Origin: Magnetospirillum moscoviense
GTDB taxonomy: Bacteria; Pseudomonadota; Alphaproteobacteria; Rhodospirillales; Magnetospirillaceae
Direction of reading: 5' to 3'
DNA: 64,000 nt
Assembly: GCF_001650635.1 (NCBI RefSeq)
Contig: NZ_LWQU01000152.1
Location: 1 to 64,000, forward strand
Below, one piece after another: positions 1 to 64,000 of this stretch (position 1 is its first letter; each line of letters starts with the position of its first letter). The position numbers and the translations under genes were made by a program. The notes under the pieces were generated by a model. That model saw only the letters and a program-made list of their open reading frames with translations, made no database searches and had not been told where the DNA came from.

Positions 1-47
1 AATGCTTCAACATTGAGCGCCGGCTTGGCCATGCCCAACAGAATCAT
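1..47 (-). CDS. possible 5' end of a gene leaving the window
   Basis: On the minus strand an open frame begins at an ATG at 47 (a second in-frame ATG is at 32) and runs off the left edge, reading MILLGMAKPALNVEA. Too little is visible to assign a product. The 94 bases between it and the aroC stop show no clear terminator. An 11-base duplication (CCGCACTGCGC) occurs at 121 and again inside the last aroC codons at 145. Confidence 0.25.
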   Translation of the reverse strand, partial: MILLGMAKPALNVEA

Positions 48-141
48 GAACCCGTCAGGGATTCAATCAAATGTGAGCCGTGCGCCAAGGGGCGCCCGGA
101 CTTTTGCCCCAGTTACTTAACCGCACTGCGCCAGATTCTTT

Positions 142-1224
142 TCAGCCGCACTGCGCGCGGTGGCGCAGCAGGTGATCGGCCAGGGTGACGGCCATCATCG
201 CCTCGGCCACCGGCACGGCGCGGATGGCGACGCAGGGGTCGTGGCGGCCCTTGGTGATCACCTCGATCTCGTTGCCGTGGCGATCGACGCTTTTGGTCGG
301 GATCAGGATCGAACTGGTCGGCTTGACGGCGATCCGCACCACCACATCCTGCCCGGTCGAGATGCCGCCCAGGATACCGCCGGCATTGTTGGACAGGAAA
401 CGCACCCGCCCATCGGCGCCCATGCGCATCTCGTCGGCATTGTCCTGGCCCGACAGGGACGCCGCCAGGAAGCCGGCACCGATCTCGACGCCCTTGACGG
501 CGTTGATGCTCATCATCGCCTTGGCCAGATCGGCATCCAGCTTGTCATAGACCGGAGCCCCCAACCCGGCCGGCACGCCCGAGGCCACCACCTCGACCAC
601 CCCGCCTGTGGACGAGCCCGACTTGCGCACACCGTCCAGGAAGGCCTCCCACCCCTTGGCCGCTTCGCTGTCCGGGCACCAGAACGGGTTCTCGGTCCGC
701 TGATCCCAATCCCACTTGTCGGGGTCGATGGCGTGCGGCCCCATCTGCACCATGGCGCCGCGAATCATGATGCCCGGCGCCAGATGATCCAGGATGACCC
801 GGGCCACCGCGCCGGCCGCCACCCGCATGGCGGTTTCGCGGGCACTGGATCGCCCGCCGCCGCGATAATCGCGCAGTCCGTATTTCTGCTCATAGACCCA
901 GTCGGCATGGCCGGGCCGGAAGGTGTCCTTGATGTCGCCGTAATCCTTCGAGCGCTGGTCGGTATTCTCGATCAGCAGCCCGATCGAGGTGCCGGTGGTG
1001 ACTCCCTCGAACACGCCGGACAGGATGCGGACCTGATCCGCTTCCTGGCGCTGGGTGGTGAAACGGTTCTGGCCGGGCTTACGGGCATCCAGCCACGGCT
1101 GGATGTCGGCTTCCGCCAAGGGCAGCCGCGGCGGCACGCCATCGATCACGCATCCGATGGCGGGGCCGTGGCTTTCCCCGAAGGTGGTAAAGCGGAAGGT
1201 GTGGCCGAAGCCGTTGCCCGACAC
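142..1224 (-). CDS. aroC: chorismate synthase
   Basis: Converts 5-enolpyruvylshikimate-3-phosphate to chorismate, the last shared step of aromatic amino acid synthesis, using reduced FMN. The 360-residue length is normal for the family. Family motifs are visible: [13 protein letters not shown] near residue 17, [10 protein letters not shown] near residue 123 and [11 protein letters not shown] near residue 259. It starts 7 bases after the fabI stop and is read in the same direction, so the two are probably co-transcribed with fabI first. The assignment is secure from the motifs and length. Confidence 0.97.
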
Positions 1225-1231
1225 CTTGGCC

Positions 1232-2050
1232 TCAATCCTTGGCGACGGTGATGTCGGGGGCGTCGACCGCCTTCATGCCGACGACGTGATAGCCGCAATC
1301 GACATGGTGGCACTCGCCCGACACGCCCGACGACAGGTCCGACAGCAGGTAAAGGCCCGAGCCGCCGATATCTTCCAGGGTGACGTTGCGCTTCAGGGGG
1401 CTGTTATACTCGTTCCACTTCAGGATGTAGCGGAAATCGCCGATGCCTGAGGCGGCCAAGGTCTTGATGGGGCCGGCCGACAGCGAGTTGACGCGAATGT
1501 TCTGCTTGCCCAGATCGACCGACAGATAGCGCACGGAAGCTTCCAGCGCCGCCTTGGCGACACCCATGACGTTGTAATGCGGCATCACCCGCTCGGCGCC
1601 GTAATAGGTCAGCGTCAGCAGCGAGCCACCATCGGGCATCATCGCCGAGGCGCGCCGCGCGACGGACGTGAACGAGAACACCGAGATATGCATGGTCTTG
1701 GTGAAGTTTTCCAAGGTGGTGTCGGCATAGCGGCCACGCAGCTGGTCCTTGTCGGAATAGCCGATGGCGTGGACGACGAAGTCCAGCTTGCCCCACTTGG
1801 CCTGCAAGGCGTCGAACACGGCGTCGATCGAGGCTTCGTCCGAGACGTCGCAGGGCAACACGATGTCGGAGCCGACCTGCTCGGCCAGCGGACGGACGCG
1901 CTTTTCCAGGGCGTCGCCCTGATAGGTGAAGGCCAGCTCGGCGCCCTGGGCCCGGGCCGCCTGGGCGATGCCCCACGCGATCGAGCGGTCGTTGGCGACG
2001 CCCATGATCAGACCCTTCTTACCTTGCATCAGGGGAGCCGGAACCGACAT
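1232..2050 (-). CDS. fabI: enoyl-[acyl-carrier-protein] reductase, NADH-dependent
   Basis: Reduces the enoyl-ACP double bond in the last step of each fatty acid elongation cycle; cytoplasmic short-chain dehydrogenase fold. The 272-residue protein has the FabI nucleotide-binding stretch [13 protein letters not shown] (residues 17-29). The catalytic arrangement is Tyr149, Tyr159 and Lys166 within [19 protein letters not shown], matching Tyr146/Tyr156/Lys163 of the E. coli enzyme, so it should be the triclosan-sensitive type. It lies upstream of aroC with a 7-base gap. An internal ATG at residue 8 is an alternative start. Confidence 0.96.
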
Positions 2051-2140
2051 TCAAACCTCTCTGGAAACTGTGGATATTTCTGCGGCGGGCATCCTACACG
2101 AAGAAGTGCGAGAGGCAAAAGGGATGAGGACCCGAGGCGA

Positions 2141-3373
2141 CTATTCCTTCTTGATCAGACCGGTGATGCCGGCGACGAACAAGGCCGACAAGGCCCAGCC
2201 GAAGGCGATGTGCAGCCAGCGCCACAGCATCATGCCCCGCCCGAACACTCGGGCTTGCCCCCGTTGGTCGGTCGGCATCCAGTAATCTTCCTGCTGCAGA
2301 TCGACGAAGGGCAGGAAAACGTCCAGCGAATAGACGACCGGCTGCAGATGGGGGTATTCCGCCGGCAGCACACGATCGGCGACATAGGCCTTGTCCATAT
2401 AGACCCGCTCCTTGGCCGGCACCATGTGGCCCAGATGGTCCGCTTGGGCGACCGCCAACGCCCCACCGGCAATGAAGACCGCCATCCACACCGCCGCCAG
2501 CCACGGCCGGTAGCCGTATCCGACCAATACGTCGAACAAAACGCTGAGGACCCGTTTGTGCCACTGCAGGAAGGGCCGGCGGTCGCGTTCCTTGGCGATC
2601 AGCACGGCACGGGCGTCGGCATTGTGCCCCTGCGCCTTCATCACCTTGGCCAGTTGTTCGTAAGGCTGGGGGTCGAAATAGTTAAGCTTTGGCTGCAAAT
2701 GCAGCCAGCGCAGCCTGGAATCGGAGTCCAACCCACAATGGGCGGCGAGCGCGCCATAGGTGAAACCGTTGAGTTCAAGCCCGCCCTTCTGGGTCGGCCA
2801 ACAATCCGGGGAATCGTTCAGTGCGCCGACATGTGCGCGATCCAGGACCAAAGCCCCATTGGCTCGAAAGCCATTCCGTAGAAAGATTGCGCCAGCAACC
2901 TTCAGCATATCTGCTCGCAGAGCTGGCTCGTCACCGCCGTCGAGGTAAGAGCCGGAGCATTCCAGGCTGCCGCCAATATCGGCGCCAATCAGGTACACCC
3001 GTCCCTTGACCGTCGAGCGGCGCAGCAACAGCGAGCGATCGACACGCAACTCTCCTGCCTCGATACCGCCAATTTTTGGGCAATCCTGGAACCCCAACAC
3101 CTTGGCGCGGGCGCCGCGTAGGTTGATGCCGTCGGCGATGGTGCATTCGCTCAGCCACAACGGACGGGTCAGGGTGCGATCCTCGAAATCGAGTTCACCG
3201 ATGATGGTGGCGCCGCGAATCTGCACCCCCTTGGGGTGGACAGATTCATCGCCCTCCGGCTTGCAGGCCAGTTCGACCACCAGGGCAGCCGGGATGGTCT
3301 CGCCCACATCCAACGTTACCACTTTGCCTTGGCTGGCAGCCCAGAGAACTCTCTCTTCTGGTGATTCTGCCAT
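2141..3373 (-). CDS. membrane protein of unknown function with repeated beta-like N-terminal half
   Basis: About 410 residues. The start at 3373 is chosen because a GGGAGA Shine-Dalgarno lies just upstream; the frame is open further but that extension looks non-coding. Residues ~45-240 are short irregular repeats around LxLRGAxx, LLLRRSTVKGRVYL and GGSLECSGS, suggestive of a right-handed beta-solenoid like pentapeptide-repeat or bactofilin-type proteins. The C-terminal third has two probable membrane segments (around WLAAVWMAVFIAGGALAVA and near the C-terminus, WLHIAFGWALSALFVAGI) and ends with lysines in the cytoplasm. I do not recognise the family and the context (fabI downstream) does not suggest a function. 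Confidence 0.75.
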   Translation of the reverse strand: MAESPEERVLWAASQGKVVTLDVGETIPAALVVELACKPEGDESVHPKGVQIRGATIIGELDFEDRTLTRPLWLSECTIADGINLRGARAKVLGFQDCPKIGGIEAGELRVDRSLLLRRSTVKGRVYLIGADIGGSLECSGSYLDGGDEPALRADMLKVAGAIFLRNGFRANGALVLDRAHVGALNDSPDCWPTQKGGLELNGFTYGALAAHCGLDSDSRLRWLHLQPKLNYFDPQPYEQLAKVMKAQGHNADARAVLIAKERDRRPFLQWHKRVLSVLFDVLVGYGYRPWLAAVWMAVFIAGGALAVAQADHLGHMVPAKERVYMDKAYVADRVLPAEYPHLQPVVYSLDVFLPFVDLQQEDYWMPTDQRGQARVFGRGMMLWRWLHIAFGWALSALFVAGITGLIKKE

Positions 3374-3672
3374 CACATTCTCCCGCGTTCGGCTGCCGAT
3401 GATGGCAGCGGCGGCGGCAGGACGGCAAAGGGGAATGGGCGGGAATGCCGCTGGTCGATAGACAAAACGAGGCGAGACCAAGCGCCCCGCCCGGTCATTG
3501 CCAGGCCTGACCCGGCCATGACGAAGGAAAATGGAAAAGATTTAACCACAGAGGCACAGAGGCACAGAGGCACAGAGGCACAGAGGCACAGAGAAGGAAA
3601 AAATAGAAAATCTAATTTATTTTTTCTTTTTCCTCTGTGCCTCTGTGCCTCTGTGGTTACACTTTTTTACTT
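3374..3672. other. non-coding region between two minus-strand genes
   Basis: Three hundred bases with no credible gene. The right half holds the large CACAGAGG inverted repeat listed separately; the left half (3374-3542) is the leader of the membrane-protein gene and carries its ribosome binding site, with nothing else recognisable. Short frames here translate to TEAQRHRG-type peptides, which are known artefacts of this repeat. Confidence 0.8.
3543..3659. repeat. CACAGAGG tandem/inverted repeat forming a long hairpin
   Basis: The left arm 3543-3570 (TAACCACAGAGGCACAGAGG...) is the exact reverse complement of the right arm 3632-3659 over 28 bases. The left side continues with two further copies of the 8-base unit GAGGCACA, giving five units against three on the right. 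The centre is A/T-rich (AAGGAAAAAATAGAAAAT opposite TTTATTTTTTCTTTTTCC) and can also pair partly. The same repeat occurs intergenically in many unrelated bacteria and is the source of spurious TEAQRHRG/LCASVV peptides. Its function is unknown; it could act as a bidirectional terminator or be a mobile palindromic element. Confidence 0.9.
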
Positions 3673-4722
3673 CTACAGCCCCGGCGGCATCGGCGGATCA
3701 TCGTCGCAGAAGACCTGATTGCCGTTGGCGGCGATCACCGCGACGCAGGCCGCCACCACTTCCGGATCGTATTTAGACCCGGCGAAGCGGGTGATTTCCG
3801 CCAGCGCCGCGTCGATCCCTAAGGACGGGCGATAGGGTCGGTGGCTGCTGATGGCCTCGACCACGTCGGCGACGGCCAGGATGCGAGCCTCGGGGATGAT
3901 GGCATCGCCCTTCAGCCCGGCGGGATAGCCGGTGCCGTCGATGCGTTCGTGGTGCTGGCGGATCATCTGCGCCACCGGCCAGGGGAAATCGATGCCGTCG
4001 ACGATCTCGGCACCCACCTCGGCATGCGAGCGCACCACGTCGAAGGCCGCCGCCGACAAGGCACCCGGCCGGGTCAGGAAGTCCGACGGCACGTTGATCT
4101 TGCCCAGATCGTGGATCAGGGCGCCGGTGTGCAGCCCCTCGATGACATGCTCGGCCAGGCCCAGCTTCTGCCCGATCGCTACCGCCAATTGCGCCACCCG
4201 GCGCTGGTGGCCGGCGGTATAGGGATCGCGGATTTCCAGCGTCAGCGACACCGCCCGCACCGTCTGCAGCAGCACTTTCTTCATCTGCGCCGTCGCCTGC
4301 AGGCGCTCGCGCTCGATGGCCTTGCGCTCGATGGCGTAAAGGATGGTCCGCCCGATCAGTTGGGCGTCGCACGACCCCTTGATCAGGTAATCCTGGCAGC
4401 CATGCTTGACCGCCTTCATGCCGACCTCTTCGTCGTTCAGGCCGGTATTGACGATCAGCGGAACGTCGGGGGCGGCGGCGCGCATCGCATCGACGGTCGC
4501 CATGCCGGTACCGTCGGGCAAGGACAGGTCCAGCAGCACGACATCGACGCCGTTTTCCGCCAACCATGCCTTTGCCGACGCCAAGGAATTGCGCCAAGTG
4601 ATCTCGAAGCCGCCATATTCGGCCAGCAGCGTTTCAATCAATCGGGCGTCGCCGGGATTGTCTTCCACCAGCAACAGCCTGATCGGAGGCGCGTGGGGGT
4701 CGCGCATGGAGGTCGCCTGCAC
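3673..4722 (-). CDS. response regulator with HD-GYP phosphodiesterase domain
   Basis: Predicted cyclic-di-GMP phosphodiesterase controlled by phosphorylation. Residues ~14-130 are a CheY-like receiver (LLLVEDNPGDARL, phospho-acceptor Asp in VVLLDLSLPDG, Lys in LIKGS). Residues ~165-335 form the HD-GYP domain: AGHQRRVAQLA, the HD pair in ALIHDLGKINVP, and HHERIDGTGYPAGL, which keeps the GYP signature and the metal-binding histidines. RpfG-like architecture, 349 residues. A start at the ATG at 4707 is equally possible. No cognate kinase is adjacent. It is divergent from the MFS gene. Confidence 0.9.
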   Translation of the reverse strand: MQATSMRDPHAPPIRLLLVEDNPGDARLIETLLAEYGGFEITWRNSLASAKAWLAENGVDVVLLDLSLPDGTGMATVDAMRAAAPDVPLIVNTGLNDEEVGMKAVKHGCQDYLIKGSCDAQLIGRTILYAIERKAIERERLQATAQMKKVLLQTVRAVSLTLEIRDPYTAGHQRRVAQLAVAIGQKLGLAEHVIEGLHTGALIHDLGKINVPSDFLTRPGALSAAAFDVVRSHAEVGAEIVDGIDFPWPVAQMIRQHHERIDGTGYPAGLKGDAIIPEARILAVADVVEAISSHRPYRPSLGIDAALAEITRFAGSKYDPEVVAACVAVIAANGNQVFCDDDPPMPPGL

Positions 4723-4850
4723 TTAATAGGCTAATACTAAAGTGTAACACTTCAGTCGGCCGGAAGGCAAATCTGATGCGGAAGGGCAGCCATGCGGTCG
4801 GCGCAAGGGGTGTGCTATGCTGTCGGCGCAACTTTAAGGCCCGTTCGCCC

Positions 4851-6002
4851 GTGACCCCAAAGACACGCCTGCTGATCGGCGGATTGAGCGCCTGCGCCGT
4901 GGCCCTGGGACTGGGGCGCTTCGCCTTCACCCCGATCCTGCCCTTGATGCAGGCCGCCCACGGGCTGGACACCCAGTCGGCCGGCTGGCTGGCGGCGTCC
5001 AACAATCTGGGCTATCTGGCCGGGGCGGTGTGGGCCGGGCTGATCGCCACCGATCGCGGCCGCCATCTGGCCTTCACCGCCAGCCTGGTGGTGGTGGCGG
5101 CATCGCTGGCGGCCATGTCACTGACCTCGGCCGAATGGGTGTGGAACCTGATCCGACTGGTGGCCGGCATCGCCTCGGCGCTGGTGTTCGTGCTGGGCGC
5201 CGCCCTGGTGGTGCCGGCCCTGGCCGGCCTGGGGGCGGCACGGCTGACCGGCGTGCATTTCTCGGGCGTCGGGCTGGGCATCATCCTGTCCGGTTCGGTG
5301 ATCGCCTGGGCCGGCGGATGGGGCGGCGACAATGCCGCCTGGCTGACCGCAGGCGCCTTGTGCGGCGTGCTGTCGGCGGCCTCGGCCTGGGGATTGCGCC
5401 ACGTCCACGGCAGCGGCGCCGCCGGGACCAGCCATCCGGCACCGGCCCCCTTCTCGCTGGGCTGGCTGTCGGCGGCCTATTTTTGCGCCGGGCTGGCCTA
5501 TATCGTCACCGGCACCTTCCTGGTGGTGGTGGTCCGCGCCACCCCGGGACTGGAATCCATCGCCAATCTGTCGTGGGTGGTGGTCGGACTGGCGGCGATG
5601 CCGTCTTCCGCCGCCTGGGCGCTGTTCGCCGCCCGTTTCGGCTTCCGCCTGGCCCTGATCTTCGCCCATCTGCTGATGGCGGCCGGGGCCGGCCTGCTGG
5701 CGGTCACCGACAGCGCCATCGGCGCCATGGTCTCGGCCTTGCTGTATGGCGGCACGTTCTTAGGCATCGCCGGCATGGCCATGGCCTTCGGCCGGGCCAT
5801 CGCGCCCGCGCACCCGGCCCGGGCGATGGGAATGCTGACGGCGGCCTTTTCGGTCGGACAGATGATCGGGCCGGTCGCCGCCGCCTTCCTGGCCGATTGG
5901 GGCGGCTGGATGCCGGCGCTGCTGATGGCCGCCCTGGTCACCCTGGCCGGCGTGCCGATGCTGATGTTTGGCCGCGTCAGCCCTTCTTCTGGCCGATCCT
6001 AG
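4851..6002 (+). CDS. MFS transporter, YbfB/YjiJ type
   Basis: About 383 residues, almost entirely hydrophobic, with roughly twelve membrane segments. The first helix region RLLIGGLSACAVALGLGRFA and the following FTPILPLMQAAHGL match the YbfB/YjiJ (MFS_4) family of inner-membrane transporters with unknown substrate. I place the start at the GTG at 4851, preceded by AAGG, because the upstream extension to the ATG at 4776 is arginine/cysteine-rich and not membrane-like. Its last 26 bases overlap the end of plsY on the other strand. Substrate cannot be inferred from context. Confidence 0.85.
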   Translation: MTPKTRLLIGGLSACAVALGLGRFAFTPILPLMQAAHGLDTQSAGWLAASNNLGYLAGAVWAGLIATDRGRHLAFTASLVVVAASLAAMSLTSAEWVWNLIRLVAGIASALVFVLGAALVVPALAGLGAARLTGVHFSGVGLGIILSGSVIAWAGGWGGDNAAWLTAGALCGVLSAASAWGLRHVHGSGAAGTSHPAPAPFSLGWLSAAYFCAGLAYIVTGTFLVVVVRATPGLESIANLSWVVVGLAAMPSSAAWALFAARFGFRLALIFAHLLMAAGAGLLAVTDSAIGAMVSALLYGGTFLGIAGMAMAFGRAIAPAHPARAMGMLTAAFSVGQMIGPVAAAFLADWGGWMPALLMAALVTLAGVPMLMFGRVSPSSGRS

Positions 6003-6570
6003 GTTCGTCGCCCTTCAGCAGGCGGCGGATATTGGCGTGGTGGCGGATGAAGCCCAGCACCGCCAGACCGGCGGCCATGGCCGCATGTTCCGGCCCCGAC
6101 AGGAAATAGGCCATCACCGGCGCGGCGGCCAAGGCCACCAGGGCCGACAGCGACGAAATCTTGAAGATGCGCGCGACCACCAGCCATACCAGGCAGGCGC
6201 CCAGGCCTGCGAACGGCGAGGCGGCGATCAAGGTGCCCAACGTGGTCGCCACCCCCTTGCCGCCCTTGAAGCCCAGCCAAATCGGGAAATTGTGGCCCAG
6301 CACGGCCGCGAAACCGGCCACCAGCAGGGCCTGCTCGCCGGCCAGATACAGGGCGGTCAGGGCGGCGATGGCGCCCTTGCCGCCGTCCAGCAGCAAGGTG
6401 GCCAGGGCCAGGCCCTTGCGGCCGGTGCGCAAGACGTTGGTGGCGCCGATATTGCCCGAGCCGATGGCGCGGATGTCGCCCAGCCCGGCGGCCATGGTCA
6501 GCACCAGCCCGAACGGGATCGAGCCCAGCAGATAGCCGCCCAGCGCGGCGAGGGCCAGATCAAACGTCAC
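5977..6570 (-). CDS. plsY: glycerol-3-phosphate acyltransferase PlsY
   Basis: Inner-membrane enzyme that transfers the acyl group of acyl phosphate to glycerol-3-phosphate, starting phospholipid synthesis. The three family motifs are clear: GSIPFG near the N-terminus, GSGNIGATNVLR in the first third, and GHNFPIWLGFKGGKGVAT in the middle; several hydrophobic helices surround them. I prefer the GTG at 6570, which gives MTFDLALAALGGYLLGSIPFG and an 11-base overlap with pyrC; an ATG at 6591 would add seven residues. Third gene of pyrB-pyrC-plsY, so probably translated by coupling to pyrC. Confidence 0.93.
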   Translation of the reverse strand: MTFDLALAALGGYLLGSIPFGLVLTMAAGLGDIRAIGSGNIGATNVLRTGRKGLALATLLLDGGKGAIAALTALYLAGEQALLVAGFAAVLGHNFPIWLGFKGGKGVATTLGTLIAASPFAGLGACLVWLVVARIFKISSLSALVALAAAPVMAYFLSGPEHAAMAAGLAVLGFIRHHANIRRLLKGDEPRIGQKKG

Positions 6571-7869
6571 GGCGAAACACCGTGCGGCCATCGACGATGG
6601 TGCGGAGCACCAATCCCTGCACCGGACGGGCGTCGAACGGCGAGTTTTTCGATTTCGAGCGGAAGCGGTCGGGTTCGATCTTCCAGCCGCGCGCGGGGTC
6701 GAACAGCACCAGATCGGCGGCGGCGCCGACCTTCAGGCGGCCGCCGGCCAGGCCCAGGATGTCGGCCGGCCCCGAGGTCACCCGACGCAAGGCGTCCAGC
6801 AGGCCCAGATGGCCGTCATGCACCAGTTCCAGGGTGATCGGCAGCAGGGTTTCCAGCCCGACGCCGCCGAACTCGGCCTGGGCGAAGGGCTGGCGCTTGG
6901 AATCGGCGTCCTGCGGCGCGTGGTCCGAGGCGATGGCGTCGATGGTGCCGTCCTTCAGGCCCTCGACCACGGCGCGGCGATCGTCTTCCGAGCGCAGGGG
7001 CGGCGAAAGCTTGGCGAAGGTGCGGTAATCCTTCACCGCCAGCTCGTTCAGGGCGAAATAAGGCGGCGCGGTGTCGCAGGTGACCGGCAGGCCGGCGGCC
7101 TTGGCCTTCCTGATGATGGCGACGCCGTCGGCGGTCGAGACGTGGGCGGCGTGATAACGCCCACCGGTCATCGCCACCAGGCGCATGTCGCGTTCCAGCA
7201 TGATCGCCTCGGCCGCCGCCGGGATGCCCGACAGGCCCATGCGGGTGGCCAGTTCGCCGGCATTCATCGCGCCGCCCGAGGCCAGCGACGGATCTTCCGG
7301 GTGCTGGACGATCAGGGCGCCGAAGGTGGCGGCATAGGAAAGCGCCCGGCGCATGGTCTGGGAATCGCCGATGGCCTTGACCCCGTCGGTGAAGGCCAGG
7401 GCGCCGGCTTCCATCAGGAAGCCCATCTCGGCCAGTTCCTTGCCTTCCAGCCCCTTGGTGGCGGCGGCATAGGGATAGACCTTGGCCAGGCCGATCTTGC
7501 GGGCGCGGCGGGCGACGAATTCCACCGTCGCCACCTCGTCGATGACCGGGTCGGTGTTGGGCAGGCACACCATGGCGGTCACCCCGCCGGCCACCGCCGC
7601 CTCGCCGGCCGAACGCAGGGTTTCCTTGTGTTCCTCGCCGGGCTCGCGCAATTGCACCCGCATGTCGATCAGGCCGGGCGCCAGGCAATGGCCGCCGCAA
7701 TCGACCACCTCGATGCCCGCCGGCACGCCGCCCTGGAACAGGCCGGGGCCGACATCGGCGATGGTCTCGCCATTGGTCAGAAGGGCGCCGGGCCGGTCCA
7801 GGCCGGACGCGGGATCGAGCAGGCGGGCGTTGACATAGGCCACCAGGCCGGCAGGCGCAGGCTTCGACA

Positions 7870-7870
<1 letters not shown>
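6560..7870 (-). CDS. pyrC: PyrC-like dihydroorotase homologue, probably catalytically inactive
   Basis: Amidohydrolase-family protein of 436 residues directly downstream of pyrB. Start chosen at the ATG at 7870, whose A is shared with the pyrB TGA (TGATG); a GTG one codon earlier is possible. The zinc-ligand motif that reads DxHxH in active type I dihydroorotases is here DMRVQLREPG, so both histidines are missing, while SDHAPQD near the C-terminus is kept. In Pseudomonas and some rhizobia such a degenerate PyrC (PyrC'/PyrX) partners with PyrB as a structural subunit of aspartate carbamoyltransferase. By analogy I infer that role here. A second dihydroorotase at 33230-34567 would do the catalysis. 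Confidence 0.88.
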
Positions 7871-8820
<950 letters not shown>

Positions 8821-8953
8821 GAGGCCGAACTATAGGGCGGCTCGCGTGGGGCTGCAAGCGGCCGACGTATGCCTGCCATGGCTTTTGGTCAAGTGACGTG
8901 ATGTCCCCGCTTCAGGTATGTTTTGACGGAAATGAAGACTGGGCGCCCAAAGC

Positions 8954-9832
8954 TTGTCCCAATCCTTCGAGAATGTCCGACTGGTCCTGGCGGAGCCCAA
9001 TCCCAACATCCGCATCGGCCTGCGCGCGGCGCTGACGGCGGCGGGGTTTCGTGCCATCACCGAAACCGCAAGCTACATCAGGGTCCATGATCTGCTGGCC
9101 CATGACAGCGTCGATCTTCTGATCTCGGCGGCCGAATTGGAAGGCAACGACGTCGGATTCCTGATCTCGGAAAACCGCAATCAGCGCCTGGGTCCCAATC
9201 CGTTCCCGCTGGCCATCACGCTGCTGGGCAACCGGGCCCCGGCCCGCGTGCGCCAGGTCATCGTTTCCGGCACCGACGACCAGTTGCTGGCGCGCATTCG
9301 CAGACTGTATCACCGCCGCAAGCCGTTCGTGGTCACCCACGATTATACCGGCCCCGACCGCCGCAACCAGGCGCGCGCCTTCGGGACCCACCAGGCCCCG
9401 ATGATCGAGGTCCCCAACCCGTTGCGCCTGCGCGCCGAGAACGGAATCGACGGCACGCGGATGGAATTGCTGATCCGCGAGCAGGCGGCCTTGTTGAACC
9501 GCATCAAGATCGAGCGCCATGCGGTGCAGATCAACTGGCTGGCCGACCACGTCCACGCCACCATTCGCGACGGCATCTCCAGTAACGCGGTCAACCTGAT
9601 GCCGTTCACCAACAAGTTGCTGTCGGTGGCCGAGGATCTGATCCGGCGCATGAAGAACAGTCCGGCCGAGGCCCATGTCGCCCCGGTGGCCGAGCTGCGC
9701 GAGTTGGCCCACCGCCTGGACGGCGCGCCCGATTCCATCCCCTATAGCGAGCTCGAGCGGCTGAACGGCCTGGCCAAGGCGATCGGCCGCACCCTGCTGT
9801 CGGTGGTCAGCCCGCCTGCTCAGGTGGCCTGA
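8954..9832 (+). CDS. protein with degenerate CheY-like receiver domain
   Basis: 292 residues with a TTG start and no strong ribosome binding site. Residues ~5-120 resemble a receiver (FENVRLVLAEPNPNIRIGLR, then VDLLISAAELEG), but the phospho-acceptor position normally occupied by Asp is Ala, the acidic pair is reduced and the conserved Lys is missing (VIVSGTDDQLLARI). The signature YTGPDRR follows, a motif often seen after receivers in alphaproteobacterial regulators. The C-terminal half is helical (ATIRDGISSNAVNLMPFTNKLL) and could be a dimerisation or HPt-like bundle. It overlaps the end of the convergent kinase gene by 26 bases. Probably a phosphorylation-independent signalling protein. 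Confidence 0.75.
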   Translation: MSQSFENVRLVLAEPNPNIRIGLRAALTAAGFRAITETASYIRVHDLLAHDSVDLLISAAELEGNDVGFLISENRNQRLGPNPFPLAITLLGNRAPARVRQVIVSGTDDQLLARIRRLYHRRKPFVVTHDYTGPDRRNQARAFGTHQAPMIEVPNPLRLRAENGIDGTRMELLIREQAALLNRIKIERHAVQINWLADHVHATIRDGISSNAVNLMPFTNKLLSVAEDLIRRMKNSPAEAHVAPVAELRELAHRLDGAPDSIPYSELERLNGLAKAIGRTLLSVVSPPAQVA

Positions 9833-12788
9833 CCGTCGCGGCGGGCAGCGTGAACAGGAAGGTGCTGCCCTGGCCGGGCGTCGATTCGATCCAGATCCTG
9901 CCGCCATGGTGCTGGACGATCTTGCGGCAGACCGCCAGCCCAATGCCGGTTCCCTCGACGGTGTCGTTTTGCACCAGACGCTGGAAGATCCAAAACGCCC
10001 GCTCGCGGTCTTCGGCGGCAATGCCCATGCCGTTATCGGCGACACTGACCTGCCAGAAGCCGTCGCCGACCTCTTCCCACGCCACATCGATGACCGGCGC
10101 CCGATCGGGTGAGCGATACTTGATGGCGTTGCCGATCAGGTTCTGGAACAGCCGCGTCAGCTCGATATGGTCGCCAGCCACTTCGGCAGGCCGATCGGGG
10201 AGCGCGATCCGCGCCTGGCCTTCGTTGATGGCCGGCGCCAGATTTTCCATGGCGTCGGCCAAGGGCGCGGCCAGACTGATCGGCTGGAGCTTGCCGTCGC
10301 CACGCCCGACGCGGGAATATTCCAACAGGGCCAGGATCAGCGCATCCATTCGCTTGGCGCCGCCGACGGCGAAATTCAGGAAATCCCTGATGTCGGCCGG
10401 CAGGTCGGGGCCCAACTTGCGTTCGACCAGGGCCAGATAGCTGCTGATCATCCGCAAGGGCTGGCGCAAATCGTGGCTGGCGACATAGGCGAATTGTTCA
10501 AGCTCGGCATTGGACCGGGCTAGATCGTCCATGGCCTTCTCGATGGCGCGGGCGGCCGAGCGTTGTTCGGTGATATCGCGGGAAAACACGGCGACCTGAC
10601 GCACCTTGCCACGATCGTCGGCGACCGGATGGATCCGATTGTCGAAGATTCTTCCCTGCCGCTCGTCAATGACGTGCTGCGGCTGGCCGCTGGTCCACAC
10701 CTGGTCCAGAAGCTGCCGACGCGAATCCGCCAGGGATTGCGGCAACAGCGCGAAGAAGTTGGTTCCGATCAGGTCCTTTGGGGCCTTGCCGAATCTGGCG
10801 GCCAGGGATTCGTTGACCGCCAGCAGGTTGCCGTCGCGGTCGAACAGCATGGCTGCGTCGATGGTGGCGTTCATCAATGCCTTGGCCAGGGCCTCGCTTT
10901 CCTGCAAGGTCTGCTCGGCCCGCTTGCGCATGATAATACCGGCCAGGGTGTCGGCGAACATCTCGAGGAAGCGCTGTTCCTTGGCGTCTTGGCGATGTCC
11001 AGGGGCGACATAGGTGTTCAACACCCCCAGCACCCTGCCTTCGGCTTGAATCGGCACGCAATAATGGCCGTGATCGTCCATGCCGTCGAAACCGAAGGTG
11101 TGCCGATGGTCGACGTGATCGGCGAACACCACAGATCCGGTCGCCGCCGTGCCGCACAGGCATTGGCCGATGGCGACGCGTTGGCAACCTTGGCAGATTT
11201 GATCGGGCAGATTGCGTTGGGCGACCATCGTCAACCATCCGCCGTCACGGACGAACACCGCGCCGCGCGCCTCGAGCGACAGCCAGGGCAAATCCAGCAA
11301 CTCGGCCAACGCCGCATCCAGCACCTCGGCCAAGGACCGCCCGCCCAGGGAATGGCGCAAGCAATTGGCCAGCGCTTCGGTGGTGGCAAGGTTCCATTCC
11401 ATCATCGCCTGGGCGGCGCGGCGTTCGCTGATGTCGCGGAAAATGTTGACCGCGCCGACGATTCGGCCCCGCTCGATCAACGGCGCGGTGGAATATTCGA
11501 CGGGAAAATTACTGCCGTCGGCGCGCCAATAGACCTCGTCCTCGACGCGCAGCACCAGACTGCCGCTCTTGTGGTCCATCACCTGTCGGATGGGACAATC
11601 CTCGATCAGGTAAGGGGTGCCGTCGGCGTGGTGATGGTGGGTCTGCTCGTGCAGGACTTGGCCGATCCCGAAATCGTCGGCCCAGCCCAGCATCCGCCGG
11701 GCGCCGGCGTTGATGAAGGTGACCTTGCCGTCCAGGTCGATGCCGCAAATGCCGTCGCCCACCGAGGCCAGTACCAGGTCGCTGCGACGCCGGGCTTCAT
11801 CGGCGTCGATCCGCGAACGCACCAGCTCCATCATGGTGCGCTGGATGACCAGGCTGGCCCCCACCGACGCCACCAGGAAGACGATCGCCAGACCGACCAG
11901 ATAGTTGGCCTCGCGGCGCCAGCCGGCCAGATAGTCCTTGGACGAAACGCCGACGACCAGGTGAAGCGGCCAATGGGCCACTTTGCGGTAGAAGAAGATG
12001 CGCGTCAGGCCATCGACCCCCGACACCGTCTCGTAATATTGCGGCGGGGCGTTGGTCGCGACCAGATCACGCAGGGCCTGAGACGGCGTGTTGATCCCGC
12101 TGGTCGGCCCGCTCAGCGGCGAGTGTCGCGCCACCAACGTCAAGCGATCGTTCCACAGCCCGACACTGCCATTCTCGCCGATGTCGATCGACGCGAACAT
12201 CCGCGCAAGCGATTCGACGGTCAAAGCGACGTGGACGGTGCCGGCGAACTTGCCGTTCACCGGCAGTCGTGGGCGGGCCAGGATGATCATCGGCGCCGAG
12301 ACCAGCCGCCCGACGATGGGCGACGAAATGTAAAGGCCTTGTTCCGGATGGTCGCGGGGGGTGATGAAATGCTCGCGGTCGGCGATGCTGATGCGGGGGT
12401 TGGGGCCGGCATTGGTCACCGCATGGACGACGATGCCGTTGGAATCGATGACCCTAAGGCCCAAAGCCTCGGGCAGGCGGGCATCGTGACGGGCGAGAAA
12501 GTGGTCGAGCGCGGCGCGGTCGATGCCACCGGCCACTTCCTGGCGGTGAATCTCGTCGATCACCGCCAGCAAGGTCAGATCGACCTTTTCGATGAACCGG
12601 GCCATGTTCTCTTCGAGAACCCGGCCGTAATTGTCGGCGATCAGAATCGCCTTGGTGCGTTCATGCTGGTGGTTCCAGCTCAGAACCATGCCGACCAGGC
12701 CGAACACCAGCAGATTGAGCAGCACGACGACGCCAAGAAGCCGGGCAAACCCTGGCAACACGCCATTCCTGTCCATTGACACGACCAT
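9807..12788 (-). CDS. membrane sensor histidine kinase (Cache-PAS-GAF-PAS-HisKA-HATPase)
   Basis: 993 residues. Order: membrane helix (~15-37), periplasmic double-Cache-type domain (~45-290), membrane helix (~300-322), PAS (~340-455), GAF (~470-625), PAS (~640-750), HisKA with FAYVASHDLRQPLRMISSYL (His in SHDLRQ), and HATPase with NLIGNAIKYRS, VADNGMGI and GTGIGLAVCRKIV. The GAF domain contains a cysteine group CQGCQRVAIGQCLCG. Start at 12788 is supported by an AGGGG six bases upstream. The catalytic half closely resembles that of the kinase at 50232. No response regulator with a complete receiver is adjacent; the degenerate receiver gene converges on it and overlaps its 3' end. Confidence 0.9.
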   Translation of the reverse strand: MVVSMDRNGVLPGFARLLGVVVLLNLLVFGLVGMVLSWNHQHERTKAILIADNYGRVLEENMARFIEKVDLTLLAVIDEIHRQEVAGGIDRAALDHFLARHDARLPEALGLRVIDSNGIVVHAVTNAGPNPRISIADREHFITPRDHPEQGLYISSPIVGRLVSAPMIILARPRLPVNGKFAGTVHVALTVESLARMFASIDIGENGSVGLWNDRLTLVARHSPLSGPTSGINTPSQALRDLVATNAPPQYYETVSGVDGLTRIFFYRKVAHWPLHLVVGVSSKDYLAGWRREANYLVGLAIVFLVASVGASLVIQRTMMELVRSRIDADEARRRSDLVLASVGDGICGIDLDGKVTFINAGARRMLGWADDFGIGQVLHEQTHHHHADGTPYLIEDCPIRQVMDHKSGSLVLRVEDEVYWRADGSNFPVEYSTAPLIERGRIVGAVNIFRDISERRAAQAMMEWNLATTEALANCLRHSLGGRSLAEVLDAALAELLDLPWLSLEARGAVFVRDGGWLTMVAQRNLPDQICQGCQRVAIGQCLCGTAATGSVVFADHVDHRHTFGFDGMDDHGHYCVPIQAEGRVLGVLNTYVAPGHRQDAKEQRFLEMFADTLAGIIMRKRAEQTLQESEALAKALMNATIDAAMLFDRDGNLLAVNESLAARFGKAPKDLIGTNFFALLPQSLADSRRQLLDQVWTSGQPQHVIDERQGRIFDNRIHPVADDRGKVRQVAVFSRDITEQRSAARAIEKAMDDLARSNAELEQFAYVASHDLRQPLRMISSYLALVERKLGPDLPADIRDFLNFAVGGAKRMDALILALLEYSRVGRGDGKLQPISLAAPLADAMENLAPAINEGQARIALPDRPAEVAGDHIELTRLFQNLIGNAIKYRSPDRAPVIDVAWEEVGDGFWQVSVADNGMGIAAEDRERAFWIFQRLVQNDTVEGTGIGLAVCRKIVQHHGGRIWIESTPGQGSTFLFTLPAATVRPPEQAG

Positions 12789-12868
12789 TCGCGCCCCTGT
12801 GAGCTAGGCTGGCCCCGACACCCTTTGGTATAATAGACCAAGGTATCGGGACCGACAAGACACTCGGG

Positions 12869-15508
12869 CTAGACCTTGGCGGACTTCTTGGCCGGGGTCT
12901 TCTTGGCGGCGGCTTTCTTGGCCGGGGCCTTCTTGGCTGGGGCCTTCTTCGCCGGGGCGGTCTCGGCCTTGGGCGCGGCGGCCTTGGCCTTGCGGCCTGT
13001 CTTCTTGGCCGGCGCCTTGGCCGCCTTGGCGGCGATCAACGGCAATGCCGCTTCCAGCGTCACCGTCAGCGGATCGGTTCCCTTGGGCAAGGTGGCGTGG
13101 ATGCCGTCGCGGCTGACATAGGGGCCATAGCGCCCTTCATGCACCGTCACCGGCTTGCCGTCATGCTCGCCCAGGGTGCGCAACGGGCCGGCGGCCTTGC
13201 CGCGCGCCTGGGACAACAGTTCCATGGCGCGGTTCATGCCGATTGTCAGCACGTCGTCGTCCTTGGTCAGCGACTTGTAGACGCCGTCATGCAGCAGATA
13301 GGGACCGAAACGGCCGACACCGGCGGCGATAGCCTTGCCGGTCTCGGGGTGGGTGCCGACCGGACGCGGCAGATCCAGAAGCTTCAGGCCGATCTCCAGG
13401 CCGACATCGGCCGGTTCCAGCCCCTTATAGAGCGACACCCGCTTGGGCTTGGCTCCGTCGCCGCGCTGGGCGTACCAGCCATAAGGACCCTTGCGCAGGG
13501 TGATGATCTCGCCGGTGGCCGGGTCGGTACCCAGTTCGCGGGTGGTGTCGCCGCCCTCGGGCGCGCCGTCGCCGTCGGTGCCCACGGTCAGCGGTCGGGT
13601 GAAGCGGCATTCGGGATAGCTGGAACAGCCGATGAAGGCGCCGAACTTGCCCAGCTTCAACGACAGCCGACCGGAATTGCAGCCCGGGCACAGGCGCGGA
13701 TCGTGGCCGCCCGGCTGTTCGGGGAAGAAGTGCGGCCCCAATTCGCGGTCCAGCGTCTCGATGACTTCCGAGACGCGCAGTTCCTTGGTGCCCTCGACGG
13801 CGCCCAGGAAGTCGCGCCAGAACGCCTCGAGCACCTTGCGCCAGTCGATCTTGCCGTCGGACACCTCGTCCAACTGATTTTCCAGATCGGCGGTGAAATT
13901 ATATTCGACATAGCGGCCGAAATAGCTTTCCAGGAAGGCGGTGACCAGGCGGCCGCGATCTTCCGGGATGAACCGACGCTGGTCCAGACGGACGTAATTG
14001 CGTTCCTGCAGCACCGTCAGGATCGAGGCATAGGTCGAGGGCCGACCGATGCCCAGCTCCTCCAGGCGCTTGACCAGGCTGGCTTCGGAATAGCGCGGCG
14101 GCGGCTGGGTGAAATGCTGTTCGGGAGTGACCTTCTGGCGGCTCATCGCCTCGCCTTCGGACACGTCGGGCAGCAGCCGCTCGGACTCGTCCTCGTCGGG
14201 GCTGGCGGGCGCGTCGTCGCGATCCTCGCGGTAGACCTTCAAGAAGCCCTCGAACACCACCACCGATCCGGTGGCGCGAAGCACGGTCTTCTTGCCCTCG
14301 CCGGCGATGTCCACCGCCACCTGATCCAGCTCGGCCGCGGCCATCTGGCTGGCGACGGTGCGCTTCCAGATCAGTTCGTACAGGCGCAGCTGGTCACGGT
14401 CGAGATACTTCGCCACCTGATCGGGCCGGCGGAACATGTCGGTCGGACGGATACATTCGTGCGCTTCCTGGGCGTTCTTGGCCTTGGCCTTGTAAAGCCG
14501 GGGCGAGGCCGGCACATAGGCCTTGCCGAAATCCTTGCCGATCAGGTCGCGGGCCGCCGCGATCGCCTCGGCGGCCATCTGCACGCCGTCGGTACGCATA
14601 TAGGTGATCAGACCGACGGTCTCGCCGCCGATATCGACGCCTTCATACAGGCGCTGGGCCAATTGCATGGTGCGGCTGGCGCCCAAATGCAGCTTGCGGC
14701 TGGCTTCCTGCTGCAGGGTCGAGGTGGTGAAGGGCGCATAGGGGTTGCGCTTGGCCTTCTTGCGCTCGACCTTGTCGATCTGGAAACGGTCGGACTCGAT
14801 GGCCAGCTTGGCCGACTGGGCCGCCGCCTCGTCGCCCAGCGAGAACTTGTCGAGCTTGGCCCCGTTCAGATGGGTCAGGTTGGCGGTCAGGGCCTGGCCC
14901 TTGGCGGTCAGGAAATCCACCGCCACCGACCAATATTCCTGGGTCTTGAAGCGCTCGATCTCGGTCTCGCGCTCGCAGATCAGCCTGAGCGCCACCGACT
15001 GCACGCGGCCGGCCGAACGCGAGCCCGGCAGCTTGCGCCACAGAACCGGCGACAAGGTGAAGCCGACCAGATAATCCAGGGCGCGGCGCGCCAGATAGGC
15101 ATCGACCAGATCCTGGTGGATGTCCCTGGGATTCTTCATGGCGTCCAGGACGGCGGTCTTGGTGATCTCGTTGAACACCACGCGCTTGACGTCCTTGCCC
15201 TTCAGGGCGCCCTTTTCTTCCAGCACCTGGCGGACATGCCACGAAATCGCCTCGCCCTCGCGATCCGGGTCGGTGGCCAGAAACAGTTTGTCGGCCTTCT
15301 TGACGGCGGCGGCGATTTCCTTGATCTGGCGTTCCGACTTGCCGTCGGCCACCCAATCCATGGCGAAGCCGTCATCGGGGCGCACGCTGCCGTCCTTGGC
15401 CGGCAGATCGCGGATATGGCCGTAAGAAGCCAGGACCTGGAAATCAGGGCCGAGATACTTGTTGATGGTCTTGGCCTTGGCAGGCGATTCGACGACGACG
15501 ACCTTCAT
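12869..15508 (-). CDS. topA: DNA topoisomerase I
   Basis: Relaxes negative supercoils by type IA cleavage. 879 residues starting MKVVVVESPAKAKTI, the normal TopA N-terminus; the frame is open further upstream but that part is not conserved. TOPRIM acidic residues are in LATDPDREGEAISW (~77-90) and the catalytic tyrosine is Tyr303 in GLITYMRTDG. One four-cysteine zinc motif (CPGCNSGRLSL...GCSSYPEC) is followed by three short repeat domains of the RFGPYL/RYGPYV type. The last ~45 residues are a lysine/alanine tail with repeated KKAPA units. It follows dprA after 29 bases. Confidence 0.97.
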   Translation of the reverse strand: MKVVVVESPAKAKTINKYLGPDFQVLASYGHIRDLPAKDGSVRPDDGFAMDWVADGKSERQIKEIAAAVKKADKLFLATDPDREGEAISWHVRQVLEEKGALKGKDVKRVVFNEITKTAVLDAMKNPRDIHQDLVDAYLARRALDYLVGFTLSPVLWRKLPGSRSAGRVQSVALRLICERETEIERFKTQEYWSVAVDFLTAKGQALTANLTHLNGAKLDKFSLGDEAAAQSAKLAIESDRFQIDKVERKKAKRNPYAPFTTSTLQQEASRKLHLGASRTMQLAQRLYEGVDIGGETVGLITYMRTDGVQMAAEAIAAARDLIGKDFGKAYVPASPRLYKAKAKNAQEAHECIRPTDMFRRPDQVAKYLDRDQLRLYELIWKRTVASQMAAAELDQVAVDIAGEGKKTVLRATGSVVVFEGFLKVYREDRDDAPASPDEDESERLLPDVSEGEAMSRQKVTPEQHFTQPPPRYSEASLVKRLEELGIGRPSTYASILTVLQERNYVRLDQRRFIPEDRGRLVTAFLESYFGRYVEYNFTADLENQLDEVSDGKIDWRKVLEAFWRDFLGAVEGTKELRVSEVIETLDRELGPHFFPEQPGGHDPRLCPGCNSGRLSLKLGKFGAFIGCSSYPECRFTRPLTVGTDGDGAPEGGDTTRELGTDPATGEIITLRKGPYGWYAQRGDGAKPKRVSLYKGLEPADVGLEIGLKLLDLPRPVGTHPETGKAIAAGVGRFGPYLLHDGVYKSLTKDDDVLTIGMNRAMELLSQARGKAAGPLRTLGEHDGKPVTVHEGRYGPYVSRDGIHATLPKGTDPLTVTLEAALPLIAAKAAKAPAKKTGRKAKAAAPKAETAPAKKAPAKKAPAKKAAAKKTPAKKSAKV

Positions 15509-15537
15509 CCGGCCCCGATCAGGTACGAGAAAATGCT

Positions 15538-16668
15538 TCAGATGCCAGCCAGCAGCGCCACCTGATTTCCAGGCAGGCGCTCCAGGCGACCGGCCAGCTC
15601 GAGTTCGAGCAGGACCAGGGACACCACGGAAGCAGACAATTGGCACTCGCGGATCAGCAAGTCAACCGTCACCGGAGAAGGACCCAAGCTTTCCAGCAAA
15701 AGATTCCGGGCGTGCGCCAGCTCGGATTCGTCGGGAATCGCCGAGGGAATGGCGGCGAACGACACCTTGCGACCCTCGGCCAGCGGCCGGCGCAGCATGT
15801 CGTTCAAGACCGCCAGCACGTCGGCGGTCCCTTCGGTCAGGGTGGCGCCATGGCGGATCAGGTCGTTGGGACCCTGGGCGCGCGGGTCCATGGGATGCCC
15901 CGGAACGGCGAACACCTCGCGGCCCTGGTCGGCGGCCATGCGCGCCGTGATCAGCGACCCCGATTTCAACGAGGCCTCGACCACCACCACGCCTAAGGAC
16001 AGGCCCGAGACGATGCGGTTGCGCCGGGGAAAATGGCTGGCCTGGGGCTGGGTGCCGGGCGGCATTTCCGACACCGCGCAGCCCATGGCGACGATGTCGT
16101 CGTAAAGCCGGGCGTTTTCCGGCGGATAGACCACGTCGATGCCGCCGGCCATCACCGCCACGGTGCCGCCCGACAGCGCGCCTTCGTGGGCGGCGGTGTC
16201 GATGCCGCGCGCCAGCCCCGACGCCACCACCAGCCCGTCGCCGGCCAGTTCGGCCGCCATGCGCCGGGTCAAGCTGCGGCCGTTGACCGAGGCGTTGCGG
16301 GCGCCGACCATCGCCACCATCGGCCGGGTCAGAAGCGAGGCGTTGCCCCGGGCATAAAGGATCGGCGGACCATCGTCGATGGCGGCCAGATAGCGCGGAT
16401 AGCCGGGTTCGCAGGCGGCCAGCACGGTGCAGCCCAGGGCCAGGGCGGCCTCCATCTCGCGCTCGGCGACATCCTTGGGGCAGATGATGATGGGTCGGGC
16501 CCGGCCGCCGCGCTTGGCCAGTTCGGGCAGGGCCGCCAGCGCGGCCGAAGCCGAGCCGAACCGTTCCAGCAGGCGGATGAAGGTGCGCGGCCCGACATTC
16601 TCGCTGCGGATCAGGCGCAGCCAGTCAAGACGCTCTTGCGGCGAAAGGGTTCGTGTCGCCTCGCTCAT
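15538..16668 (-). CDS. dprA: DNA-processing protein DprA
   Basis: Single-stranded DNA-binding protein that loads RecA during natural transformation; also widely conserved in non-competent bacteria. About 376 residues from the ATG at 16668 (MSEATRTLSPQERLDWLRLI). The Rossmann-like core is visible as VAMVGARNASVNGRSLTRR, ASGLARGIDTAAHEGAL and AVMAGGIDVVYPPEN, followed by the RNRIVSGLSLGVVVVEA segment and a C-terminal winged-helix-like region. It precedes topA in the same direction, an arrangement common in alphaproteobacteria. Confidence 0.95.
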   Translation of the reverse strand: MSEATRTLSPQERLDWLRLIRSENVGPRTFIRLLERFGSASAALAALPELAKRGGRARPIIICPKDVAEREMEAALALGCTVLAACEPGYPRYLAAIDDGPPILYARGNASLLTRPMVAMVGARNASVNGRSLTRRMAAELAGDGLVVASGLARGIDTAAHEGALSGGTVAVMAGGIDVVYPPENARLYDDIVAMGCAVSEMPPGTQPQASHFPRRNRIVSGLSLGVVVVEASLKSGSLITARMAADQGREVFAVPGHPMDPRAQGPNDLIRHGATLTEGTADVLAVLNDMLRRPLAEGRKVSFAAIPSAIPDESELAHARNLLLESLGPSPVTVDLLIRECQLSASVVSLVLLELELAGRLERLPGNQVALLAGI

Positions 16669-16693
16669 GGCGCGCAGAGTGGGCCATTGCATG

Positions 16694-16737
16694 CAAGGCG
16701 TCAATGGGGTTGGGGTTGGGCTTGATCGCGACGCCAC
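16694..16737 (+). other. G-rich hairpin between dprA and the PaiB-like gene
   Basis: GGCGTC at 16697-16702 pairs with GACGCC at 16730-16735, enclosing a loop with GGGGTTGGGGTTGGG at 16706-16720 (three G-runs). It lies in the divergent space before the PaiB-like gene. The structure could be a weak hairpin or contribute to an intermolecular quadruplex; no function can be assigned. Confidence 0.4.
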
Positions 16738-16777
16738 CGGTGAGGCAATGTCGAGACGCAGTCAAGAAGGCCAAGCC

Positions 16778-17407
16778 ATGTACACCCCCGCCCCGTTCCG
16801 CCAGGACGACCTGACCGTTCAACACGATTTCATCCGACGGTCGCGACTGGCCGTCATCGTGGTCTCGGATGGCGACACCCTGGATGCCAACCACGTTCCG
16901 GTGCTTCTGGATGCCGAGGACGGCCCTTATGGGACCCTTGTCGGGCATCTCGCCCGCGCCAATCCGCAAGCCCGTCCACGGACCGAGGCGATCCGGGCAT
17001 TGGCGGTGTTCAGCGGGCCGGATGCCTATGTCTCGCCCGGCTGGTATCCCAGCAAGCAGGCCACCGGCAAGGCGGTGCCGACCTGGAACTATGTCGCCGT
17101 GCACGCCCACGGCCGGCTGGAACTGATCGAGGATGCCGCCGCCAAGCGCGCCATCGTCGCCCGGCTGTCCGAGCTCCACGAGGCCGGGCGGCCCACCCCG
17201 TGGCGGATCGAGGACGCGCCGCCGGATTTCATCGACGCGCAATTGGCGGCCATCGTCGGCTTTCGCCTGCGGATCGAACGGCTGGAAGGCAAATGGAAGC
17301 TTAGCCAGAACCGCCCGCCCGAGGACCGGGCCGGCGTGACCGCCGCCCTGGCCGACGGCGGCGCGGCCGAAAGGGCGGTGGCAGAGTTGATGGCCGGGAC
17401 CGACTGA
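16778..17407 (+). CDS. PaiB-like FMN-binding protein
   Basis: 209 residues from the ATG at 16778 (MYTPAPFRQDDL). The sequence matches the PaiB/FMN-binding split-barrel family: MYTPxxF at the N-terminus, HVPVLLDAEDGPYGTLVGHLARANPQ, the YVSPGWYPSKQATGKAVPTWNY core, and KLSQNRPPEDRAGV near the C-terminus. Bacillus PaiB was described as a negative regulator of sporulation and protease genes, but most members are simply flavin-binding proteins of unknown role. Monocistronic, divergent from dprA. Its stop lies three bases before the convergent glgP stop. Confidence 0.88.
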   Translation: MYTPAPFRQDDLTVQHDFIRRSRLAVIVVSDGDTLDANHVPVLLDAEDGPYGTLVGHLARANPQARPRTEAIRALAVFSGPDAYVSPGWYPSKQATGKAVPTWNYVAVHAHGRLELIEDAAAKRAIVARLSELHEAGRPTPWRIEDAPPDFIDAQLAAIVGFRLRIERLEGKWKLSQNRPPEDRAGVTAALADGGAAERAVAELMAGTD

Positions 17408-17410
17408 ACC

Positions 17411-19870
17411 CTACTCGACCTTTACGTTCCAGATCTCGCGGGCATATTCGGCCACGGTGCGGTCCGACGAGAACTTGCCCATGCGGGCGACGTTCAAGAT
17501 CGCCCGGCGGTTCCATTCGTCGGTGTCGCGGTACAGTTGGTCGACCCGCTCCTGCGCCGCCAGATAAAGCGGGAAGTCGGCGGTCAGCAGGTAATGGTCG
17601 CCATGGGTCAGCACATCGACGATCCCCTGGAACCGGTCGGGCTGGTCGGGCGAGAAATAGCCCGACGAAATCAGCTCGATGGCCTTCTTCAGGCATTCAT
17701 TGGCATTGATCGCCGGGACCGGGTCATAGCCATCGATGCGAATACGGGCCACTTCCTGGGCGGTCAGGCCGAACAGGAACATGTTTTCCTCGCCCACTTC
17801 CTCGCATATCTCGACATTGGCACCGTCCCAGGTGCCGATGGTCAGGGCGCCGTTCATGCTCATCTTCATGTTGCCGGTGCCCGAGGCCTCGGTGCCGGCG
17901 GTCGAGATCTGTTCCGACAATTCCGCCGCCGGCATCACCAGCTCGGCGGTCGAGACGTTGTAATTGGGAACGAACACCACCTTCAGCTTGTCGCCGACCA
18001 GAGGGTCGTTGTTGACCACGTCGGCGACGTCGTTCACCAGCTTGATGATCAGCTTGGCCAGGGCATAGCCCGGCGCCGCCTTGCCGCCGATGATGATGGT
18101 GCGCGGCACCAGATCGATCATCGGGTTCGAGCGGATGCGGTTGTAACGGCTGATGACGTGCAACAGGTTCAGCAGTTGGCGCTTGTATTCGTGGATACGC
18201 TTGATCTGCACGTCGAACAGCGAATCGGCGGTCAGGTCGATGCCCAGACGCTGGCCGATGACGTCGGTCAGATGTTCCTTGTTGGCGCGCTTGACGGCGG
18301 CGAACTCGGCCCTGAACCCCTTGTCGGCGGCGAAGGGTTCCAGCTTCTTCAGCTCGTGCAGATGGGTGACCCAGTTGTCGCCGATGGCGCCGGTGATCAG
18401 CTTGGCCAGGCTGGGATTGGCCCCCAGCAGCCAGCGCCTGGGGGTGACGCCGTTGGTCTTGTTGGTGATCTTGCCCGGGCTGAGATGGTCGAAGTCGGAA
18501 AAGATCGTGCTTTTCATCAGGCCGGTATGGATGGCGGCGACGCCGTTGACCTTGTGGCTTCCGACCACCGCCAGATGGGCCATGCGGATGCGGCGCTCGT
18601 CACCCTCGGCCACCACCGAGACGCGGCGCAGCAGCTCGGAATCGCCCGGATGGCGATGGCGGACTTCCTGCAGGAATTCGTGATTGATCTGATAGACGAT
18701 TTCCAGGTGCCGGGGCAGGATGCGGCCGAACAGATCGACCGGCCAGGTCTCCAAGGCTTCCGACATGAGCGTGTGATTAGTATAGGCGCAGCAACGCCGG
18801 GTCAGGCTCCAGGCGCGGTGCCAATCCAGCTGGTGTTCGTCGACCAGCACGCGCTGCAGTTCGGCCACCACCATGGCCGGATGGGTGTCGTTCAATTGGA
18901 TGGCGACCCGCTCGGGCAGCATGTCCCAATTGTCGTGCGACTTGCGGAAACGGGCCAGGATGTCCTGGATCGAGGCGGCGACGAAGAAATATTCCTGCTT
19001 GAAGCGCAGTTCCTTGCCCCGCTCGGTCATGTCGGACGGGTAGAGCACCTTGGACAGGGTCTCGGACTCGTTCTTGTCGCGCACCGCCTCGATGTAATTG
19101 CCGGCGTTGAAATATTTCAGATCGAACTCGCGGGTCGACTTGGCCGACCACAGGCGCAGATTGTTGACGGTCCGCCCGCCATGGCCAGGGATCGGCACGT
19201 CATAGGCCATGGCCATGACCTCTTCGGCGTCCATCCATTGGGCGCGGGTATGGCCCATCACGTCCTTGTAATGGATGACCCGGCCGCCGAAACGGACCGG
19301 ATAGATCACGCCGGGCCGGGCGAATTCCCATGGATTGCCGTAGCGCAGCCAGTTTTCCGGGCTTTCCACCTGCCAGCCATGTTCGACATGCTGGGTGAAC
19401 ATGCCGTAATCGTAGCGGATGCCATAGCCGAAGCCGGCGATGTTGAGGGCCGCCATCGAATCCAGCAGGCAGGCGGCCAGACGGCCCAGGCCGCCATTGC
19501 CCAGCGCCGCTTCCACTTCCCAGCCGACCACTTCGTCGAAATCCAGGCCCAATTGGCCGATGGCTTCCTTGACCTGATCGTAGATGCCCAGACTGATCAT
19601 GGCGTTGGTCAGCGTGCGGCCGATCAGGAATTCCATGCTCATGTAATAGACGCGCTTCTGATCCTGCTCGTAATAGCGGTTCAGTGTCGGCATCCAGCGT
19701 TCGGTGACGCGGTCGCGTACGGCATAGGCGGCCGCCATGAACCAATCGCGCGCGGTGGCGTTGATCGGCTCCTTGCCCACCGAATACAGCAGGTGGCTGG
19801 CGAGCGAGTATTTGATGCTCTCGACGTCGTCGTCGAGGAGCTTGACGACCGGTGGCCCAATACGGCGCAT
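17411..19870 (-). CDS. glgP: glycogen phosphorylase
   Basis: Releases glucose-1-phosphate from glycogen or maltodextrin using pyridoxal phosphate. 819 residues, normal for bacterial enzymes. Diagnostic segments are EVEAALGNGGLGRLAACLLDS in the first quarter, VFVPNYNVSTAELVMPAAEL, and the cofactor-binding TEASGTGNMKMSMNGAL with its Schiff-base lysine in the C-terminal quarter. Last gene of the glgB-glgX-malQ-glgP run, 62 bases after malQ, so degradation and remodelling enzymes are expressed together. No glgA or glgC is in the window. Confidence 0.97.
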   Translation of the reverse strand: MRRIGPPVVKLLDDDVESIKYSLASHLLYSVGKEPINATARDWFMAAAYAVRDRVTERWMPTLNRYYEQDQKRVYYMSMEFLIGRTLTNAMISLGIYDQVKEAIGQLGLDFDEVVGWEVEAALGNGGLGRLAACLLDSMAALNIAGFGYGIRYDYGMFTQHVEHGWQVESPENWLRYGNPWEFARPGVIYPVRFGGRVIHYKDVMGHTRAQWMDAEEVMAMAYDVPIPGHGGRTVNNLRLWSAKSTREFDLKYFNAGNYIEAVRDKNESETLSKVLYPSDMTERGKELRFKQEYFFVAASIQDILARFRKSHDNWDMLPERVAIQLNDTHPAMVVAELQRVLVDEHQLDWHRAWSLTRRCCAYTNHTLMSEALETWPVDLFGRILPRHLEIVYQINHEFLQEVRHRHPGDSELLRRVSVVAEGDERRIRMAHLAVVGSHKVNGVAAIHTGLMKSTIFSDFDHLSPGKITNKTNGVTPRRWLLGANPSLAKLITGAIGDNWVTHLHELKKLEPFAADKGFRAEFAAVKRANKEHLTDVIGQRLGIDLTADSLFDVQIKRIHEYKRQLLNLLHVISRYNRIRSNPMIDLVPRTIIIGGKAAPGYALAKLIIKLVNDVADVVNNDPLVGDKLKVVFVPNYNVSTAELVMPAAELSEQISTAGTEASGTGNMKMSMNGALTIGTWDGANVEICEEVGEENMFLFGLTAQEVARIRIDGYDPVPAINANECLKKAIELISSGYFSPDQPDRFQGIVDVLTHGDHYLLTADFPLYLAAQERVDQLYRDTDEWNRRAILNVARMGKFSSDRTVAEYAREIWNVKVE

Positions 19871-19932
19871 GATCTGCCCTTCCCGCCTAAAGCAATCCCA
19901 AAGAAATGGAGTGGCCTGCCCCTACCCTGCTG

Positions 19933-22119
19933 TCAAGGAACTTTCGGTGATGGCCGCAAATTCCCGAGGGCTTTCATCCGGGCGTCACCGTCCAAACCGG
20001 CGACGTCCAGGGCGAAGCGCCGGCGCCAGTTGGGATGCTGATCGACGGTACCCGGCAGGTTCATCTGGCTGTCCTCGGCCAGGACGTCCTCGATCTGGAC
20101 CATCATCAGGGCGGCGCTGGACCGGGCCAGATAATGGTGGCCGGCGGCGGTCAGGGCCTGTCCCTGGGCGGCATCCAGCGGACCGGAGGTGGGAAAGTCG
20201 GGCGGCAGCAGGCCTTGCCCCGCCAGGGCCTCGACCATCAGGCGGCGGTCGGCTGCGCGGGCATCTTGTTCCTCGGCCGCCATGCCGTCGCGGGGATAGA
20301 GGTTCAGGCGGGCGCGGGCCTTGATGTCGGCCTCGTTCCACCAGCCCAGGATGCTGGGCAGGTCGTGGGTGGCGAAAATCGCCAGGGCCTGGGGCGAGAA
20401 CTCGTCGGGACGCTTGAAGCGGCCGTCGGTCTTCTCGAACACCATCACCCGATAGGCGAACAGCGAGGCCGCATCCATGCGTTCGCGGAAACCGTCGGGC
20501 ACGGTGCCCAGATCCTCGCCGATCACCAGGCAGCGGTTGCGCGCCGATTCCAGGGCCACCAGCCGGAACAGGTCATCGACCGGATAGCGGACATAGGCGC
20601 CCTGGTCGGCATCCACCCCCGGCGGCACCCAGTAAAGTCTCTGCAGCAGCATGGCGTGATCCAGCCGCAACGCGCCTGCATGGCGCATGTTGGCGGCCAG
20701 GATTTCGGCGAAGGGCCGATAGGCGGCTTCCCTCAGTGCGATGGGATTGAACGGCAGCAACCCCCAATCCTGCCCTTTCAGCGCCAGCGGGTCGGGCGGC
20801 GCGCCGACCGACAGGCCCAGCGCCAACAAATCCTGGTCGCCCCACGAATCGGCGCCGTCACCGGCGATGCCGACGCCCAGATCGCGATAAAGCCCGATGG
20901 TCGCCCCGGCGTCGCGCGCCGCCTGGTGGGCGGCGCCCAGCTGGCGGTCGGCCTCGAATTGCAGCCAGGCATAGAACTGGACGCGTTCGCTATTGTCGGC
21001 GGCGAAGCGGGCGACGGCCGGATTGGCGGGGTGGCGGAATTCCTCGGGCCAGTGGCGCCACCAGCCGTTTCCGTCCTTCAGGAAGCGCTCGTGCAGGGCC
21101 TCGAAGGTGGCGAACTGGGCAAGGGCCGCGCCGCCTGTCTGCTGGAAGGCGCGAAAGGCTTGGGCACGCTCGTCGTTCTCTGCCAGATGTTCCGAGCAGA
21201 ACCAGGCGTAAAGCGCTTCGAGCACCGGGCGCTGGACCCGGGCGACCTCGGCATAATCGACCAGCGGATAGCCCTTGACCCGGGCCAGCGTCGCCTGGAA
21301 CCCCGGCGAGGCGAAGGTGCGCTTGGCCTCGCGACAATGGCGGAATTCCGGGATGGCCTCGATGTCGAGATAGGTGACGTTGAGAAAACGCCGCGACGAC
21401 GGCGCATAGGGGCTGTAGCGCTCGGCGCAATTGGGGAACAAGGCGTGCAAGGGGTTGACACCGATGGTCTTGGCCCCCAGCCGGCCGGCCATTTGCCCCA
21501 GTTCGGCCAGGGCGCCGTAATGGCCGACACCCCAGTCGCTGCCGGTGCGAAGCGCATAGATCTGCGTCGCCAGGCCCCAGGCCCGCGCGCCCCCGGCCAC
21601 CTCGGGCGGCACATGGCCCTTGGCCGGGGCGACGATCACCGCCATCTCGGCCGTCTCGGTGCCGATCTCGACGCTCAGGCGGTGATAGCCGGGCGGCGGC
21701 AATTCCGGCAGGCGCAGCTTCCAGCGCTTGACCAGTTCGCCATCCACCCACCGTTCATCGATCCATTCCTGGGTGTCGATGGTGACGAAGGCCGAATGGC
21801 CCACCCCCATTTCCTCGGTCAAGGTCCAGCCCGCCGTCACCTTGTCCAGGTCGGCCGGCACGGTCAGCGTCACGAACGGATCGGCCTGGCCCGCGGTGAA
21901 CAGGGCCACCGGCTCCAGCCAGCGGCGCCACGGACGGTCCTCGAGCTGGGCCAAGGTGGCCGCCGCCTGGGATTCGTCGGCGGCGTCCAGCCCCATGGCG
22001 GCCAGGAAGGCCCGCTTGGTCGAGGCCGGCACCACCCGCCACTGGCCGTAGAAATCCCACCAGCCGTCCTCGATCCCGGCGAATCTGGCCAACCGGTCCA
22101 GCATTTCGGTCTCGCTCAT
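19933..22119 (-). CDS. malQ: 4-alpha-glucanotransferase (amylomaltase)
   Basis: Transfers maltodextrin segments between glucan chains. About 728 residues from the ATG at 22119, which overlaps the glgX stop by four bases (ATGA). The N-terminal ~170 residues are an extra domain typical of proteobacterial MalQ; the GH77 core follows with the nucleophile region GALRLDHAMLLQRLYWVP, the acid/base region CLVIGEDLGTVPDGF and FATHDLPSILGWW. Translationally coupled to glgX, consistent with joint processing of limit dextrins. Confidence 0.95.
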   Translation of the reverse strand: MSETEMLDRLARFAGIEDGWWDFYGQWRVVPASTKRAFLAAMGLDAADESQAAATLAQLEDRPWRRWLEPVALFTAGQADPFVTLTVPADLDKVTAGWTLTEEMGVGHSAFVTIDTQEWIDERWVDGELVKRWKLRLPELPPPGYHRLSVEIGTETAEMAVIVAPAKGHVPPEVAGGARAWGLATQIYALRTGSDWGVGHYGALAELGQMAGRLGAKTIGVNPLHALFPNCAERYSPYAPSSRRFLNVTYLDIEAIPEFRHCREAKRTFASPGFQATLARVKGYPLVDYAEVARVQRPVLEALYAWFCSEHLAENDERAQAFRAFQQTGGAALAQFATFEALHERFLKDGNGWWRHWPEEFRHPANPAVARFAADNSERVQFYAWLQFEADRQLGAAHQAARDAGATIGLYRDLGVGIAGDGADSWGDQDLLALGLSVGAPPDPLALKGQDWGLLPFNPIALREAAYRPFAEILAANMRHAGALRLDHAMLLQRLYWVPPGVDADQGAYVRYPVDDLFRLVALESARNRCLVIGEDLGTVPDGFRERMDAASLFAYRVMVFEKTDGRFKRPDEFSPQALAIFATHDLPSILGWWNEADIKARARLNLYPRDGMAAEEQDARAADRRLMVEALAGQGLLPPDFPTSGPLDAAQGQALTAAGHHYLARSSAALMMVQIEDVLAEDSQMNLPGTVDQHPNWRRRFALDVAGLDGDARMKALGNLRPSPKVP

Positions 22120-24239
22120 GGCGTTCCCCCTTCCCGACGCCGCAGAACGGCCAGCGAATGCGGTTTGACCGGGAACCGGCTGCCACCTTGGCACACTTCT
22201 TCCGGCCCAACCCGCCCGGGCCGCGCGGTATCCATCAACACTTCCCAGCTGTCGCCCATCTGCGGCGGCAAGGTGTAGAACAGGATTTCGGTATAGGCGT
22301 TCATCAGCACCATGTAGGTCTCGTCTGCATCCAACCGGCCGGCCCGCGAATCGACAACGCAGGATTCGCCGCCCAGCACGAAACCCAGCGAACGGGCGAA
22401 CGGCGCCGTCCAGTCGGCATTGGTCATCTCGGTCCCTTCGGGGGTGACCCAGGTGATGTCCTTGAGCTTGCCGCCCGCCACCCGGTCGCCCTTGAAGAAA
22501 TGCGGCCGCCGGAACACCGGATGCTCGCGCCGGAGCTTCATCAGCCCCTGGACGAAGGCCAGCAAGTCCTCGTCCACCTTGCCCCAATCGACCCAGCCGA
22601 CATCGTTGTCCTGGCAATAGGCGTTGTTGTTGCCGCCCTGGCTGCGGCCGAACTCGTCACCGGCCAGCAGCATCGGCACCCCTTGCGACAGCAGCAGCGT
22701 CGCCAGCATGTTGCGGATCTGGCGCGCCCGCAGCGAATTGATCGCCGGGCTGTCGGTCGGGCCCTCGGCGCCGCAGTTCCAGGAATAATTGGCGTCGGTG
22801 CCGTCGCGGTTGTCCTCGCCGTTGGCGACGTTCTGCTTCTTCTCATAGGTCACCAGGTCGGCCATGGTGAAGCCGTCGTGGCAGGTGACGAAGTTCAACG
22901 ACGCCCACGGTCGGCGCCCGCCCCAGCCGAACATGTCGGACGAGCCGGTCAGCCTTGATGCCATGTCGCCGATGATGCCGCCGTCGCCGCGCCAGAACCG
23001 GCGCACGGTGTCGCGGTAGCGGCCGTTCCATTCCGACCAGCCCGGCGGGAAGCCGCCCAGGCGATAGCCGTCGCCGCCGATGTCCCATGGCTCGGCGATC
23101 AGTTTGACCCGCGACAGCACCGGGTCCTGGCGCACCGCGTCCAGAAAACCCGAGCCGCCGTCGAAGCCCGATTTCTCGCGCGCCAGCGAGGCGGCCAGGT
23201 CGAAGCGGAAGCCATCGACATGCATTTCCTCGACCCAATAGCGCAAGGAATCCATCACCATCTGCAGCACGCGCGGATGGGACAACTGCAGGGTGTTGCC
23301 GCAGCCGGAATAATTCTCGTACCACCGCTCGGCACCGGGAACCAGCCGGTAGTAGCTGGCATTGTCGATGCCCTTGTAGGACAGGGTCGGCCCCAGATGG
23401 TTGCCCTCGGCGGTGTGGTTGTAGACGACGTCCAGGATCACCTCGATGCCGGCCTCGTGCAGGCGGCCGATCATCGTCTTGAAGTCGCCGTGCGGATTGG
23501 CACCGTAATAGCGCGGCTCGGCGGCGAAATAGGTGATGGGGTTGTAGCCCCAGTAATTGCGCAGGCCCTTTTCCACCAGGTGGCGTTCATCCACGCCGGC
23601 CTGGACCGGCAGCAACTCCACCGCCGTCACCCCCAGCTTGACCAGATGGTCGATCACCGCCGGGTGGGCCATCCCCAGGAAGGTGCCGCGCACCGCCGGC
23701 GGCACCTGCGGATGCTTCATGGTGAAGCCGCGCACATGCAACTCGTAGACCACGCTGTCGGACCAGGCGGTGTCGGGCCGGCGGTCGGCGCCCCAGGTGA
23801 AGGCGGTGTCGAGCACCTTGCATTTGGGCATGAAACGCGCATTGTCGCGCCGGTCCATGGCTAGGTCCAGCTTGCTCGAGCCCAGGCGGAAGGCGAAATG
23901 GGTGTCCGACCAGATCAGCGAGCCGGTCAGCGCCTTGGCGTAAGGGTCGATCAGCAGCTTGTCGGCGTTGAAGCGGTGGCCGCGATGGGGATCATAGGGG
24001 CCATGCACCCGGTAGCCGTACAACAGGCCCGGCCGGGCGTCGGGCAGATAGCCGTGCCACACCTCGTCGGTATATTCGGGCAGGGTGATCCGCTCGACCT
24101 CGCGGCCGTGCGCGTCGAACAGGCACAGATCGACCTTGGTGGCATTGGCCGAGAACAGCGCGAAATTGACGCCGTTGCCGTCCCAGGTGGCTCCCAGCGG
24201 ATAGGGCGATCCAGCCCAGATGCGGCGGCGGTGGGGCAT
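22116..24239 (-). CDS. glgX: glycogen debranching enzyme GlgX
   Basis: Isoamylase-type GH13 enzyme that hydrolyses alpha-1,6 branches of phosphorylase-limit dextrin. 707 residues. An N-terminal CBM48-like domain (GSPYPLGATWDGNGVNFALF) precedes the catalytic barrel with DVVYNHTAEGN, the nucleophile region VDGFRFDLAASLAR, the acid region KLIAEPWDIGGDGYRLG and VTCHDGFTMADLV. Its ATG overlaps the stop of the upstream DUF5615 gene by one base (TAATG), so translation of the toxin-like gene and glgX may be linked. Confidence 0.96.
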   Translation of the reverse strand: MPHRRRIWAGSPYPLGATWDGNGVNFALFSANATKVDLCLFDAHGREVERITLPEYTDEVWHGYLPDARPGLLYGYRVHGPYDPHRGHRFNADKLLIDPYAKALTGSLIWSDTHFAFRLGSSKLDLAMDRRDNARFMPKCKVLDTAFTWGADRRPDTAWSDSVVYELHVRGFTMKHPQVPPAVRGTFLGMAHPAVIDHLVKLGVTAVELLPVQAGVDERHLVEKGLRNYWGYNPITYFAAEPRYYGANPHGDFKTMIGRLHEAGIEVILDVVYNHTAEGNHLGPTLSYKGIDNASYYRLVPGAERWYENYSGCGNTLQLSHPRVLQMVMDSLRYWVEEMHVDGFRFDLAASLAREKSGFDGGSGFLDAVRQDPVLSRVKLIAEPWDIGGDGYRLGGFPPGWSEWNGRYRDTVRRFWRGDGGIIGDMASRLTGSSDMFGWGGRRPWASLNFVTCHDGFTMADLVTYEKKQNVANGEDNRDGTDANYSWNCGAEGPTDSPAINSLRARQIRNMLATLLLSQGVPMLLAGDEFGRSQGGNNNAYCQDNDVGWVDWGKVDEDLLAFVQGLMKLRREHPVFRRPHFFKGDRVAGGKLKDITWVTPEGTEMTNADWTAPFARSLGFVLGGESCVVDSRAGRLDADETYMVLMNAYTEILFYTLPPQMGDSWEVLMDTARPGRVGPEEVCQGGSRFPVKPHSLAVLRRREGGTP

Positions 24240-24619
24240 TAGCGGAGCTCGTCAGGAGGCAGGTTCGACAGGCGGATGTCGGTGGCCGAATGGACCTCGA
24301 CCACCCGGTTGATGGTGTGGTCTAAACCGCCGACAAAGTCCAGGGCCGCCTCGAACAAAACGATCTGTTCGGCCAGGCGGGTCTGCGGCAGGATGATCAC
24401 CAGCCCGTCATGCCATTCGACCTCGGCGAACAATTTCAGGAAATCGCGGGCATTGTTGGTGACGAAGCAATATTCGCCGGCCAAAATAATGTCGATCAGA
24501 TTGTAATCCTGATAGCCCGCCTTCCCCAGAAACCGCACATGGGTCGCATCGACACCGCGCGCCTGGGCGCGGGCGACCAGCGTCGGACTGAGGCATTCGT
24601 CGAGCAGCAGACGAAGCAT
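24239..24619 (-). CDS. DUF5615-type PIN-like protein, putative toxin
   Basis: 126 residues. The N-terminus LRLLLDECLSPTLVARAQ and the later YCFVTNNARDFLKL match the compact PIN-like fold of DUF5615 (Mut7-C related) proteins, in which the early Asp/Glu and the late Asp are thought to bind metal for RNase activity. It follows a DUF433 gene by six bases, the usual partner, so the pair looks like a type II toxin-antitoxin module. Unusually it sits inside the glycogen operon and ends on the glgX start codon. Activity as a toxin is inferred from family and pairing only. Confidence 0.82.
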   Translation of the reverse strand: MLRLLLDECLSPTLVARAQARGVDATHVRFLGKAGYQDYNLIDIILAGEYCFVTNNARDFLKLFAEVEWHDGLVIILPQTRLAEQIVLFEAALDFVGGLDHTINRVVEVHSATDIRLSNLPPDELR

Positions 24620-24625
24620 GGCGGC

Positions 24626-24844
24626 TTATAAGGCCGCCTCGGGATGAGACCGGGCGTAATCCAACGCCGCGTTGACGTCACCCAGCGTCAGATAGGGATA
24701 GGTTTCCAGAATCTCCAGCGCGCTTGCCCCTTGCGCCGCCAGCCGCCCGATCAGATGCGCCGGCACGCGGGTCCCGCGAATCACCGGAATTCCGCCCATG
24801 ACGTTGGGATCGACGATCACTTCCGATGCTCGGCGCCGGGCCAT
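24626..24844 (-). CDS. DUF433 protein, putative antitoxin
   Basis: 72 residues from the ATG at 24844, which has GGAGAA upstream; an earlier ATG at 24871 lacks such support. The sequence shows the DUF433 signature VDPNVMGGIPVIRGTRVPAHLI followed by ILETYPYLTLGDVNAALDYA, a small winged-helix fold usually encoded beside DUF5615 toxins. It probably neutralises the downstream PIN-like protein and may autoregulate. It begins 38 bases after the glgB stop. Confidence 0.85.
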   Translation of the reverse strand: MARRRASEVIVDPNVMGGIPVIRGTRVPAHLIGRLAAQGASALEILETYPYLTLGDVNAALDYARSHPEAAL

Positions 24845-24882
24845 CGGCTTCTCCTTGGTCTGACGCAGCATAGTCTACACCA

Positions 24883-27084
24883 TCACCGCGCCCGTTTGAA
24901 CACCGCCACCGCCAAGGGCGGCAAGGTCAGGGCCAGGGAATAGGCCTGGCCGTGCCAGGGCTGCGGCTCGGCCTGGCGGCCGCCGTCATTGTGAACGTCC
25001 GAGCCGCCATACCAGTGCGAATCGGAATTGAAGATCTCGTGCCAGAAGCCGTCGGCCGGCACGCCGATGCGGTAGCCGTGGCGCACCAAGGGCGTCAGGT
25101 TGGCCACCACCAGGCAGATATCGTCGGAATCGATACCCTTGCGGACGAAGGACAGAACCGAATTGTCGCGGTCGTTGCAATCGATCCAGGCGAAGCCGGC
25201 CGCCTCGCAATCCAATTGGTGCAGGGCGGGCTCGACCCGGTACAGCCGGTTCAGGTCCTTGACCATGCGGCGCACGCCATCATGCTGGTGGTCGTCCAGC
25301 AGATGCCAGTCCAGCGAGCCCTCGCAATCCCATTCGCGTTCCTGGCCGAATTCCTGGCCCATGAACAGCAGCTTCTTGCCCGGATGGGTCCACATGAAGG
25401 CGTAATAGGCGCGCAGATTGGCGAACTTCTGCCAGCGATCGCCCGGCATGCGGGCCAGGATCGAGCCCTTGCCGTGCACGACCTCGTCATGGGACAGCGG
25501 CAGCACGAAATTTTCGTGGAAGGCGTACAGCAGGCCGAAGGTCAGATCGTCGTGGTGATAGCGGCGGTGGATCGGGTCCTTCGAGAAATAGCGCAACGTG
25601 TCGTGCATCCAGCCCATGTTCCACTTGAAACCAAAGCCCAGGCCGCCCAGCCAGGTCGGGCGCGACACCGCCGGCCAGGCGGTGGATTCCTCGGCGATGG
25701 TCATGGCGCCGGGATGTTCGGCGTAGACCACCTCGTTCATGTGGCGCAGGAAGCCGATGGCCTCCAGATTCTCGTTGCCGCCATGTTCGTTGGCGATCCA
25801 CTCGCCCGGCTGGCGCGAATAATCCAGGTACAGCATCGAGGCCACCGCATCGACCCTGAGCCCGTCGACATGGTACTGCTCCATCCAATAGAGCGCGTTC
25901 GAATACAGGAAGTTGCGGACCTCGGTGCGGCCGTAATTGTAGATATGGGTGTCCCAGTCCTTGTGCAGGCCCTTCCGGGGGTCCTCGTGCTCATAAAGGT
26001 GGGTGCCGTCGAAACGGTGCAGCCCGTGCGCGTCGCGCGGGAAATGGCCGGCCACCCAATCGACGATCACCCCGATGCCGGCCTGGTGCAGCGCCTCGAT
26101 CAGCGCGCGGAAATCCTCGGGCGTTCCATGGCGTGAGGTGGGCGCGAACAGGCCGACCGGCTGATAGCCCCACGATCCAGAAAACGGATGTTCGTGCACC
26201 GGCAACAGCTCGACATGGGTGAAGCCCATGTCGCGGACATAATCGACCAGTTGCTCGGCCATCTCGACATAGCTTAGCGGGCGGTTGCCGTCTTCCGGCA
26301 CGCGCCGCCACGAGCCCAGATGGACTTCCAGGATGCTGATGGGGGCATGGCGGTCGTTGCGGGCCGCCTGGCCCTGCATCCAGGCGCCGTCGGACCATTC
26401 GCGCGGCGCCAGGTCCCACACCACCGAGGCGGTCTTGGGCGGCACCTCGGCGTAATGGCCGTAAGGGTCGGCCTTCAGGGGCAGCAGGGCGCCGCCCGCA
26501 TCGACCAGTTCGAACTTGTAAATGGTGCCGGCAGCCAGGCCGGGGATGAACAGCTCCCACACCCCGGCGCCGTGGCGCAACCGCATCGGATGGCGCCTGC
26601 CGTCCCAATGATTGAAGTCGCCCACCACCGAAACCCGGCTGGCATTGGGCGCCCACAGGGCGAAGTGCACGCCGTCGCTTCCCTCGTGACAAACCAAGTG
26701 CGCGCCCAGCTTCTCGAAGGTGCGCAGATGGCGCCCCTCGACCAGCAGATGGATGTCCAACTCGCCCAGCACCGGGCCGAACCGATAGGGGTCGTCGATG
26801 ATCTGCCCGCCGCCGTCGGGGAACTCCAGCCGCAGGCGATAGGCCGGCTTGTCGGCCGTGGCGACACGGGCCGCGAACGCTCCGTCGGCATGGACCTTAT
26901 CCATCGCGGTCTCGGCGCCATCGACCACCAGCCAGGCCTTGGCCGCCTGCGGGGCCAAGGCGCGGACCACCCAGCCCGACTTGGCGGGATGGGCTCCCAG
27001 GACCGCGAAGGGATCGCCATGCCGGCCGGCCAGCAAGGCCTGGACGTCGGAAGTTGGGAACAGGTCGGTACCAGCGCGGGCCAT
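24883..27084 (-). CDS. glgB: 1,4-alpha-glucan branching enzyme
   Basis: Introduces alpha-1,6 branches into glycogen. 733 residues with the long N-terminal region (N1 plus CBM48) typical of the E. coli-type enzyme: [17 protein letters not shown] at the start, then [21 protein letters not shown]. The GH13 barrel shows [15 protein letters not shown], the nucleophile region [17 protein letters not shown], the acid region [15 protein letters not shown] and [14 protein letters not shown]. First gene of the leftward glycogen operon; the 166 bases upstream separate it from a divergent small gene. Confidence 0.97.
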
Positions 27085-27203
27085 GGGGTGATCTCTTCGA
27101 ATGCTTCGAACGTTCTTGGTAGCAGGGTTTGCCTCGACCCGCTACCGGCAACGATTAGCCTTTCCGATTATCCCCAAATCTGGTAGAGGTTTGCGCCGAG
27201 GGG

Positions 27204-27225
27204 ACCGGCTGATTCCTAAGCCGGT
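27204..27225 (+). promoter_or_regulatory. leader hairpin before the two-TM miniprotein
   Basis: ACCGGCT (27204-27210) pairs with AGCCGGT (27219-27225), loop of eight bases, followed by ATTGTTGTCTT and the AAGGAG ribosome binding site of the next gene at 27237. It could be a weak terminator for readthrough or a 5' leader structure. Confidence 0.4.
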
Positions 27226-27250
27226 ATTGTTGTCTTAAGGAGCGTGTCCA

Positions 27251-27451
27251 ATGAGCGTCCTTCCCAAGGTTCTGGGTCTGGTTGTCGCCGGCGTCCTGGT
27301 GATTGCCCTTTATTTGGCGGTTCCGGTGCTGGGCGCCCTGCTGGGTCCGGCTAGCCCGACCGGCTATGCGATCTATCTGGGCCTGCTGCTCACCGCCGTG
27401 TTCACGTCGGGTGTGATGTATCTGGCCTCGACCGGCGGCGGCGAAGAGTAA
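27251..27451 (+). CDS. two-helix membrane miniprotein of unknown function
   Basis: 66 residues with a strong AAGGAG ribosome binding site eight bases upstream. Two hydrophobic segments are separated by a short Pro/Gly turn: residues ~7-31 (LGLVVAGVLVIALYLAVPVL) and ~40-60 (AIYLGLLLTAVFTSGVMYLA), ending GGGEE. I do not recognise the family. It is a single-gene unit between glgB (divergent) and cytochrome c' (convergent). The good start signal and membrane profile support a real protein. Confidence 0.75.
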   Translation: MSVLPKVLGLVVAGVLVIALYLAVPVLGALLGPASPTGYAIYLGLLLTAVFTSGVMYLASTGGGEE

Positions 27452-27482
27452 TCTTTCCCGCTTGTTCGGCAGACAAGGATTT

Positions 27483-27510
27483 CGCCCGGCCCCCAATCAG
27501 GGGCCGGGCG
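27483..27510. terminator. hairpin between convergent genes
   Basis: Perfect 11-bp stem CGCCCGGCCCC / GGGGCCGGGCG with loop CAATCA. It has no clear T-run on either side, so it may be a stabilising 3' end or weak bidirectional terminator for the miniprotein gene and cytochrome c' gene. Confidence 0.7.
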
Positions 27511-27528
27511 ATGTCATTTCAGGGTCGT

Positions 27529-27981
27529 TTATTCCTTGCGGAAGTTGTCGTGGCAGCCCTTGCAGGCCTTGCCGACATCAGCCGCCGCCATCTTGGTGGC
27601 GTCGGCGTTGCCCGACGCGGCCGCAGCCTGCAGCTTGACGGCGGCCTCGCCCATCATGGCCCAGCCCTTGGCGAAATCGGCCGAGCCGAAGGCTTCCGGC
27701 TTGGTGTTGGCGCCCGACAGGGATTCGGTGCCCTTGGCCCAGGCCATCGGCGCCATCTTGGCGATGGCGGCGACGTTCTCGGCCTTGGCTGCGGCGTCGG
27801 CCGGCAGATCGCCCTTGCCCTGCAGCCACGCCCCGATGGGGCCGAAATTCATCCGCACCGCCTGCATCAGACCCTGACGCATCTTCAGGGCTTCTTCCGG
27901 CTTCTGCTGGGCCGCGGCCGGCTGGGCGGCGGCGATGGCCAGGGTGGCGATGATCACGCTCGAACCAATGAAATAACGCAT
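27529..27981 (-). CDS. cytochrome c' (class II cytochrome c)
   Basis: Periplasmic haem protein, 150 residues. A signal peptide (MRYFIGSSVIIATLAIAAAQ, cleavage likely after AAA near residue 24) is followed by a four-helix-bundle sequence beginning EEALKMRQGLMQAV and ending with the haem-binding motif CKGCH about ten residues from the C-terminus, the hallmark of cytochrome c'. Members bind NO and help resist nitrosative stress in denitrifying and phototrophic alphaproteobacteria. GGAGGAA precedes the ATG. Monocistronic. Confidence 0.95.
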   Translation of the reverse strand: MRYFIGSSVIIATLAIAAAQPAAAQQKPEEALKMRQGLMQAVRMNFGPIGAWLQGKGDLPADAAAKAENVAAIAKMAPMAWAKGTESLSGANTKPEAFGSADFAKGWAMMGEAAVKLQAAAASGNADATKMAAADVGKACKGCHDNFRKE

Positions 27982-28154
27982 GGAAATTCCTCCGTTCCGG
28001 GGTCGAATGAACCGTCTTTTATAAGGGTGTCTCGCAACTAAGGTCGGTGATCATGTCACGAATCGCGCTGCGGTTGCCCCCTGATTCCCGTTACCATATT
28101 GGGAGTTAGAAAAAATTTGTGAAGTCCCTGCCCGTTTCCCATCCCATCGAGTAG

Positions 28155-30509
<2,355 letters not shown>

Positions 30510-30568
30510 CCCGAATATGACGGCGGAAGCTTCGGCTTCCGCCACTTTTTTGAATAAGGATGCCAACA

Positions 30569-31789
30569 ATGAACAAGATCAAGGTCGCCAATCCGGTCGT
30601 CGAACTCGATGGCGACGAAATGACTCGGATCATCTGGAAGTTCATCAAGGACAAGCTGATCCTGCCCTATCTCGACATCGACCTGAAGTACTACGACCTC
30701 GGCGTCGAGCACCGCGACGCCACCAACGACCAGGTCACCGTCGATTCGGCCGAAGCGATCAAGAAGTACGGCGTCGGCGTCAAGTGCGCCACCATCACCC
30801 CGGACGAGGCGCGGGTGAAGGAGTTCAACCTCAAGAAGATGTGGAAGTCGCCCAACGGCACCATCCGCAACATCCTTGACGGCACCGTCTTCCGCGAGCC
30901 GATCATCTGCAAGAACGTGCCGCGCCTGGTGCCGGGCTGGACCAAGCCGATCGTCATCGGCCGCCATGCCTTCGGCGACCAGTACAAGGCCACCGACTTC
31001 AAGGTGCCAGGTGCCGGCAAGCTGACCATCAAGTTCGAGGGTGTCGACGGCCAGGTCATCGAGCACGAAGTGTTCGAGTTCCCCGGCGCCGGCGTGGCCA
31101 TGGGCATGTACAACCTGGACGAATCCATCGCCGGCTTCGCCCGGGCCTGCTTCAATTACGGCCTGATGAAGAAGTGGCCGGTCTATCTGTCGACCAAGAA
31201 CACGATCCTCAAGGCCTATGACGGGCGCTTCAAGGACATCTTCCAGGAAATCTACGACCGCGAGTTCAAGGCCGCCTTCGACAAGGAAGGCATGACCTAC
31301 GAACACCGCCTGATCGACGACATGGTCGCTTCGGCGCTGAAGTGGTCGGGCGAGTTCGTGTGGGCCTGTAAGAACTATGACGGCGACGTCCAGTCCGACA
31401 CCGTGGCTCAGGGCTTCGGCTCGCTGGGTCTGATGACGTCGGTGCTGATGAGCCCCGACGGCAAGACCGTCGAGGCCGAGGCGGCCCACGGCACGGTGAC
31501 GCGCCATTACCGCGAGCACCAGAAGGGCAAGGAGACCTCGACCAACCCAATCGCCTCGATCTTCGCCTGGACGCGCGGCCTGTTCTACCGCGCCCAGTTC
31601 GACGGCACCCCGGCGGTGGCCGACTTCGCCCTGGCCCTGGAACAGGTCTGCGTCGAGACGGTGGAATCGGGCTTCATGACCAAGGACCTGGCCATCCTGA
31701 TCGGCCCCGGCCAGTCGTGGCTGACCACCCAGCAGTTCCTGGCCAAGCTGGACGAGAATTTGAAGATCAAGATGGGCATCGCCGCCTGA
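30569..31789 (+). CDS. icd: isocitrate dehydrogenase (NADP), homodimeric eukaryote-like type
   Basis: Same reaction as the preceding gene but from the dimeric family. 406 residues from the ATG at 30569, which has AAGGA eight bases upstream; another ATG at 30560 falls inside that site. Motifs are [17 protein letters not shown] at the N-terminus, [20 protein letters not shown] with the substrate-binding serine, [20 protein letters not shown] with metal-binding Asp, and [17 protein letters not shown] for NADP. Followed by a strong terminator. Confidence 0.97.
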
Positions 31790-31810
31790 TCTTTTCTTCG
31801 ATCCGACAAC

Positions 31811-31846
31811 CCCCCGCCGGAGCGATCCGGCGGGGGTTTTGTTTTG
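31811..31846 (+). terminator. rho-independent terminator of icd
   Basis: Perfect 10-bp stem CCCCCGCCGG / CCGGCGGGGG with loop AGCGAT, followed directly by TTTTGTTTT. It lies 21 bases after the icd stop. Confidence 0.93.
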
Positions 31847-31876
31847 GGATCACGTGATACCGGTACCGTGGTTTGG

Positions 31877-31898
31877 GTTGGGAAGGCGCCTTTCCAAC
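31877..31898. promoter_or_regulatory. near-perfect palindrome upstream of an unknown gene
   Basis: A 22-base palindrome, GTTGGGAAGGC facing GCCTTTCCAAC, in which only one of the eleven base pairs is non-Watson-Crick (G-T) and the central AAGGCGCCTT is perfect. It sits between the icd terminator and the start of the next gene, a plausible operator site for a dimeric regulator. No matching regulator is adjacent. Confidence 0.45.
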
Positions 31899-31962
31899 CG
31901 AGAGCGAGTTGTCAAAGCACCTTGGGGCTGCGAAAATTCTGGCGAATTACCGCGACGAGGGT

Positions 31963-32463
31963 GCAATGGCGTTTTACTGCGATATCAACGATGACTTCAT
32001 CGAAGTCGATCAATTTCATAGCGATGGGCGCTCGCATGCCATGTTCTCTCGCATCGGGCACCAACCGAGCCGAACGACAACCTATTTCGCCTATGTCGGG
32101 TTCGACATCATGCCCGGCGGGACAGATCACGAATTCTATTTCTTCGTTCTTGCCCTTAACGATGCCACCGGCGAGGAACACCGCTATTTCAGCGGCGTAG
32201 ACACCCGACGGCTCATTTCTTCACCCGAAGATCGCTCCCGCGTACTGCGGGCGATCTGCGAGATGACATTCCGTCTGCTGCATATGGTCAGGCCGAACCG
32301 TGTGTTCTGGTATACCTACGACGATTATCCGCCTGGCAAGGCGTTGGACAAGTACGACCAGATCGTCAGCGTGTTTCAGGCCTGCGCCTATGTCGTCACG
32401 AGGAACGACAGCTACGAACGTAAACGTGAATGGTGGGCCGACAAATACGAAGATCGGTCATGA
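31963..32463 (+). CDS. hypothetical protein
   Basis: 166 residues from the ATG at 31963, which has GAGG at a suitable distance; the frame is open back to a TTG at 31873, through the palindrome at 31877. The protein is soluble, aromatic-rich and acidic (MAFYCDINDDFIEVDQFHSDG; later HEFYFFVLALNDATG and RVFWYTYDDYPPGKALDKY, ending KREWWADKYED). I do not recognise a family. The DNA is visibly less GC-rich than its neighbours and codon use is more relaxed, which suggests recent acquisition. It may be an immunity or effector-related protein, but there is no direct evidence. Confidence 0.6.
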   Translation, partial: AMAFYCDINDDFIEVDQFHSDGRSHAMFSRIGHQPSRTTTYFAYVGFDIMPGGTDHEFYFFVLALNDATGEEHRYFSGVDTRRLISSPEDRSRVLRAICEMTFRLLHMVRPNRVFWYTYDDYPPGKALDKYDQIVSVFQACAYVVTRNDSYERKREWWADKYEDRS

Positions 32464-32564
32464 CCGATTTACTGTTGTAGGTTCGCGCCTACGTGCGATA
32501 AGGTTACCGACAGTAAGCGCCGCTTACTATTTTGGTTGTCGTTACGGAATGAACGGTGGGTAGC

Positions 32565-32726
32565 ATGATGGACCGTGACCAGCAGATCGAGCGCATCAAG
32601 GGCGCCGAGGCGCGTGCTCAGGGCTATCTCGATCGCTGGATGGCCAATCCCGAGTTTCGGGCGGCCTTGTTGCGCCATCTTCCGCCGCAGCAGCCGCCGG
32701 CCAAGGCGGCCCCGTCCAACGGCTGA
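32565..32726 (+). CDS. small hypothetical protein
   Basis: 53 residues (MMDRDQQIERIKGAEARAQG..., ending PPAKAAPSNG), with GGTGGG upstream of the ATG and an intrinsic terminator seven bases after the stop. It is a single amphipathic helix-rich segment containing YLDRWMANPEFRAALLRHL followed by a proline/alanine tail. The compact unit of ribosome site, frame and terminator supports expression. No family recognised. Confidence 0.6.
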   Translation: MMDRDQQIERIKGAEARAQGYLDRWMANPEFRAALLRHLPPQQPPAKAAPSNG

Positions 32727-32732
32727 CCCCAG

Positions 32733-32760
32733 GCCCCGCTTCGGCGGGGCTTTCGTTTTC
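32733..32760 (+). terminator. rho-independent terminator
   Basis: GCCCCGC / GCGGGGC stem with a TTCG tetraloop followed by TTTCGTTTTC, immediately after the 53-residue gene. Confidence 0.9.
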
Positions 32761-32819
32761 TTGACCCGCCGCGTCCCACGACGCATCTTGGCGCTTTGCA
32801 ACGCCGGGAACGCACGCTT

Positions 32820-33218
32820 ATGGGCACCATCTATGTCGCCGCCAGCAAGGCCAACCAGGAATGGGGGGCCGATGTCGGCTTGGGCAAGAACCTCTTTAAG
32901 GTGGGCGTCACCGACGATTCCCCCGAGACGATCCTGGAAGGCTTCGCCGGCCAAACCGACTGGAAGGTGTTGAAGTCGGCGCCGTGCGAGATATCTGAAG
33001 AAGAGGCCCTGGCCCAACTGAGTCGCAAGGAAAAGGCGGTCGATCCGCTTTATTACCCCAAGCTCAGGGGCGCGGTCGGCCTGTTCAAGGTCACCATCGC
33101 CAGCGTCGAGAATTCCATGCTGGTGGCCCTGGCCCTGGATGGCCGCGAGCCGCCGAAGAACTTCAAGGTCAAGCCGGCCGATATCGGCCAGTACCTGATC
33201 AACAACGCGGTCAAGTAG
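32820..33218 (+). CDS. hypothetical protein, possibly GIY-YIG/T5orf172-like
   Basis: 132 residues from the ATG at 32820 (MGTIYVAASKANQEWGADVG). The order IYVA... , LFKVGVTDDSPETILEGFAG and TDWKVLKSAPC resembles the start of GIY-YIG or T5orf172 domains (Y, then KVGxT), with a long loop and EEALAQLSRKEKAV after it. The catalytic Arg and Glu of GIY-YIG nucleases are not clear, so the resemblance may be to the fold only. It sits 11 bases before the dihydroorotase gene and is probably co-transcribed with it. Function unknown. Confidence 0.65.
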   Translation: MGTIYVAASKANQEWGADVGLGKNLFKVGVTDDSPETILEGFAGQTDWKVLKSAPCEISEEEALAQLSRKEKAVDPLYYPKLRGAVGLFKVTIASVENSMLVALALDGREPPKNFKVKPADIGQYLINNAVK

Positions 33219-33229
33219 GAAGCTGCCTC

Positions 33230-34567
33230 ATGAGCGAGACCTTCGATCTGATCATCCGGGGCGGCGCCATCGTCACCCCCAATGGCACCGCGCAGGCCGA
33301 CATCGGCGTCGCAGGCGGGCGCATCACCGCCATCGGCGACCTTGCCCAGGCCGAGGCGGCCAATGCCTTCGACGCTTCCGGCCTGACCGTGCTGCCGGGC
33401 GTGATCGACACCCAGGTCCACTTCCGCGAGCCGGGGCTGGAGCATAAGGAAGATTTGTCCACCGGCACCGCCGCGGCGGCCATGGGCGGCGTGGTGGCGA
33501 TCTTCGAGATGCCCAACACCAAGCCCGGCACCACCACCGAGACCGAGCTGAAGGACAAGCTGAAGCGTGCGCAAGGCCGGGCCTGGACCGACCACGCCTT
33601 CTTCCTGGGCGCCGCCGGCGACAATGTCGATCATCTGGCCCAGTGGGAACGCATTCCCGGCTGCGCCGGCATCAAGGTGTTCATGGGATCAAGCACCGGC
33701 AACCTGTTGGTGGCCGACGATGCCACCCTGGCCCGGGTGCTGGCGCAAGGCACGCGGCGCGTCGCCGTCCATTGCGAGGACGAGGAACGCCTGATCGAGC
33801 GTAAGGGCCTGGCCGAGGCGGCCGCCCATCCGCGCGCCCACCACATCTGGCGCGACGAGGAAACCGCCCTGAAGGCCACCACCCGGCTGATCCGGCTGGC
33901 CGAGAAGGCCCGGCGCCGCGTCCATGTCCTGCACGTCACCACCGCCGAGGAAATGGCCTATCTGGCCGGGCACAAGGATCTGGCCACCGTCGAGACCACG
34001 CCGCAGCACCTGACCCTTGCCGCGCCGGAATGCTATGAGCAGCTGGGCACCCTGGCCCAGATGAACCCGCCGATCCGCGAGGCCCGCCACCGCGACGCCC
34101 TGTGGGCGGCCATCAATGACGGCACCGTCGATGTGCTGGGGTCCGACCACGCGCCGCACACCCTGGAGGAAAAGGGCCAGCCCTATCCGAAAAGCCCGTC
34201 GGGCATGACCGGGGTGCAGACCCTGGTGCCGATCATGCTGGACCATGTCCATCATGGCCGGCTTAGCCTGGAACGCTTCGTCGATCTGACCTCGGCGGGA
34301 CCGTCGCGCATCTACAATCTGGCCGGCAAGGGCCGCATCGCGCTGGGCTACGACGCCGACTTCACCATCGTCGATCTGAAGGCCAAGCGCACCATCACCA
34401 ACCGGTGGATCGTCAGCCGTTGCGGCTGGACCCCGTTCGACGGCAAGAAGGTCACCGGCTGGCCGCTGGCCACCATCATCCGCGGCCATATCGTCATGCG
34501 CGAAGACAGCCTGATCGGCGATCCAATGGGCGCCCCGGTGCGTTTCCAGGAAGCCTATCCGGAATAG
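33230..34567 (+). CDS. pyrC: dihydroorotase, amidohydrolase family
   Basis: Cyclises carbamoyl-aspartate to dihydroorotate in pyrimidine synthesis. 445 residues. The metal site reads DTQVHFREPGLEHKEDL, so one of the two N-terminal histidines is replaced by Gln, as is common in alphaproteobacterial class I enzymes. The carbamylated lysine is in AGIKVFMGSSTGNLL, histidine ligands in VHVLHVTT and the catalytic Asp in LGSDHAPHTLEEKG. Since the pyrB-linked homologue at 6560-7870 has lost the ligands, this is the likely working dihydroorotase. An allantoinase-like substrate cannot be excluded. Confidence 0.88.
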   Translation: MSETFDLIIRGGAIVTPNGTAQADIGVAGGRITAIGDLAQAEAANAFDASGLTVLPGVIDTQVHFREPGLEHKEDLSTGTAAAAMGGVVAIFEMPNTKPGTTTETELKDKLKRAQGRAWTDHAFFLGAAGDNVDHLAQWERIPGCAGIKVFMGSSTGNLLVADDATLARVLAQGTRRVAVHCEDEERLIERKGLAEAAAHPRAHHIWRDEETALKATTRLIRLAEKARRRVHVLHVTTAEEMAYLAGHKDLATVETTPQHLTLAAPECYEQLGTLAQMNPPIREARHRDALWAAINDGTVDVLGSDHAPHTLEEKGQPYPKSPSGMTGVQTLVPIMLDHVHHGRLSLERFVDLTSAGPSRIYNLAGKGRIALGYDADFTIVDLKAKRTITNRWIVSRCGWTPFDGKKVTGWPLATIIRGHIVMREDSLIGDPMGAPVRFQEAYPE

Positions 34568-34568
34568 G

Positions 34569-35474
34569 CTAATCCCACAGCCACGCCGCCCCGCGCACGC
34601 CGGACGAATCGCCGTGCACGGGCGGCAGCAGGCGGGTGACGACGCTGTCGGAAAAGACGTATCGGCCCCAACGGGCCGGTACGTTGCGATAAAGCCGGGC
34701 CAGATTGCCGACACCGCCACCCAGCGCGATAACGTGCGGATCAAGGATGTTGATCACCACCGCCAGCGCCCGGGCCAGCCGGTCCTCGTAGCGTTCCAGG
34801 GCCGCTTCGGCCAAACCGTCGCCGGCTTGGGCCAATCGCTCGATCTCGGGCACCCGCAAGCCCTGGCCGTGGTCGCGTTCAAGGCCTGGTCCCGACAGGA
34901 AGGTCTCGACGCAGCCGGAGCGGCCGCAATAGCAGGCCGTCCCCGGCCGCTCGTCATCGGCGGGCCATGGCAGCGGATTGTGCCCCCATTCGCCGGCCAC
35001 CGCGTTGGGACCTGTGACCAGCTTTCCCTGCACCACCAGCCCGCCACCGACGCCGGTGCCTAAGATCACCCCGAACATGGTGGCAGCCCCGGCCCCGGCG
35101 CCGTCGGTCGCTTCCGAAAGCGCGAAGCAATCGGCGTCGTTGGCCAGCCGCACCGGCCGGCCCAGCGCGTCTTGCAGGTCGCGGTCGAACGGCTGGCCGA
35201 TCAGCCAGGTGGAATTGGCGTTCTTGACCAGCCCGGTGGCTGGCGAAATGGTGCCGGGAATGCCGATGCCGACGCTGGCCCGTCCGCCCAGCTGGGCCTC
35301 GAGCCCTTCGACCAGATCGCGGATGGTGCGGATGGTACCGTCATACGAGCCGCGCTCGGTGGCGACGCGCCGACGTGCCAGTTCGACGCCGCTGGTCCGA
35401 TCCAGAGCGATGGCTTCGGTCTTAGTGCCGCCCAGGTCGATGCCGATGCGAAGCGCTTCCATGCCTTCGGTCAT
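34569..35474 (-). CDS. ROK family sugar kinase (fructokinase/N-acetylglucosamine kinase type)
   Basis: 301 residues from the ATG at 35474. The ATP-binding DLGGTKTEAIAL is near the N-terminus; ANDADCFALSEA contains the catalytic Asp, ILGTGVGGGLVV the second phosphate motif, EWGHNPLPW the ROK histidine, and CYCGRSGCVETFLSG the structural zinc-binding cysteines. The closest match by eye is the E. coli Mak/NagK group, so the substrate is probably fructose, mannose or N-acetylglucosamine. Converges on the dihydroorotase gene with one base between stops. Confidence 0.9.
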   Translation of the reverse strand: MTEGMEALRIGIDLGGTKTEAIALDRTSGVELARRRVATERGSYDGTIRTIRDLVEGLEAQLGGRASVGIGIPGTISPATGLVKNANSTWLIGQPFDRDLQDALGRPVRLANDADCFALSEATDGAGAGAATMFGVILGTGVGGGLVVQGKLVTGPNAVAGEWGHNPLPWPADDERPGTACYCGRSGCVETFLSGPGLERDHGQGLRVPEIERLAQAGDGLAEAALERYEDRLARALAVVINILDPHVIALGGGVGNLARLYRNVPARWGRYVFSDSVVTRLLPPVHGDSSGVRGAAWLWD

Positions 35475-35562
35475 GCCATAAACGACGCGGCTTGCACACC
35501 CGCCGTAAATCGGCAAGCATATGCCGGTTTAGAGCGGGGCGTGATCTAACGGAGGACCCATC

Positions 35563-36594
35563 GTGAGCCAGGCTGCCCTTGACTTCCCCTTCCCCACCCC
35601 GCCCGAAGCCGGCGCGGTCACGGAGGTCGCCCTGGGCATCTGGTGGATTCGCATGAAGCTGCCCTTCGCCCTGGACCACATCAATCTTTGGGCGCTGGAC
35701 GATGGCGACGGCTGGGTGCTGGTCGATACCGGGGTCGGCAATGACGAGACCTGGGACACCTGGCAGGCGCTGTTCGCCGGACCGCTGGCCGCCAAGCCGG
35801 TGACCGGCCTGATCTGCACCCACTTCCACCCCGACCATATGGGCCTGGCCGGCCCGCTGACCGAAAAGTGGGGCGTGCGCATGCAGGCCACGGTCGGCGA
35901 ATGGACCTTCGGCCGCATGCTGATGCTGGACCAGGGGCCGGACTATGTGGAAAACCAGGTCGAGCATTATCGCCGCTGCGCTTATGACGACGACATGCTG
36001 GCCGGCATCCGCGAGCGGGCCGGGACCTATCGTTCCCGCATCCGTCCGCTGCCCACCGCTATCACCGCCATTCGACACGGATCGGAACTGACCATCGGCG
36101 GCCGGACCTGGCGGGTGCTGGAAGGCGGAGGCCATTCGCCCGAACATGCCTGCCTGTGGTGCGAGGACGCCAACGTGCTGATCTCGGGCGACCAGATCCT
36201 GCCCAAGATTAGCCCGATCATCGGCGTGTGGCCGCAAGAACCCGACGCCACACCGCTAGGCGACTTCCTGGCCGCCCTTGAGCGCCTGAAGCAATTACCG
36301 GCCGACGCCCTGGTGCTGCCGTCGCACAACCTGCCCTTCACCGGACTGCATGCCCGCGCCGACCAATTGCAGGCCCACCATCAAGATCGCCTGGACCTGA
36401 CGCTCGAGGCCTGCTCGGCCCAGGGCGTCACCGCCCGCGATGTTTTGAAGGTGTTGTTCAAGCGGCCGCTGGACGCCCAGCAGACCAGCTTCGCCATCGG
36501 CGAAAGCCTGTCGCACCTGCACCATTTGATGGAGCAAGGCGCGATCAGGCGAAACGACAGAGGCGATGGAGTGTGGATCTACGCCAAGGCGTGA
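35563..36594 (+). CDS. MBL-fold metallo-hydrolase, LACTB2-like
   Basis: 343 residues. The metal motif is CTHFHPDHMGLAGP, followed by GGGHSPEHACLW and ISGDQILPKISPI, so both zinc sites can form. The C-terminal ~90 residues form a winged-helix-like tail (ARDVLKVLFKRPLDAQQTS, ESLSHLHHLMEQGAIRRN) as in LACTB2-type hydrolases. Substrate unknown; candidates are thioesters or nucleic acid ends. Its stop abuts that of the convergent ArsR-family gene. It does not resemble the shorter persulfide dioxygenase that BigR controls in Xylella. Confidence 0.88.
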   Translation: MSQAALDFPFPTPPEAGAVTEVALGIWWIRMKLPFALDHINLWALDDGDGWVLVDTGVGNDETWDTWQALFAGPLAAKPVTGLICTHFHPDHMGLAGPLTEKWGVRMQATVGEWTFGRMLMLDQGPDYVENQVEHYRRCAYDDDMLAGIRERAGTYRSRIRPLPTAITAIRHGSELTIGGRTWRVLEGGGHSPEHACLWCEDANVLISGDQILPKISPIIGVWPQEPDATPLGDFLAALERLKQLPADALVLPSHNLPFTGLHARADQLQAHHQDRLDLTLEACSAQGVTARDVLKVLFKRPLDAQQTSFAIGESLSHLHHLMEQGAIRRNDRGDGVWIYAKA

Positions 36595-36918
36595 TCAGGC
36601 CGCAGCGCAGCCGCCGCCCACTTCCTTGGCGCAATAAAGACCATACAGGGTGTTGATCACCGCGCTCGCCTCGTGACCGGCCAGGGAATAGTGGATGGTC
36701 TGGGCCTGGCGGCGGGTCTGCACCAGATTGTCGCGACGCAGACGGGCCAGATGCTGCGACAGGGCGGATTGGGACAGCCCAATCAGGCGCTCGAGCTCGC
36801 CCACCGACTTTTCTCCGTGGAGAAGCTGACACAGAATCATCAGCCGATGTTCGTTGCTCATGGCCTTCAGCAACGTGCTCGCGCGTCGAGCACTATCCTG
36901 AAGCTTTTCTAATTCCAT
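36595..36918 (-). CDS. ArsR-family regulator, BigR/SqrR-like persulfide sensor
   Basis: 107 residues from the ATG at 36918; the A/T-rich frame upstream is not coding-like. Winged-helix DNA-binding protein with the recognition helix in LIGLSQSALSQHLARLRRDNLV. Cys30 (RLMILCQLL) and Cys96 (LYGLYCAKE) are 66 residues apart, the same spacing as the redox cysteines of BigR and SqrR, which form a tetrasulfide bridge with sulfane sulfur and release DNA. The classical ArsR metal motif ELCVCDL is absent. I infer a reactive-sulfur sensor. Targets in this window are unclear apart from its own promoter. Confidence 0.88.
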   Translation of the reverse strand: MELEKLQDSARRASTLLKAMSNEHRLMILCQLLHGEKSVGELERLIGLSQSALSQHLARLRRDNLVQTRRQAQTIHYSLAGHEASAVINTLYGLYCAKEVGGGCAAA

Positions 36919-37114
36919 ATCCACAGATTCGGCTCCGACTACAAACCCGGAATATACTATACCACTGATTTTCGATACTTCAAGATTGCATGACAAAAAT
37001 TCCGGAGTTTCCATTGTCTTTGCCCACTTGAATAACAACATTATCATGTTAATTAGTCTGACACATGATGGCTTCCGCCAGGTAGTATCTATTGCTTATT
37101 TATGATGTTCTAAA
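36919..37114 (-). promoter_or_regulatory. A/T-rich promoter region of the ArsR-family gene
   Basis: On the minus strand TTGAAG (36978-36983) and TATAGT (36956-36961) are 16 bases apart, a good sigma-70-type promoter 38 bases ahead of the start codon. An imperfect palindrome, GGTATAGTATATTCC on that strand (36949-36963), covers the -10 box and could be the regulator's own operator. The whole 196-base stretch is far more A/T-rich than its surroundings. Confidence 0.5.
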
Positions 37115-39031
37115 TTAGGCAATCGCCGCATTGACCCGCTGACCCAGCGCGTCCAGCACCGTGGCAACGATCTGCGGGGCGTTCAGGCCGGCCTGGTCAT
37201 ACTGGACCGTCGGCGCATCATGCTCGATGAAGCGGTCGGGCAGCGCCATCGGCCGCACCTTCAAGCCCTTGTCCAGCGCGCCCGACAAGGCCAGTAGATT
37301 AAGAACATGGCTGCCGAAGCCGCCGATCGAGCCTTCCTCGATGGTGATCAGCACTTCGTGCTCGCGGGCCAGGCGCAGGATCAGCTCCTCGTCCAGCGGC
37401 TTCATAAAGCGGGCGTCGGCGACGGTGGTCGAAAGACCGCGCGCCGCCAGATCGTCGGCGGCGGCCAGCGCCTCACCCAGGCGGGTTCCCAGCGACAACA
37501 GCGCCACCCGGTTGCCCTGGCGCAGCACCCTGCCCTTGCCGATGGGCAGCACCGAGCCGCGTTCAGGCAGATCGACGCCGACACCCTCGCCGCGCGGATA
37601 GCGGAAGAAGGACGGACGATCATCGATGGCGGCGGCGGTGGCCACCGCATGCATCAGCTCGGCCTCGTCTGACGGGCACATGAAGACATGGTCGGGCAGG
37701 CAGCCCAGGAAGGCCAGGTCGAACGAGCCGGCATGGGTCGCCCCGTCGGCGCCGACCAATCCGGCGCGGTCGATGGCGAAACGCACCGGCAGGCCCTGCA
37801 ACACCACGTCGTGGACCACCTGGTCGTAGCCACGCTGCAGGAACGACGAATAAAGCGCGCAGAACGGCTTGAAGCCCTCGCAGGCCAGGCCGGCGGCGAA
37901 GGTCACCGCATGCTGTTCGGCGATGCCGACATCGAAGCAGCGTTCGGGATGCTTGTCCGCGAACTTGTCCAGTCCAGTCCCGGCCGGCATGGCCGCCGTG
38001 ATGGCGACAATGCGGTCATCGTGGGCGGCCTCGGCCAGCAGGCCGCGGGCGAACACCGAGGTATAGCTGGGCGCGTTGGCCTTGGGCTTGGCCAGCTTGC
38101 CGGTCACCACGTCGAAGCGGCCGACGCCATGATACTTGTCGGCGGCTTCCTCGGCCGGCGGATAGCCCCGGCCCTTCTTGGTCACCACATGGATCAAAAC
38201 CGGCTTGGTTTCGGCCGAATCGCGAACGTTCTTCAAGACCGGCAGCAGGTGATCGAAATTGTGGCCGTCAATCGGGCCGACGTAATAGAAGCCCAGCTCC
38301 TCGAACAAGGTGCCGCCGCCCGAGACCATGCCGCGGGCATATTCCTCGGCCCGGCGCGCCGCGCGCTCGAGGGGCGGCGGCAGCATGGCGGCGATGTCCT
38401 TGGCGAAATGGCGAATCGACAGATAGGGCCTGGACGACAACAGGCGCGACAGATAGGCGCTCATGGCGCCAACCGGCGGGGCGATCGACATGTCGTTGTC
38501 GTTCAGCACCACCACCAGGCGGCTGTCCATCGAGCCGGCATTGTTCATCGCCTCATAGACCATGCCGGCGCTCATGGCGCCGTCGCCGATCACCGCGACG
38601 ACGTTGAAATTCTCGCCCTTGAGGTCGCGGCCCACCGCCATGCCCAACCCGGCCGAGATCGAGGTCGAGGAATGACCGGCCCCGAAGGGGTCGTACTCGC
38701 TCTCGCTTCGCTTGGTGAATCCCGACAGGCCGCCGCCTTGACGAAGCGTGCGCATGCGGTCGCGCCGGCCGGTCAGAATCTTGTGCGGATAGGCCTGATG
38801 GCCGACGTCCCAGATCAGCTTGTCGGCCGGGGTCTGAAAGACGTGGTGCAGCGCCACCGTCAGTTCCACCACGCCAAGGCCCGCCCCCAAATGGCCGCCG
38901 GTGATCGACACCGATTCGATCATCTCCTGACGAACCTCGTCGGACAGTTGGCGCAGCTGCTCGACAGAAAAGTCGCGCATGTCGGCCGGAACGTGGACCT
39001 GGTCCAGCAGGCGGGTGGACGAGTTGGTCAT
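37115..39031 (-). CDS. dxs: 1-deoxy-D-xylulose-5-phosphate synthase
   Basis: Thiamine-diphosphate enzyme condensing pyruvate and glyceraldehyde-3-phosphate, the entry step of the MEP isoprenoid pathway. 638 residues. Diagnostic segments are [42 protein letters not shown], the cofactor-binding [18 protein letters not shown], and [14 protein letters not shown] in the transketolase-like second half. Third gene of xseB-ispA-dxs, 11 bases after ispA. ispG, a later enzyme of the same pathway, lies at the right end of the window. Confidence 0.97.
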
Positions 39032-39042
39032 AATGATCTTCC

Positions 39043-39951
39043 TTAGGTCCGCCGCTCGACGATATAGAGCGCGGTCGAGCGTAGCAGGTCGGCCTTGTCG
39101 CCGAAGGGTTCAAGGTGACGGCAGGCCTGGTCGGCCAGCATTTTGGCCTGGGCGCGGGCCCGGTCGATGCCCAGAAGCGAAACGAAGGTGGCCTTGCCGG
39201 CCTCGGCATCCTTGCGCAGCGCCTTGCCGACCTGCTTCGCGTCGCCCTCGACATCCAAGATGTCGTCGGCGATCTGGAAGGCCAGACCGATCTCACGCGC
39301 GTAATTCTTCAAGGCCAGCCGCAGGGACGATGCCGCCTTGCCCAGGATCGCCCCGGCCTCGCAGCCGTAGCTGATCAGGCGACCGGTCTTCATCTGCTGC
39401 AGGCGGGTGATGTCGTTGACGTCCATGTCCAGGCTGGCCGCCTGCAGATCGACCATTTGACCGCCGACCATGCCCTGGCCGCCGGCGGCGTGGGCCAACT
39501 CGCCCACCAGCTGGCAGCGGACGGCCGGGTCGCAATGGGTGGCCTCGCCGGCCAGAACTTCGAAGGCCCGGGTCAGCAGGCCGTCGCCCGCCAACAGCGC
39601 CGTGGCCTCGTCGAACTTCTTGTGGCAGGTCGGACGTCCACGGCGCAAATCGTCATCGTCCATGCACGGCAAATCGTCATGGACCAGCGAATAGCAATGG
39701 ACCATTTCAAGGGCGGCCGCCACCCGGAGCGCCGACGAAGGCGAAACGTTGAACAGCGACGCCGACTGCATCACCAGGAACGGCCGCAAACGCTTGCCGC
39801 CATCCAGGGTGGCATAGCGCATGGCGTCATGGACACGCCGTTCCGGGCACTCGCCGGCCTGCAGCAGCAGATCGAGCTCGGCGTTGACTTGGGCGGCGGC
39901 GGCGGCCAGCGCCTCGGACAAGCGGCGGGATTGCGGGGACATACGGGGCAT
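39043..39951 (-). CDS. ispA: farnesyl/geranylgeranyl diphosphate synthase
   Basis: Builds C15 (or C20) prenyl diphosphates from IPP and DMAPP. About 302 residues from the ATG at 39951. The first aspartate-rich motif is [14 protein letters not shown] and the second is [27 protein letters not shown] and GGQMVDLQA are also conserved. Chain length cannot be told for certain, but position beside xseB and dxs is typical of ispA. It starts eight bases after xseB. Confidence 0.95.
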
Positions 39952-39959
39952 GACGATCC

Positions 39960-40205
39960 CTATTCCACTGCCGCCGGGGCCACCGAGACCGCCCCATCCG
40001 GCCCCAGCACGATCCGTTCGACCCGGGCCTGGGCTTCCTTCAGACGGGCCTCGCAATGGGCGCGCAGCTTGGCGCCCCGCTCATAGGCGGCGATGGCATC
40101 GTCCAGGCGGGTCGCGCCGGTCTCCAGCCGTTTGACGATCCCTTCGAGTTCGGCCAAGGCCTCCTCGAAGCTGAGCGCGGCGATATCGGGCGGAAGATCG
40201 GCCAT
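39960..40205 (-). CDS. xseB: exodeoxyribonuclease VII small subunit
   Basis: 81 residues, normal for XseB. The conserved LSFEEALAELEGIVKRLETG and LDDAIAAYERGAKLRAHCEARL form the helical hairpin that coats the catalytic XseA subunit. First gene of the xseB-ispA-dxs operon; xseA is not in the window. Confidence 0.95.
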   Translation of the reverse strand: MADLPPDIAALSFEEALAELEGIVKRLETGATRLDDAIAAYERGAKLRAHCEARLKEAQARVERIVLGPDGAVSVAPAAVE

Positions 40206-40501
40206 CGGCGTGAAAACTCGCGGTGGAATGTGAAGCGAAGGGCGGGAGTTTACGGATCACGCCACCGGAAGGCAAGCCTCGCGCCATTCAGGGTGGGCAC
40301 GCCCCACCCACCGCATTTCACACTCGACAGAAACCGCCCGTTCGCCACACTTTCGGGGGGTTTTTCTGCCACCCATGTAATTGAGCGAGCCACCCCGCCT
40401 GGGTGTTTCGGGTGGCTTCGGTCTTTGGCAATGTAGCGACAGTTGAAGCCAAACCATATCACATGGGCAGCAAGACCCAACCCGGACGAGGAAAAGAGAC
40501 G
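40206..40501. promoter_or_regulatory. divergent control region of xseB-ispA-dxs and cbbM-cbbP
   Basis: No gene. The region carries an inverted repeat AGCCACCC (40388-40395) and GGGTGGCT (40410-40417), 14 bases apart, roughly 85 bases ahead of the cbbM start, where an activator or repressor could act. CbbR sites usually contain T-N11-A half-sites and I cannot assign this repeat to CbbR by eye; no cbbR gene is in the window. Confidence 0.5.
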
Positions 40502-41887
40502 ATGGATCAGTCCAAGCGCTACTGCAATTTCGCCCTCAAGGAAGACGAGTTGATCGCCGCAGGCCGGCATGTGCTGTGCGCCTACATCATCAAGCCCAAG
40601 GCCGGTTACGAGCCGATTTCCACCGCCGCCCACTTCGCCGCCGAATCCTCGACCGGCACCAATGTCGAAGTCTGCACCACCGACGACTTCACCCGCGGCG
40701 TCGATGCCCTGGTCTATGAAGTGACCGAGCAGACCGGCGGCGAGTATCTGATGAAGATCGCCTATCCCAACGAGTTGTTCGACAGGAACGTCATCGACGG
40801 CCGCGCCATGATCGTGTCGTTCCTGACCCTGACCATCGGCAACAACCAGGGCATGAGCGACGTCGATTACGCCAAGATGCATGATTTCCACGTGCCGCGC
40901 GAAATGATGATGCTGTTCGACGGCCCGGCCATGAACATCACCGACATGTGGCGGGTGCTGGGCCGGCCGCAGGTCAATGGCGGCATGGTGGTCGGCACCA
41001 TCATCAAGCCGAAGCTGGGCCTGCGCCCCAAGCCGTTCGCCGACGCCTGCCACCAGTTCTGGCTGGGCGGCGACTTCATCAAGAACGACGAACCCCAGGG
41101 CAATCAGGTGTTCGCACCCTTGAAGGACACCATCACCCTGGTGGCCGACGCCATGGAGCGCGCCCAGCAGGAAACCGGCGAGGCCAAGATCTTCTCGGCC
41201 AACATCACCGCCGACGACCCCTTCGAGATGATCCGCCGTGGCGAACTGATCCTCGAGATCTTCGGCAAGAATGCCAGCCATGTCGCCTTCCTGGTCGATG
41301 GATATGTCGGCGGCCCGAGCGCCATCACCACCTGCCGCCGCTACTTCCCCGGCCAGTTCCTGCACTACCACCGTGCCGGTCACGGCGCCGTGACCTCGAA
41401 GCAGTCCAAGCGCGGCTACAATGTGCTGACCCACATGAAGATGGCCCGCCTGCAGGGTGCCTCGGGCATCCACACCGGCACCATGGGCTATGGCAAGATG
41501 GAAGGTGACAAGAACGAGAAGATGGTCGCCTACATGCTGGAACGCGACGAGGCCGACGGCGTCTATTACCGCCAGGATTGGCACGGCATGAAGGCCACCA
41601 CGCCCATCATCTCGGGCGGCATGAACGCGCTGCGCCTGCCCGGCTTCTTCGACAATCTGGGCCATTCCAACGTCATCCAGACCTCGGGCGGCGGCGCCTT
41701 CGGCCACAAGGACGGCGGTACGGTCGGCGCCAAGTCGCTGCGCCTGGCCCACGAGGCCTGGCTGCGCGGAGTCAATCTGGTTGACTTCGCCCTGGAACAC
41801 CCTGAACTCAAGGGAGCTTTCGAAAGCTTCCAGGCCGACGCCGACAATATCTATCCTGGCTGGCGCGAAAAGCTGAAGGTGCGCTGA
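40502..41887 (+). CDS. cbbM: ribulose bisphosphate carboxylase, form II
   Basis: Fixes CO2 onto ribulose-1,5-bisphosphate. 461 residues from the ATG at 40502, the length of the form II (R. rubrum-type) homodimeric enzyme. Lys194 in [14 protein letters not shown] is the carbamylated lysine with Asp196 and Glu197 as magnesium ligands; Lys169 in [11 protein letters not shown] is the catalytic lysine. [18 protein letters not shown] and [17 protein letters not shown] complete the site. Followed after 47 bases by phosphoribulokinase. Confidence 0.98.
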
Positions 41888-41934
41888 ACGTTTTCCAACG
41901 AAAAACGATAACGCCGACCAAAGAGAGGCAGGCC

Positions 41935-42828
41935 GTGTCCAGGAAACACCCCATCATCGCCGTCACCGGCTCGTCCGGCGCCGGCACCAGCACCGTCAAG
42001 GAAGCCTTCGAGCATATGTTCCGGCGCGAAGGCACCAAGCCGGCCATCGTCGAGGGCGACAGCTTCCATCGCTACAATCGCGTCGATATGAAGAAGGCGA
42101 TGGGCGAGGCTGAAAAGCAGGGCAACCGCCATTTCAGCCACTTCGGAGCCGACGCCAACCTGTTCGGCGACCTGGAGGAGCTGTTCCAGCGTTATGGGGA
42201 AACCGGACGCGGCCGCCGCCGCTTCTATATTCATAATGACGAGGAAGCCGCTCGCTTCGCCGACCTGGGCGTCAAGTCCGGCGAGTTCACGCCCTGGGAA
42301 GAACTGAACGACGGGACCGACCTGTTGTTCTACGAGGGCCTGCACGGCTGCGTCGTCACCAAGGACTGCAATGTCGCCCAGCATGTCGATCTGAAGATCG
42401 GCGTGGTCCCCGTGCTGAACCTTGAATGGATCCAGAAGATCCATCGCGACACCAAGATGCGCGGCTATTCGGAAGAAGCGGTGATGGATACCATCCTGCG
42501 CCGCATGCACGATTACGTGCATTACATCGTGCCGCAATTCAAGCTGACCGACATCAACTTCCAGCGGGTGCCGATCGTCGATACCTCGGACCCGATCATC
42601 GCCCGCGACATCCCCACCGCCGATGAAAGCCTGGTGGTGATCCGCTTCAGAAAGCCCGACCGCTTCCGCGTCGACTTCCCGTTCCTTCTGCAGATGATCA
42701 AGGATTCGTGGATGAGCCGGCGCAACACCATCGTCGTGCCGGGCGGCAAGATGGGCCTGGCGATGGAACTGATTCTGACCCCGATCCTTCGTCGGATCAT
42801 GGAAGACCGCAAGTCTCTCATGGGATGA
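41935..42828 (+). CDS. cbbP: phosphoribulokinase, class I
   Basis: Makes ribulose-1,5-bisphosphate for RuBisCO. 297 residues with a GTG start preceded by GAGAGG. The P-loop is GSSGAGTSTVKEAF (~11-24); SFHRYNRVDMKKAM and HFGADANLFGDLEEL are typical of the octameric proteobacterial enzyme. Co-transcribed with cbbM and closed by a strong terminator, so the window holds a two-gene Calvin-cycle unit and the other cycle genes must lie elsewhere. Confidence 0.96.
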   Translation: MSRKHPIIAVTGSSGAGTSTVKEAFEHMFRREGTKPAIVEGDSFHRYNRVDMKKAMGEAEKQGNRHFSHFGADANLFGDLEELFQRYGETGRGRRRFYIHNDEEAARFADLGVKSGEFTPWEELNDGTDLLFYEGLHGCVVTKDCNVAQHVDLKIGVVPVLNLEWIQKIHRDTKMRGYSEEAVMDTILRRMHDYVHYIVPQFKLTDINFQRVPIVDTSDPIIARDIPTADESLVVIRFRKPDRFRVDFPFLLQMIKDSWMSRRNTIVVPGGKMGLAMELILTPILRRIMEDRKSLMG

Positions 42829-42844
42829 CGGGGGAGTCACACTA

Positions 42845-42882
42845 GGCCGGCATCCGTTCCGCGGATGCCGGCCTTTTCTTTG
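42845..42882 (+). terminator. rho-independent terminator of cbbM-cbbP
   Basis: Perfect 12-bp stem GGCCGGCATCCG / CGGATGCCGGCC with a five-base loop, followed by TTTTCTTT. Confidence 0.93.
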
Positions 42883-43001
42883 GTTGATTGCCTACTTCCT
42901 TTGCAGCAACGCACAGCCCCTTCGATTGTGCTACGATCCCCGTAGGTGTCCGAGGCGCCCCGTCAAGAAGGCCGCAGCCGGCTCACCGACCGGAGAGGCT
43001 G

Positions 43002-43076
43002 ATGTCCATTTACACGAAACCGACGGGACCGGACCGAACGCGCTTGGCCGCCGCCGGGGAGACGAATATTCGCTGA
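43002..43076 (+). CDS. possible 24-residue leader peptide
   Basis: Short frame MSIYTKPTGPDRTRLAAAGE... ending NIR, with a strong GGAGAGG four bases before its ATG. It lies 49 bases ahead of the chemoreceptor start. A hairpin GGGCG/CGCCC (around 43107-43121) follows before that start. It may be a small protein or a regulatory upstream frame; the evidence is the ribosome site only. The rest of 42883-43125 shows nothing recognisable. Confidence 0.35.
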   Translation: MSIYTKPTGPDRTRLAAAGETNIR

Positions 43077-43125
43077 ACAGCCTTAGCCGGTCTGCCACCA
43101 AACGGGCGCGCTTCGCCCTTAAGGG

Positions 43126-44829
43126 ATGGGAGACATGCCAATGATGGGCTTCCTGCGTATCCAATCGATCATGGTCCGCCTGTTCGGCCTGGTCGCCCTG
43201 GCCGCTGTCGGTCTGGTCGCCCTGGCCACCTTCGCCGCCTTCCAGATTCGCGACCAGATGATGGAGGCGGCGATATCCAAGACCCGCATCCTGTCCGAGG
43301 CCACCCGCGATATCGCCAAGGCCTTCGATGCCCGCGCCAAGGCCGGCGAGTACGACCAGGCCACCGCCCAGAAACTGGCCAAGGACGCCATCCGCGCGTT
43401 GCGCTATGCCGGCGACGAATATTTCTTCGTCTACGATTATGACGGCATCAACCTGGTGCACGGCTCGAAGCCCGACCGCGAGGGCAAGAACTTCATCGAT
43501 TCGAAGGACACCAACGGCTACGTCTATATTCCCGACATGATCAAGCTGGCCAAAGCCGGCGGCGGCCACCTGTTTTATTGGTTCCCCAAGGCCGGCAGCA
43601 CCGAGCCGTCCCGCAAGGTTTCGTCGGTGGCGGGGTTCGCGCCCTGGAACTGGCTGGTCGGCACCGGGCTTTATCTCGACGATGTCGATGCCGCGTTCAT
43701 GTCGGCCCTGAAGAAGTTCAGTCTGATCGGGCTTTCCATCCTGGTGGCGGTGTCGGGCATCGCGTATCTGCTATCGCGCTCGGTGGCGTCGCCGCTGGGG
43801 CTTCTGGCCGACGCCACCGAACGCATCCGCACCGGCGATTTCGCCGCCGAGGTCCCGGTCACCGCCCGCGCCGACGAGATCGGCACCCTGGCCCGGGCCA
43901 TCCTGGCCTTGCGCGACGAGGCGGCCGAAGCGGAAAGGATGCGCCACCAGCAAGAGCAGGCCAAGCTTGAGGCCGAGCAGGATCGCCACCGCGCCATGCT
44001 GGCAATGGCCGACAATTTCGAAAACAGCGTCCAAGGCATGGTCGACCGGATGATCGGCGCCATCAACGGTAACGACAACGCCGCGCAGGAAATGAACGGC
44101 GCCGCCCTGGAAGCGCGCACCGACGCAACCCAGGTCGCCACCGCCGCCGAGCAGGTCAACGCCAACATCCAGACCGTGGCCACCGCCACCGAGGAATTGT
44201 CGGCCTCGATCCACGAGATCAGCGGGCAGGTCCAGAACTCGACCAGGATATCCCACCAGGCGGTGGATCTGGCCGCCGCCACCACCGGAACCATCAACGG
44301 CCTGAACCTTGCCGCCCAGCGAATCGGCGAGGTGGTCAAGCTGATCAATGCCATCGCCAGCCAGACCAATCTTCTGGCCTTGAACGCCACGATCGAAGCA
44401 GCACGGGCCGGCGAAGCGGGCCGCGGCTTCGCGGTGGTGGCGGGCGAGGTGAAGAATCTGGCCAACCAGACCTCGCAGGCCACCGGCGACATCGGCGCCC
44501 AGATCGACGGCGTCCAGGCCGCCACCCGCGAGGCGGTGGAAGCGGTGAAGGAGATCACCCGGGTCATCGGCTCGATGAACGAGGTGACCGCCACCATCGC
44601 CGCGGCGGTCGAGGAACAATCGGCGGCGACCAAGGAAATCAGCCGCAACATCAACGAGGCGGCCGGCGGCGCCCACCAGGTGGCGGAATATGTCGAGAAG
44701 CTGGTCGAGGTCACCACCGGTGTCGGCGATTCGGCCAGCGTGGTGTCGCGCTCGAGTTCCGAACTCAGCGCCCAGTCGCAGACCCTGCGAACGGAAATCG
44801 AAGGCTTCCTGTCCCGTGTGCGGGCGTGA
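43126..44829 (+). CDS. methyl-accepting chemotaxis protein
   Basis: 567-residue chemoreceptor. A first membrane helix (~15-38) is followed by a periplasmic single-Cache domain ([48 protein letters not shown]), a second helix (~198-216, [20 protein letters not shown]), HAMP ([18 protein letters not shown]) and a long signalling domain whose hairpin tip reads [20 protein letters not shown], the CheA-contacting region. The ligand is unknown; such Cache domains often bind small organic acids. The stop is followed after 17 bases by the stem-loop array. Confidence 0.93.
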
Positions 44830-44846
44830 TCGGGCCTAAAATGTAA

Positions 44847-45113
44847 AAGGGGGACGCCGTTGGGGCGGCGTCCCCCTTCATATTCCGCCCCGGGATCTGG
44901 GGTTCGGGGATTGATCCCGCGGCGGAAAGGTACGAGGGAGAGCGTTTTGGGGACCACTCTCCCTCTGGACTGACCAGCGATGCTGGGGTTCGGGGACGTA
45001 CCGCCGATCAGTCCATTCCTATTCGGTTGAACGAGAGGGACCCCGTTGGGGGACGAGATCCCTCTCTATCGACCCTTGCGCGGCACTGGGGTTCGGGGAC
45101 GGCCGCGCCAGGG
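44847..45113. repeat. array of six alternating stem-loops with conserved G-rich loops
   Basis: Six hairpins in a row between convergent genes. A-type: 44847-44878 (13-bp perfect stem, loop TTGGGG), 44934-44965 (9 bp, loop includes GTTTTGGGGA), 45033-45066 (8 bp, loop includes CCGTTGGGGGA). B-type: 44883-44927 (14 of 15 bp), 44967-45014 (imperfect, ~12 bp), 45073-45113 (7+4 bp); all three B loops carry the identical 14 bases CTGGGGTTCGGGGA at 44897, 44983 and 45086. Stem sequences differ from copy to copy but still pair. The first hairpin could end the chemoreceptor transcript, though there is no T-run. Strand and function are unknown; a structured RNA is the likeliest explanation. Confidence 0.85.
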
Positions 45114-45132
45114 GCGATTCGAAGTCGAAAAC

Positions 45133-46941
45133 TCACGCGGCCTGCGCGTCCCGTCCCTCCTGCTTGCACCGAACGGTCATCGGCAAGGTGAACAAGAACG
45201 TGCTGCCTTCACCCGGGACCGATTCGACCCAGATGTGCCCGCCCAGGTGCTCGACGATCCGCCGCGCCGTAGCCAGGCCGATTCCGGTACCGTCTTGACC
45301 GTCAAGGCCGCGCAGGCGATGGAAAATCTCGAACAGACGGATGCGGGCCGATTCCTCGATGCCGATGCCGTTGTCGCGCACCGCGAAGGTGGCGACCCGG
45401 CCGTCATCCTTGGCCGAGACCTCGATCATCGCCGGCCGACCGGGACAGCTGTAGCGCACCGCGTTGTCCAGCAATTGCGTGAAGATTTCCGTCAGGCTGC
45501 GGTCGTCGGCGGCCACGTCGGGCAGGCGGCCGACCTTGACCATGGCGGACTTCTCCCGCAGCGGCTCGGCCAAGCGCTCGGTCGCGGCGGTGACGGCGCC
45601 TCCGGCCGACGTCAGGGCATCGACCTCGGGCAGATGGTCCACCGCGACATAGGCTTCCAGGTCGCTGACCAGCTTGCGCATGCGTTGGGCGCCGGCGACC
45701 ACTTGGGCGACATAGTCACGCCCTTCGGCGTCGAGCGCGTTCTCGGCATGCTTGGCCAACAGCTGGGTATAGGCGACCACCCGACGCAGCGGCTCTTGCA
45801 GGTCGTGGGCGGCGACCTCGGCGATGCGTTCCAGGTCGGCGACATAACGCTTCAGGCGCTCGCGACTGGCGACCAGTTCGGCCTTCTTGCTGGCCAGGGC
45901 GCGGGTGGTCAGTTCCTGGCGGTGCACCAGCCGGTAAAGCAGCGCCAAGGCCGCCCCCATGGCGACGGTCAGCAACATTCCCGAAACGATGTCGTCGAAC
46001 AAGGTGTCGGCATGGGATGCCAAGACGTCGTCGATCGAGCGCCCCACCACCACCGCCATCGGCTGCTCGGTCAGCGTCCGGTAGCCGAGCAGACGCACCG
46101 TCTCGCCCAGGAAGCCCGGAGCCCGGATCGATCCGACCCGGCTGTCGAATATCTGCTCGATCAAGGCCTGGTCGGCGACGCGACCGCCGATCTGCGGCTT
46201 GCCGGACGAGATGGCCGCCCGGATCACCCCGTCACGCCCGACCAGCGCCACCGCGCCGTTCGGCCCGACATCGATCGAGCGATAGATTTCGGTCAGATAG
46301 GACGGGTCCAGCGACACCACCAGCACCCCGGCCAGGCCGCCATCGGGGCGGTCGAGACGCCGGGTCAGCTGGATCGACCACTTGCCCGAGGTCCGCCCCT
46401 GGACCGGCTTGCTGATGAACAGCGTCGAATTGGGCACCAGATGGACCTGGAAATGTTCGCGATCGGCCAGGTTGACCGGGGCAAATCCCGGTGTGGTCGA
46501 ATCCTTGAGCATGCCACGGGCGTCGAGCAGCGATATCTGCAAGGCGATTCCACGGGCGGCGGCCACGTAGCCGACGGCGGCATTCAGGCTGAATTTGTCG
46601 GGATCACGCTGGTACTCGGCCTTCAGCACCAAGAGCGTCTGGTCCAGGCCGGCAATGGTCCGCTGCAGATGGGCGTCCAGCACCTGCGCCAGGTTGGACA
46701 CGCCGGTCGCGGCATCGACCAGAACCCTGGTCCGCTCGCGCCCGATATGCCAGGCGATGCAGCCCCACAGAACCGCGATCACCGCCAAGCCGAAGACGAT
46801 GACCGAACGGCCGGCGTCGAAACTGAACGCGCGGCTCAGGTTAGGCAGCGATGACGGGGGCTGTGGCGCGATCACGACAAGAGCCAGTAAGTGGAGGCCG
46901 CCGCCCTGTGTCCGGCCCTGTCGGCACGACACTGCGCCCAT
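45133..46941 (-). CDS. membrane sensor histidine kinase (Cache-HisKA-HATPase)
   Basis: 602 residues; the ATG at 46941 has only a weak TTTGGG upstream and a start near 46875 is possible. Membrane helix ~46-65, periplasmic double-Cache-type domain (ADREHFQVHLVPNSTLFISK, GPNGAVALVGRDGVIRAA), second helix ~320-340 and then a phosphorylation site AAHDLQEPLRRVVAYTQLL and an ATPase with QLLDNAVRYSCPG, VRDNGIGI and GTGIGLATARRIVEH. Divergent from the OmpR-type regulator at 47139, which is its most likely partner by position. Confidence 0.9.
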   Translation of the reverse strand: MGAVSCRQGRTQGGGLHLLALVVIAPQPPSSLPNLSRAFSFDAGRSVIVFGLAVIAVLWGCIAWHIGRERTRVLVDAATGVSNLAQVLDAHLQRTIAGLDQTLLVLKAEYQRDPDKFSLNAAVGYVAAARGIALQISLLDARGMLKDSTTPGFAPVNLADREHFQVHLVPNSTLFISKPVQGRTSGKWSIQLTRRLDRPDGGLAGVLVVSLDPSYLTEIYRSIDVGPNGAVALVGRDGVIRAAISSGKPQIGGRVADQALIEQIFDSRVGSIRAPGFLGETVRLLGYRTLTEQPMAVVVGRSIDDVLASHADTLFDDIVSGMLLTVAMGAALALLYRLVHRQELTTRALASKKAELVASRERLKRYVADLERIAEVAAHDLQEPLRRVVAYTQLLAKHAENALDAEGRDYVAQVVAGAQRMRKLVSDLEAYVAVDHLPEVDALTSAGGAVTAATERLAEPLREKSAMVKVGRLPDVAADDRSLTEIFTQLLDNAVRYSCPGRPAMIEVSAKDDGRVATFAVRDNGIGIEESARIRLFEIFHRLRGLDGQDGTGIGLATARRIVEHLGGHIWVESVPGEGSTFLFTLPMTVRCKQEGRDAQAA

Positions 46942-47138
46942 CCCAAAGCGGCGGCGGCCAACTCGGAATTATCGATCGACTGAGACACAACCGGTGAGAG
47001 GACCGAAGCCAACACTTGCAAACTCTCCTGTATTGGGATTGTTTATACTTCTTGGTGATCAATGGAGTTACGGCTCTAGGTGAAACTTCCACAAACCCAC
47101 ATTGAATGAATTGTAAACAGCCGACGGGAGTCCCCTTA

Positions 47139-47838
47139 GTGCCCGGTCCCAATAAAGCCCACATCCTGATCGTCGAGGACGAACCGGTCACCCGGACCAA
47201 GCTGGCCGCCCAGTTGGTCGCCGAGGGTTTCCAGGTCTCGGAAGCGGCCGATGCCCGCGACATGCGCGCGATCGTGTCACGCACGGTTCCCGACGTGGTG
47301 TTGCTGGATATCAATCTGCCCGACGAAAGCGGCTTGATCCTGGCCCGCGACCTGCGGTCGAAATCGTCGGTGGGGATCATCCTGGTCACCGCGCGCCAGG
47401 ACGAGACCGACCGCATCGTCGGCCTGGAACTGGGCGCCGACGACTACATCACCAAGCCGTTCAATCCGCGGGAATTGGCGGTCAGGGTGCGCAACCTGAT
47501 CCGGCGGGTCGCGCCCAGCATGGCTGCCGAGCGCCAGGCCACCGGCATCTTCACCTTCGCCGGCTGGAAGCTGGATTGTGACGCCCGGCAATTGCTGTCG
47601 CCCACCAACGAATCGGTGCGGCTGACCCGGGGCGAGTTCGACGTGCTGACCGCGCTGGCCCGCAATGCCGGCCGGGCGCTCAGCCGCGACCAATTGCTCG
47701 ACCTGACCCAGCATGACGGCGAAGCGGTGATCGACCGCACCATCGACGTGCTGGTCGGACGGTTACGGCGCAAGATCGAGGCCGACCCCAAGCGGCCGGC
47801 GATCATCGTCACCGTTCACGGCATCGGCTATCGCCTGA

Positions 47839-47849
<11 letters not shown>
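47139..47849 (+). CDS. OmpR-family response regulator
   Basis: About 236 residues from a GTG at 47139 with GGGAG nine bases upstream; an ATG at 47106 lacks this. Receiver domain with HILIVEDEPVTRTKL, phospho-acceptor Asp in VVLLDINLPDESG and Lys in YITKPFNPREL. The C-terminal winged helix is of the OmpR/PhoB type (SVRLTRGEFDVLTALARN, IDRTIDVLVGRLRRKIE, ITVHGIGYRL). It resembles the TorR/ArcA branch. Divergent from a Cache kinase and convergent, with an 11-base overlap, with a hybrid kinase. Confidence 0.93.
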
Positions 47850-49745
<1,896 letters not shown>

Positions 49746-49749
<4 letters not shown>

Positions 49750-50192
49750 GACCCCACCGGCAACTGCGCGACAGTGAACCAGAAGGTTTCGATGGCGTGG
49801 ATGGCGCGCGAGAATTCGTCGGCATCCATCGGCTTGGTAACGAAGGTGTTGGCCCCCAGGGCATAGGCCTTCAGCACGTCGCGCTCGGCCTCCGAGGTCG
49901 ACAGCACCACCACCGGGATGGCGTGCAACTCGGAATCGGCCTTGATCTCTTCCAGGATCTCGTGGCCCGAGCGCCCGGGCAAATTCAGGTCCAGCAAGAT
50001 CAGGTCGGGCCGGCGGGCATCTTCGAAGGCCGGGCCGATGCGGCGCAGGAACGCCATCGCCTCTACCGAATCCTTGACGTGGTGAAGCTGGACGGTGAAC
50101 GGCCCCCGCCGAAGGGCGATACGAACCAGGCCGGCGTCGCCCAGATCGTCCTCGATCAACAAGATGTCGTAAAGTGTCTTCGGTGTCCGCAT
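49746..50192 (-). CDS. single-domain response regulator, Rcp1-like
   Basis: 148 residues, one receiver domain: DILLIEDDLGDAGLVRIAL, phospho-acceptor in LILLDLNLPGRSGHE, VVVLSTSEAERDV and Lys in FVTKPMDADEF, with the C-terminal ETFWFTVAQLP seen in Rcp1/CphB-type regulators that pair with phytochrome-class kinases. It is 39 bases after the kinase gene at 50232 and four bases overlapping with the hybrid kinase, so the three form one relay: kinase, shuttle regulator, receiver-led hybrid kinase. Confidence 0.92.
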
Positions 50193-50231
50193 GCCGTCAG
50201 GGGATCATGGACCGGCCGGTCAGGGCAAGAG

Positions 50232-52274
50232 CTAATCCTTATCCGTGTCCTGCCGGCGCAGCTTGGGCCAGGTGAAGCGGAATTCGGCGCCTTGGCCTTC
50301 GATCTGGGCCGCCCAGATGCGGCCGCCTTGGCGCTCGACGATCTTGCGGCAGATAGCCAGACCGATGCCGGTGCCCTCGTATTCGTGGCGGGCATGCAGA
50401 CGCTGGAAGATGCCGAAGATGCGTTCGGCATGTTCCTCGGGGATGCCGATGCCGTTGTCGCGAATGAAGAATTCCCATTCGCCGGGGCGCTCGGCGCAGC
50501 CGATCGTCACCATCGGCCGGCGATCGGCGGCCCGGTACTTGACGGCGTTGCCCACCAGATTCTGGAACAAGCGGGTCATCTCGCCGGCCTCGCCGCTGAC
50601 CACCGGCAAGCGGTCGGGAACCAAGATGTGGGCGTTGGCCTCGTCGATTTGCGATTGAAGGTCAAGAAGGGCCAGATCGACGGCGCGGCCGGTATCAACC
50701 GGGCCATCCTTGCCGATCCGGCCGACGCGGGAATAGGCCAACAGATCGGTGATCAACGAATCCATGCGCTTGACGCCGTCACGGATGAAATCCATGAACT
50801 CGCGGGTCTCGCCGTCCAGGCGGTCTTCCAGGCTTTCCTCGATCAGGCTGATATAGCTGCGCACCGTGCGCAGCGGCTGGCGCAAATCGTGGCTGGCGAC
50901 ATAGGCGAACTGCTCCAGTTCCTCGTTCGAGCGCTTCAACTCGCCGACCAGGCCGTCCAGGCGGCCCTCCAGCCGCTTGCGTTCCGAGATGTCCTGGATG
51001 GTGACATCGATGCGCAGCGGCACCCCGTCGGGGCCGCGGGCCAGTTCCGCGCGCAACTGGGCAATCCGCTCGACACCGTCGGGCCGGATCAGGCGGAAGT
51101 CCTCGACCACCCGGCCCGTCTCGTCGCCCAAGGCCGCCACCAAACGGTCGCGATCGTCGGGATGAACACGGGAGAAGAAGGCCGACCGGCACGCTTCCTT
51201 CTCGGCCGGATCAAGCCCCAGGACGGCGTAGAACTGATCCGACCACACCTGCTGCTCGCCCTCGGGGGACCAGGTGGCGCTGCCGATCTGGGCGACGCGC
51301 TCAGTGTTGGACAACAGCGCGCGGCCGCGCGCTTCCATGTCGCGGTAGGCGCGGTCCAGCCGTTCGACCGTTCCTGCGAAGGCCTTGCCCAAGCGGGCGA
51401 TTTCGTCGTCGCCGCCGGTCTCGAATACCGAACGGTCGGTGCTGACGCTGCCGAAACCGGCGGCGGCATCGACCAGGCGGCTGAGCCGGCGGGTCAGCCG
51501 GCGGCCGACCACCATCGCCAGGACGATCACCACCAGCGGCGTCACCCCCGCCATGGCCAGGAAGAACGCCGTCAGGCGATCTTGCGGATCGCTCAGCAAG
51601 GCCGGTTCGGGCGCCAGTTCCAGCACCAGGCCGACATCGGCGAACAGGCCGGGCAGGGCTAGGCGGTCAGACACCACCATCGACCGGTCCTCGACCGCGC
51701 CGTGTTCGGCGGTGCGGTAAAGGCCCGCCCGATCCGTCACCGTGATCCGGACCTTGTCGTCACGCTGCCCCAGATGGTCGACCAAGCCTTGCAGCGGCAG
51801 CCGCAGCAGGACGCCCCAGCCGCCCCCCTCACCCGGCATCACGGCGTCCAGAACCGGCCCATCGGCATCGTCGCCCAGGCGGATGGCGGGAAGGTTGCGG
51901 GCAATGGCGTCGGCGACCCAGGGTGCCGACACCGTCGCCCCGTGATGACGGGACCCACGGTGCACCGCTCCGGAGCCATCGACCACCGCCAGCCTGGCCG
52001 GGATTCCGGCGATCTCGACGGTATTGGCCGCCAGTTCGGCACCGCCTTGCGATCGCGCCTGAAGGATCAGCAGGTCCGACGCCGACATGGCCACCAGCGC
52101 CGCGCGCTCCTTGGCCAGGTTCAACTGGCCGCGCAACAGCACCGACACCTGCGACCGCAGCAATTCGGTGGTGACCAGCCAGGCGCCGAAACCGACCAGC
52201 ACCACGAAAAGCAGCGCCATTCCCGACACGGCCAGGGCAATACGGGTGGCGAGACGATCGCTATAACCGGCCAT
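50232..52274 (-). CDS. membrane sensor histidine kinase (sensor-HAMP-PAS-HisKA-HATPase)
   Basis: 680 residues. Membrane helix ~12-35 (ALAVSGMALLFVVLVGFGAW), periplasmic region to ~235, second helix (~240-260, FFLAMAGVTPLVVIVLAMVV), HAMP (RRLTRRLSRLVDAA), PAS (~310-430), HisKA with FAYVASHDLRQPLRTVRSYI and HATPase with NLVGNAVKYRAAD, RDNGIGIPEEH and GTGIGLAICRKIVE. The catalytic half is closely similar to that of the kinase at 9807. Upstream gene of a three-gene operon with a small regulator and a hybrid kinase. Confidence 0.9.
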   Translation of the reverse strand: MAGYSDRLATRIALAVSGMALLFVVLVGFGAWLVTTELLRSQVSVLLRGQLNLAKERAALVAMSASDLLILQARSQGGAELAANTVEIAGIPARLAVVDGSGAVHRGSRHHGATVSAPWVADAIARNLPAIRLGDDADGPVLDAVMPGEGGGWGVLLRLPLQGLVDHLGQRDDKVRITVTDRAGLYRTAEHGAVEDRSMVVSDRLALPGLFADVGLVLELAPEPALLSDPQDRLTAFFLAMAGVTPLVVIVLAMVVGRRLTRRLSRLVDAAAGFGSVSTDRSVFETGGDDEIARLGKAFAGTVERLDRAYRDMEARGRALLSNTERVAQIGSATWSPEGEQQVWSDQFYAVLGLDPAEKEACRSAFFSRVHPDDRDRLVAALGDETGRVVEDFRLIRPDGVERIAQLRAELARGPDGVPLRIDVTIQDISERKRLEGRLDGLVGELKRSNEELEQFAYVASHDLRQPLRTVRSYISLIEESLEDRLDGETREFMDFIRDGVKRMDSLITDLLAYSRVGRIGKDGPVDTGRAVDLALLDLQSQIDEANAHILVPDRLPVVSGEAGEMTRLFQNLVGNAVKYRAADRRPMVTIGCAERPGEWEFFIRDNGIGIPEEHAERIFGIFQRLHARHEYEGTGIGLAICRKIVERQGGRIWAAQIEGQGAEFRFTWPKLRRQDTDKD

Positions 52275-52373
52275 GAACGATGCCTTGCTGGCGGCAGGAA
52301 GGAAGAACGGATCGGCGAACCATAGTGCGGCGCCCCATCACCGGCAAGCCCGGACATCTGTTACACTGCCCCG

Positions 52374-52814
52374 ATGAGCCGAGAATACCCGACCCATCCC
52401 CTGCCCGCCGTTCTGGTCGCCCTGGTCCGCGACAACCGCCTGCTGCTGGTTCAGCGGGCCAAGGAAGACATCCCGCGCAAATGGGGCCTGCCCGGCGGTC
52501 TGATCGAGCTGGGCGAGAGCCCGGCCCAAGCCGCCCAACGCGAATTGTTCGAGGAAACCGGGGTGACCGCCCGTGCCGGCCGGCTGATCGATCAGTTCGA
52601 CGTGATCGAGGCCGACGACCAGGGCCGCATCCGCCTGCACTACTTGGCCCTGGTGGTCGCGTGCGCATGGATCGAAGGCGACCCGGTGGCGGCCAGCGAC
52701 GCCGCCGCCGCCGGCTGGTTCGACGCCGCCCAGATCGCCTCGCTGCACAGCCACCCCAACCTTGCGCGCCTGGCCGGCCTGGTTCTGGGCACCTCTCTGG
52801 TCCCAAAGGGATGA
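52374..52814 (+). CDS. Nudix hydrolase
   Basis: 146 residues. A perfect Nudix box GLIELGESPAQAAQRELFEE continuing TGV (G-x5-E-x7-REUxEExGU) lies at residues ~42-64. Small ADP-ribose pyrophosphatase-like member; the GDPVAASDAAAAGWFDAAQI segment is typical. Substrate unknown. Divergent from the kinase gene at 50232 with 99 bases between, and not clearly linked to the following kinase gene. Confidence 0.92.
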   Translation: MSREYPTHPLPAVLVALVRDNRLLLVQRAKEDIPRKWGLPGGLIELGESPAQAAQRELFEETGVTARAGRLIDQFDVIEADDQGRIRLHYLALVVACAWIEGDPVAASDAAAAGWFDAAQIASLHSHPNLARLAGLVLGTSLVPKG

Positions 52815-52891
52815 GACCTACTCCGATTGCATCATTGCCGCCGGAAATTAACCTGGGATAATCGGAGCGTTCGGGGAGTAAGGACGCCGGC

Positions 52892-54442
52892 ATGAGTGCT
52901 GCGACCAATGTCGTGATCGACCCTATGATTGAAGGTGCTTGGCGCGCGCTTCCCAGCGCGGTCTGCCTGTTGGCCCCCGACGACCACATCGTCTTTTGCA
53001 ATGATCCGGCAAGGGCGATCCTGGCCGGCGCCGACGACTTTCGCCACTTCCCGCAGACCCGGAACTGGCGACGAATCGACGGCAGCCCCGGGCAGGTCGC
53101 CGACCCGATCGCTGCGGTCCGCGCCACGGGCGCCCCCCAGCCCCCCAGAATCATGGAGTTCCTGCGCGGAGATGCCTCGCCGCAATGGCTGGAAATCACC
53201 GCCGCCCCCTTTGCCGCCGCGCCTGGCTGCGTGGTGCTGACCGTCACCGACGTCTCTGCCCTGATGTCGGTCCATGACCGCATGGTCGAACAGCAGCGGC
53301 GCTTCCGCGCCATCTTCAACCAGACCTTCGAATTCATCGGCGTGCTGACCCCCGACGGTCGGCTGATCGAAGCCAACGCCACCGCGCTTCACTATGCCGA
53401 CAAGACGATGGACGAACTGTACGGCCTGCATTTCGCCGACACGCCGTGGTGGGCGCATTCGCCGGAAAGCCAGGACCGCCTGCGCCGGGCCATCGTCGAT
53501 GCCGCCAGCGGCCACTTCGTCCGCTTCGAGACCACCCATGTCGATCCGGGCGGCGACGAGATCTTCATCGATTTCTCGCTGCGCCCCGCCTTCGACGAAG
53601 ATGGCAACGTCATCTTCCTGATCCCCGAGGGCCGCGACATGACGGCCCGCAAGATGACCGAGATCGCCTTGATCCAGGCCAAGGTCGAGGCGGAAGCGGC
53701 CAATCGGGCCAAGTCGCAGTTCCTGGCCACCATGAGCCACGAACTGCGCACGCCCTTGAACGCGGTGATCGGCTTTTCCGACACCATCCAGAACGAAGTG
53801 TTCGGGCCGCTGGGCAATGCCCGTTACCGCGAATATGTCGGCATGATTCACTCGGCCGGCAGCCATCTGCTCGAGCTGATCGAGGACATCTTGGACATTT
53901 CGCGCATCGACATGGGCAAGACCGAGTTGTTCGAGGAGGAAATCACCCCCGGCCCGTTGCTGGATTCGGTGATCACCTTGTTGCGCCCAAAGGCGCAGGA
54001 CGGGCGCATCACCCTCAAGACCACCATCGCCGCCGGCGACATGCCCAGATTGTGGGCGGATTCCCTTCGGCTGCGCCAGATCGCCTTCAACCTGGTGTCC
54101 AATGCCATCAAGTACACCCCGACGGGCGGCAAAGTGACATTGAACGCCAAGTCCGACGACGATGGCTTTCATCTGGTCGTCGCCGACAACGGCATCGGCA
54201 TTCCCGCCGATCGCATGGAGCAGGTGTGGAGCCCGTTCGGCCAGGCCGATCCGCTGTTGGCCCGCACCGTCGGCGGCACCGGGCTGGGCCTGCCGATCGT
54301 GCGCCATTACGTCCAGGCGCACGGCGGCACCATCACCTTGAAAAGCGAACCGGGCAAGGGCACCGTCGCCCATGTGGTGCTGCCGCCGTCGCGGCTGCGC
54401 CCGGCGGCCAGCCTGCCCGGTGGACAAGCCGTCACCGCCTAG
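52892..54442 (+). CDS. soluble sensor histidine kinase (PAS-PAS-HisKA-HATPase)
   Basis: 516 residues without a membrane segment. Two PAS domains (~15-125 and ~145-260, with FIGVLTPDGRLIEANATAL) precede HisKA (ATMSHELRTPLNAVIGFSD) and HATPase (NLVSNAIKYTPTG, VADNGIGIPADRM, VGGTGLGLPIVRHYVQAHG). The phosphorylation site is of the PleC/DivJ-like type abundant in alphaproteobacteria, but the sensor part is different and no cell-cycle role can be claimed. No dedicated regulator is adjacent. Confidence 0.92.
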   Translation: MSAATNVVIDPMIEGAWRALPSAVCLLAPDDHIVFCNDPARAILAGADDFRHFPQTRNWRRIDGSPGQVADPIAAVRATGAPQPPRIMEFLRGDASPQWLEITAAPFAAAPGCVVLTVTDVSALMSVHDRMVEQQRRFRAIFNQTFEFIGVLTPDGRLIEANATALHYADKTMDELYGLHFADTPWWAHSPESQDRLRRAIVDAASGHFVRFETTHVDPGGDEIFIDFSLRPAFDEDGNVIFLIPEGRDMTARKMTEIALIQAKVEAEAANRAKSQFLATMSHELRTPLNAVIGFSDTIQNEVFGPLGNARYREYVGMIHSAGSHLLELIEDILDISRIDMGKTELFEEEITPGPLLDSVITLLRPKAQDGRITLKTTIAAGDMPRLWADSLRLRQIAFNLVSNAIKYTPTGGKVTLNAKSDDDGFHLVVADNGIGIPADRMEQVWSPFGQADPLLARTVGGTGLGLPIVRHYVQAHGGTITLKSEPGKGTVAHVVLPPSRLRPAASLPGGQAVTA

Positions 54443-54450
54443 TGTCCTGC

Positions 54451-54479
54451 CCCCGAAATTCGCATGGCGAATTACGGGG
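54451..54479. repeat. palindromic hairpin
   Basis: CCCCGAAATTCGC (54451-54463) pairs with GCGAATTACGGGG (54467-54479) at 12 of 13 positions with a three-base loop. It lies just after the kinase stop; no T-run follows, so it is probably a repeat-type element rather than a classical terminator. Confidence 0.75.
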
Positions 54480-54504
54480 ATAAGCAGGCCACCAACTTTT
54501 TGAA

Positions 54505-54560
54505 TTGTGTGGTGATTCCGATGCCCGCATTCTGATGCGAACTTCGGAACCACCACACAA
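54505..54560. repeat. long two-tier hairpin
   Basis: TTGTGTGGTGATTCCGA (54505-54521) pairs with TCGGAACCACCACACAA (54544-54560) at 16 of 17 positions. Inside the loop a second stem CGCAT/ATGCG (54526-54530 and 54535-54539) closes on TCTG. It ends 16 bases before the next start codon at 54576 and could hide or expose its ribosome site. Confidence 0.8.
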
Positions 54561-54575
54561 GGCCATCCTGGCCGA

Positions 54576-56102
54576 ATGCAGCACGCGACCCAAACCGAGA
54601 TCGAAGCCTTCCTGGCCGACCCTGCCACCCATGGCGGCGTCAAGCCGCGCCGCTTCGACACCCACATCTCGACAATCTTCCTGGCCGGGACGTTGGCGTG
54701 GAAGATGAAGAAGGCGGTCACGCTGCCGTTTCTGGATTTTTCGACCCTCGAGGCGCGACAGGCGGCCTGCGAAGCCGAGCAGGCGGTCAACCACCGCGCC
54801 GCGCCTACTTTGTATCAGGGCGTCGTCCCCGTCACCCGCGATTCGGGCGGCAATCTGCGGCTGGGCGGCGACGGGCAGCCCCTCGAGTGGCTGGTCAAGA
54901 TGCGCCGCTTCGACCAGAAAAGCCTGTTCAGCCGCCAGGCCGCGACCGGCCGTCTGGACCGCACCGCCATCCACGGCCTGACCGAGGCGGTGTGGGCCTT
55001 CCACCGCGAAGCGCCCAAACGCCCCGACCGTGGTGGGGCCAAGGGATTGGCCTGGACTATCGACACCAACGACACCTGCTTCGCCGGCCTGATGGCGGAA
55101 CTGGAGCGCGAGCGCACCATCGCCCTGACCCAGGCCAGCCGCGATTGGCTGGCCCGGCTGACCCCCCGTCTCGAACAGCGCCGCGCCGCCGGCCTGGTGC
55201 GGGCCTGCCACGGCGACCTGCATCTGGGCAATATCTGCGTGTTCGAGGGGCGCCCGACCTTGTTCGACGCCATCGAATTCTCGGATGACATCGCCAGCAT
55301 CGACGTCTTCTACGACCTGGCCTTCCTGTTGATGGACCTGGAGCGCCGGGCCGGCCGGACACTGGCCAGCTACGCCCTGAACCATTACCTCGACCTGTCG
55401 GGCGATTATGGCGGGGTGGGAATGCTACCGCTGCTGCTGTCGTTGCGCGCCGCCATCCGCGCCCATGTCAGCGCCACCATCGCGCGCGGCCACCGCCACC
55501 CCAGGCGCCGCGCCCTGGTGGCCGAGGCCAACGCCTATCTCGACCAGGCCTTGGCCTATCTGTCGCCCATGCCGCCTCGCCTGCTGGCGGTCGGCGGCCT
55601 GTCGGGCAGCGGCAAGTCGCGCATGGGACGCGAACTGGCGCCGTCCCTGGCGGTGCCGGGCGCAGCGGTAGTGCGCTCGGACAGCCTGCGCAAGCAGATC
55701 ATGGGGGTCGGCCTGCTCGACCGCCTGGGACCCGAGGGCTATGGCCCCGAAATGACCGAACGCACCTACCAGGCGCTATACGACACCTGCGCCGCCATCT
55801 TGAAGGACGGCCACGCGGTGGTGGCCGACGCGGTGTTCGCCAAGCCCGAGCAGCGCGAGCGCATCGAAGCGGTGGCCCGGGCCGCCGGGGTGCGCTTCGA
55901 CGGCTTGTGGCTGCAGGCCGACCCGGCGGTGACGGTCGAACGCATCGCCACCCGCAAGGTCAATGTTTCCGACGCCACGCCCGAGGTTTTTCAACGTCAG
56001 CGCGATTACGACCTGGGCGACATTCGCTGGAAGGTCATCGACACCTCGGGGTCCAAGGAAGCGGCTCTTGGGGCAGGTCTAAATTGCGCTTTGGCGGGTT
56101 GA
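54576..56102 (+). CDS. fusion of aminoglycoside-phosphotransferase-like and P-loop kinase domains
   Basis: 508 residues. The N-terminal ~320 residues are a protein-kinase-like fold of the APH type (LVKMRRFDQKSLFSRQAATG, catalytic CHGDLHLGNICVFE, then FYDLAFLLMDLERR). The C-terminal ~170 residues are a P-loop kinase with GLSGSGKSRMG, SDSLRKQIMGVG and VVADAVFAKPEQRERIEAVA. This two-domain family is widespread in alphaproteobacteria; substrate unknown, so an antibiotic-resistance role should not be assumed. Confidence 0.88.
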   Translation: MQHATQTEIEAFLADPATHGGVKPRRFDTHISTIFLAGTLAWKMKKAVTLPFLDFSTLEARQAACEAEQAVNHRAAPTLYQGVVPVTRDSGGNLRLGGDGQPLEWLVKMRRFDQKSLFSRQAATGRLDRTAIHGLTEAVWAFHREAPKRPDRGGAKGLAWTIDTNDTCFAGLMAELERERTIALTQASRDWLARLTPRLEQRRAAGLVRACHGDLHLGNICVFEGRPTLFDAIEFSDDIASIDVFYDLAFLLMDLERRAGRTLASYALNHYLDLSGDYGGVGMLPLLLSLRAAIRAHVSATIARGHRHPRRRALVAEANAYLDQALAYLSPMPPRLLAVGGLSGSGKSRMGRELAPSLAVPGAAVVRSDSLRKQIMGVGLLDRLGPEGYGPEMTERTYQALYDTCAAILKDGHAVVADAVFAKPEQRERIEAVARAAGVRFDGLWLQADPAVTVERIATRKVNVSDATPEVFQRQRDYDLGDIRWKVIDTSGSKEAALGAGLNCALAG

Positions 56103-56150
56103 ATTCCTGCCAAATTGGAGGATGATGGCTTTGCCCCCCCCGAAGCGAGG

Positions 56151-57416
56151 ATGATGGGTGCCGTGAGCTTCCGCATTCTTCTTGTTGAAGATTCAGCGTT
56201 TTTCGCCGCCGCCGTGCGCCGCCAGCTCGAGACCATCGAGGGGGTGACGGTCGATCAGGCCGGCACACTGGCCGAGACCAAGGTGCTGATCGAGGCCAAT
56301 CACGGCCGCTATTCGCTGGCGGTCCTTGACGTCATCTTGCCCGATTCCACCGACGCCGAGACGGTGGAACTGTGCGCCAAGCTGAAAATCCCCTCGCTGG
56401 TCTTCACCAGCATCGTGTCCGAGGATTTCCGCGAGCGACTGATGTCGATGAACGTCATCGACTACATCATCAAGGACAACCCGGCCAGCCTGTCGATCCT
56501 GGCCCAGGTCATCGGCCGCATCCTCAAGAACCGCAACACCAAGGCGATGATCGTCGATGATTCCTCGACGGCGCGCCATTATGTCGGCGACCTGTTGGCC
56601 CACTACCAGTTCCAGGTCTTCAAGGCCGCCAGCGGCAAGGACGCCCTGGACATCCTGGGCGAACATCCCGACATCCGCCTGGTGGTCACCGACTTCCACA
56701 TGCCCAACATGAACGGCGTCGAGATGATCCGCGCCATTCGCCAGAACCACCCGCGCGAGGAATTGTCGATCGTCGGCATCTCGTCGGGCGGCGGCAGCGC
56801 CACGGCGGCGATGTTCATCAAGCACGGCGCCAACGACTACATCACCAAGCCGTTCCTGCGCGAGGAATTCTTCTTCCGCATCAACCAGAACATGGACACG
56901 CTGGACCTGTTGGGGGCCTACAAGAAGGCGGCCAACCACGACTTCCTGACCGGGCTTTACAACCGCCGCCATCTGACCGAGATCGGCAACAAGCTGTATG
57001 CCAGCCAACGGCGCGGCAAGCTGACCCTGGCGTCGATCCTTTTGGACCTCGATTTCTTCAAGGCGGTCAACGACGAGTACGGCCACGATCTGGGCGACGC
57101 CGTTCTGGTGGCGGTGGCCGACAAACTGCGCCAGACCACCCGCGAGACCGACATCGTCGCCCGCATGGGTGGCGAGGAATTCGGCATCCTGGCGGTCAAC
57201 CTGGCGCCCGATCACGAGGAAGCCTATTTCGATCGCCTGCGCCAGGCGGTGGCCGAACTGGCGATCCCGGCCGACGGCAAGATCATCACCATCACCGCCA
57301 GCCTAGGCGTGTGCACCAAGCCGTTCGACGCCCTGAAGGACATGCTGCACGCCGCCGACAAGGCGCTTTACCAAGCCAAGGCGCGCGGACGCAACTGCGT
57401 CGTCCGCGCCGACTGA
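56151..57416 (+). CDS. diguanylate cyclase with two receiver domains (PleD-like)
   Basis: About 421 residues; start uncertain among ATG 56151, ATG 56154 and GTG 56163. Receiver 1 (ILLVEDSAFFAAAVRRQL, Asp in LAVLDVILPDS), receiver 2 (AMIVDDSSTARHYVGDLL, Asp in LVVTDFHMPNMNG, Lys in YITKPFLREEF) and a GGDEF domain (HDFLTGLYNRRHLTEIG, ILLDLDFFKAVND, active site GGEEFG). RETD stands five residues before GGEEF, an intact inhibitory I-site. Makes cyclic di-GMP on phosphorylation; opposes the HD-GYP protein at 3673. Confidence 0.93.
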   Translation: MMGAVSFRILLVEDSAFFAAAVRRQLETIEGVTVDQAGTLAETKVLIEANHGRYSLAVLDVILPDSTDAETVELCAKLKIPSLVFTSIVSEDFRERLMSMNVIDYIIKDNPASLSILAQVIGRILKNRNTKAMIVDDSSTARHYVGDLLAHYQFQVFKAASGKDALDILGEHPDIRLVVTDFHMPNMNGVEMIRAIRQNHPREELSIVGISSGGGSATAAMFIKHGANDYITKPFLREEFFFRINQNMDTLDLLGAYKKAANHDFLTGLYNRRHLTEIGNKLYASQRRGKLTLASILLDLDFFKAVNDEYGHDLGDAVLVAVADKLRQTTRETDIVARMGGEEFGILAVNLAPDHEEAYFDRLRQAVAELAIPADGKIITITASLGVCTKPFDALKDMLHAADKALYQAKARGRNCVVRAD

Positions 57417-57440
57417 CCCCGCCAATCCGAGGAGGAAGCC

Positions 57441-58301
57441 ATGACCGCCTTCAAGACCATTCTGGTCCCCTTGGACGAGCCGTCATCCGCACCGGCCCCG
57501 CTGGAAGCGGCGTTCCTGTTGGCGGCCCGCTTCAACGCCCACGTCACCGCGCTGCACGTCCGCCCCGATCCCACCTTGATGGTCCCCCTGGTCGGCGAGG
57601 GCATGTCGGGCGCGATGGTCGAGGAGATGCTGGGCATGGCCGAGCGCCAGGCCGGCGAGCGGGCCGGCGAGGTTCGCGCCATCTACGATTCGGTCCGGCT
57701 GGGCCACCCGCTGCCCGAGGCCACTCGGCCGCCGACCGATTCCGCCTCGTGCGTTTGGCGTGAAATGACCGGCCGCGAGGACGACATCGTCACCCGCCAG
57801 GCCAGGCTGCACGATCTGATTGTCATGGCCCGCCCGATCGACCACGATTCCGCCGCCAGCAATTCGCTCAACACCGTACTGCTAGATAGCGGCAAGCCGA
57901 TCTTGCTGGTGCCGTCGGACAAGCGCACCGAAATCGCCCGCCACGTCGCCATCGCCTGGAACGGCAGCGCCGAGGCGGCCCGCGCCGTCGCCTATGCCCT
58001 GCCATTGCTGGCGGTCGCCACCAAGGTCACCATCCTGACGGCGGCCGAAAAGGGGGCCGAGGCGAGCGCCGGCCAGGAACTGGCGGACTCGCTGGCCTGG
58101 CACGGCCTGGCGACCAATGTCCACACCGTCGATGCGGCCCACCATGCCGGGCCGGCCCTGCTGGACGGTGCGCACGCCGTGGGGGCGGACATGCTGATCA
58201 TGGGCGCCTACACCCACTCGCGCCTGCGCCAACTGATCCTGGGCGGCGTCACCCGCCACGTCATCGGCCACGCCACCTTGCCGGTGCTGTTGTGCCATTG
58301 A
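57441..58301 (+). CDS. universal stress protein, tandem domains
   Basis: 286 residues with two UspA-type halves. The first (FKTILVPLDEPSSAPAPLEA) lacks a clear nucleotide motif; the second (RHVAIAWNGSAEAARAVAYA) ends with GAYTHSRLRQLILGGVTRHV, the G-x2-G-x9-G type ATP-binding loop in modified form. It has a GAGGAAG ribosome site and starts 24 bases after the cyclase gene, so may be co-transcribed. Followed by a strong terminator. Confidence 0.9.
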   Translation: MTAFKTILVPLDEPSSAPAPLEAAFLLAARFNAHVTALHVRPDPTLMVPLVGEGMSGAMVEEMLGMAERQAGERAGEVRAIYDSVRLGHPLPEATRPPTDSASCVWREMTGREDDIVTRQARLHDLIVMARPIDHDSAASNSLNTVLLDSGKPILLVPSDKRTEIARHVAIAWNGSAEAARAVAYALPLLAVATKVTILTAAEKGAEASAGQELADSLAWHGLATNVHTVDAAHHAGPALLDGAHAVGADMLIMGAYTHSRLRQLILGGVTRHVIGHATLPVLLCH

Positions 58302-58314
58302 TGGCAACGCGATG

Positions 58315-58352
58315 AAAAAAGGCCGTCCCGGGAAACCGAGACGGCCTTTTTT
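58315..58352. terminator. bidirectional rho-independent terminator
   Basis: GGCCGTCCCGG pairs with CCGAGACGGCC (one mismatch) around a GAAA loop, flanked by AAAAAA and TTTTTT, so it can stop transcription both from the Usp gene and from the convergent DUF4167 gene. Confidence 0.92.
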
Positions 58353-58369
58353 CTTGGGCTTTTGAAACC

Positions 58370-58837
58370 TCAGGCGTTGGCCTGGTTGCCTTCCTCGCCG
58401 TCGGGACCGGTCTCGCCGTCGGACTCGCCGTCGCCTTCGCCGTCGCCGTCACCCTGCTGGCCCTCGCCGTTCTCGTCGTCCTCGCCGGTCATTTCCTGCT
58501 GGTCGCCCGCCGGGGTCGGCAGGTTCTGCGGGCGGCGCTGGCCGTTGCTCTGGTTGTAGGCGTTGATCAGCCGGAAATAATGCTCGGCGTGCTGATAGAA
58601 ATTCTCGGCGGCGACGCGGTCGCCCTGCGACGAGGCGTCACGCGCCAGCGCCAGGTACTTTTCCATCACCTGATGGGCGTTGCCGCGAATCCGACCCTCG
58701 GGACCGTTGGAATCGAAAACCTGGGTGCGGACGTTGATGTGCCGGGGCGCGCCGCCCGAATGGCCACCGCCACCGGTATGGGTGCGATTGGGATTGCCGC
58801 CATTGCCGCGGCCGCGGGAGCGTTGCTTGGGATTCAC
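58370..58837 (-). CDS. DUF4167 protein
   Basis: 155 residues. The basic glycine-rich N-terminus (MNPKQRSRGRGNGGNPN) and the core GRIRGNAHQVMEKYLALARD followed by AAENFYQHAEHYFRLINAY are the DUF4167 signature, found in alphaproteobacteria. The acidic C-terminal tail is low-complexity (DDENGEGQQGDGDGEGDGES). RNA binding has been suggested by its basic end; no proven function. In many alphaproteobacteria it follows prmC, as here after a gap of 202 bases (58838-59039) in which I see nothing else. Confidence 0.92.
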   Translation of the reverse strand: MNPKQRSRGRGNGGNPNRTHTGGGGHSGGAPRHINVRTQVFDSNGPEGRIRGNAHQVMEKYLALARDASSQGDRVAAENFYQHAEHYFRLINAYNQSNGQRRPQNLPTPAGDQQEMTGEDDENGEGQQGDGDGEGDGESDGETGPDGEEGNQANA

Positions 58838-59039
58838 GTGTCCTGCCTTTTCAAATTCAACGTCATGATCTTGCTCATGCGACCACCCCTGCGGACGTCA
58901 TCGTCCGGAAGGGTCGACAATCCTCGATTTACCGATCGGGAACGTCTGGATCGGCGAAGGCGGAGCGGTAAGCTCGACGCCTGCGGCCTTCAACCGCAGG
59001 CACCCTAGCGGGAGTAGGGCTTCTTTCCAATCATTTTTT

Positions 59040-59885
59040 TTACGCAGCCGCAATAACGCAGCGGCCGATTCCGGCAAGGTCGGCGACCACATCAGCTGCG
59101 CACAGGCCGGCTTGTTCCATCAACCGGGCGACGGCGCCATCCTGCCCCTGGCCGACCTCGAAGGCGACGATGCCGCCGGGCGCGGCCAAGGCCGCCATCT
59201 GCGGCGCCAGCAGGCGGTAGCAATCCAATCCGTCGGCACCGCCGGCCAAGGCGCCGCGCGGTTCGAACCGGGCCACTTCCGGCTCGAGCGCGTCGATGTC
59301 GCCATCGGGGATATAGGGCGGGTTCGAGACGATGACGTCGAACGGCCCGGCCAGGCCTTGGCTCCAGTCGCCCAGTTGGAAACCGGCGCGGCCGTCAAGA
59401 TGGTTGGCCCGCGCGTTGGCCGCCGCCACCGCCAGCGCGCCGGCCGAGCGATCGATGCCTAAGCCGGTGGCGTTGGGCAACTCGCTCAACAGCGCCAGCA
59501 GGATGCAACCGGTGCCGGTGCCAAGATCCAGCAGGCGCAGGGGGGCCGTGCGATCGGCGATGCGGGCCAGCACCGCCTCGACCAGGGTTTCGGTGTCCGG
59601 GCGCGGCGCCAGCGTGTCCTGGGTGACCGCCAGATCCAGGGTCCAGAAGCCGCGATGGCCCAGCACATGGCTCATCGGCTCGCGCGCGGCGCGCCGGGCG
59701 GCCAGTTCCTCCAGCCGGGCGGCCTGGGCTGGGCTGACGGCGGTTTCGGGAAAGGCGGTCAGCCGACCGGGGGTGAGCCCCAGCACTTCGGCCACCAGCA
59801 GGCGGGCATCGAAGCGGGAATCCGATATGCCGGCGGCGGCGAAGCGCTCGGCCAGGGCCGCCACCCAGGCGCCGGCCAATATCAT
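59040..59885 (-). CDS. prmC: peptide chain release factor N5-glutamine methyltransferase
   Basis: Methylates the glutamine of the GGQ motif of release factors. 281 residues from the ATG at 59885, supported by GGGGGAA seven bases upstream; the longer frame to 59987 is translated from a repeat element and rejected. SAM-binding LLDLGTGTGCILLALL and the catalytic NPPYIP (VIVSNPPYIPDGD) are intact. It follows prfA, its substrate, in the same direction but is separated from it by a palindromic repeat. Confidence 0.96.
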   Translation of the reverse strand: MILAGAWVAALAERFAAAGISDSRFDARLLVAEVLGLTPGRLTAFPETAVSPAQAARLEELAARRAAREPMSHVLGHRGFWTLDLAVTQDTLAPRPDTETLVEAVLARIADRTAPLRLLDLGTGTGCILLALLSELPNATGLGIDRSAGALAVAAANARANHLDGRAGFQLGDWSQGLAGPFDVIVSNPPYIPDGDIDALEPEVARFEPRGALAGGADGLDCYRLLAPQMAALAAPGGIVAFEVGQGQDGAVARLMEQAGLCAADVVADLAGIGRCVIAAA

Positions 59886-59901
59886 CTGTTCCCCCTGCAA
59901 T

Positions 59902-59992
59902 CCGTCACCCCCGGGCTTGACCCGGGGATCGACAGTGGCGGCATTGGTGCCGACGGGGTTATGGATGGCCGGATCAAGCCCGGCCATGACGG
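59902..59992. repeat. alphaproteobacterial 'GLDPAIH' palindromic element
   Basis: CCGTCA (59902-59907) and TGACGG at the right end bound a 91-base element with two internal hairpins: CCCCGGG/CCCGGGG (59909-59927) and ATGGCCGG/CCGGCCAT (59965-59987). Translated on the minus strand it gives MAGLDPAIH and DPRVKPGGD, peptide traces recognised in many alphaproteobacterial annotations. It lies between prfA and prmC. Confidence 0.88.
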
Positions 59993-60003
59993 AAAAAGCA
60001 GGA

Positions 60004-61062
60004 TCAATCGCCCATCTCCGCCATCCGCTCGGCCTGGTCGGCGGCGATCAGCGCCTCGACCACCTCGTCGAGCGCGGTGCCGTTCATCACCTCGTCGATC
60101 TTGTAAAGGGTCAGGTTGATGCGGTGGTCGGTGACGCGGCCTTGCGGGAAATTATAGGTGCGGATGCGTTCCGAGCGGTCGCCCGATCCCACCTGGCTCT
60201 TGCGGTTGGCGGCGCGTTCGGCGTCCTTGGCCTCGCGCTCCATCTCGTAAAGGCGGGACCTGAGCAGCTTCAAGGCGGTGGCCTTGTTCTTGTGCTGGCT
60301 TTTTTCCTGCTGGCAGGCCACCGCCAGGCCGGTGGGAATGTGGGTGACGCGCACCGCCGAATCGGTGGTGTTGACCGACTGTCCGCCCGAGCCCTGGGAC
60401 CGGTAGACGTCGAAGCGCAGGTCTTTTTCGTCCAGCTGGATATCGACATCCTCGGCTTCCGGCAGCACCGCCACGGTGGCGGCCGAGGTGTGGATGCGCC
60501 CGCCAGATTCGGTGGCCGGCACCCGCTGGACCCGGTGGACGCCGGATTCGAACTTCAGCCGGGCGAACACGCCGCGCCCGGTGATGGTGGCGGTGGCTTC
60601 CTTCATGCCGCCGATGCCGGTGTCGTTGGAATCCATCACCTCGAAACGCCAGCCCCGGCCCGAGGCATAGCGCTCGTACATGCGAAACAGCTCGGCGGCG
60701 AACAGGGCCGCTTCCTCGCCGCCGGTGCCGGCGCGGACTTCCAGGATGGCGTTCTTTTCGTCGGCCTCGTCCTTGGGCAGCAGCATCAGCTGCACCTCGC
60801 GCTCAAGCCCGGGCAGGCTTTCCTTCAGCGCGTAATATTCCTCGGCGGCCAACTCCTTCATGTCGGGATCGGCCATCATCTGCTCGGCCTCGATCATGTC
60901 GGCCCGGGCCTTCTTGAGGGCGCGCACGGCGTTCGCCACCGGTTCCAGATCCGACAGTTCCTTCGACAGCTTGGCGAACGAGGCGCCATCGCCCGCCGCC
61001 AGCATGGCGTGCAGTTCGTCGTAGCGGTAAAGGACCTTGTCCAGTTGGGCTTCCAGGTTCAT
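60004..61062 (-). CDS. prfA: peptide chain release factor 1
   Basis: Reads UAA and UAG stop codons and triggers peptidyl-tRNA hydrolysis. 352 residues. The codon-recognition tripeptide PAT is at ~182-184 ([13 protein letters not shown]) and GGQ at 226-228 ([13 protein letters not shown]). It begins six bases after the hemA stop and is followed by prmC after the repeat element. Confidence 0.98.
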
Positions 61063-61068
61063 CTCGTC

Positions 61069-62316
61069 TCAATCCAATCGGAACAGGGCTTTCAGCGTCT
61101 TTTCCATCGCCTTCCACTCGGCGCCTTCGGCCGCCGCCCCCTTCATCGCCTCGGTCGGCGCATGCAGCAGGCGGTTGACCAGCAGGCGAGTGGCCAGGGC
61201 AGCATCGGTGCCGGCTTCAGCCAGCACCGCCTCGCGGCTTTCCTCGAAGCGCTGGCGCAGGGCGACGATGGCCGGCACCGCGGCGCGGCCGGCCCGGCCC
61301 TTCAGGAAGCCGTTGATCTCATTGTCCAGCACGGTGCGCGCCGCGCGCGCCGCCTGCTCGCGGCCCGAACGGCCCTCAAGCGCTACCCGCTCCAGGTCGG
61401 ACAGATCGTACAGGAAGGCGCCGTCCAGGCGGTTGACCGCCGGCTCGATGTCGCCGGGAATGCCGGCATCGACCAGAAAGACCGGCTTGCGGCGGCGCTT
61501 CTTCAGGGCGGCGCCGATCATGTCGGTGGTCAGCTGGACGGTGCGCCCGCCCATGGAACAGACGACGATGTCGGCCTCGGCCAGCGCCTCGCGCAAGGTC
61601 TCGAACGGCATGACGTGGGCGTTCAGCGCTTCGGCCAGCGTTTCGGCCCGGCTGGCCCGGGGCGCGGTGACCGCCAGCCACGACAAGCCGGCCGCCAACA
61701 GGCTTTCCGCCACCAGTTCGCCCATGTCGCCGGCCCCGACCAACAGCCCCTTGGCACGGCCCAGCTCGCCATGGACTTCGCGCGCCATCTGCACGGCGGC
61801 GGCGGCGATCGACACCGGGCCTTCGCCGATGCGGGTCTCGCTGCGCACGATCTTGGCGGCGCCATAGGCGGCCTGCAGCACGGTTTCCAGTTCCGGGCCG
61901 ACCGTACCGGCATCGCGGGCCAGGCGGTGGGCGGTCTTGACCTGCCCCAGCACGTGTGGCTCGCCGATCACCAACGAATCCAGCGAGGCGGTGACGGTGA
62001 AGACATGGCGAACGGCGTCGGGGCCGGCCCATTCGTAAAGCTGGCCGGACAGCGCCGCCGGGGACAGCCCGGTGCGGGCGGCAAAGGCCTCGGCCACCAG
62101 GCGGGCGCACAGATCGTCGTCGTGATGCGACGCCCACACCTCGACCCGGTCGCAGGTGGACAGCACCAGCGCCTCGTGCAGGCCGGCCGCCTTCAGTCCC
62201 CCCAGGAAGGCGCCCACCATGGCATCGTCGATGAACATCTGGTCGCGCAATGACAACGACGCCGACCGATGGTTGGCGCCCACGACAAGCAGGCGGGGGG
62301 CGTGGGCCTGGCTCAT
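61069..62316 (-). CDS. hemA: glutamyl-tRNA reductase
   Basis: Reduces glutamyl-tRNA to glutamate-1-semialdehyde, first step of C5 haem synthesis. 415 residues. The catalytic cysteine is in VLSTCDRVEVWA (~53-64), VIGEPHVLGQVKTAHRLA follows and the NADPH-binding GAGDMGELVAESL is at mid-protein. Presence of this enzyme in place of ALA synthase is notable because many alphaproteobacteria use the C4 (HemA-ALAS) route. The start overlaps the hisS stop by four bases. Confidence 0.95.
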   Translation of the reverse strand: MSQAHAPRLLVVGANHRSASLSLRDQMFIDDAMVGAFLGGLKAAGLHEALVLSTCDRVEVWASHHDDDLCARLVAEAFAARTGLSPAALSGQLYEWAGPDAVRHVFTVTASLDSLVIGEPHVLGQVKTAHRLARDAGTVGPELETVLQAAYGAAKIVRSETRIGEGPVSIAAAAVQMAREVHGELGRAKGLLVGAGDMGELVAESLLAAGLSWLAVTAPRASRAETLAEALNAHVMPFETLREALAEADIVVCSMGGRTVQLTTDMIGAALKKRRRKPVFLVDAGIPGDIEPAVNRLDGAFLYDLSDLERVALEGRSGREQAARAARTVLDNEINGFLKGRAGRAAVPAIVALRQRFEESREAVLAEAGTDAALATRLLVNRLLHAPTEAMKGAAAEGAEWKAMEKTLKALFRLD

Positions 62317-63548
62317 CGGGCCAGCAGATGCTCCGTCAGACGGTCCAGCGCCACCTCGGTCTGGCTGCCGCTGTCCAGGTCGCGCACGGTGGCGGCGCCG
62401 CGCGCCATCTCGTCCTCGCCCAGGATCACCACCGCCCGGGCGTCGGCCTTGTCGGCGCGGGCCATGCGCTTCTTCATATTGCCGGAAAAGCCCAGCTCGA
62501 CACTGATCCCCGCCGCGCGCAGGCGGTCGGCCAGCACCATCGCCTGGGGGGCGTTGCCCATGGGAACGATGGCCACCGGACGGTCGGTGGCGGCGATGTC
62601 GCCCACCAGCATCGACAGCCGCTCGACGCCCGCGGCCCAGCCGATGCCCGGGGTGGCCGGGCCGCCCATCTGGCCGATCAGGCCGTCATAGCGGCCGCCG
62701 GCCAGCACGGTTCCTTGGGCGCCCAAAGCCGTGGTGGTGAACTCGAAGGCGGTGTGACAGTAATAATCCAGGCCACGCACCAGCCGGGGATTGACGGTGA
62801 ACGGCACGCCGATGTCGGTCAGACCCTGGCACAATTGATCGAAATAATCCTTGGCCGACGGCGTCAGGCAATCGGTCATCAAGGGGGCGGCGGCGACGAT
62901 CTTCTTGTCGCCCTCATCCTTGGAATCCAGGACCCGCAGCGGGTTCTTGTCCAGCCGGGCGCGGCTTTCCTCGGACAGGCCCGAGCGGAACGGGTCGAGA
63001 TAGGCGATCAGGGCGTTGCGATAGGCCTCGCGGCTTTCCTGGTCGCCCAGGGTGTTCAGTTCCAGCGTCACCTTGTCGCCCAGCCCCAGCGCTTCCAGGA
63101 AGCGGAAGCCCATGGACACCGTCTCGATGTCGGCCAGGGGGTCGGCGACGCCCAGGAACTCGACGCCGACCTGGTGGAACTGGCGCTGGCGGCCCTTTTG
63201 CGGGCGCTCGTGGCGGAACATCGGACCGCGATAGAACAGCTTCAGCGGCAGTGACTGGGCCAACCCGTTCGAGATGAAGGCCCGGGCCACGCCGGCCGTG
63301 CCCTCGGGCCGAAGGGTGATGGATTCCCCTTCCTTCATCGAGAAGGTGTACATCTCCTTGGTGACGACGTCCGAGGTCTCCCCCAGGGTGCGGGCGAAGA
63401 CTTCGGTGAATTCGAAGATGGGCGTGACGATCTCGCCATAGCCGTAACGGCGAACCAGCTGAAAGGCGGTGTCCTCGACGTGGCGGTGGCGCCGGGAATC
63501 GTCGGGCAGCAGGTCGTGGGTTCCGCGAACGGGTTGCAGGCCGGCCAA
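62313..63548 (-). CDS. hisS: histidyl-tRNA synthetase
   Basis: Class II synthetase charging tRNA-His. About 411 residues with a probable TTG start at 63548, four bases after the ispG stop; no ATG or GTG fits the conserved LQPVRGTHDLLPDD beginning. Motif 2 is LFYRGPMFRHERPQKGRQRQFHQ, split over the tRNA-end site, and RGLDYYCHTAFEF plus GGRYDGLIGQMGGP are histidine-binding. Ribosome binding probably uses AAAGGGG at the end of ispG, coupling the two. Confidence 0.95.
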   Translation of the reverse strand: MAGLQPVRGTHDLLPDDSRRHRHVEDTAFQLVRRYGYGEIVTPIFEFTEVFARTLGETSDVVTKEMYTFSMKEGESITLRPEGTAGVARAFISNGLAQSLPLKLFYRGPMFRHERPQKGRQRQFHQVGVEFLGVADPLADIETVSMGFRFLEALGLGDKVTLELNTLGDQESREAYRNALIAYLDPFRSGLSEESRARLDKNPLRVLDSKDEGDKKIVAAAPLMTDCLTPSAKDYFDQLCQGLTDIGVPFTVNPRLVRGLDYYCHTAFEFTTTALGAQGTVLAGGRYDGLIGQMGGPATPGIGWAAGVERLSMLVGDIAATDRPVAIVPMGNAPQAMVLADRLRAAGISVELGFSGNMKKRMARADKADARAVVILGEDEMARGAATVRDLDSGSQTEVALDRLTEHLLAR

Positions 63549-63552
63549 GATG

Positions 63553-64000
63553 TCACCCCTTTTGTTTCGCCGCGTCCAGGGACGCCGCCTTACGTTCCAC
63601 CAATTCGACGATGTGGTCCAGCATCGCCGGACTGTCGATCTTGTGATCGGGCGTACCGGCGACATAGACCATGTGCGCCTCGCCGCCGCCGCCGGTCAGG
63701 CCGATATCGGTCTCGCGCGCCTCGCCGGGGCCGTTGACGACGCAGCCGATGATCGACAGCGTCACCGGGGCGGTGATGTGGGCCAGACGCTTTTCCAGCG
63801 CCTCGACCGTCGAGACCACGTCGAAGCCCTGGCGCGCGCAGGACGGACACGAGACGATGCGCACGCCCCTGGCCCTGATGCCTAAGCTTTTCAGGATTTC
63901 ATAGCCGACCTTGACCTCTTCCTCGACCGGGGCCGACAGCGACACCCGGATGGTGTCGCCGATGCCGGCCCACAGCAGGTTGCCGATGCCGATGGCCGAC
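63553..64000 (-). CDS. ispG: 4-hydroxy-3-methylbut-2-enyl diphosphate synthase, C-terminal part
   Basis: Iron-sulfur enzyme of the MEP pathway, here only its last ~148 residues because the gene runs off the right edge. The cluster cysteines are in [12 protein letters not shown] and [12 protein letters not shown], with EADIG-type [12 protein letters not shown] following. It is upstream of hisS in the same direction; together with dxs and ispA in this window it belongs to the isoprenoid supply of the cell. Confidence 0.96.

Follow-up and report, generated by a model that had tools for sequence, protein, structure and literature searches.

The hairpin array and its genes

The window analysed in this study is the whole stretch of 64,000 nucleotides of Magnetospirillum moscoviense DNA (contig NZ_LWQU01000152.1, positions 1 to 64,000). 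It contains, at 44847-45118, six hairpins in the plus-strand order A1 B1 A2 B2 A3 B3, lying between a chemoreceptor gene, whose product comprises sCache_2, HAMP and MCPsignal domains (Pfam), and a convergent histidine kinase gene (Table 1). Sequence and inverted-repeat search thus confirm the three A/B hairpin pairs that the original prediction had placed between these two genes. The identity over 14 bases that it had claimed for the B loops is exact in all three copies: the 14-mer CTGGGGTTCGGGGA is found at 44897, 44983 and 45086, while the rest of the genome contains no exact match, and three one-mismatch matches lie outside the array. The claim that the stems are unrelated and still pair is borne out by the inverted-repeat arms, with one correction, the B3 arm extending to 45118, and GGGGA does occur in five of the six loops when these are read on the G-rich strand. 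Three pairs of the B2 stem that count as G.U on the minus strand become A/C mismatches when the plus strand is read. At the other end of the array, the A1 hairpin together with its UUUUACAUUUU tail looks like an intrinsic terminator.

Table 1. Features of the locus, ordered along the minus-strand RNA. R1 is the covariance model, described in the text, that represents a single B+A pair of hairpins.
Feature	Position	Strand	Description and evidence
OmpR-family response regulator, TorR/ArcA-like, divergent	47106-47849	+	Pfam, NCBIfam, synteny
TATAAA, conserved -10-like element of divergent promoter	47042-47047	-	Alignment of 25 regions upstream of the regulator
Histidine kinase (weak Cache, HisKA, HATPase_c)	45133-46941	-	Pfam; directly upstream of the RNA, same strand
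Hairpin B3, first of the RNA	45068-45118	-	Loop GUCCCCGAACCCCAG; 17-nt arms, 88% complementary; R1 match 45034-45115 covers B3 and A3
Hairpin A3	45033-45066	-	Loop CCCCCAACG; 5' arm purine-rich; spanned by one 22-nt inverted-repeat pair (77%); sequence, fold, R1
Hairpin B2	44966-45015	-	B loop as in B3, stem unrelated; 14-nt arms (86%); fold; R1 match 44935-45012
Hairpin A2	44934-44965	-	Loop CCCCAAAACG; stem of 9 bp plus one wobble, read from sequence; fold, R1
Hairpin B1	44883-44927	-	Loop AUCCCCGAACCCCAG; 15-nt arms (93%); R1 match 44848-44927
Hairpin A1, last of the RNA	44847-44878	-	Loop CCCCAA, then UUUUACAUUUU; 13-nt arms, 13 bp at 100%

The best NCBIfam match of the divergent regulator is TorR, with 254.6 bits, below the cut-off of 275, so that its TorR/ArcA-like assignment is one of similarity alone. 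This regulator is present in all of the 20 larger loci that were compared (84-91% identity). The kinase adjoins the array in 19 of them, at about 45-57% identity to that of the window, and the window's chemoreceptor is not a neighbour of the array in these 20 loci. At L077 the kinase is split into two pieces, with 48 and 63% identity to the window's. In 11 loci of a second genus (L078-L088) the window's kinase is matched by its C-terminal half only, and, judging from these matches, their sensor part seems either to be different or to have been swapped.

The array is linked to the regulator and separable from the kinase. At L073 (UT-4) the array is retained and the kinase is gone, except for a 27-codon frame resembling its start. 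In genome G010 no kinase lies between the regulator and the array; the latter comprises just one B+A unit, which has a U-rich tail, lies downstream of a TATAGT box and resembles an independent one-unit gene about 120 nt long. In three genomes (G034, G035 and G041) R1 finds no array, although both the regulator, at 83-85%, and a divergent kinase, 39-43% identical over part of its length, are present. These kinase-less arrays and array-less regulator/kinase loci argue that the RNA travels with the regulator, not with the kinase. A search for the regulator in 12 genomes of the family gave an 83-84% match in four (the three above and G010) and 48-54% in five others; the three second-genus genomes that have regulator and kinase and in which no array was found (L124, L125 and L126) are all near 3.8 Mb. 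Furthermore, the 25 aligned regions upstream of the regulator share a block with TATAA oriented towards the RNA, where G010 aligns poorly, and the divergent promoter would probably drive both the kinase and the RNA.

Conservation, strand and covariation of the RNA

Alignment A1, which comprises 49 of the 61 B+A units collected, near-duplicates being excluded, is the source of the covariance model R1, with 80 positions and 25 pairs. R1 was scanned against 297 genomes sampled from the order, with strict filters and the 15 best candidates scored per genome, so that weak relatives or second copies may escape. The scan returned 70 matches in 29 genomes, belonging to 4 of 111 genera, all within the family of the window, and under these filters all matches of a genome fall at one locus. 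Every one of the 13 genomes of the window's genus has the array, with three units in 12 and two in the remaining one; a second genus has it in 14 of 17 genomes, with two units each, and two further genera in one genome each, with three units in one and one unit in the other. The number of units is steady inside each genus.

Of 55 family genomes searched at the DNA level (blastn), 31 gave matches; the two weak ones, in G019 and G051, have no R1 match and were treated as chance. Across genome contigs, a paired-loop pattern selected 33 stretches, of which R1 matches 21 and none of the remaining 12; eleven of these 12 were inspected by eye and proved to be other repeats. Viral contigs were searched for a wider spread of the array, and none was found there. 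Named contigs matched by R1 include those of Magnetospirillum aberrantis, M. sulfuroxidans, Paramagnetospirillum caucaseum, P. marisnigri, P. kuznetsovii and Phaeospirillum sp. A contig labelled Stygiobacter sp. (L049, VBWB01000006.1) also bears the array, and its label looks wrong. At four loci (L010, L011, L012 and L013) a further G/C-rich hairpin repeat, resembling a dispersed repeat, adjoins the array on its terminator side, and at L022 (722-775, plus strand) the Rfam COG3860 RNA (RF02940) is found about 640 bases from the array, with 75.4 bits for a cut-off of 42.5.

The stretch of the window folds better than its dinucleotide shuffles on both strands, with z-scores of -8.2 on the minus strand versus -3.8 on the plus strand and none of 100 shuffles as good. 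The strand was determined from wobble pairs. Stems were scored with Watson-Crick pairs only, which favours neither strand, and single interior mismatches flanked by Watson-Crick pairs were counted in 98 distinct hairpins (39 B and 59 A) from 28 loci, excluding hairpins with a Watson-Crick-only score below 8, duplicates and L036. Read on the minus strand, twenty-four of these mismatches, spread across 15 loci, are G.U (A/C when the G-rich strand is read); no mismatch is G/T on the G-rich strand, and six are of other kinds. Because the genomes are related, the counts are not independent, and they could be shifted by strand-biased deamination, although a ratio of 24:0 would hardly result from it. 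Since the wobble-type interior mismatches fit the minus strand only, the RNA is that of the minus, C-rich strand, with UCCCCGAACCCCA as its B loop and CCCCAA as its A loop.

The stems covary. In an alignment fitted to R1 (70 matches, 68 of them distinct), which leans towards its own structure, 80.2% of the cells are paired against 60.3% when shuffled, and two-sided changes are seen in 424 cells, compared with 156 in shuffled alignments and no more than 168 when the structure is slid. Of five measures, the weakest counts the pairs that show a two-sided change; it gives 25 versus 22.9, and 5 of 500 shuffles did as well. An unfitted alignment points in the same direction, with 219 cells showing two-sided changes against 106 shuffled and at most 162 slid; in this alignment, 3' partners slid by one column pair slightly more cells (67.3% versus 66.4%), and RNAalifold recovered the A helix alone from the raw MAFFT alignment. 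We think that both the slid excess and the missing B helix arise from a one-base difference in register among the B stems.

The loops are near-invariant. The B loop is exactly CCCCGAACCCC in 61 of 70 units and CCCC(A/G)AACCC in 65, and its AACCC is retained in all distinct rows of the 70-unit alignment. The remaining five comprise two units of L012, in which one C is replaced by U, and the shortened third units of L022, L029 and L034. In these three related genomes, only the second half of the loop is left in the third and last B hairpin (L022 1418-1494, L029 1675-1750, L034 1370-1441), as if the unit were decaying. The A loop reads CCCCAA or CCCCCAA in 68 of 70 units. Information per column is mostly below 1 bit in the B stem and higher, up to 1.8, in the A stem. 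In seven outer pairs of the A stem (alignment A2, columns 57-63 with 86-92), the purine belongs to the 5' arm in 445 of 447 standard pairs. At the first seven 5' positions, purines make up 99.6% in the A arm versus 36% in the B 5' arm; because the A 5' arm is almost entirely purine, these A pairs change almost only by transitions, and B stems freely. In the pyrimidine-rich 3' arms of the A hairpins, CTCC (CUCC in the RNA) is found in 54 of 68 cases versus 35 in shuffles, which is suggestive of a hidden anti-Shine-Dalgarno sequence.

The original prediction had proposed selection on an RNA that presents its loops, and a covariance-model search of related genomes as the way to see it. Indeed, the search recovered conserved loci in which the stems have been replaced with pairing kept and the loops hardly vary, and we conclude that the array is genuine and represents a conserved RNA family on which selection acts.

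Relation to known RNAs

No Rfam family reached its gathering score in a scan of the whole window, in agreement with the earlier statement that no known RNA family was recognised. Below threshold, BjrC80 (RF02354) matches the array at full length on the minus strand with 44.8 bits, the gathering score being 80; on seven other loci it gave 43.5, 41.5 and 39.2 bits in three and no match at E<=0.01 in four. When 385 genomes of the class were scanned with stricter filters, one genome passed the cut-off and the window's own genome was unreported. The relative that passed (L090, 130 bits) lies downstream of a protease-like reading frame of 445 aa, which we take to be a trypsin-like protease, and shows no CCCCNAAC motif on its RNA strand. 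BjrC80 resembles the array in its several GC-rich hairpins, its C-rich loops and the CCCC of its terminator loop. Its context is different, since the L090 BjrC80 follows the protease-like frame whereas the array follows a histidine kinase. With 39.2-44.8 bits in the four matching loci against a cut-off of 80, and a differing genome context, membership of the array in BjrC80 was rejected.

The BjrC80 match of genome G021 (L015), presumably M. gryphiswaldense MSR-1, has 43.5 bits across 181 nt on the minus strand. A published table for M. gryphiswaldense lists a 'BjrC80 sRNA' of 181 nt on the minus strand with 43.4 bits, and in that table its start-site cells are blank under both conditions (PMC9549626). 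Given this agreement, the array of M. gryphiswaldense is very probably the published sub-threshold locus; the coordinates differ, presumably by assembly. In the literature that we searched, no account was found of how the loops are conserved, how the modules are built or how widely the array occurs.

RSs0680 and CcsR are the same RNAs. SmelA075 and SmelA099 of Rhizobiales, as well as RSs0680a, are described as tandem hairpins with a conserved C-rich loop, variable stems and a varying number of modules, and pairing with mRNAs has been proposed for such alphaproteobacterial multi-hairpin C-loop RNAs (PMC3927594). CcsR1-4 of Rhodobacter sphaeroides derive from an mRNA 3' UTR (PMC8625941, PMC10253847), namely that of ccaF1 (PMC8625941). 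A comparison with SmelA075/CcsR found that the array, like them, sets a conserved loop motif on several hairpins whose stems vary. However, their loop is CCUCCUCCC, an anti-Shine-Dalgarno sequence that is found in no loop of the window array, whereas the array loops are UCCCCGAACCCCA and CCCCAA. They occur in several copies per genome, whereas one array locus per genome was found (strict filters, 15 best candidates). Stress induction and processing of the transcript are further marks of the SmelA075/CcsR arrays. CcsR lies downstream of a DUF1127 gene, and the array differs further by its two alternating hairpin types and its adjoining response regulator. A paired CCTCCTCCC pattern was found in one of eight genomes searched, at L136, where R1 does not match.

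In Caulobacter, the C-rich loop of GsrN pairs with the katG leader (PMC5869019), and of the mechanisms that have been tested this one comes closest to the array. As in the array, the exposed C-rich loop is the most conserved part of GsrN, and its gene is typically located near the regulators of its own response; unlike the array, GsrN has another structure and is controlled by a general-stress sigma factor, and the available text of that source describes no tandem array (PMC5869019). The architecture of the array matches that of SmelA075/SmelA099 and CcsR1-4, and as a putative sRNA the array would be comparable to SmelA075/CcsR and GsrN, with a different loop.

Proposed function and alternatives

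Sponges of the CsrB/RsmZ type present one GGA loop motif on repeated hairpins and bind CsrA. The array likewise repeats hairpins with one loop motif, but its loops are C-rich on the selected strand, and a profile search for CsrA (PF02599) found none in the 55 genomes of the family, while 3 of 14 control genomes were positive (E. coli, B. subtilis and T. maritima). The original prediction had seen in the array a possible sponge for CsrA and had suggested looking for csrA in the genome. Such an RNA of the G-rich strand, at the 3' end of the chemoreceptor mRNA, would present GGGGA in five of its six loops. None of the 24 wobble-type mismatches fits that strand, however, CsrA was not found in the family, and the window's chemoreceptor is no neighbour of the array in the 20 larger loci. 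The proposal is refuted as stated by the strand and the absence of CsrA, and we regard it as almost certainly wrong; a G-strand transcript with another GGA reader would reopen it.

The accompanying idea, that C-rich loops on the other strand serve as anti-Shine-Dalgarno baits, named the right strand. As to the baits, the loops contain no CUCC and MSR-1 start sites use aaGGAG (PMC9549626), and therefore the loops are not anti-Shine-Dalgarno. Over 232 predicted genes, the B loop pairs at -8.50 kcal/mol upstream of starts versus -8.53 kcal/mol inside genes, a difference of +0.03 (shuffled loops +0.53 +- 0.58) that gives no clear preference for start regions. The A loop, with a difference of -0.26 (shuffled loops +0.51 +- 0.28), pairs slightly better upstream. 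This test, which used first-start gene calls, has low power, the anti-Shine-Dalgarno control itself giving -1.11 versus -0.96 +- 0.27 for its own shuffles.

We give an even chance to the reading that the array is a tandem, trans-acting sRNA whose C-rich loops pair with G-rich leaders. A small regulatory RNA would be made from the minus strand, built of tandem two-hairpin modules with UCCCCGAACCCCA as B loop and CCCCAA(A)CG as A loop, and its final A hairpin would serve as a terminator-like end. Transcription would probably start at the promoter divergent from the TorR/ArcA-like regulator and usually run through the histidine kinase gene, and the RNA may be made or processed as the 3' end of the kinase mRNA. 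By analogy with GsrN, the C-rich loops would act in trans on G-rich tracts of mRNA leaders, and the tandem copies could raise dose or valency. All these steps, from transcription and promoter use to processing, action in trans and base pairing as the task of the loops, are what we infer. The blank start-site cells of the M. gryphiswaldense table (PMC9549626) would be expected of an RNA derived from a 3' end; a lack of transcription could leave them blank as well. Outside the arrays of six genomes, the full loop complement GGGGTTCGGGG is not enriched (27 occurrences versus 36 for the reversed control), and therefore no long-pairing target stands out; one of the six shows the opposite, with 9 versus 3. 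Moreover, thirteen near-invariant loop bases exceed the need of a short seed, and a protein site fits them equally.

It is possible, if rather doubtful, that the B loop, and perhaps the A loop too, binds a protein with a preference for C-rich loops, which the array would titrate in the manner of CsrB/RsmZ with another protein. Conserved loops on free stems and several sites per RNA agree with such a decoy, as do the lack of an enriched long complement in the six genomes and the B loop's want of a clear start-region preference in the low-power test. On the other hand, there is no candidate protein, the single unit of one genome would make a poor sponge, the third B loop is shortened in three genomes, and the known alphaproteobacterial C-loop arrays are proposed to pair with mRNAs (PMC3927594). 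A more specific form, which we consider speculative and unlikely, is that UCCCCGAACCCCA is the site of a new bacterial RNA-binding protein and the array the sponge of a CsrB-like circuit wired to the TorR/ArcA-like regulator, in genomes where no CsrA was found.

The first stem begins 14 nt past the window's kinase gene on the same strand, the kinase adjoins the array in 19 of 20 larger loci and the last hairpin is terminator-like, all of which would suit an element that serves the kinase mRNA alone, by terminating it or by stabilising or localising its 3' end. We nevertheless hold this to be improbable, as arrays exist without the kinase at L073 and in G010, no array was found in three genomes that have regulator and kinase, and a terminator or stabiliser has no need of near-invariant loops in two to three copies. 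Hairpin DNA between convergent genes could also be a cruciform, a protein-bound repeat or a REP/BIME-like element. Such a DNA-level role is very improbable: the wobble asymmetry implies selection on one strand, and a single locus per genome, conserved across genera, is unlike a dispersed repeat.

The trans-acting sRNA reading and the protein decoy reading have different consequences. If the loops read mRNAs, a loop motif that is not anti-Shine-Dalgarno would join the alphaproteobacterial hairpin-array sRNAs; if they read a protein, a CsrB-like circuit would exist without CsrA. Our work turns a weak annotation in a magnetotactic model organism ('BjrC80 sRNA', with no start site) into a defined RNA family with its strand, modules, copy-number pattern and regulator linkage, and the covariance model lets this family be checked directly. 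Either way, if true, the TorR/ArcA-like regulator would have a post-transcriptional arm in bacteria that form magnetosomes in an oxygen-dependent manner.
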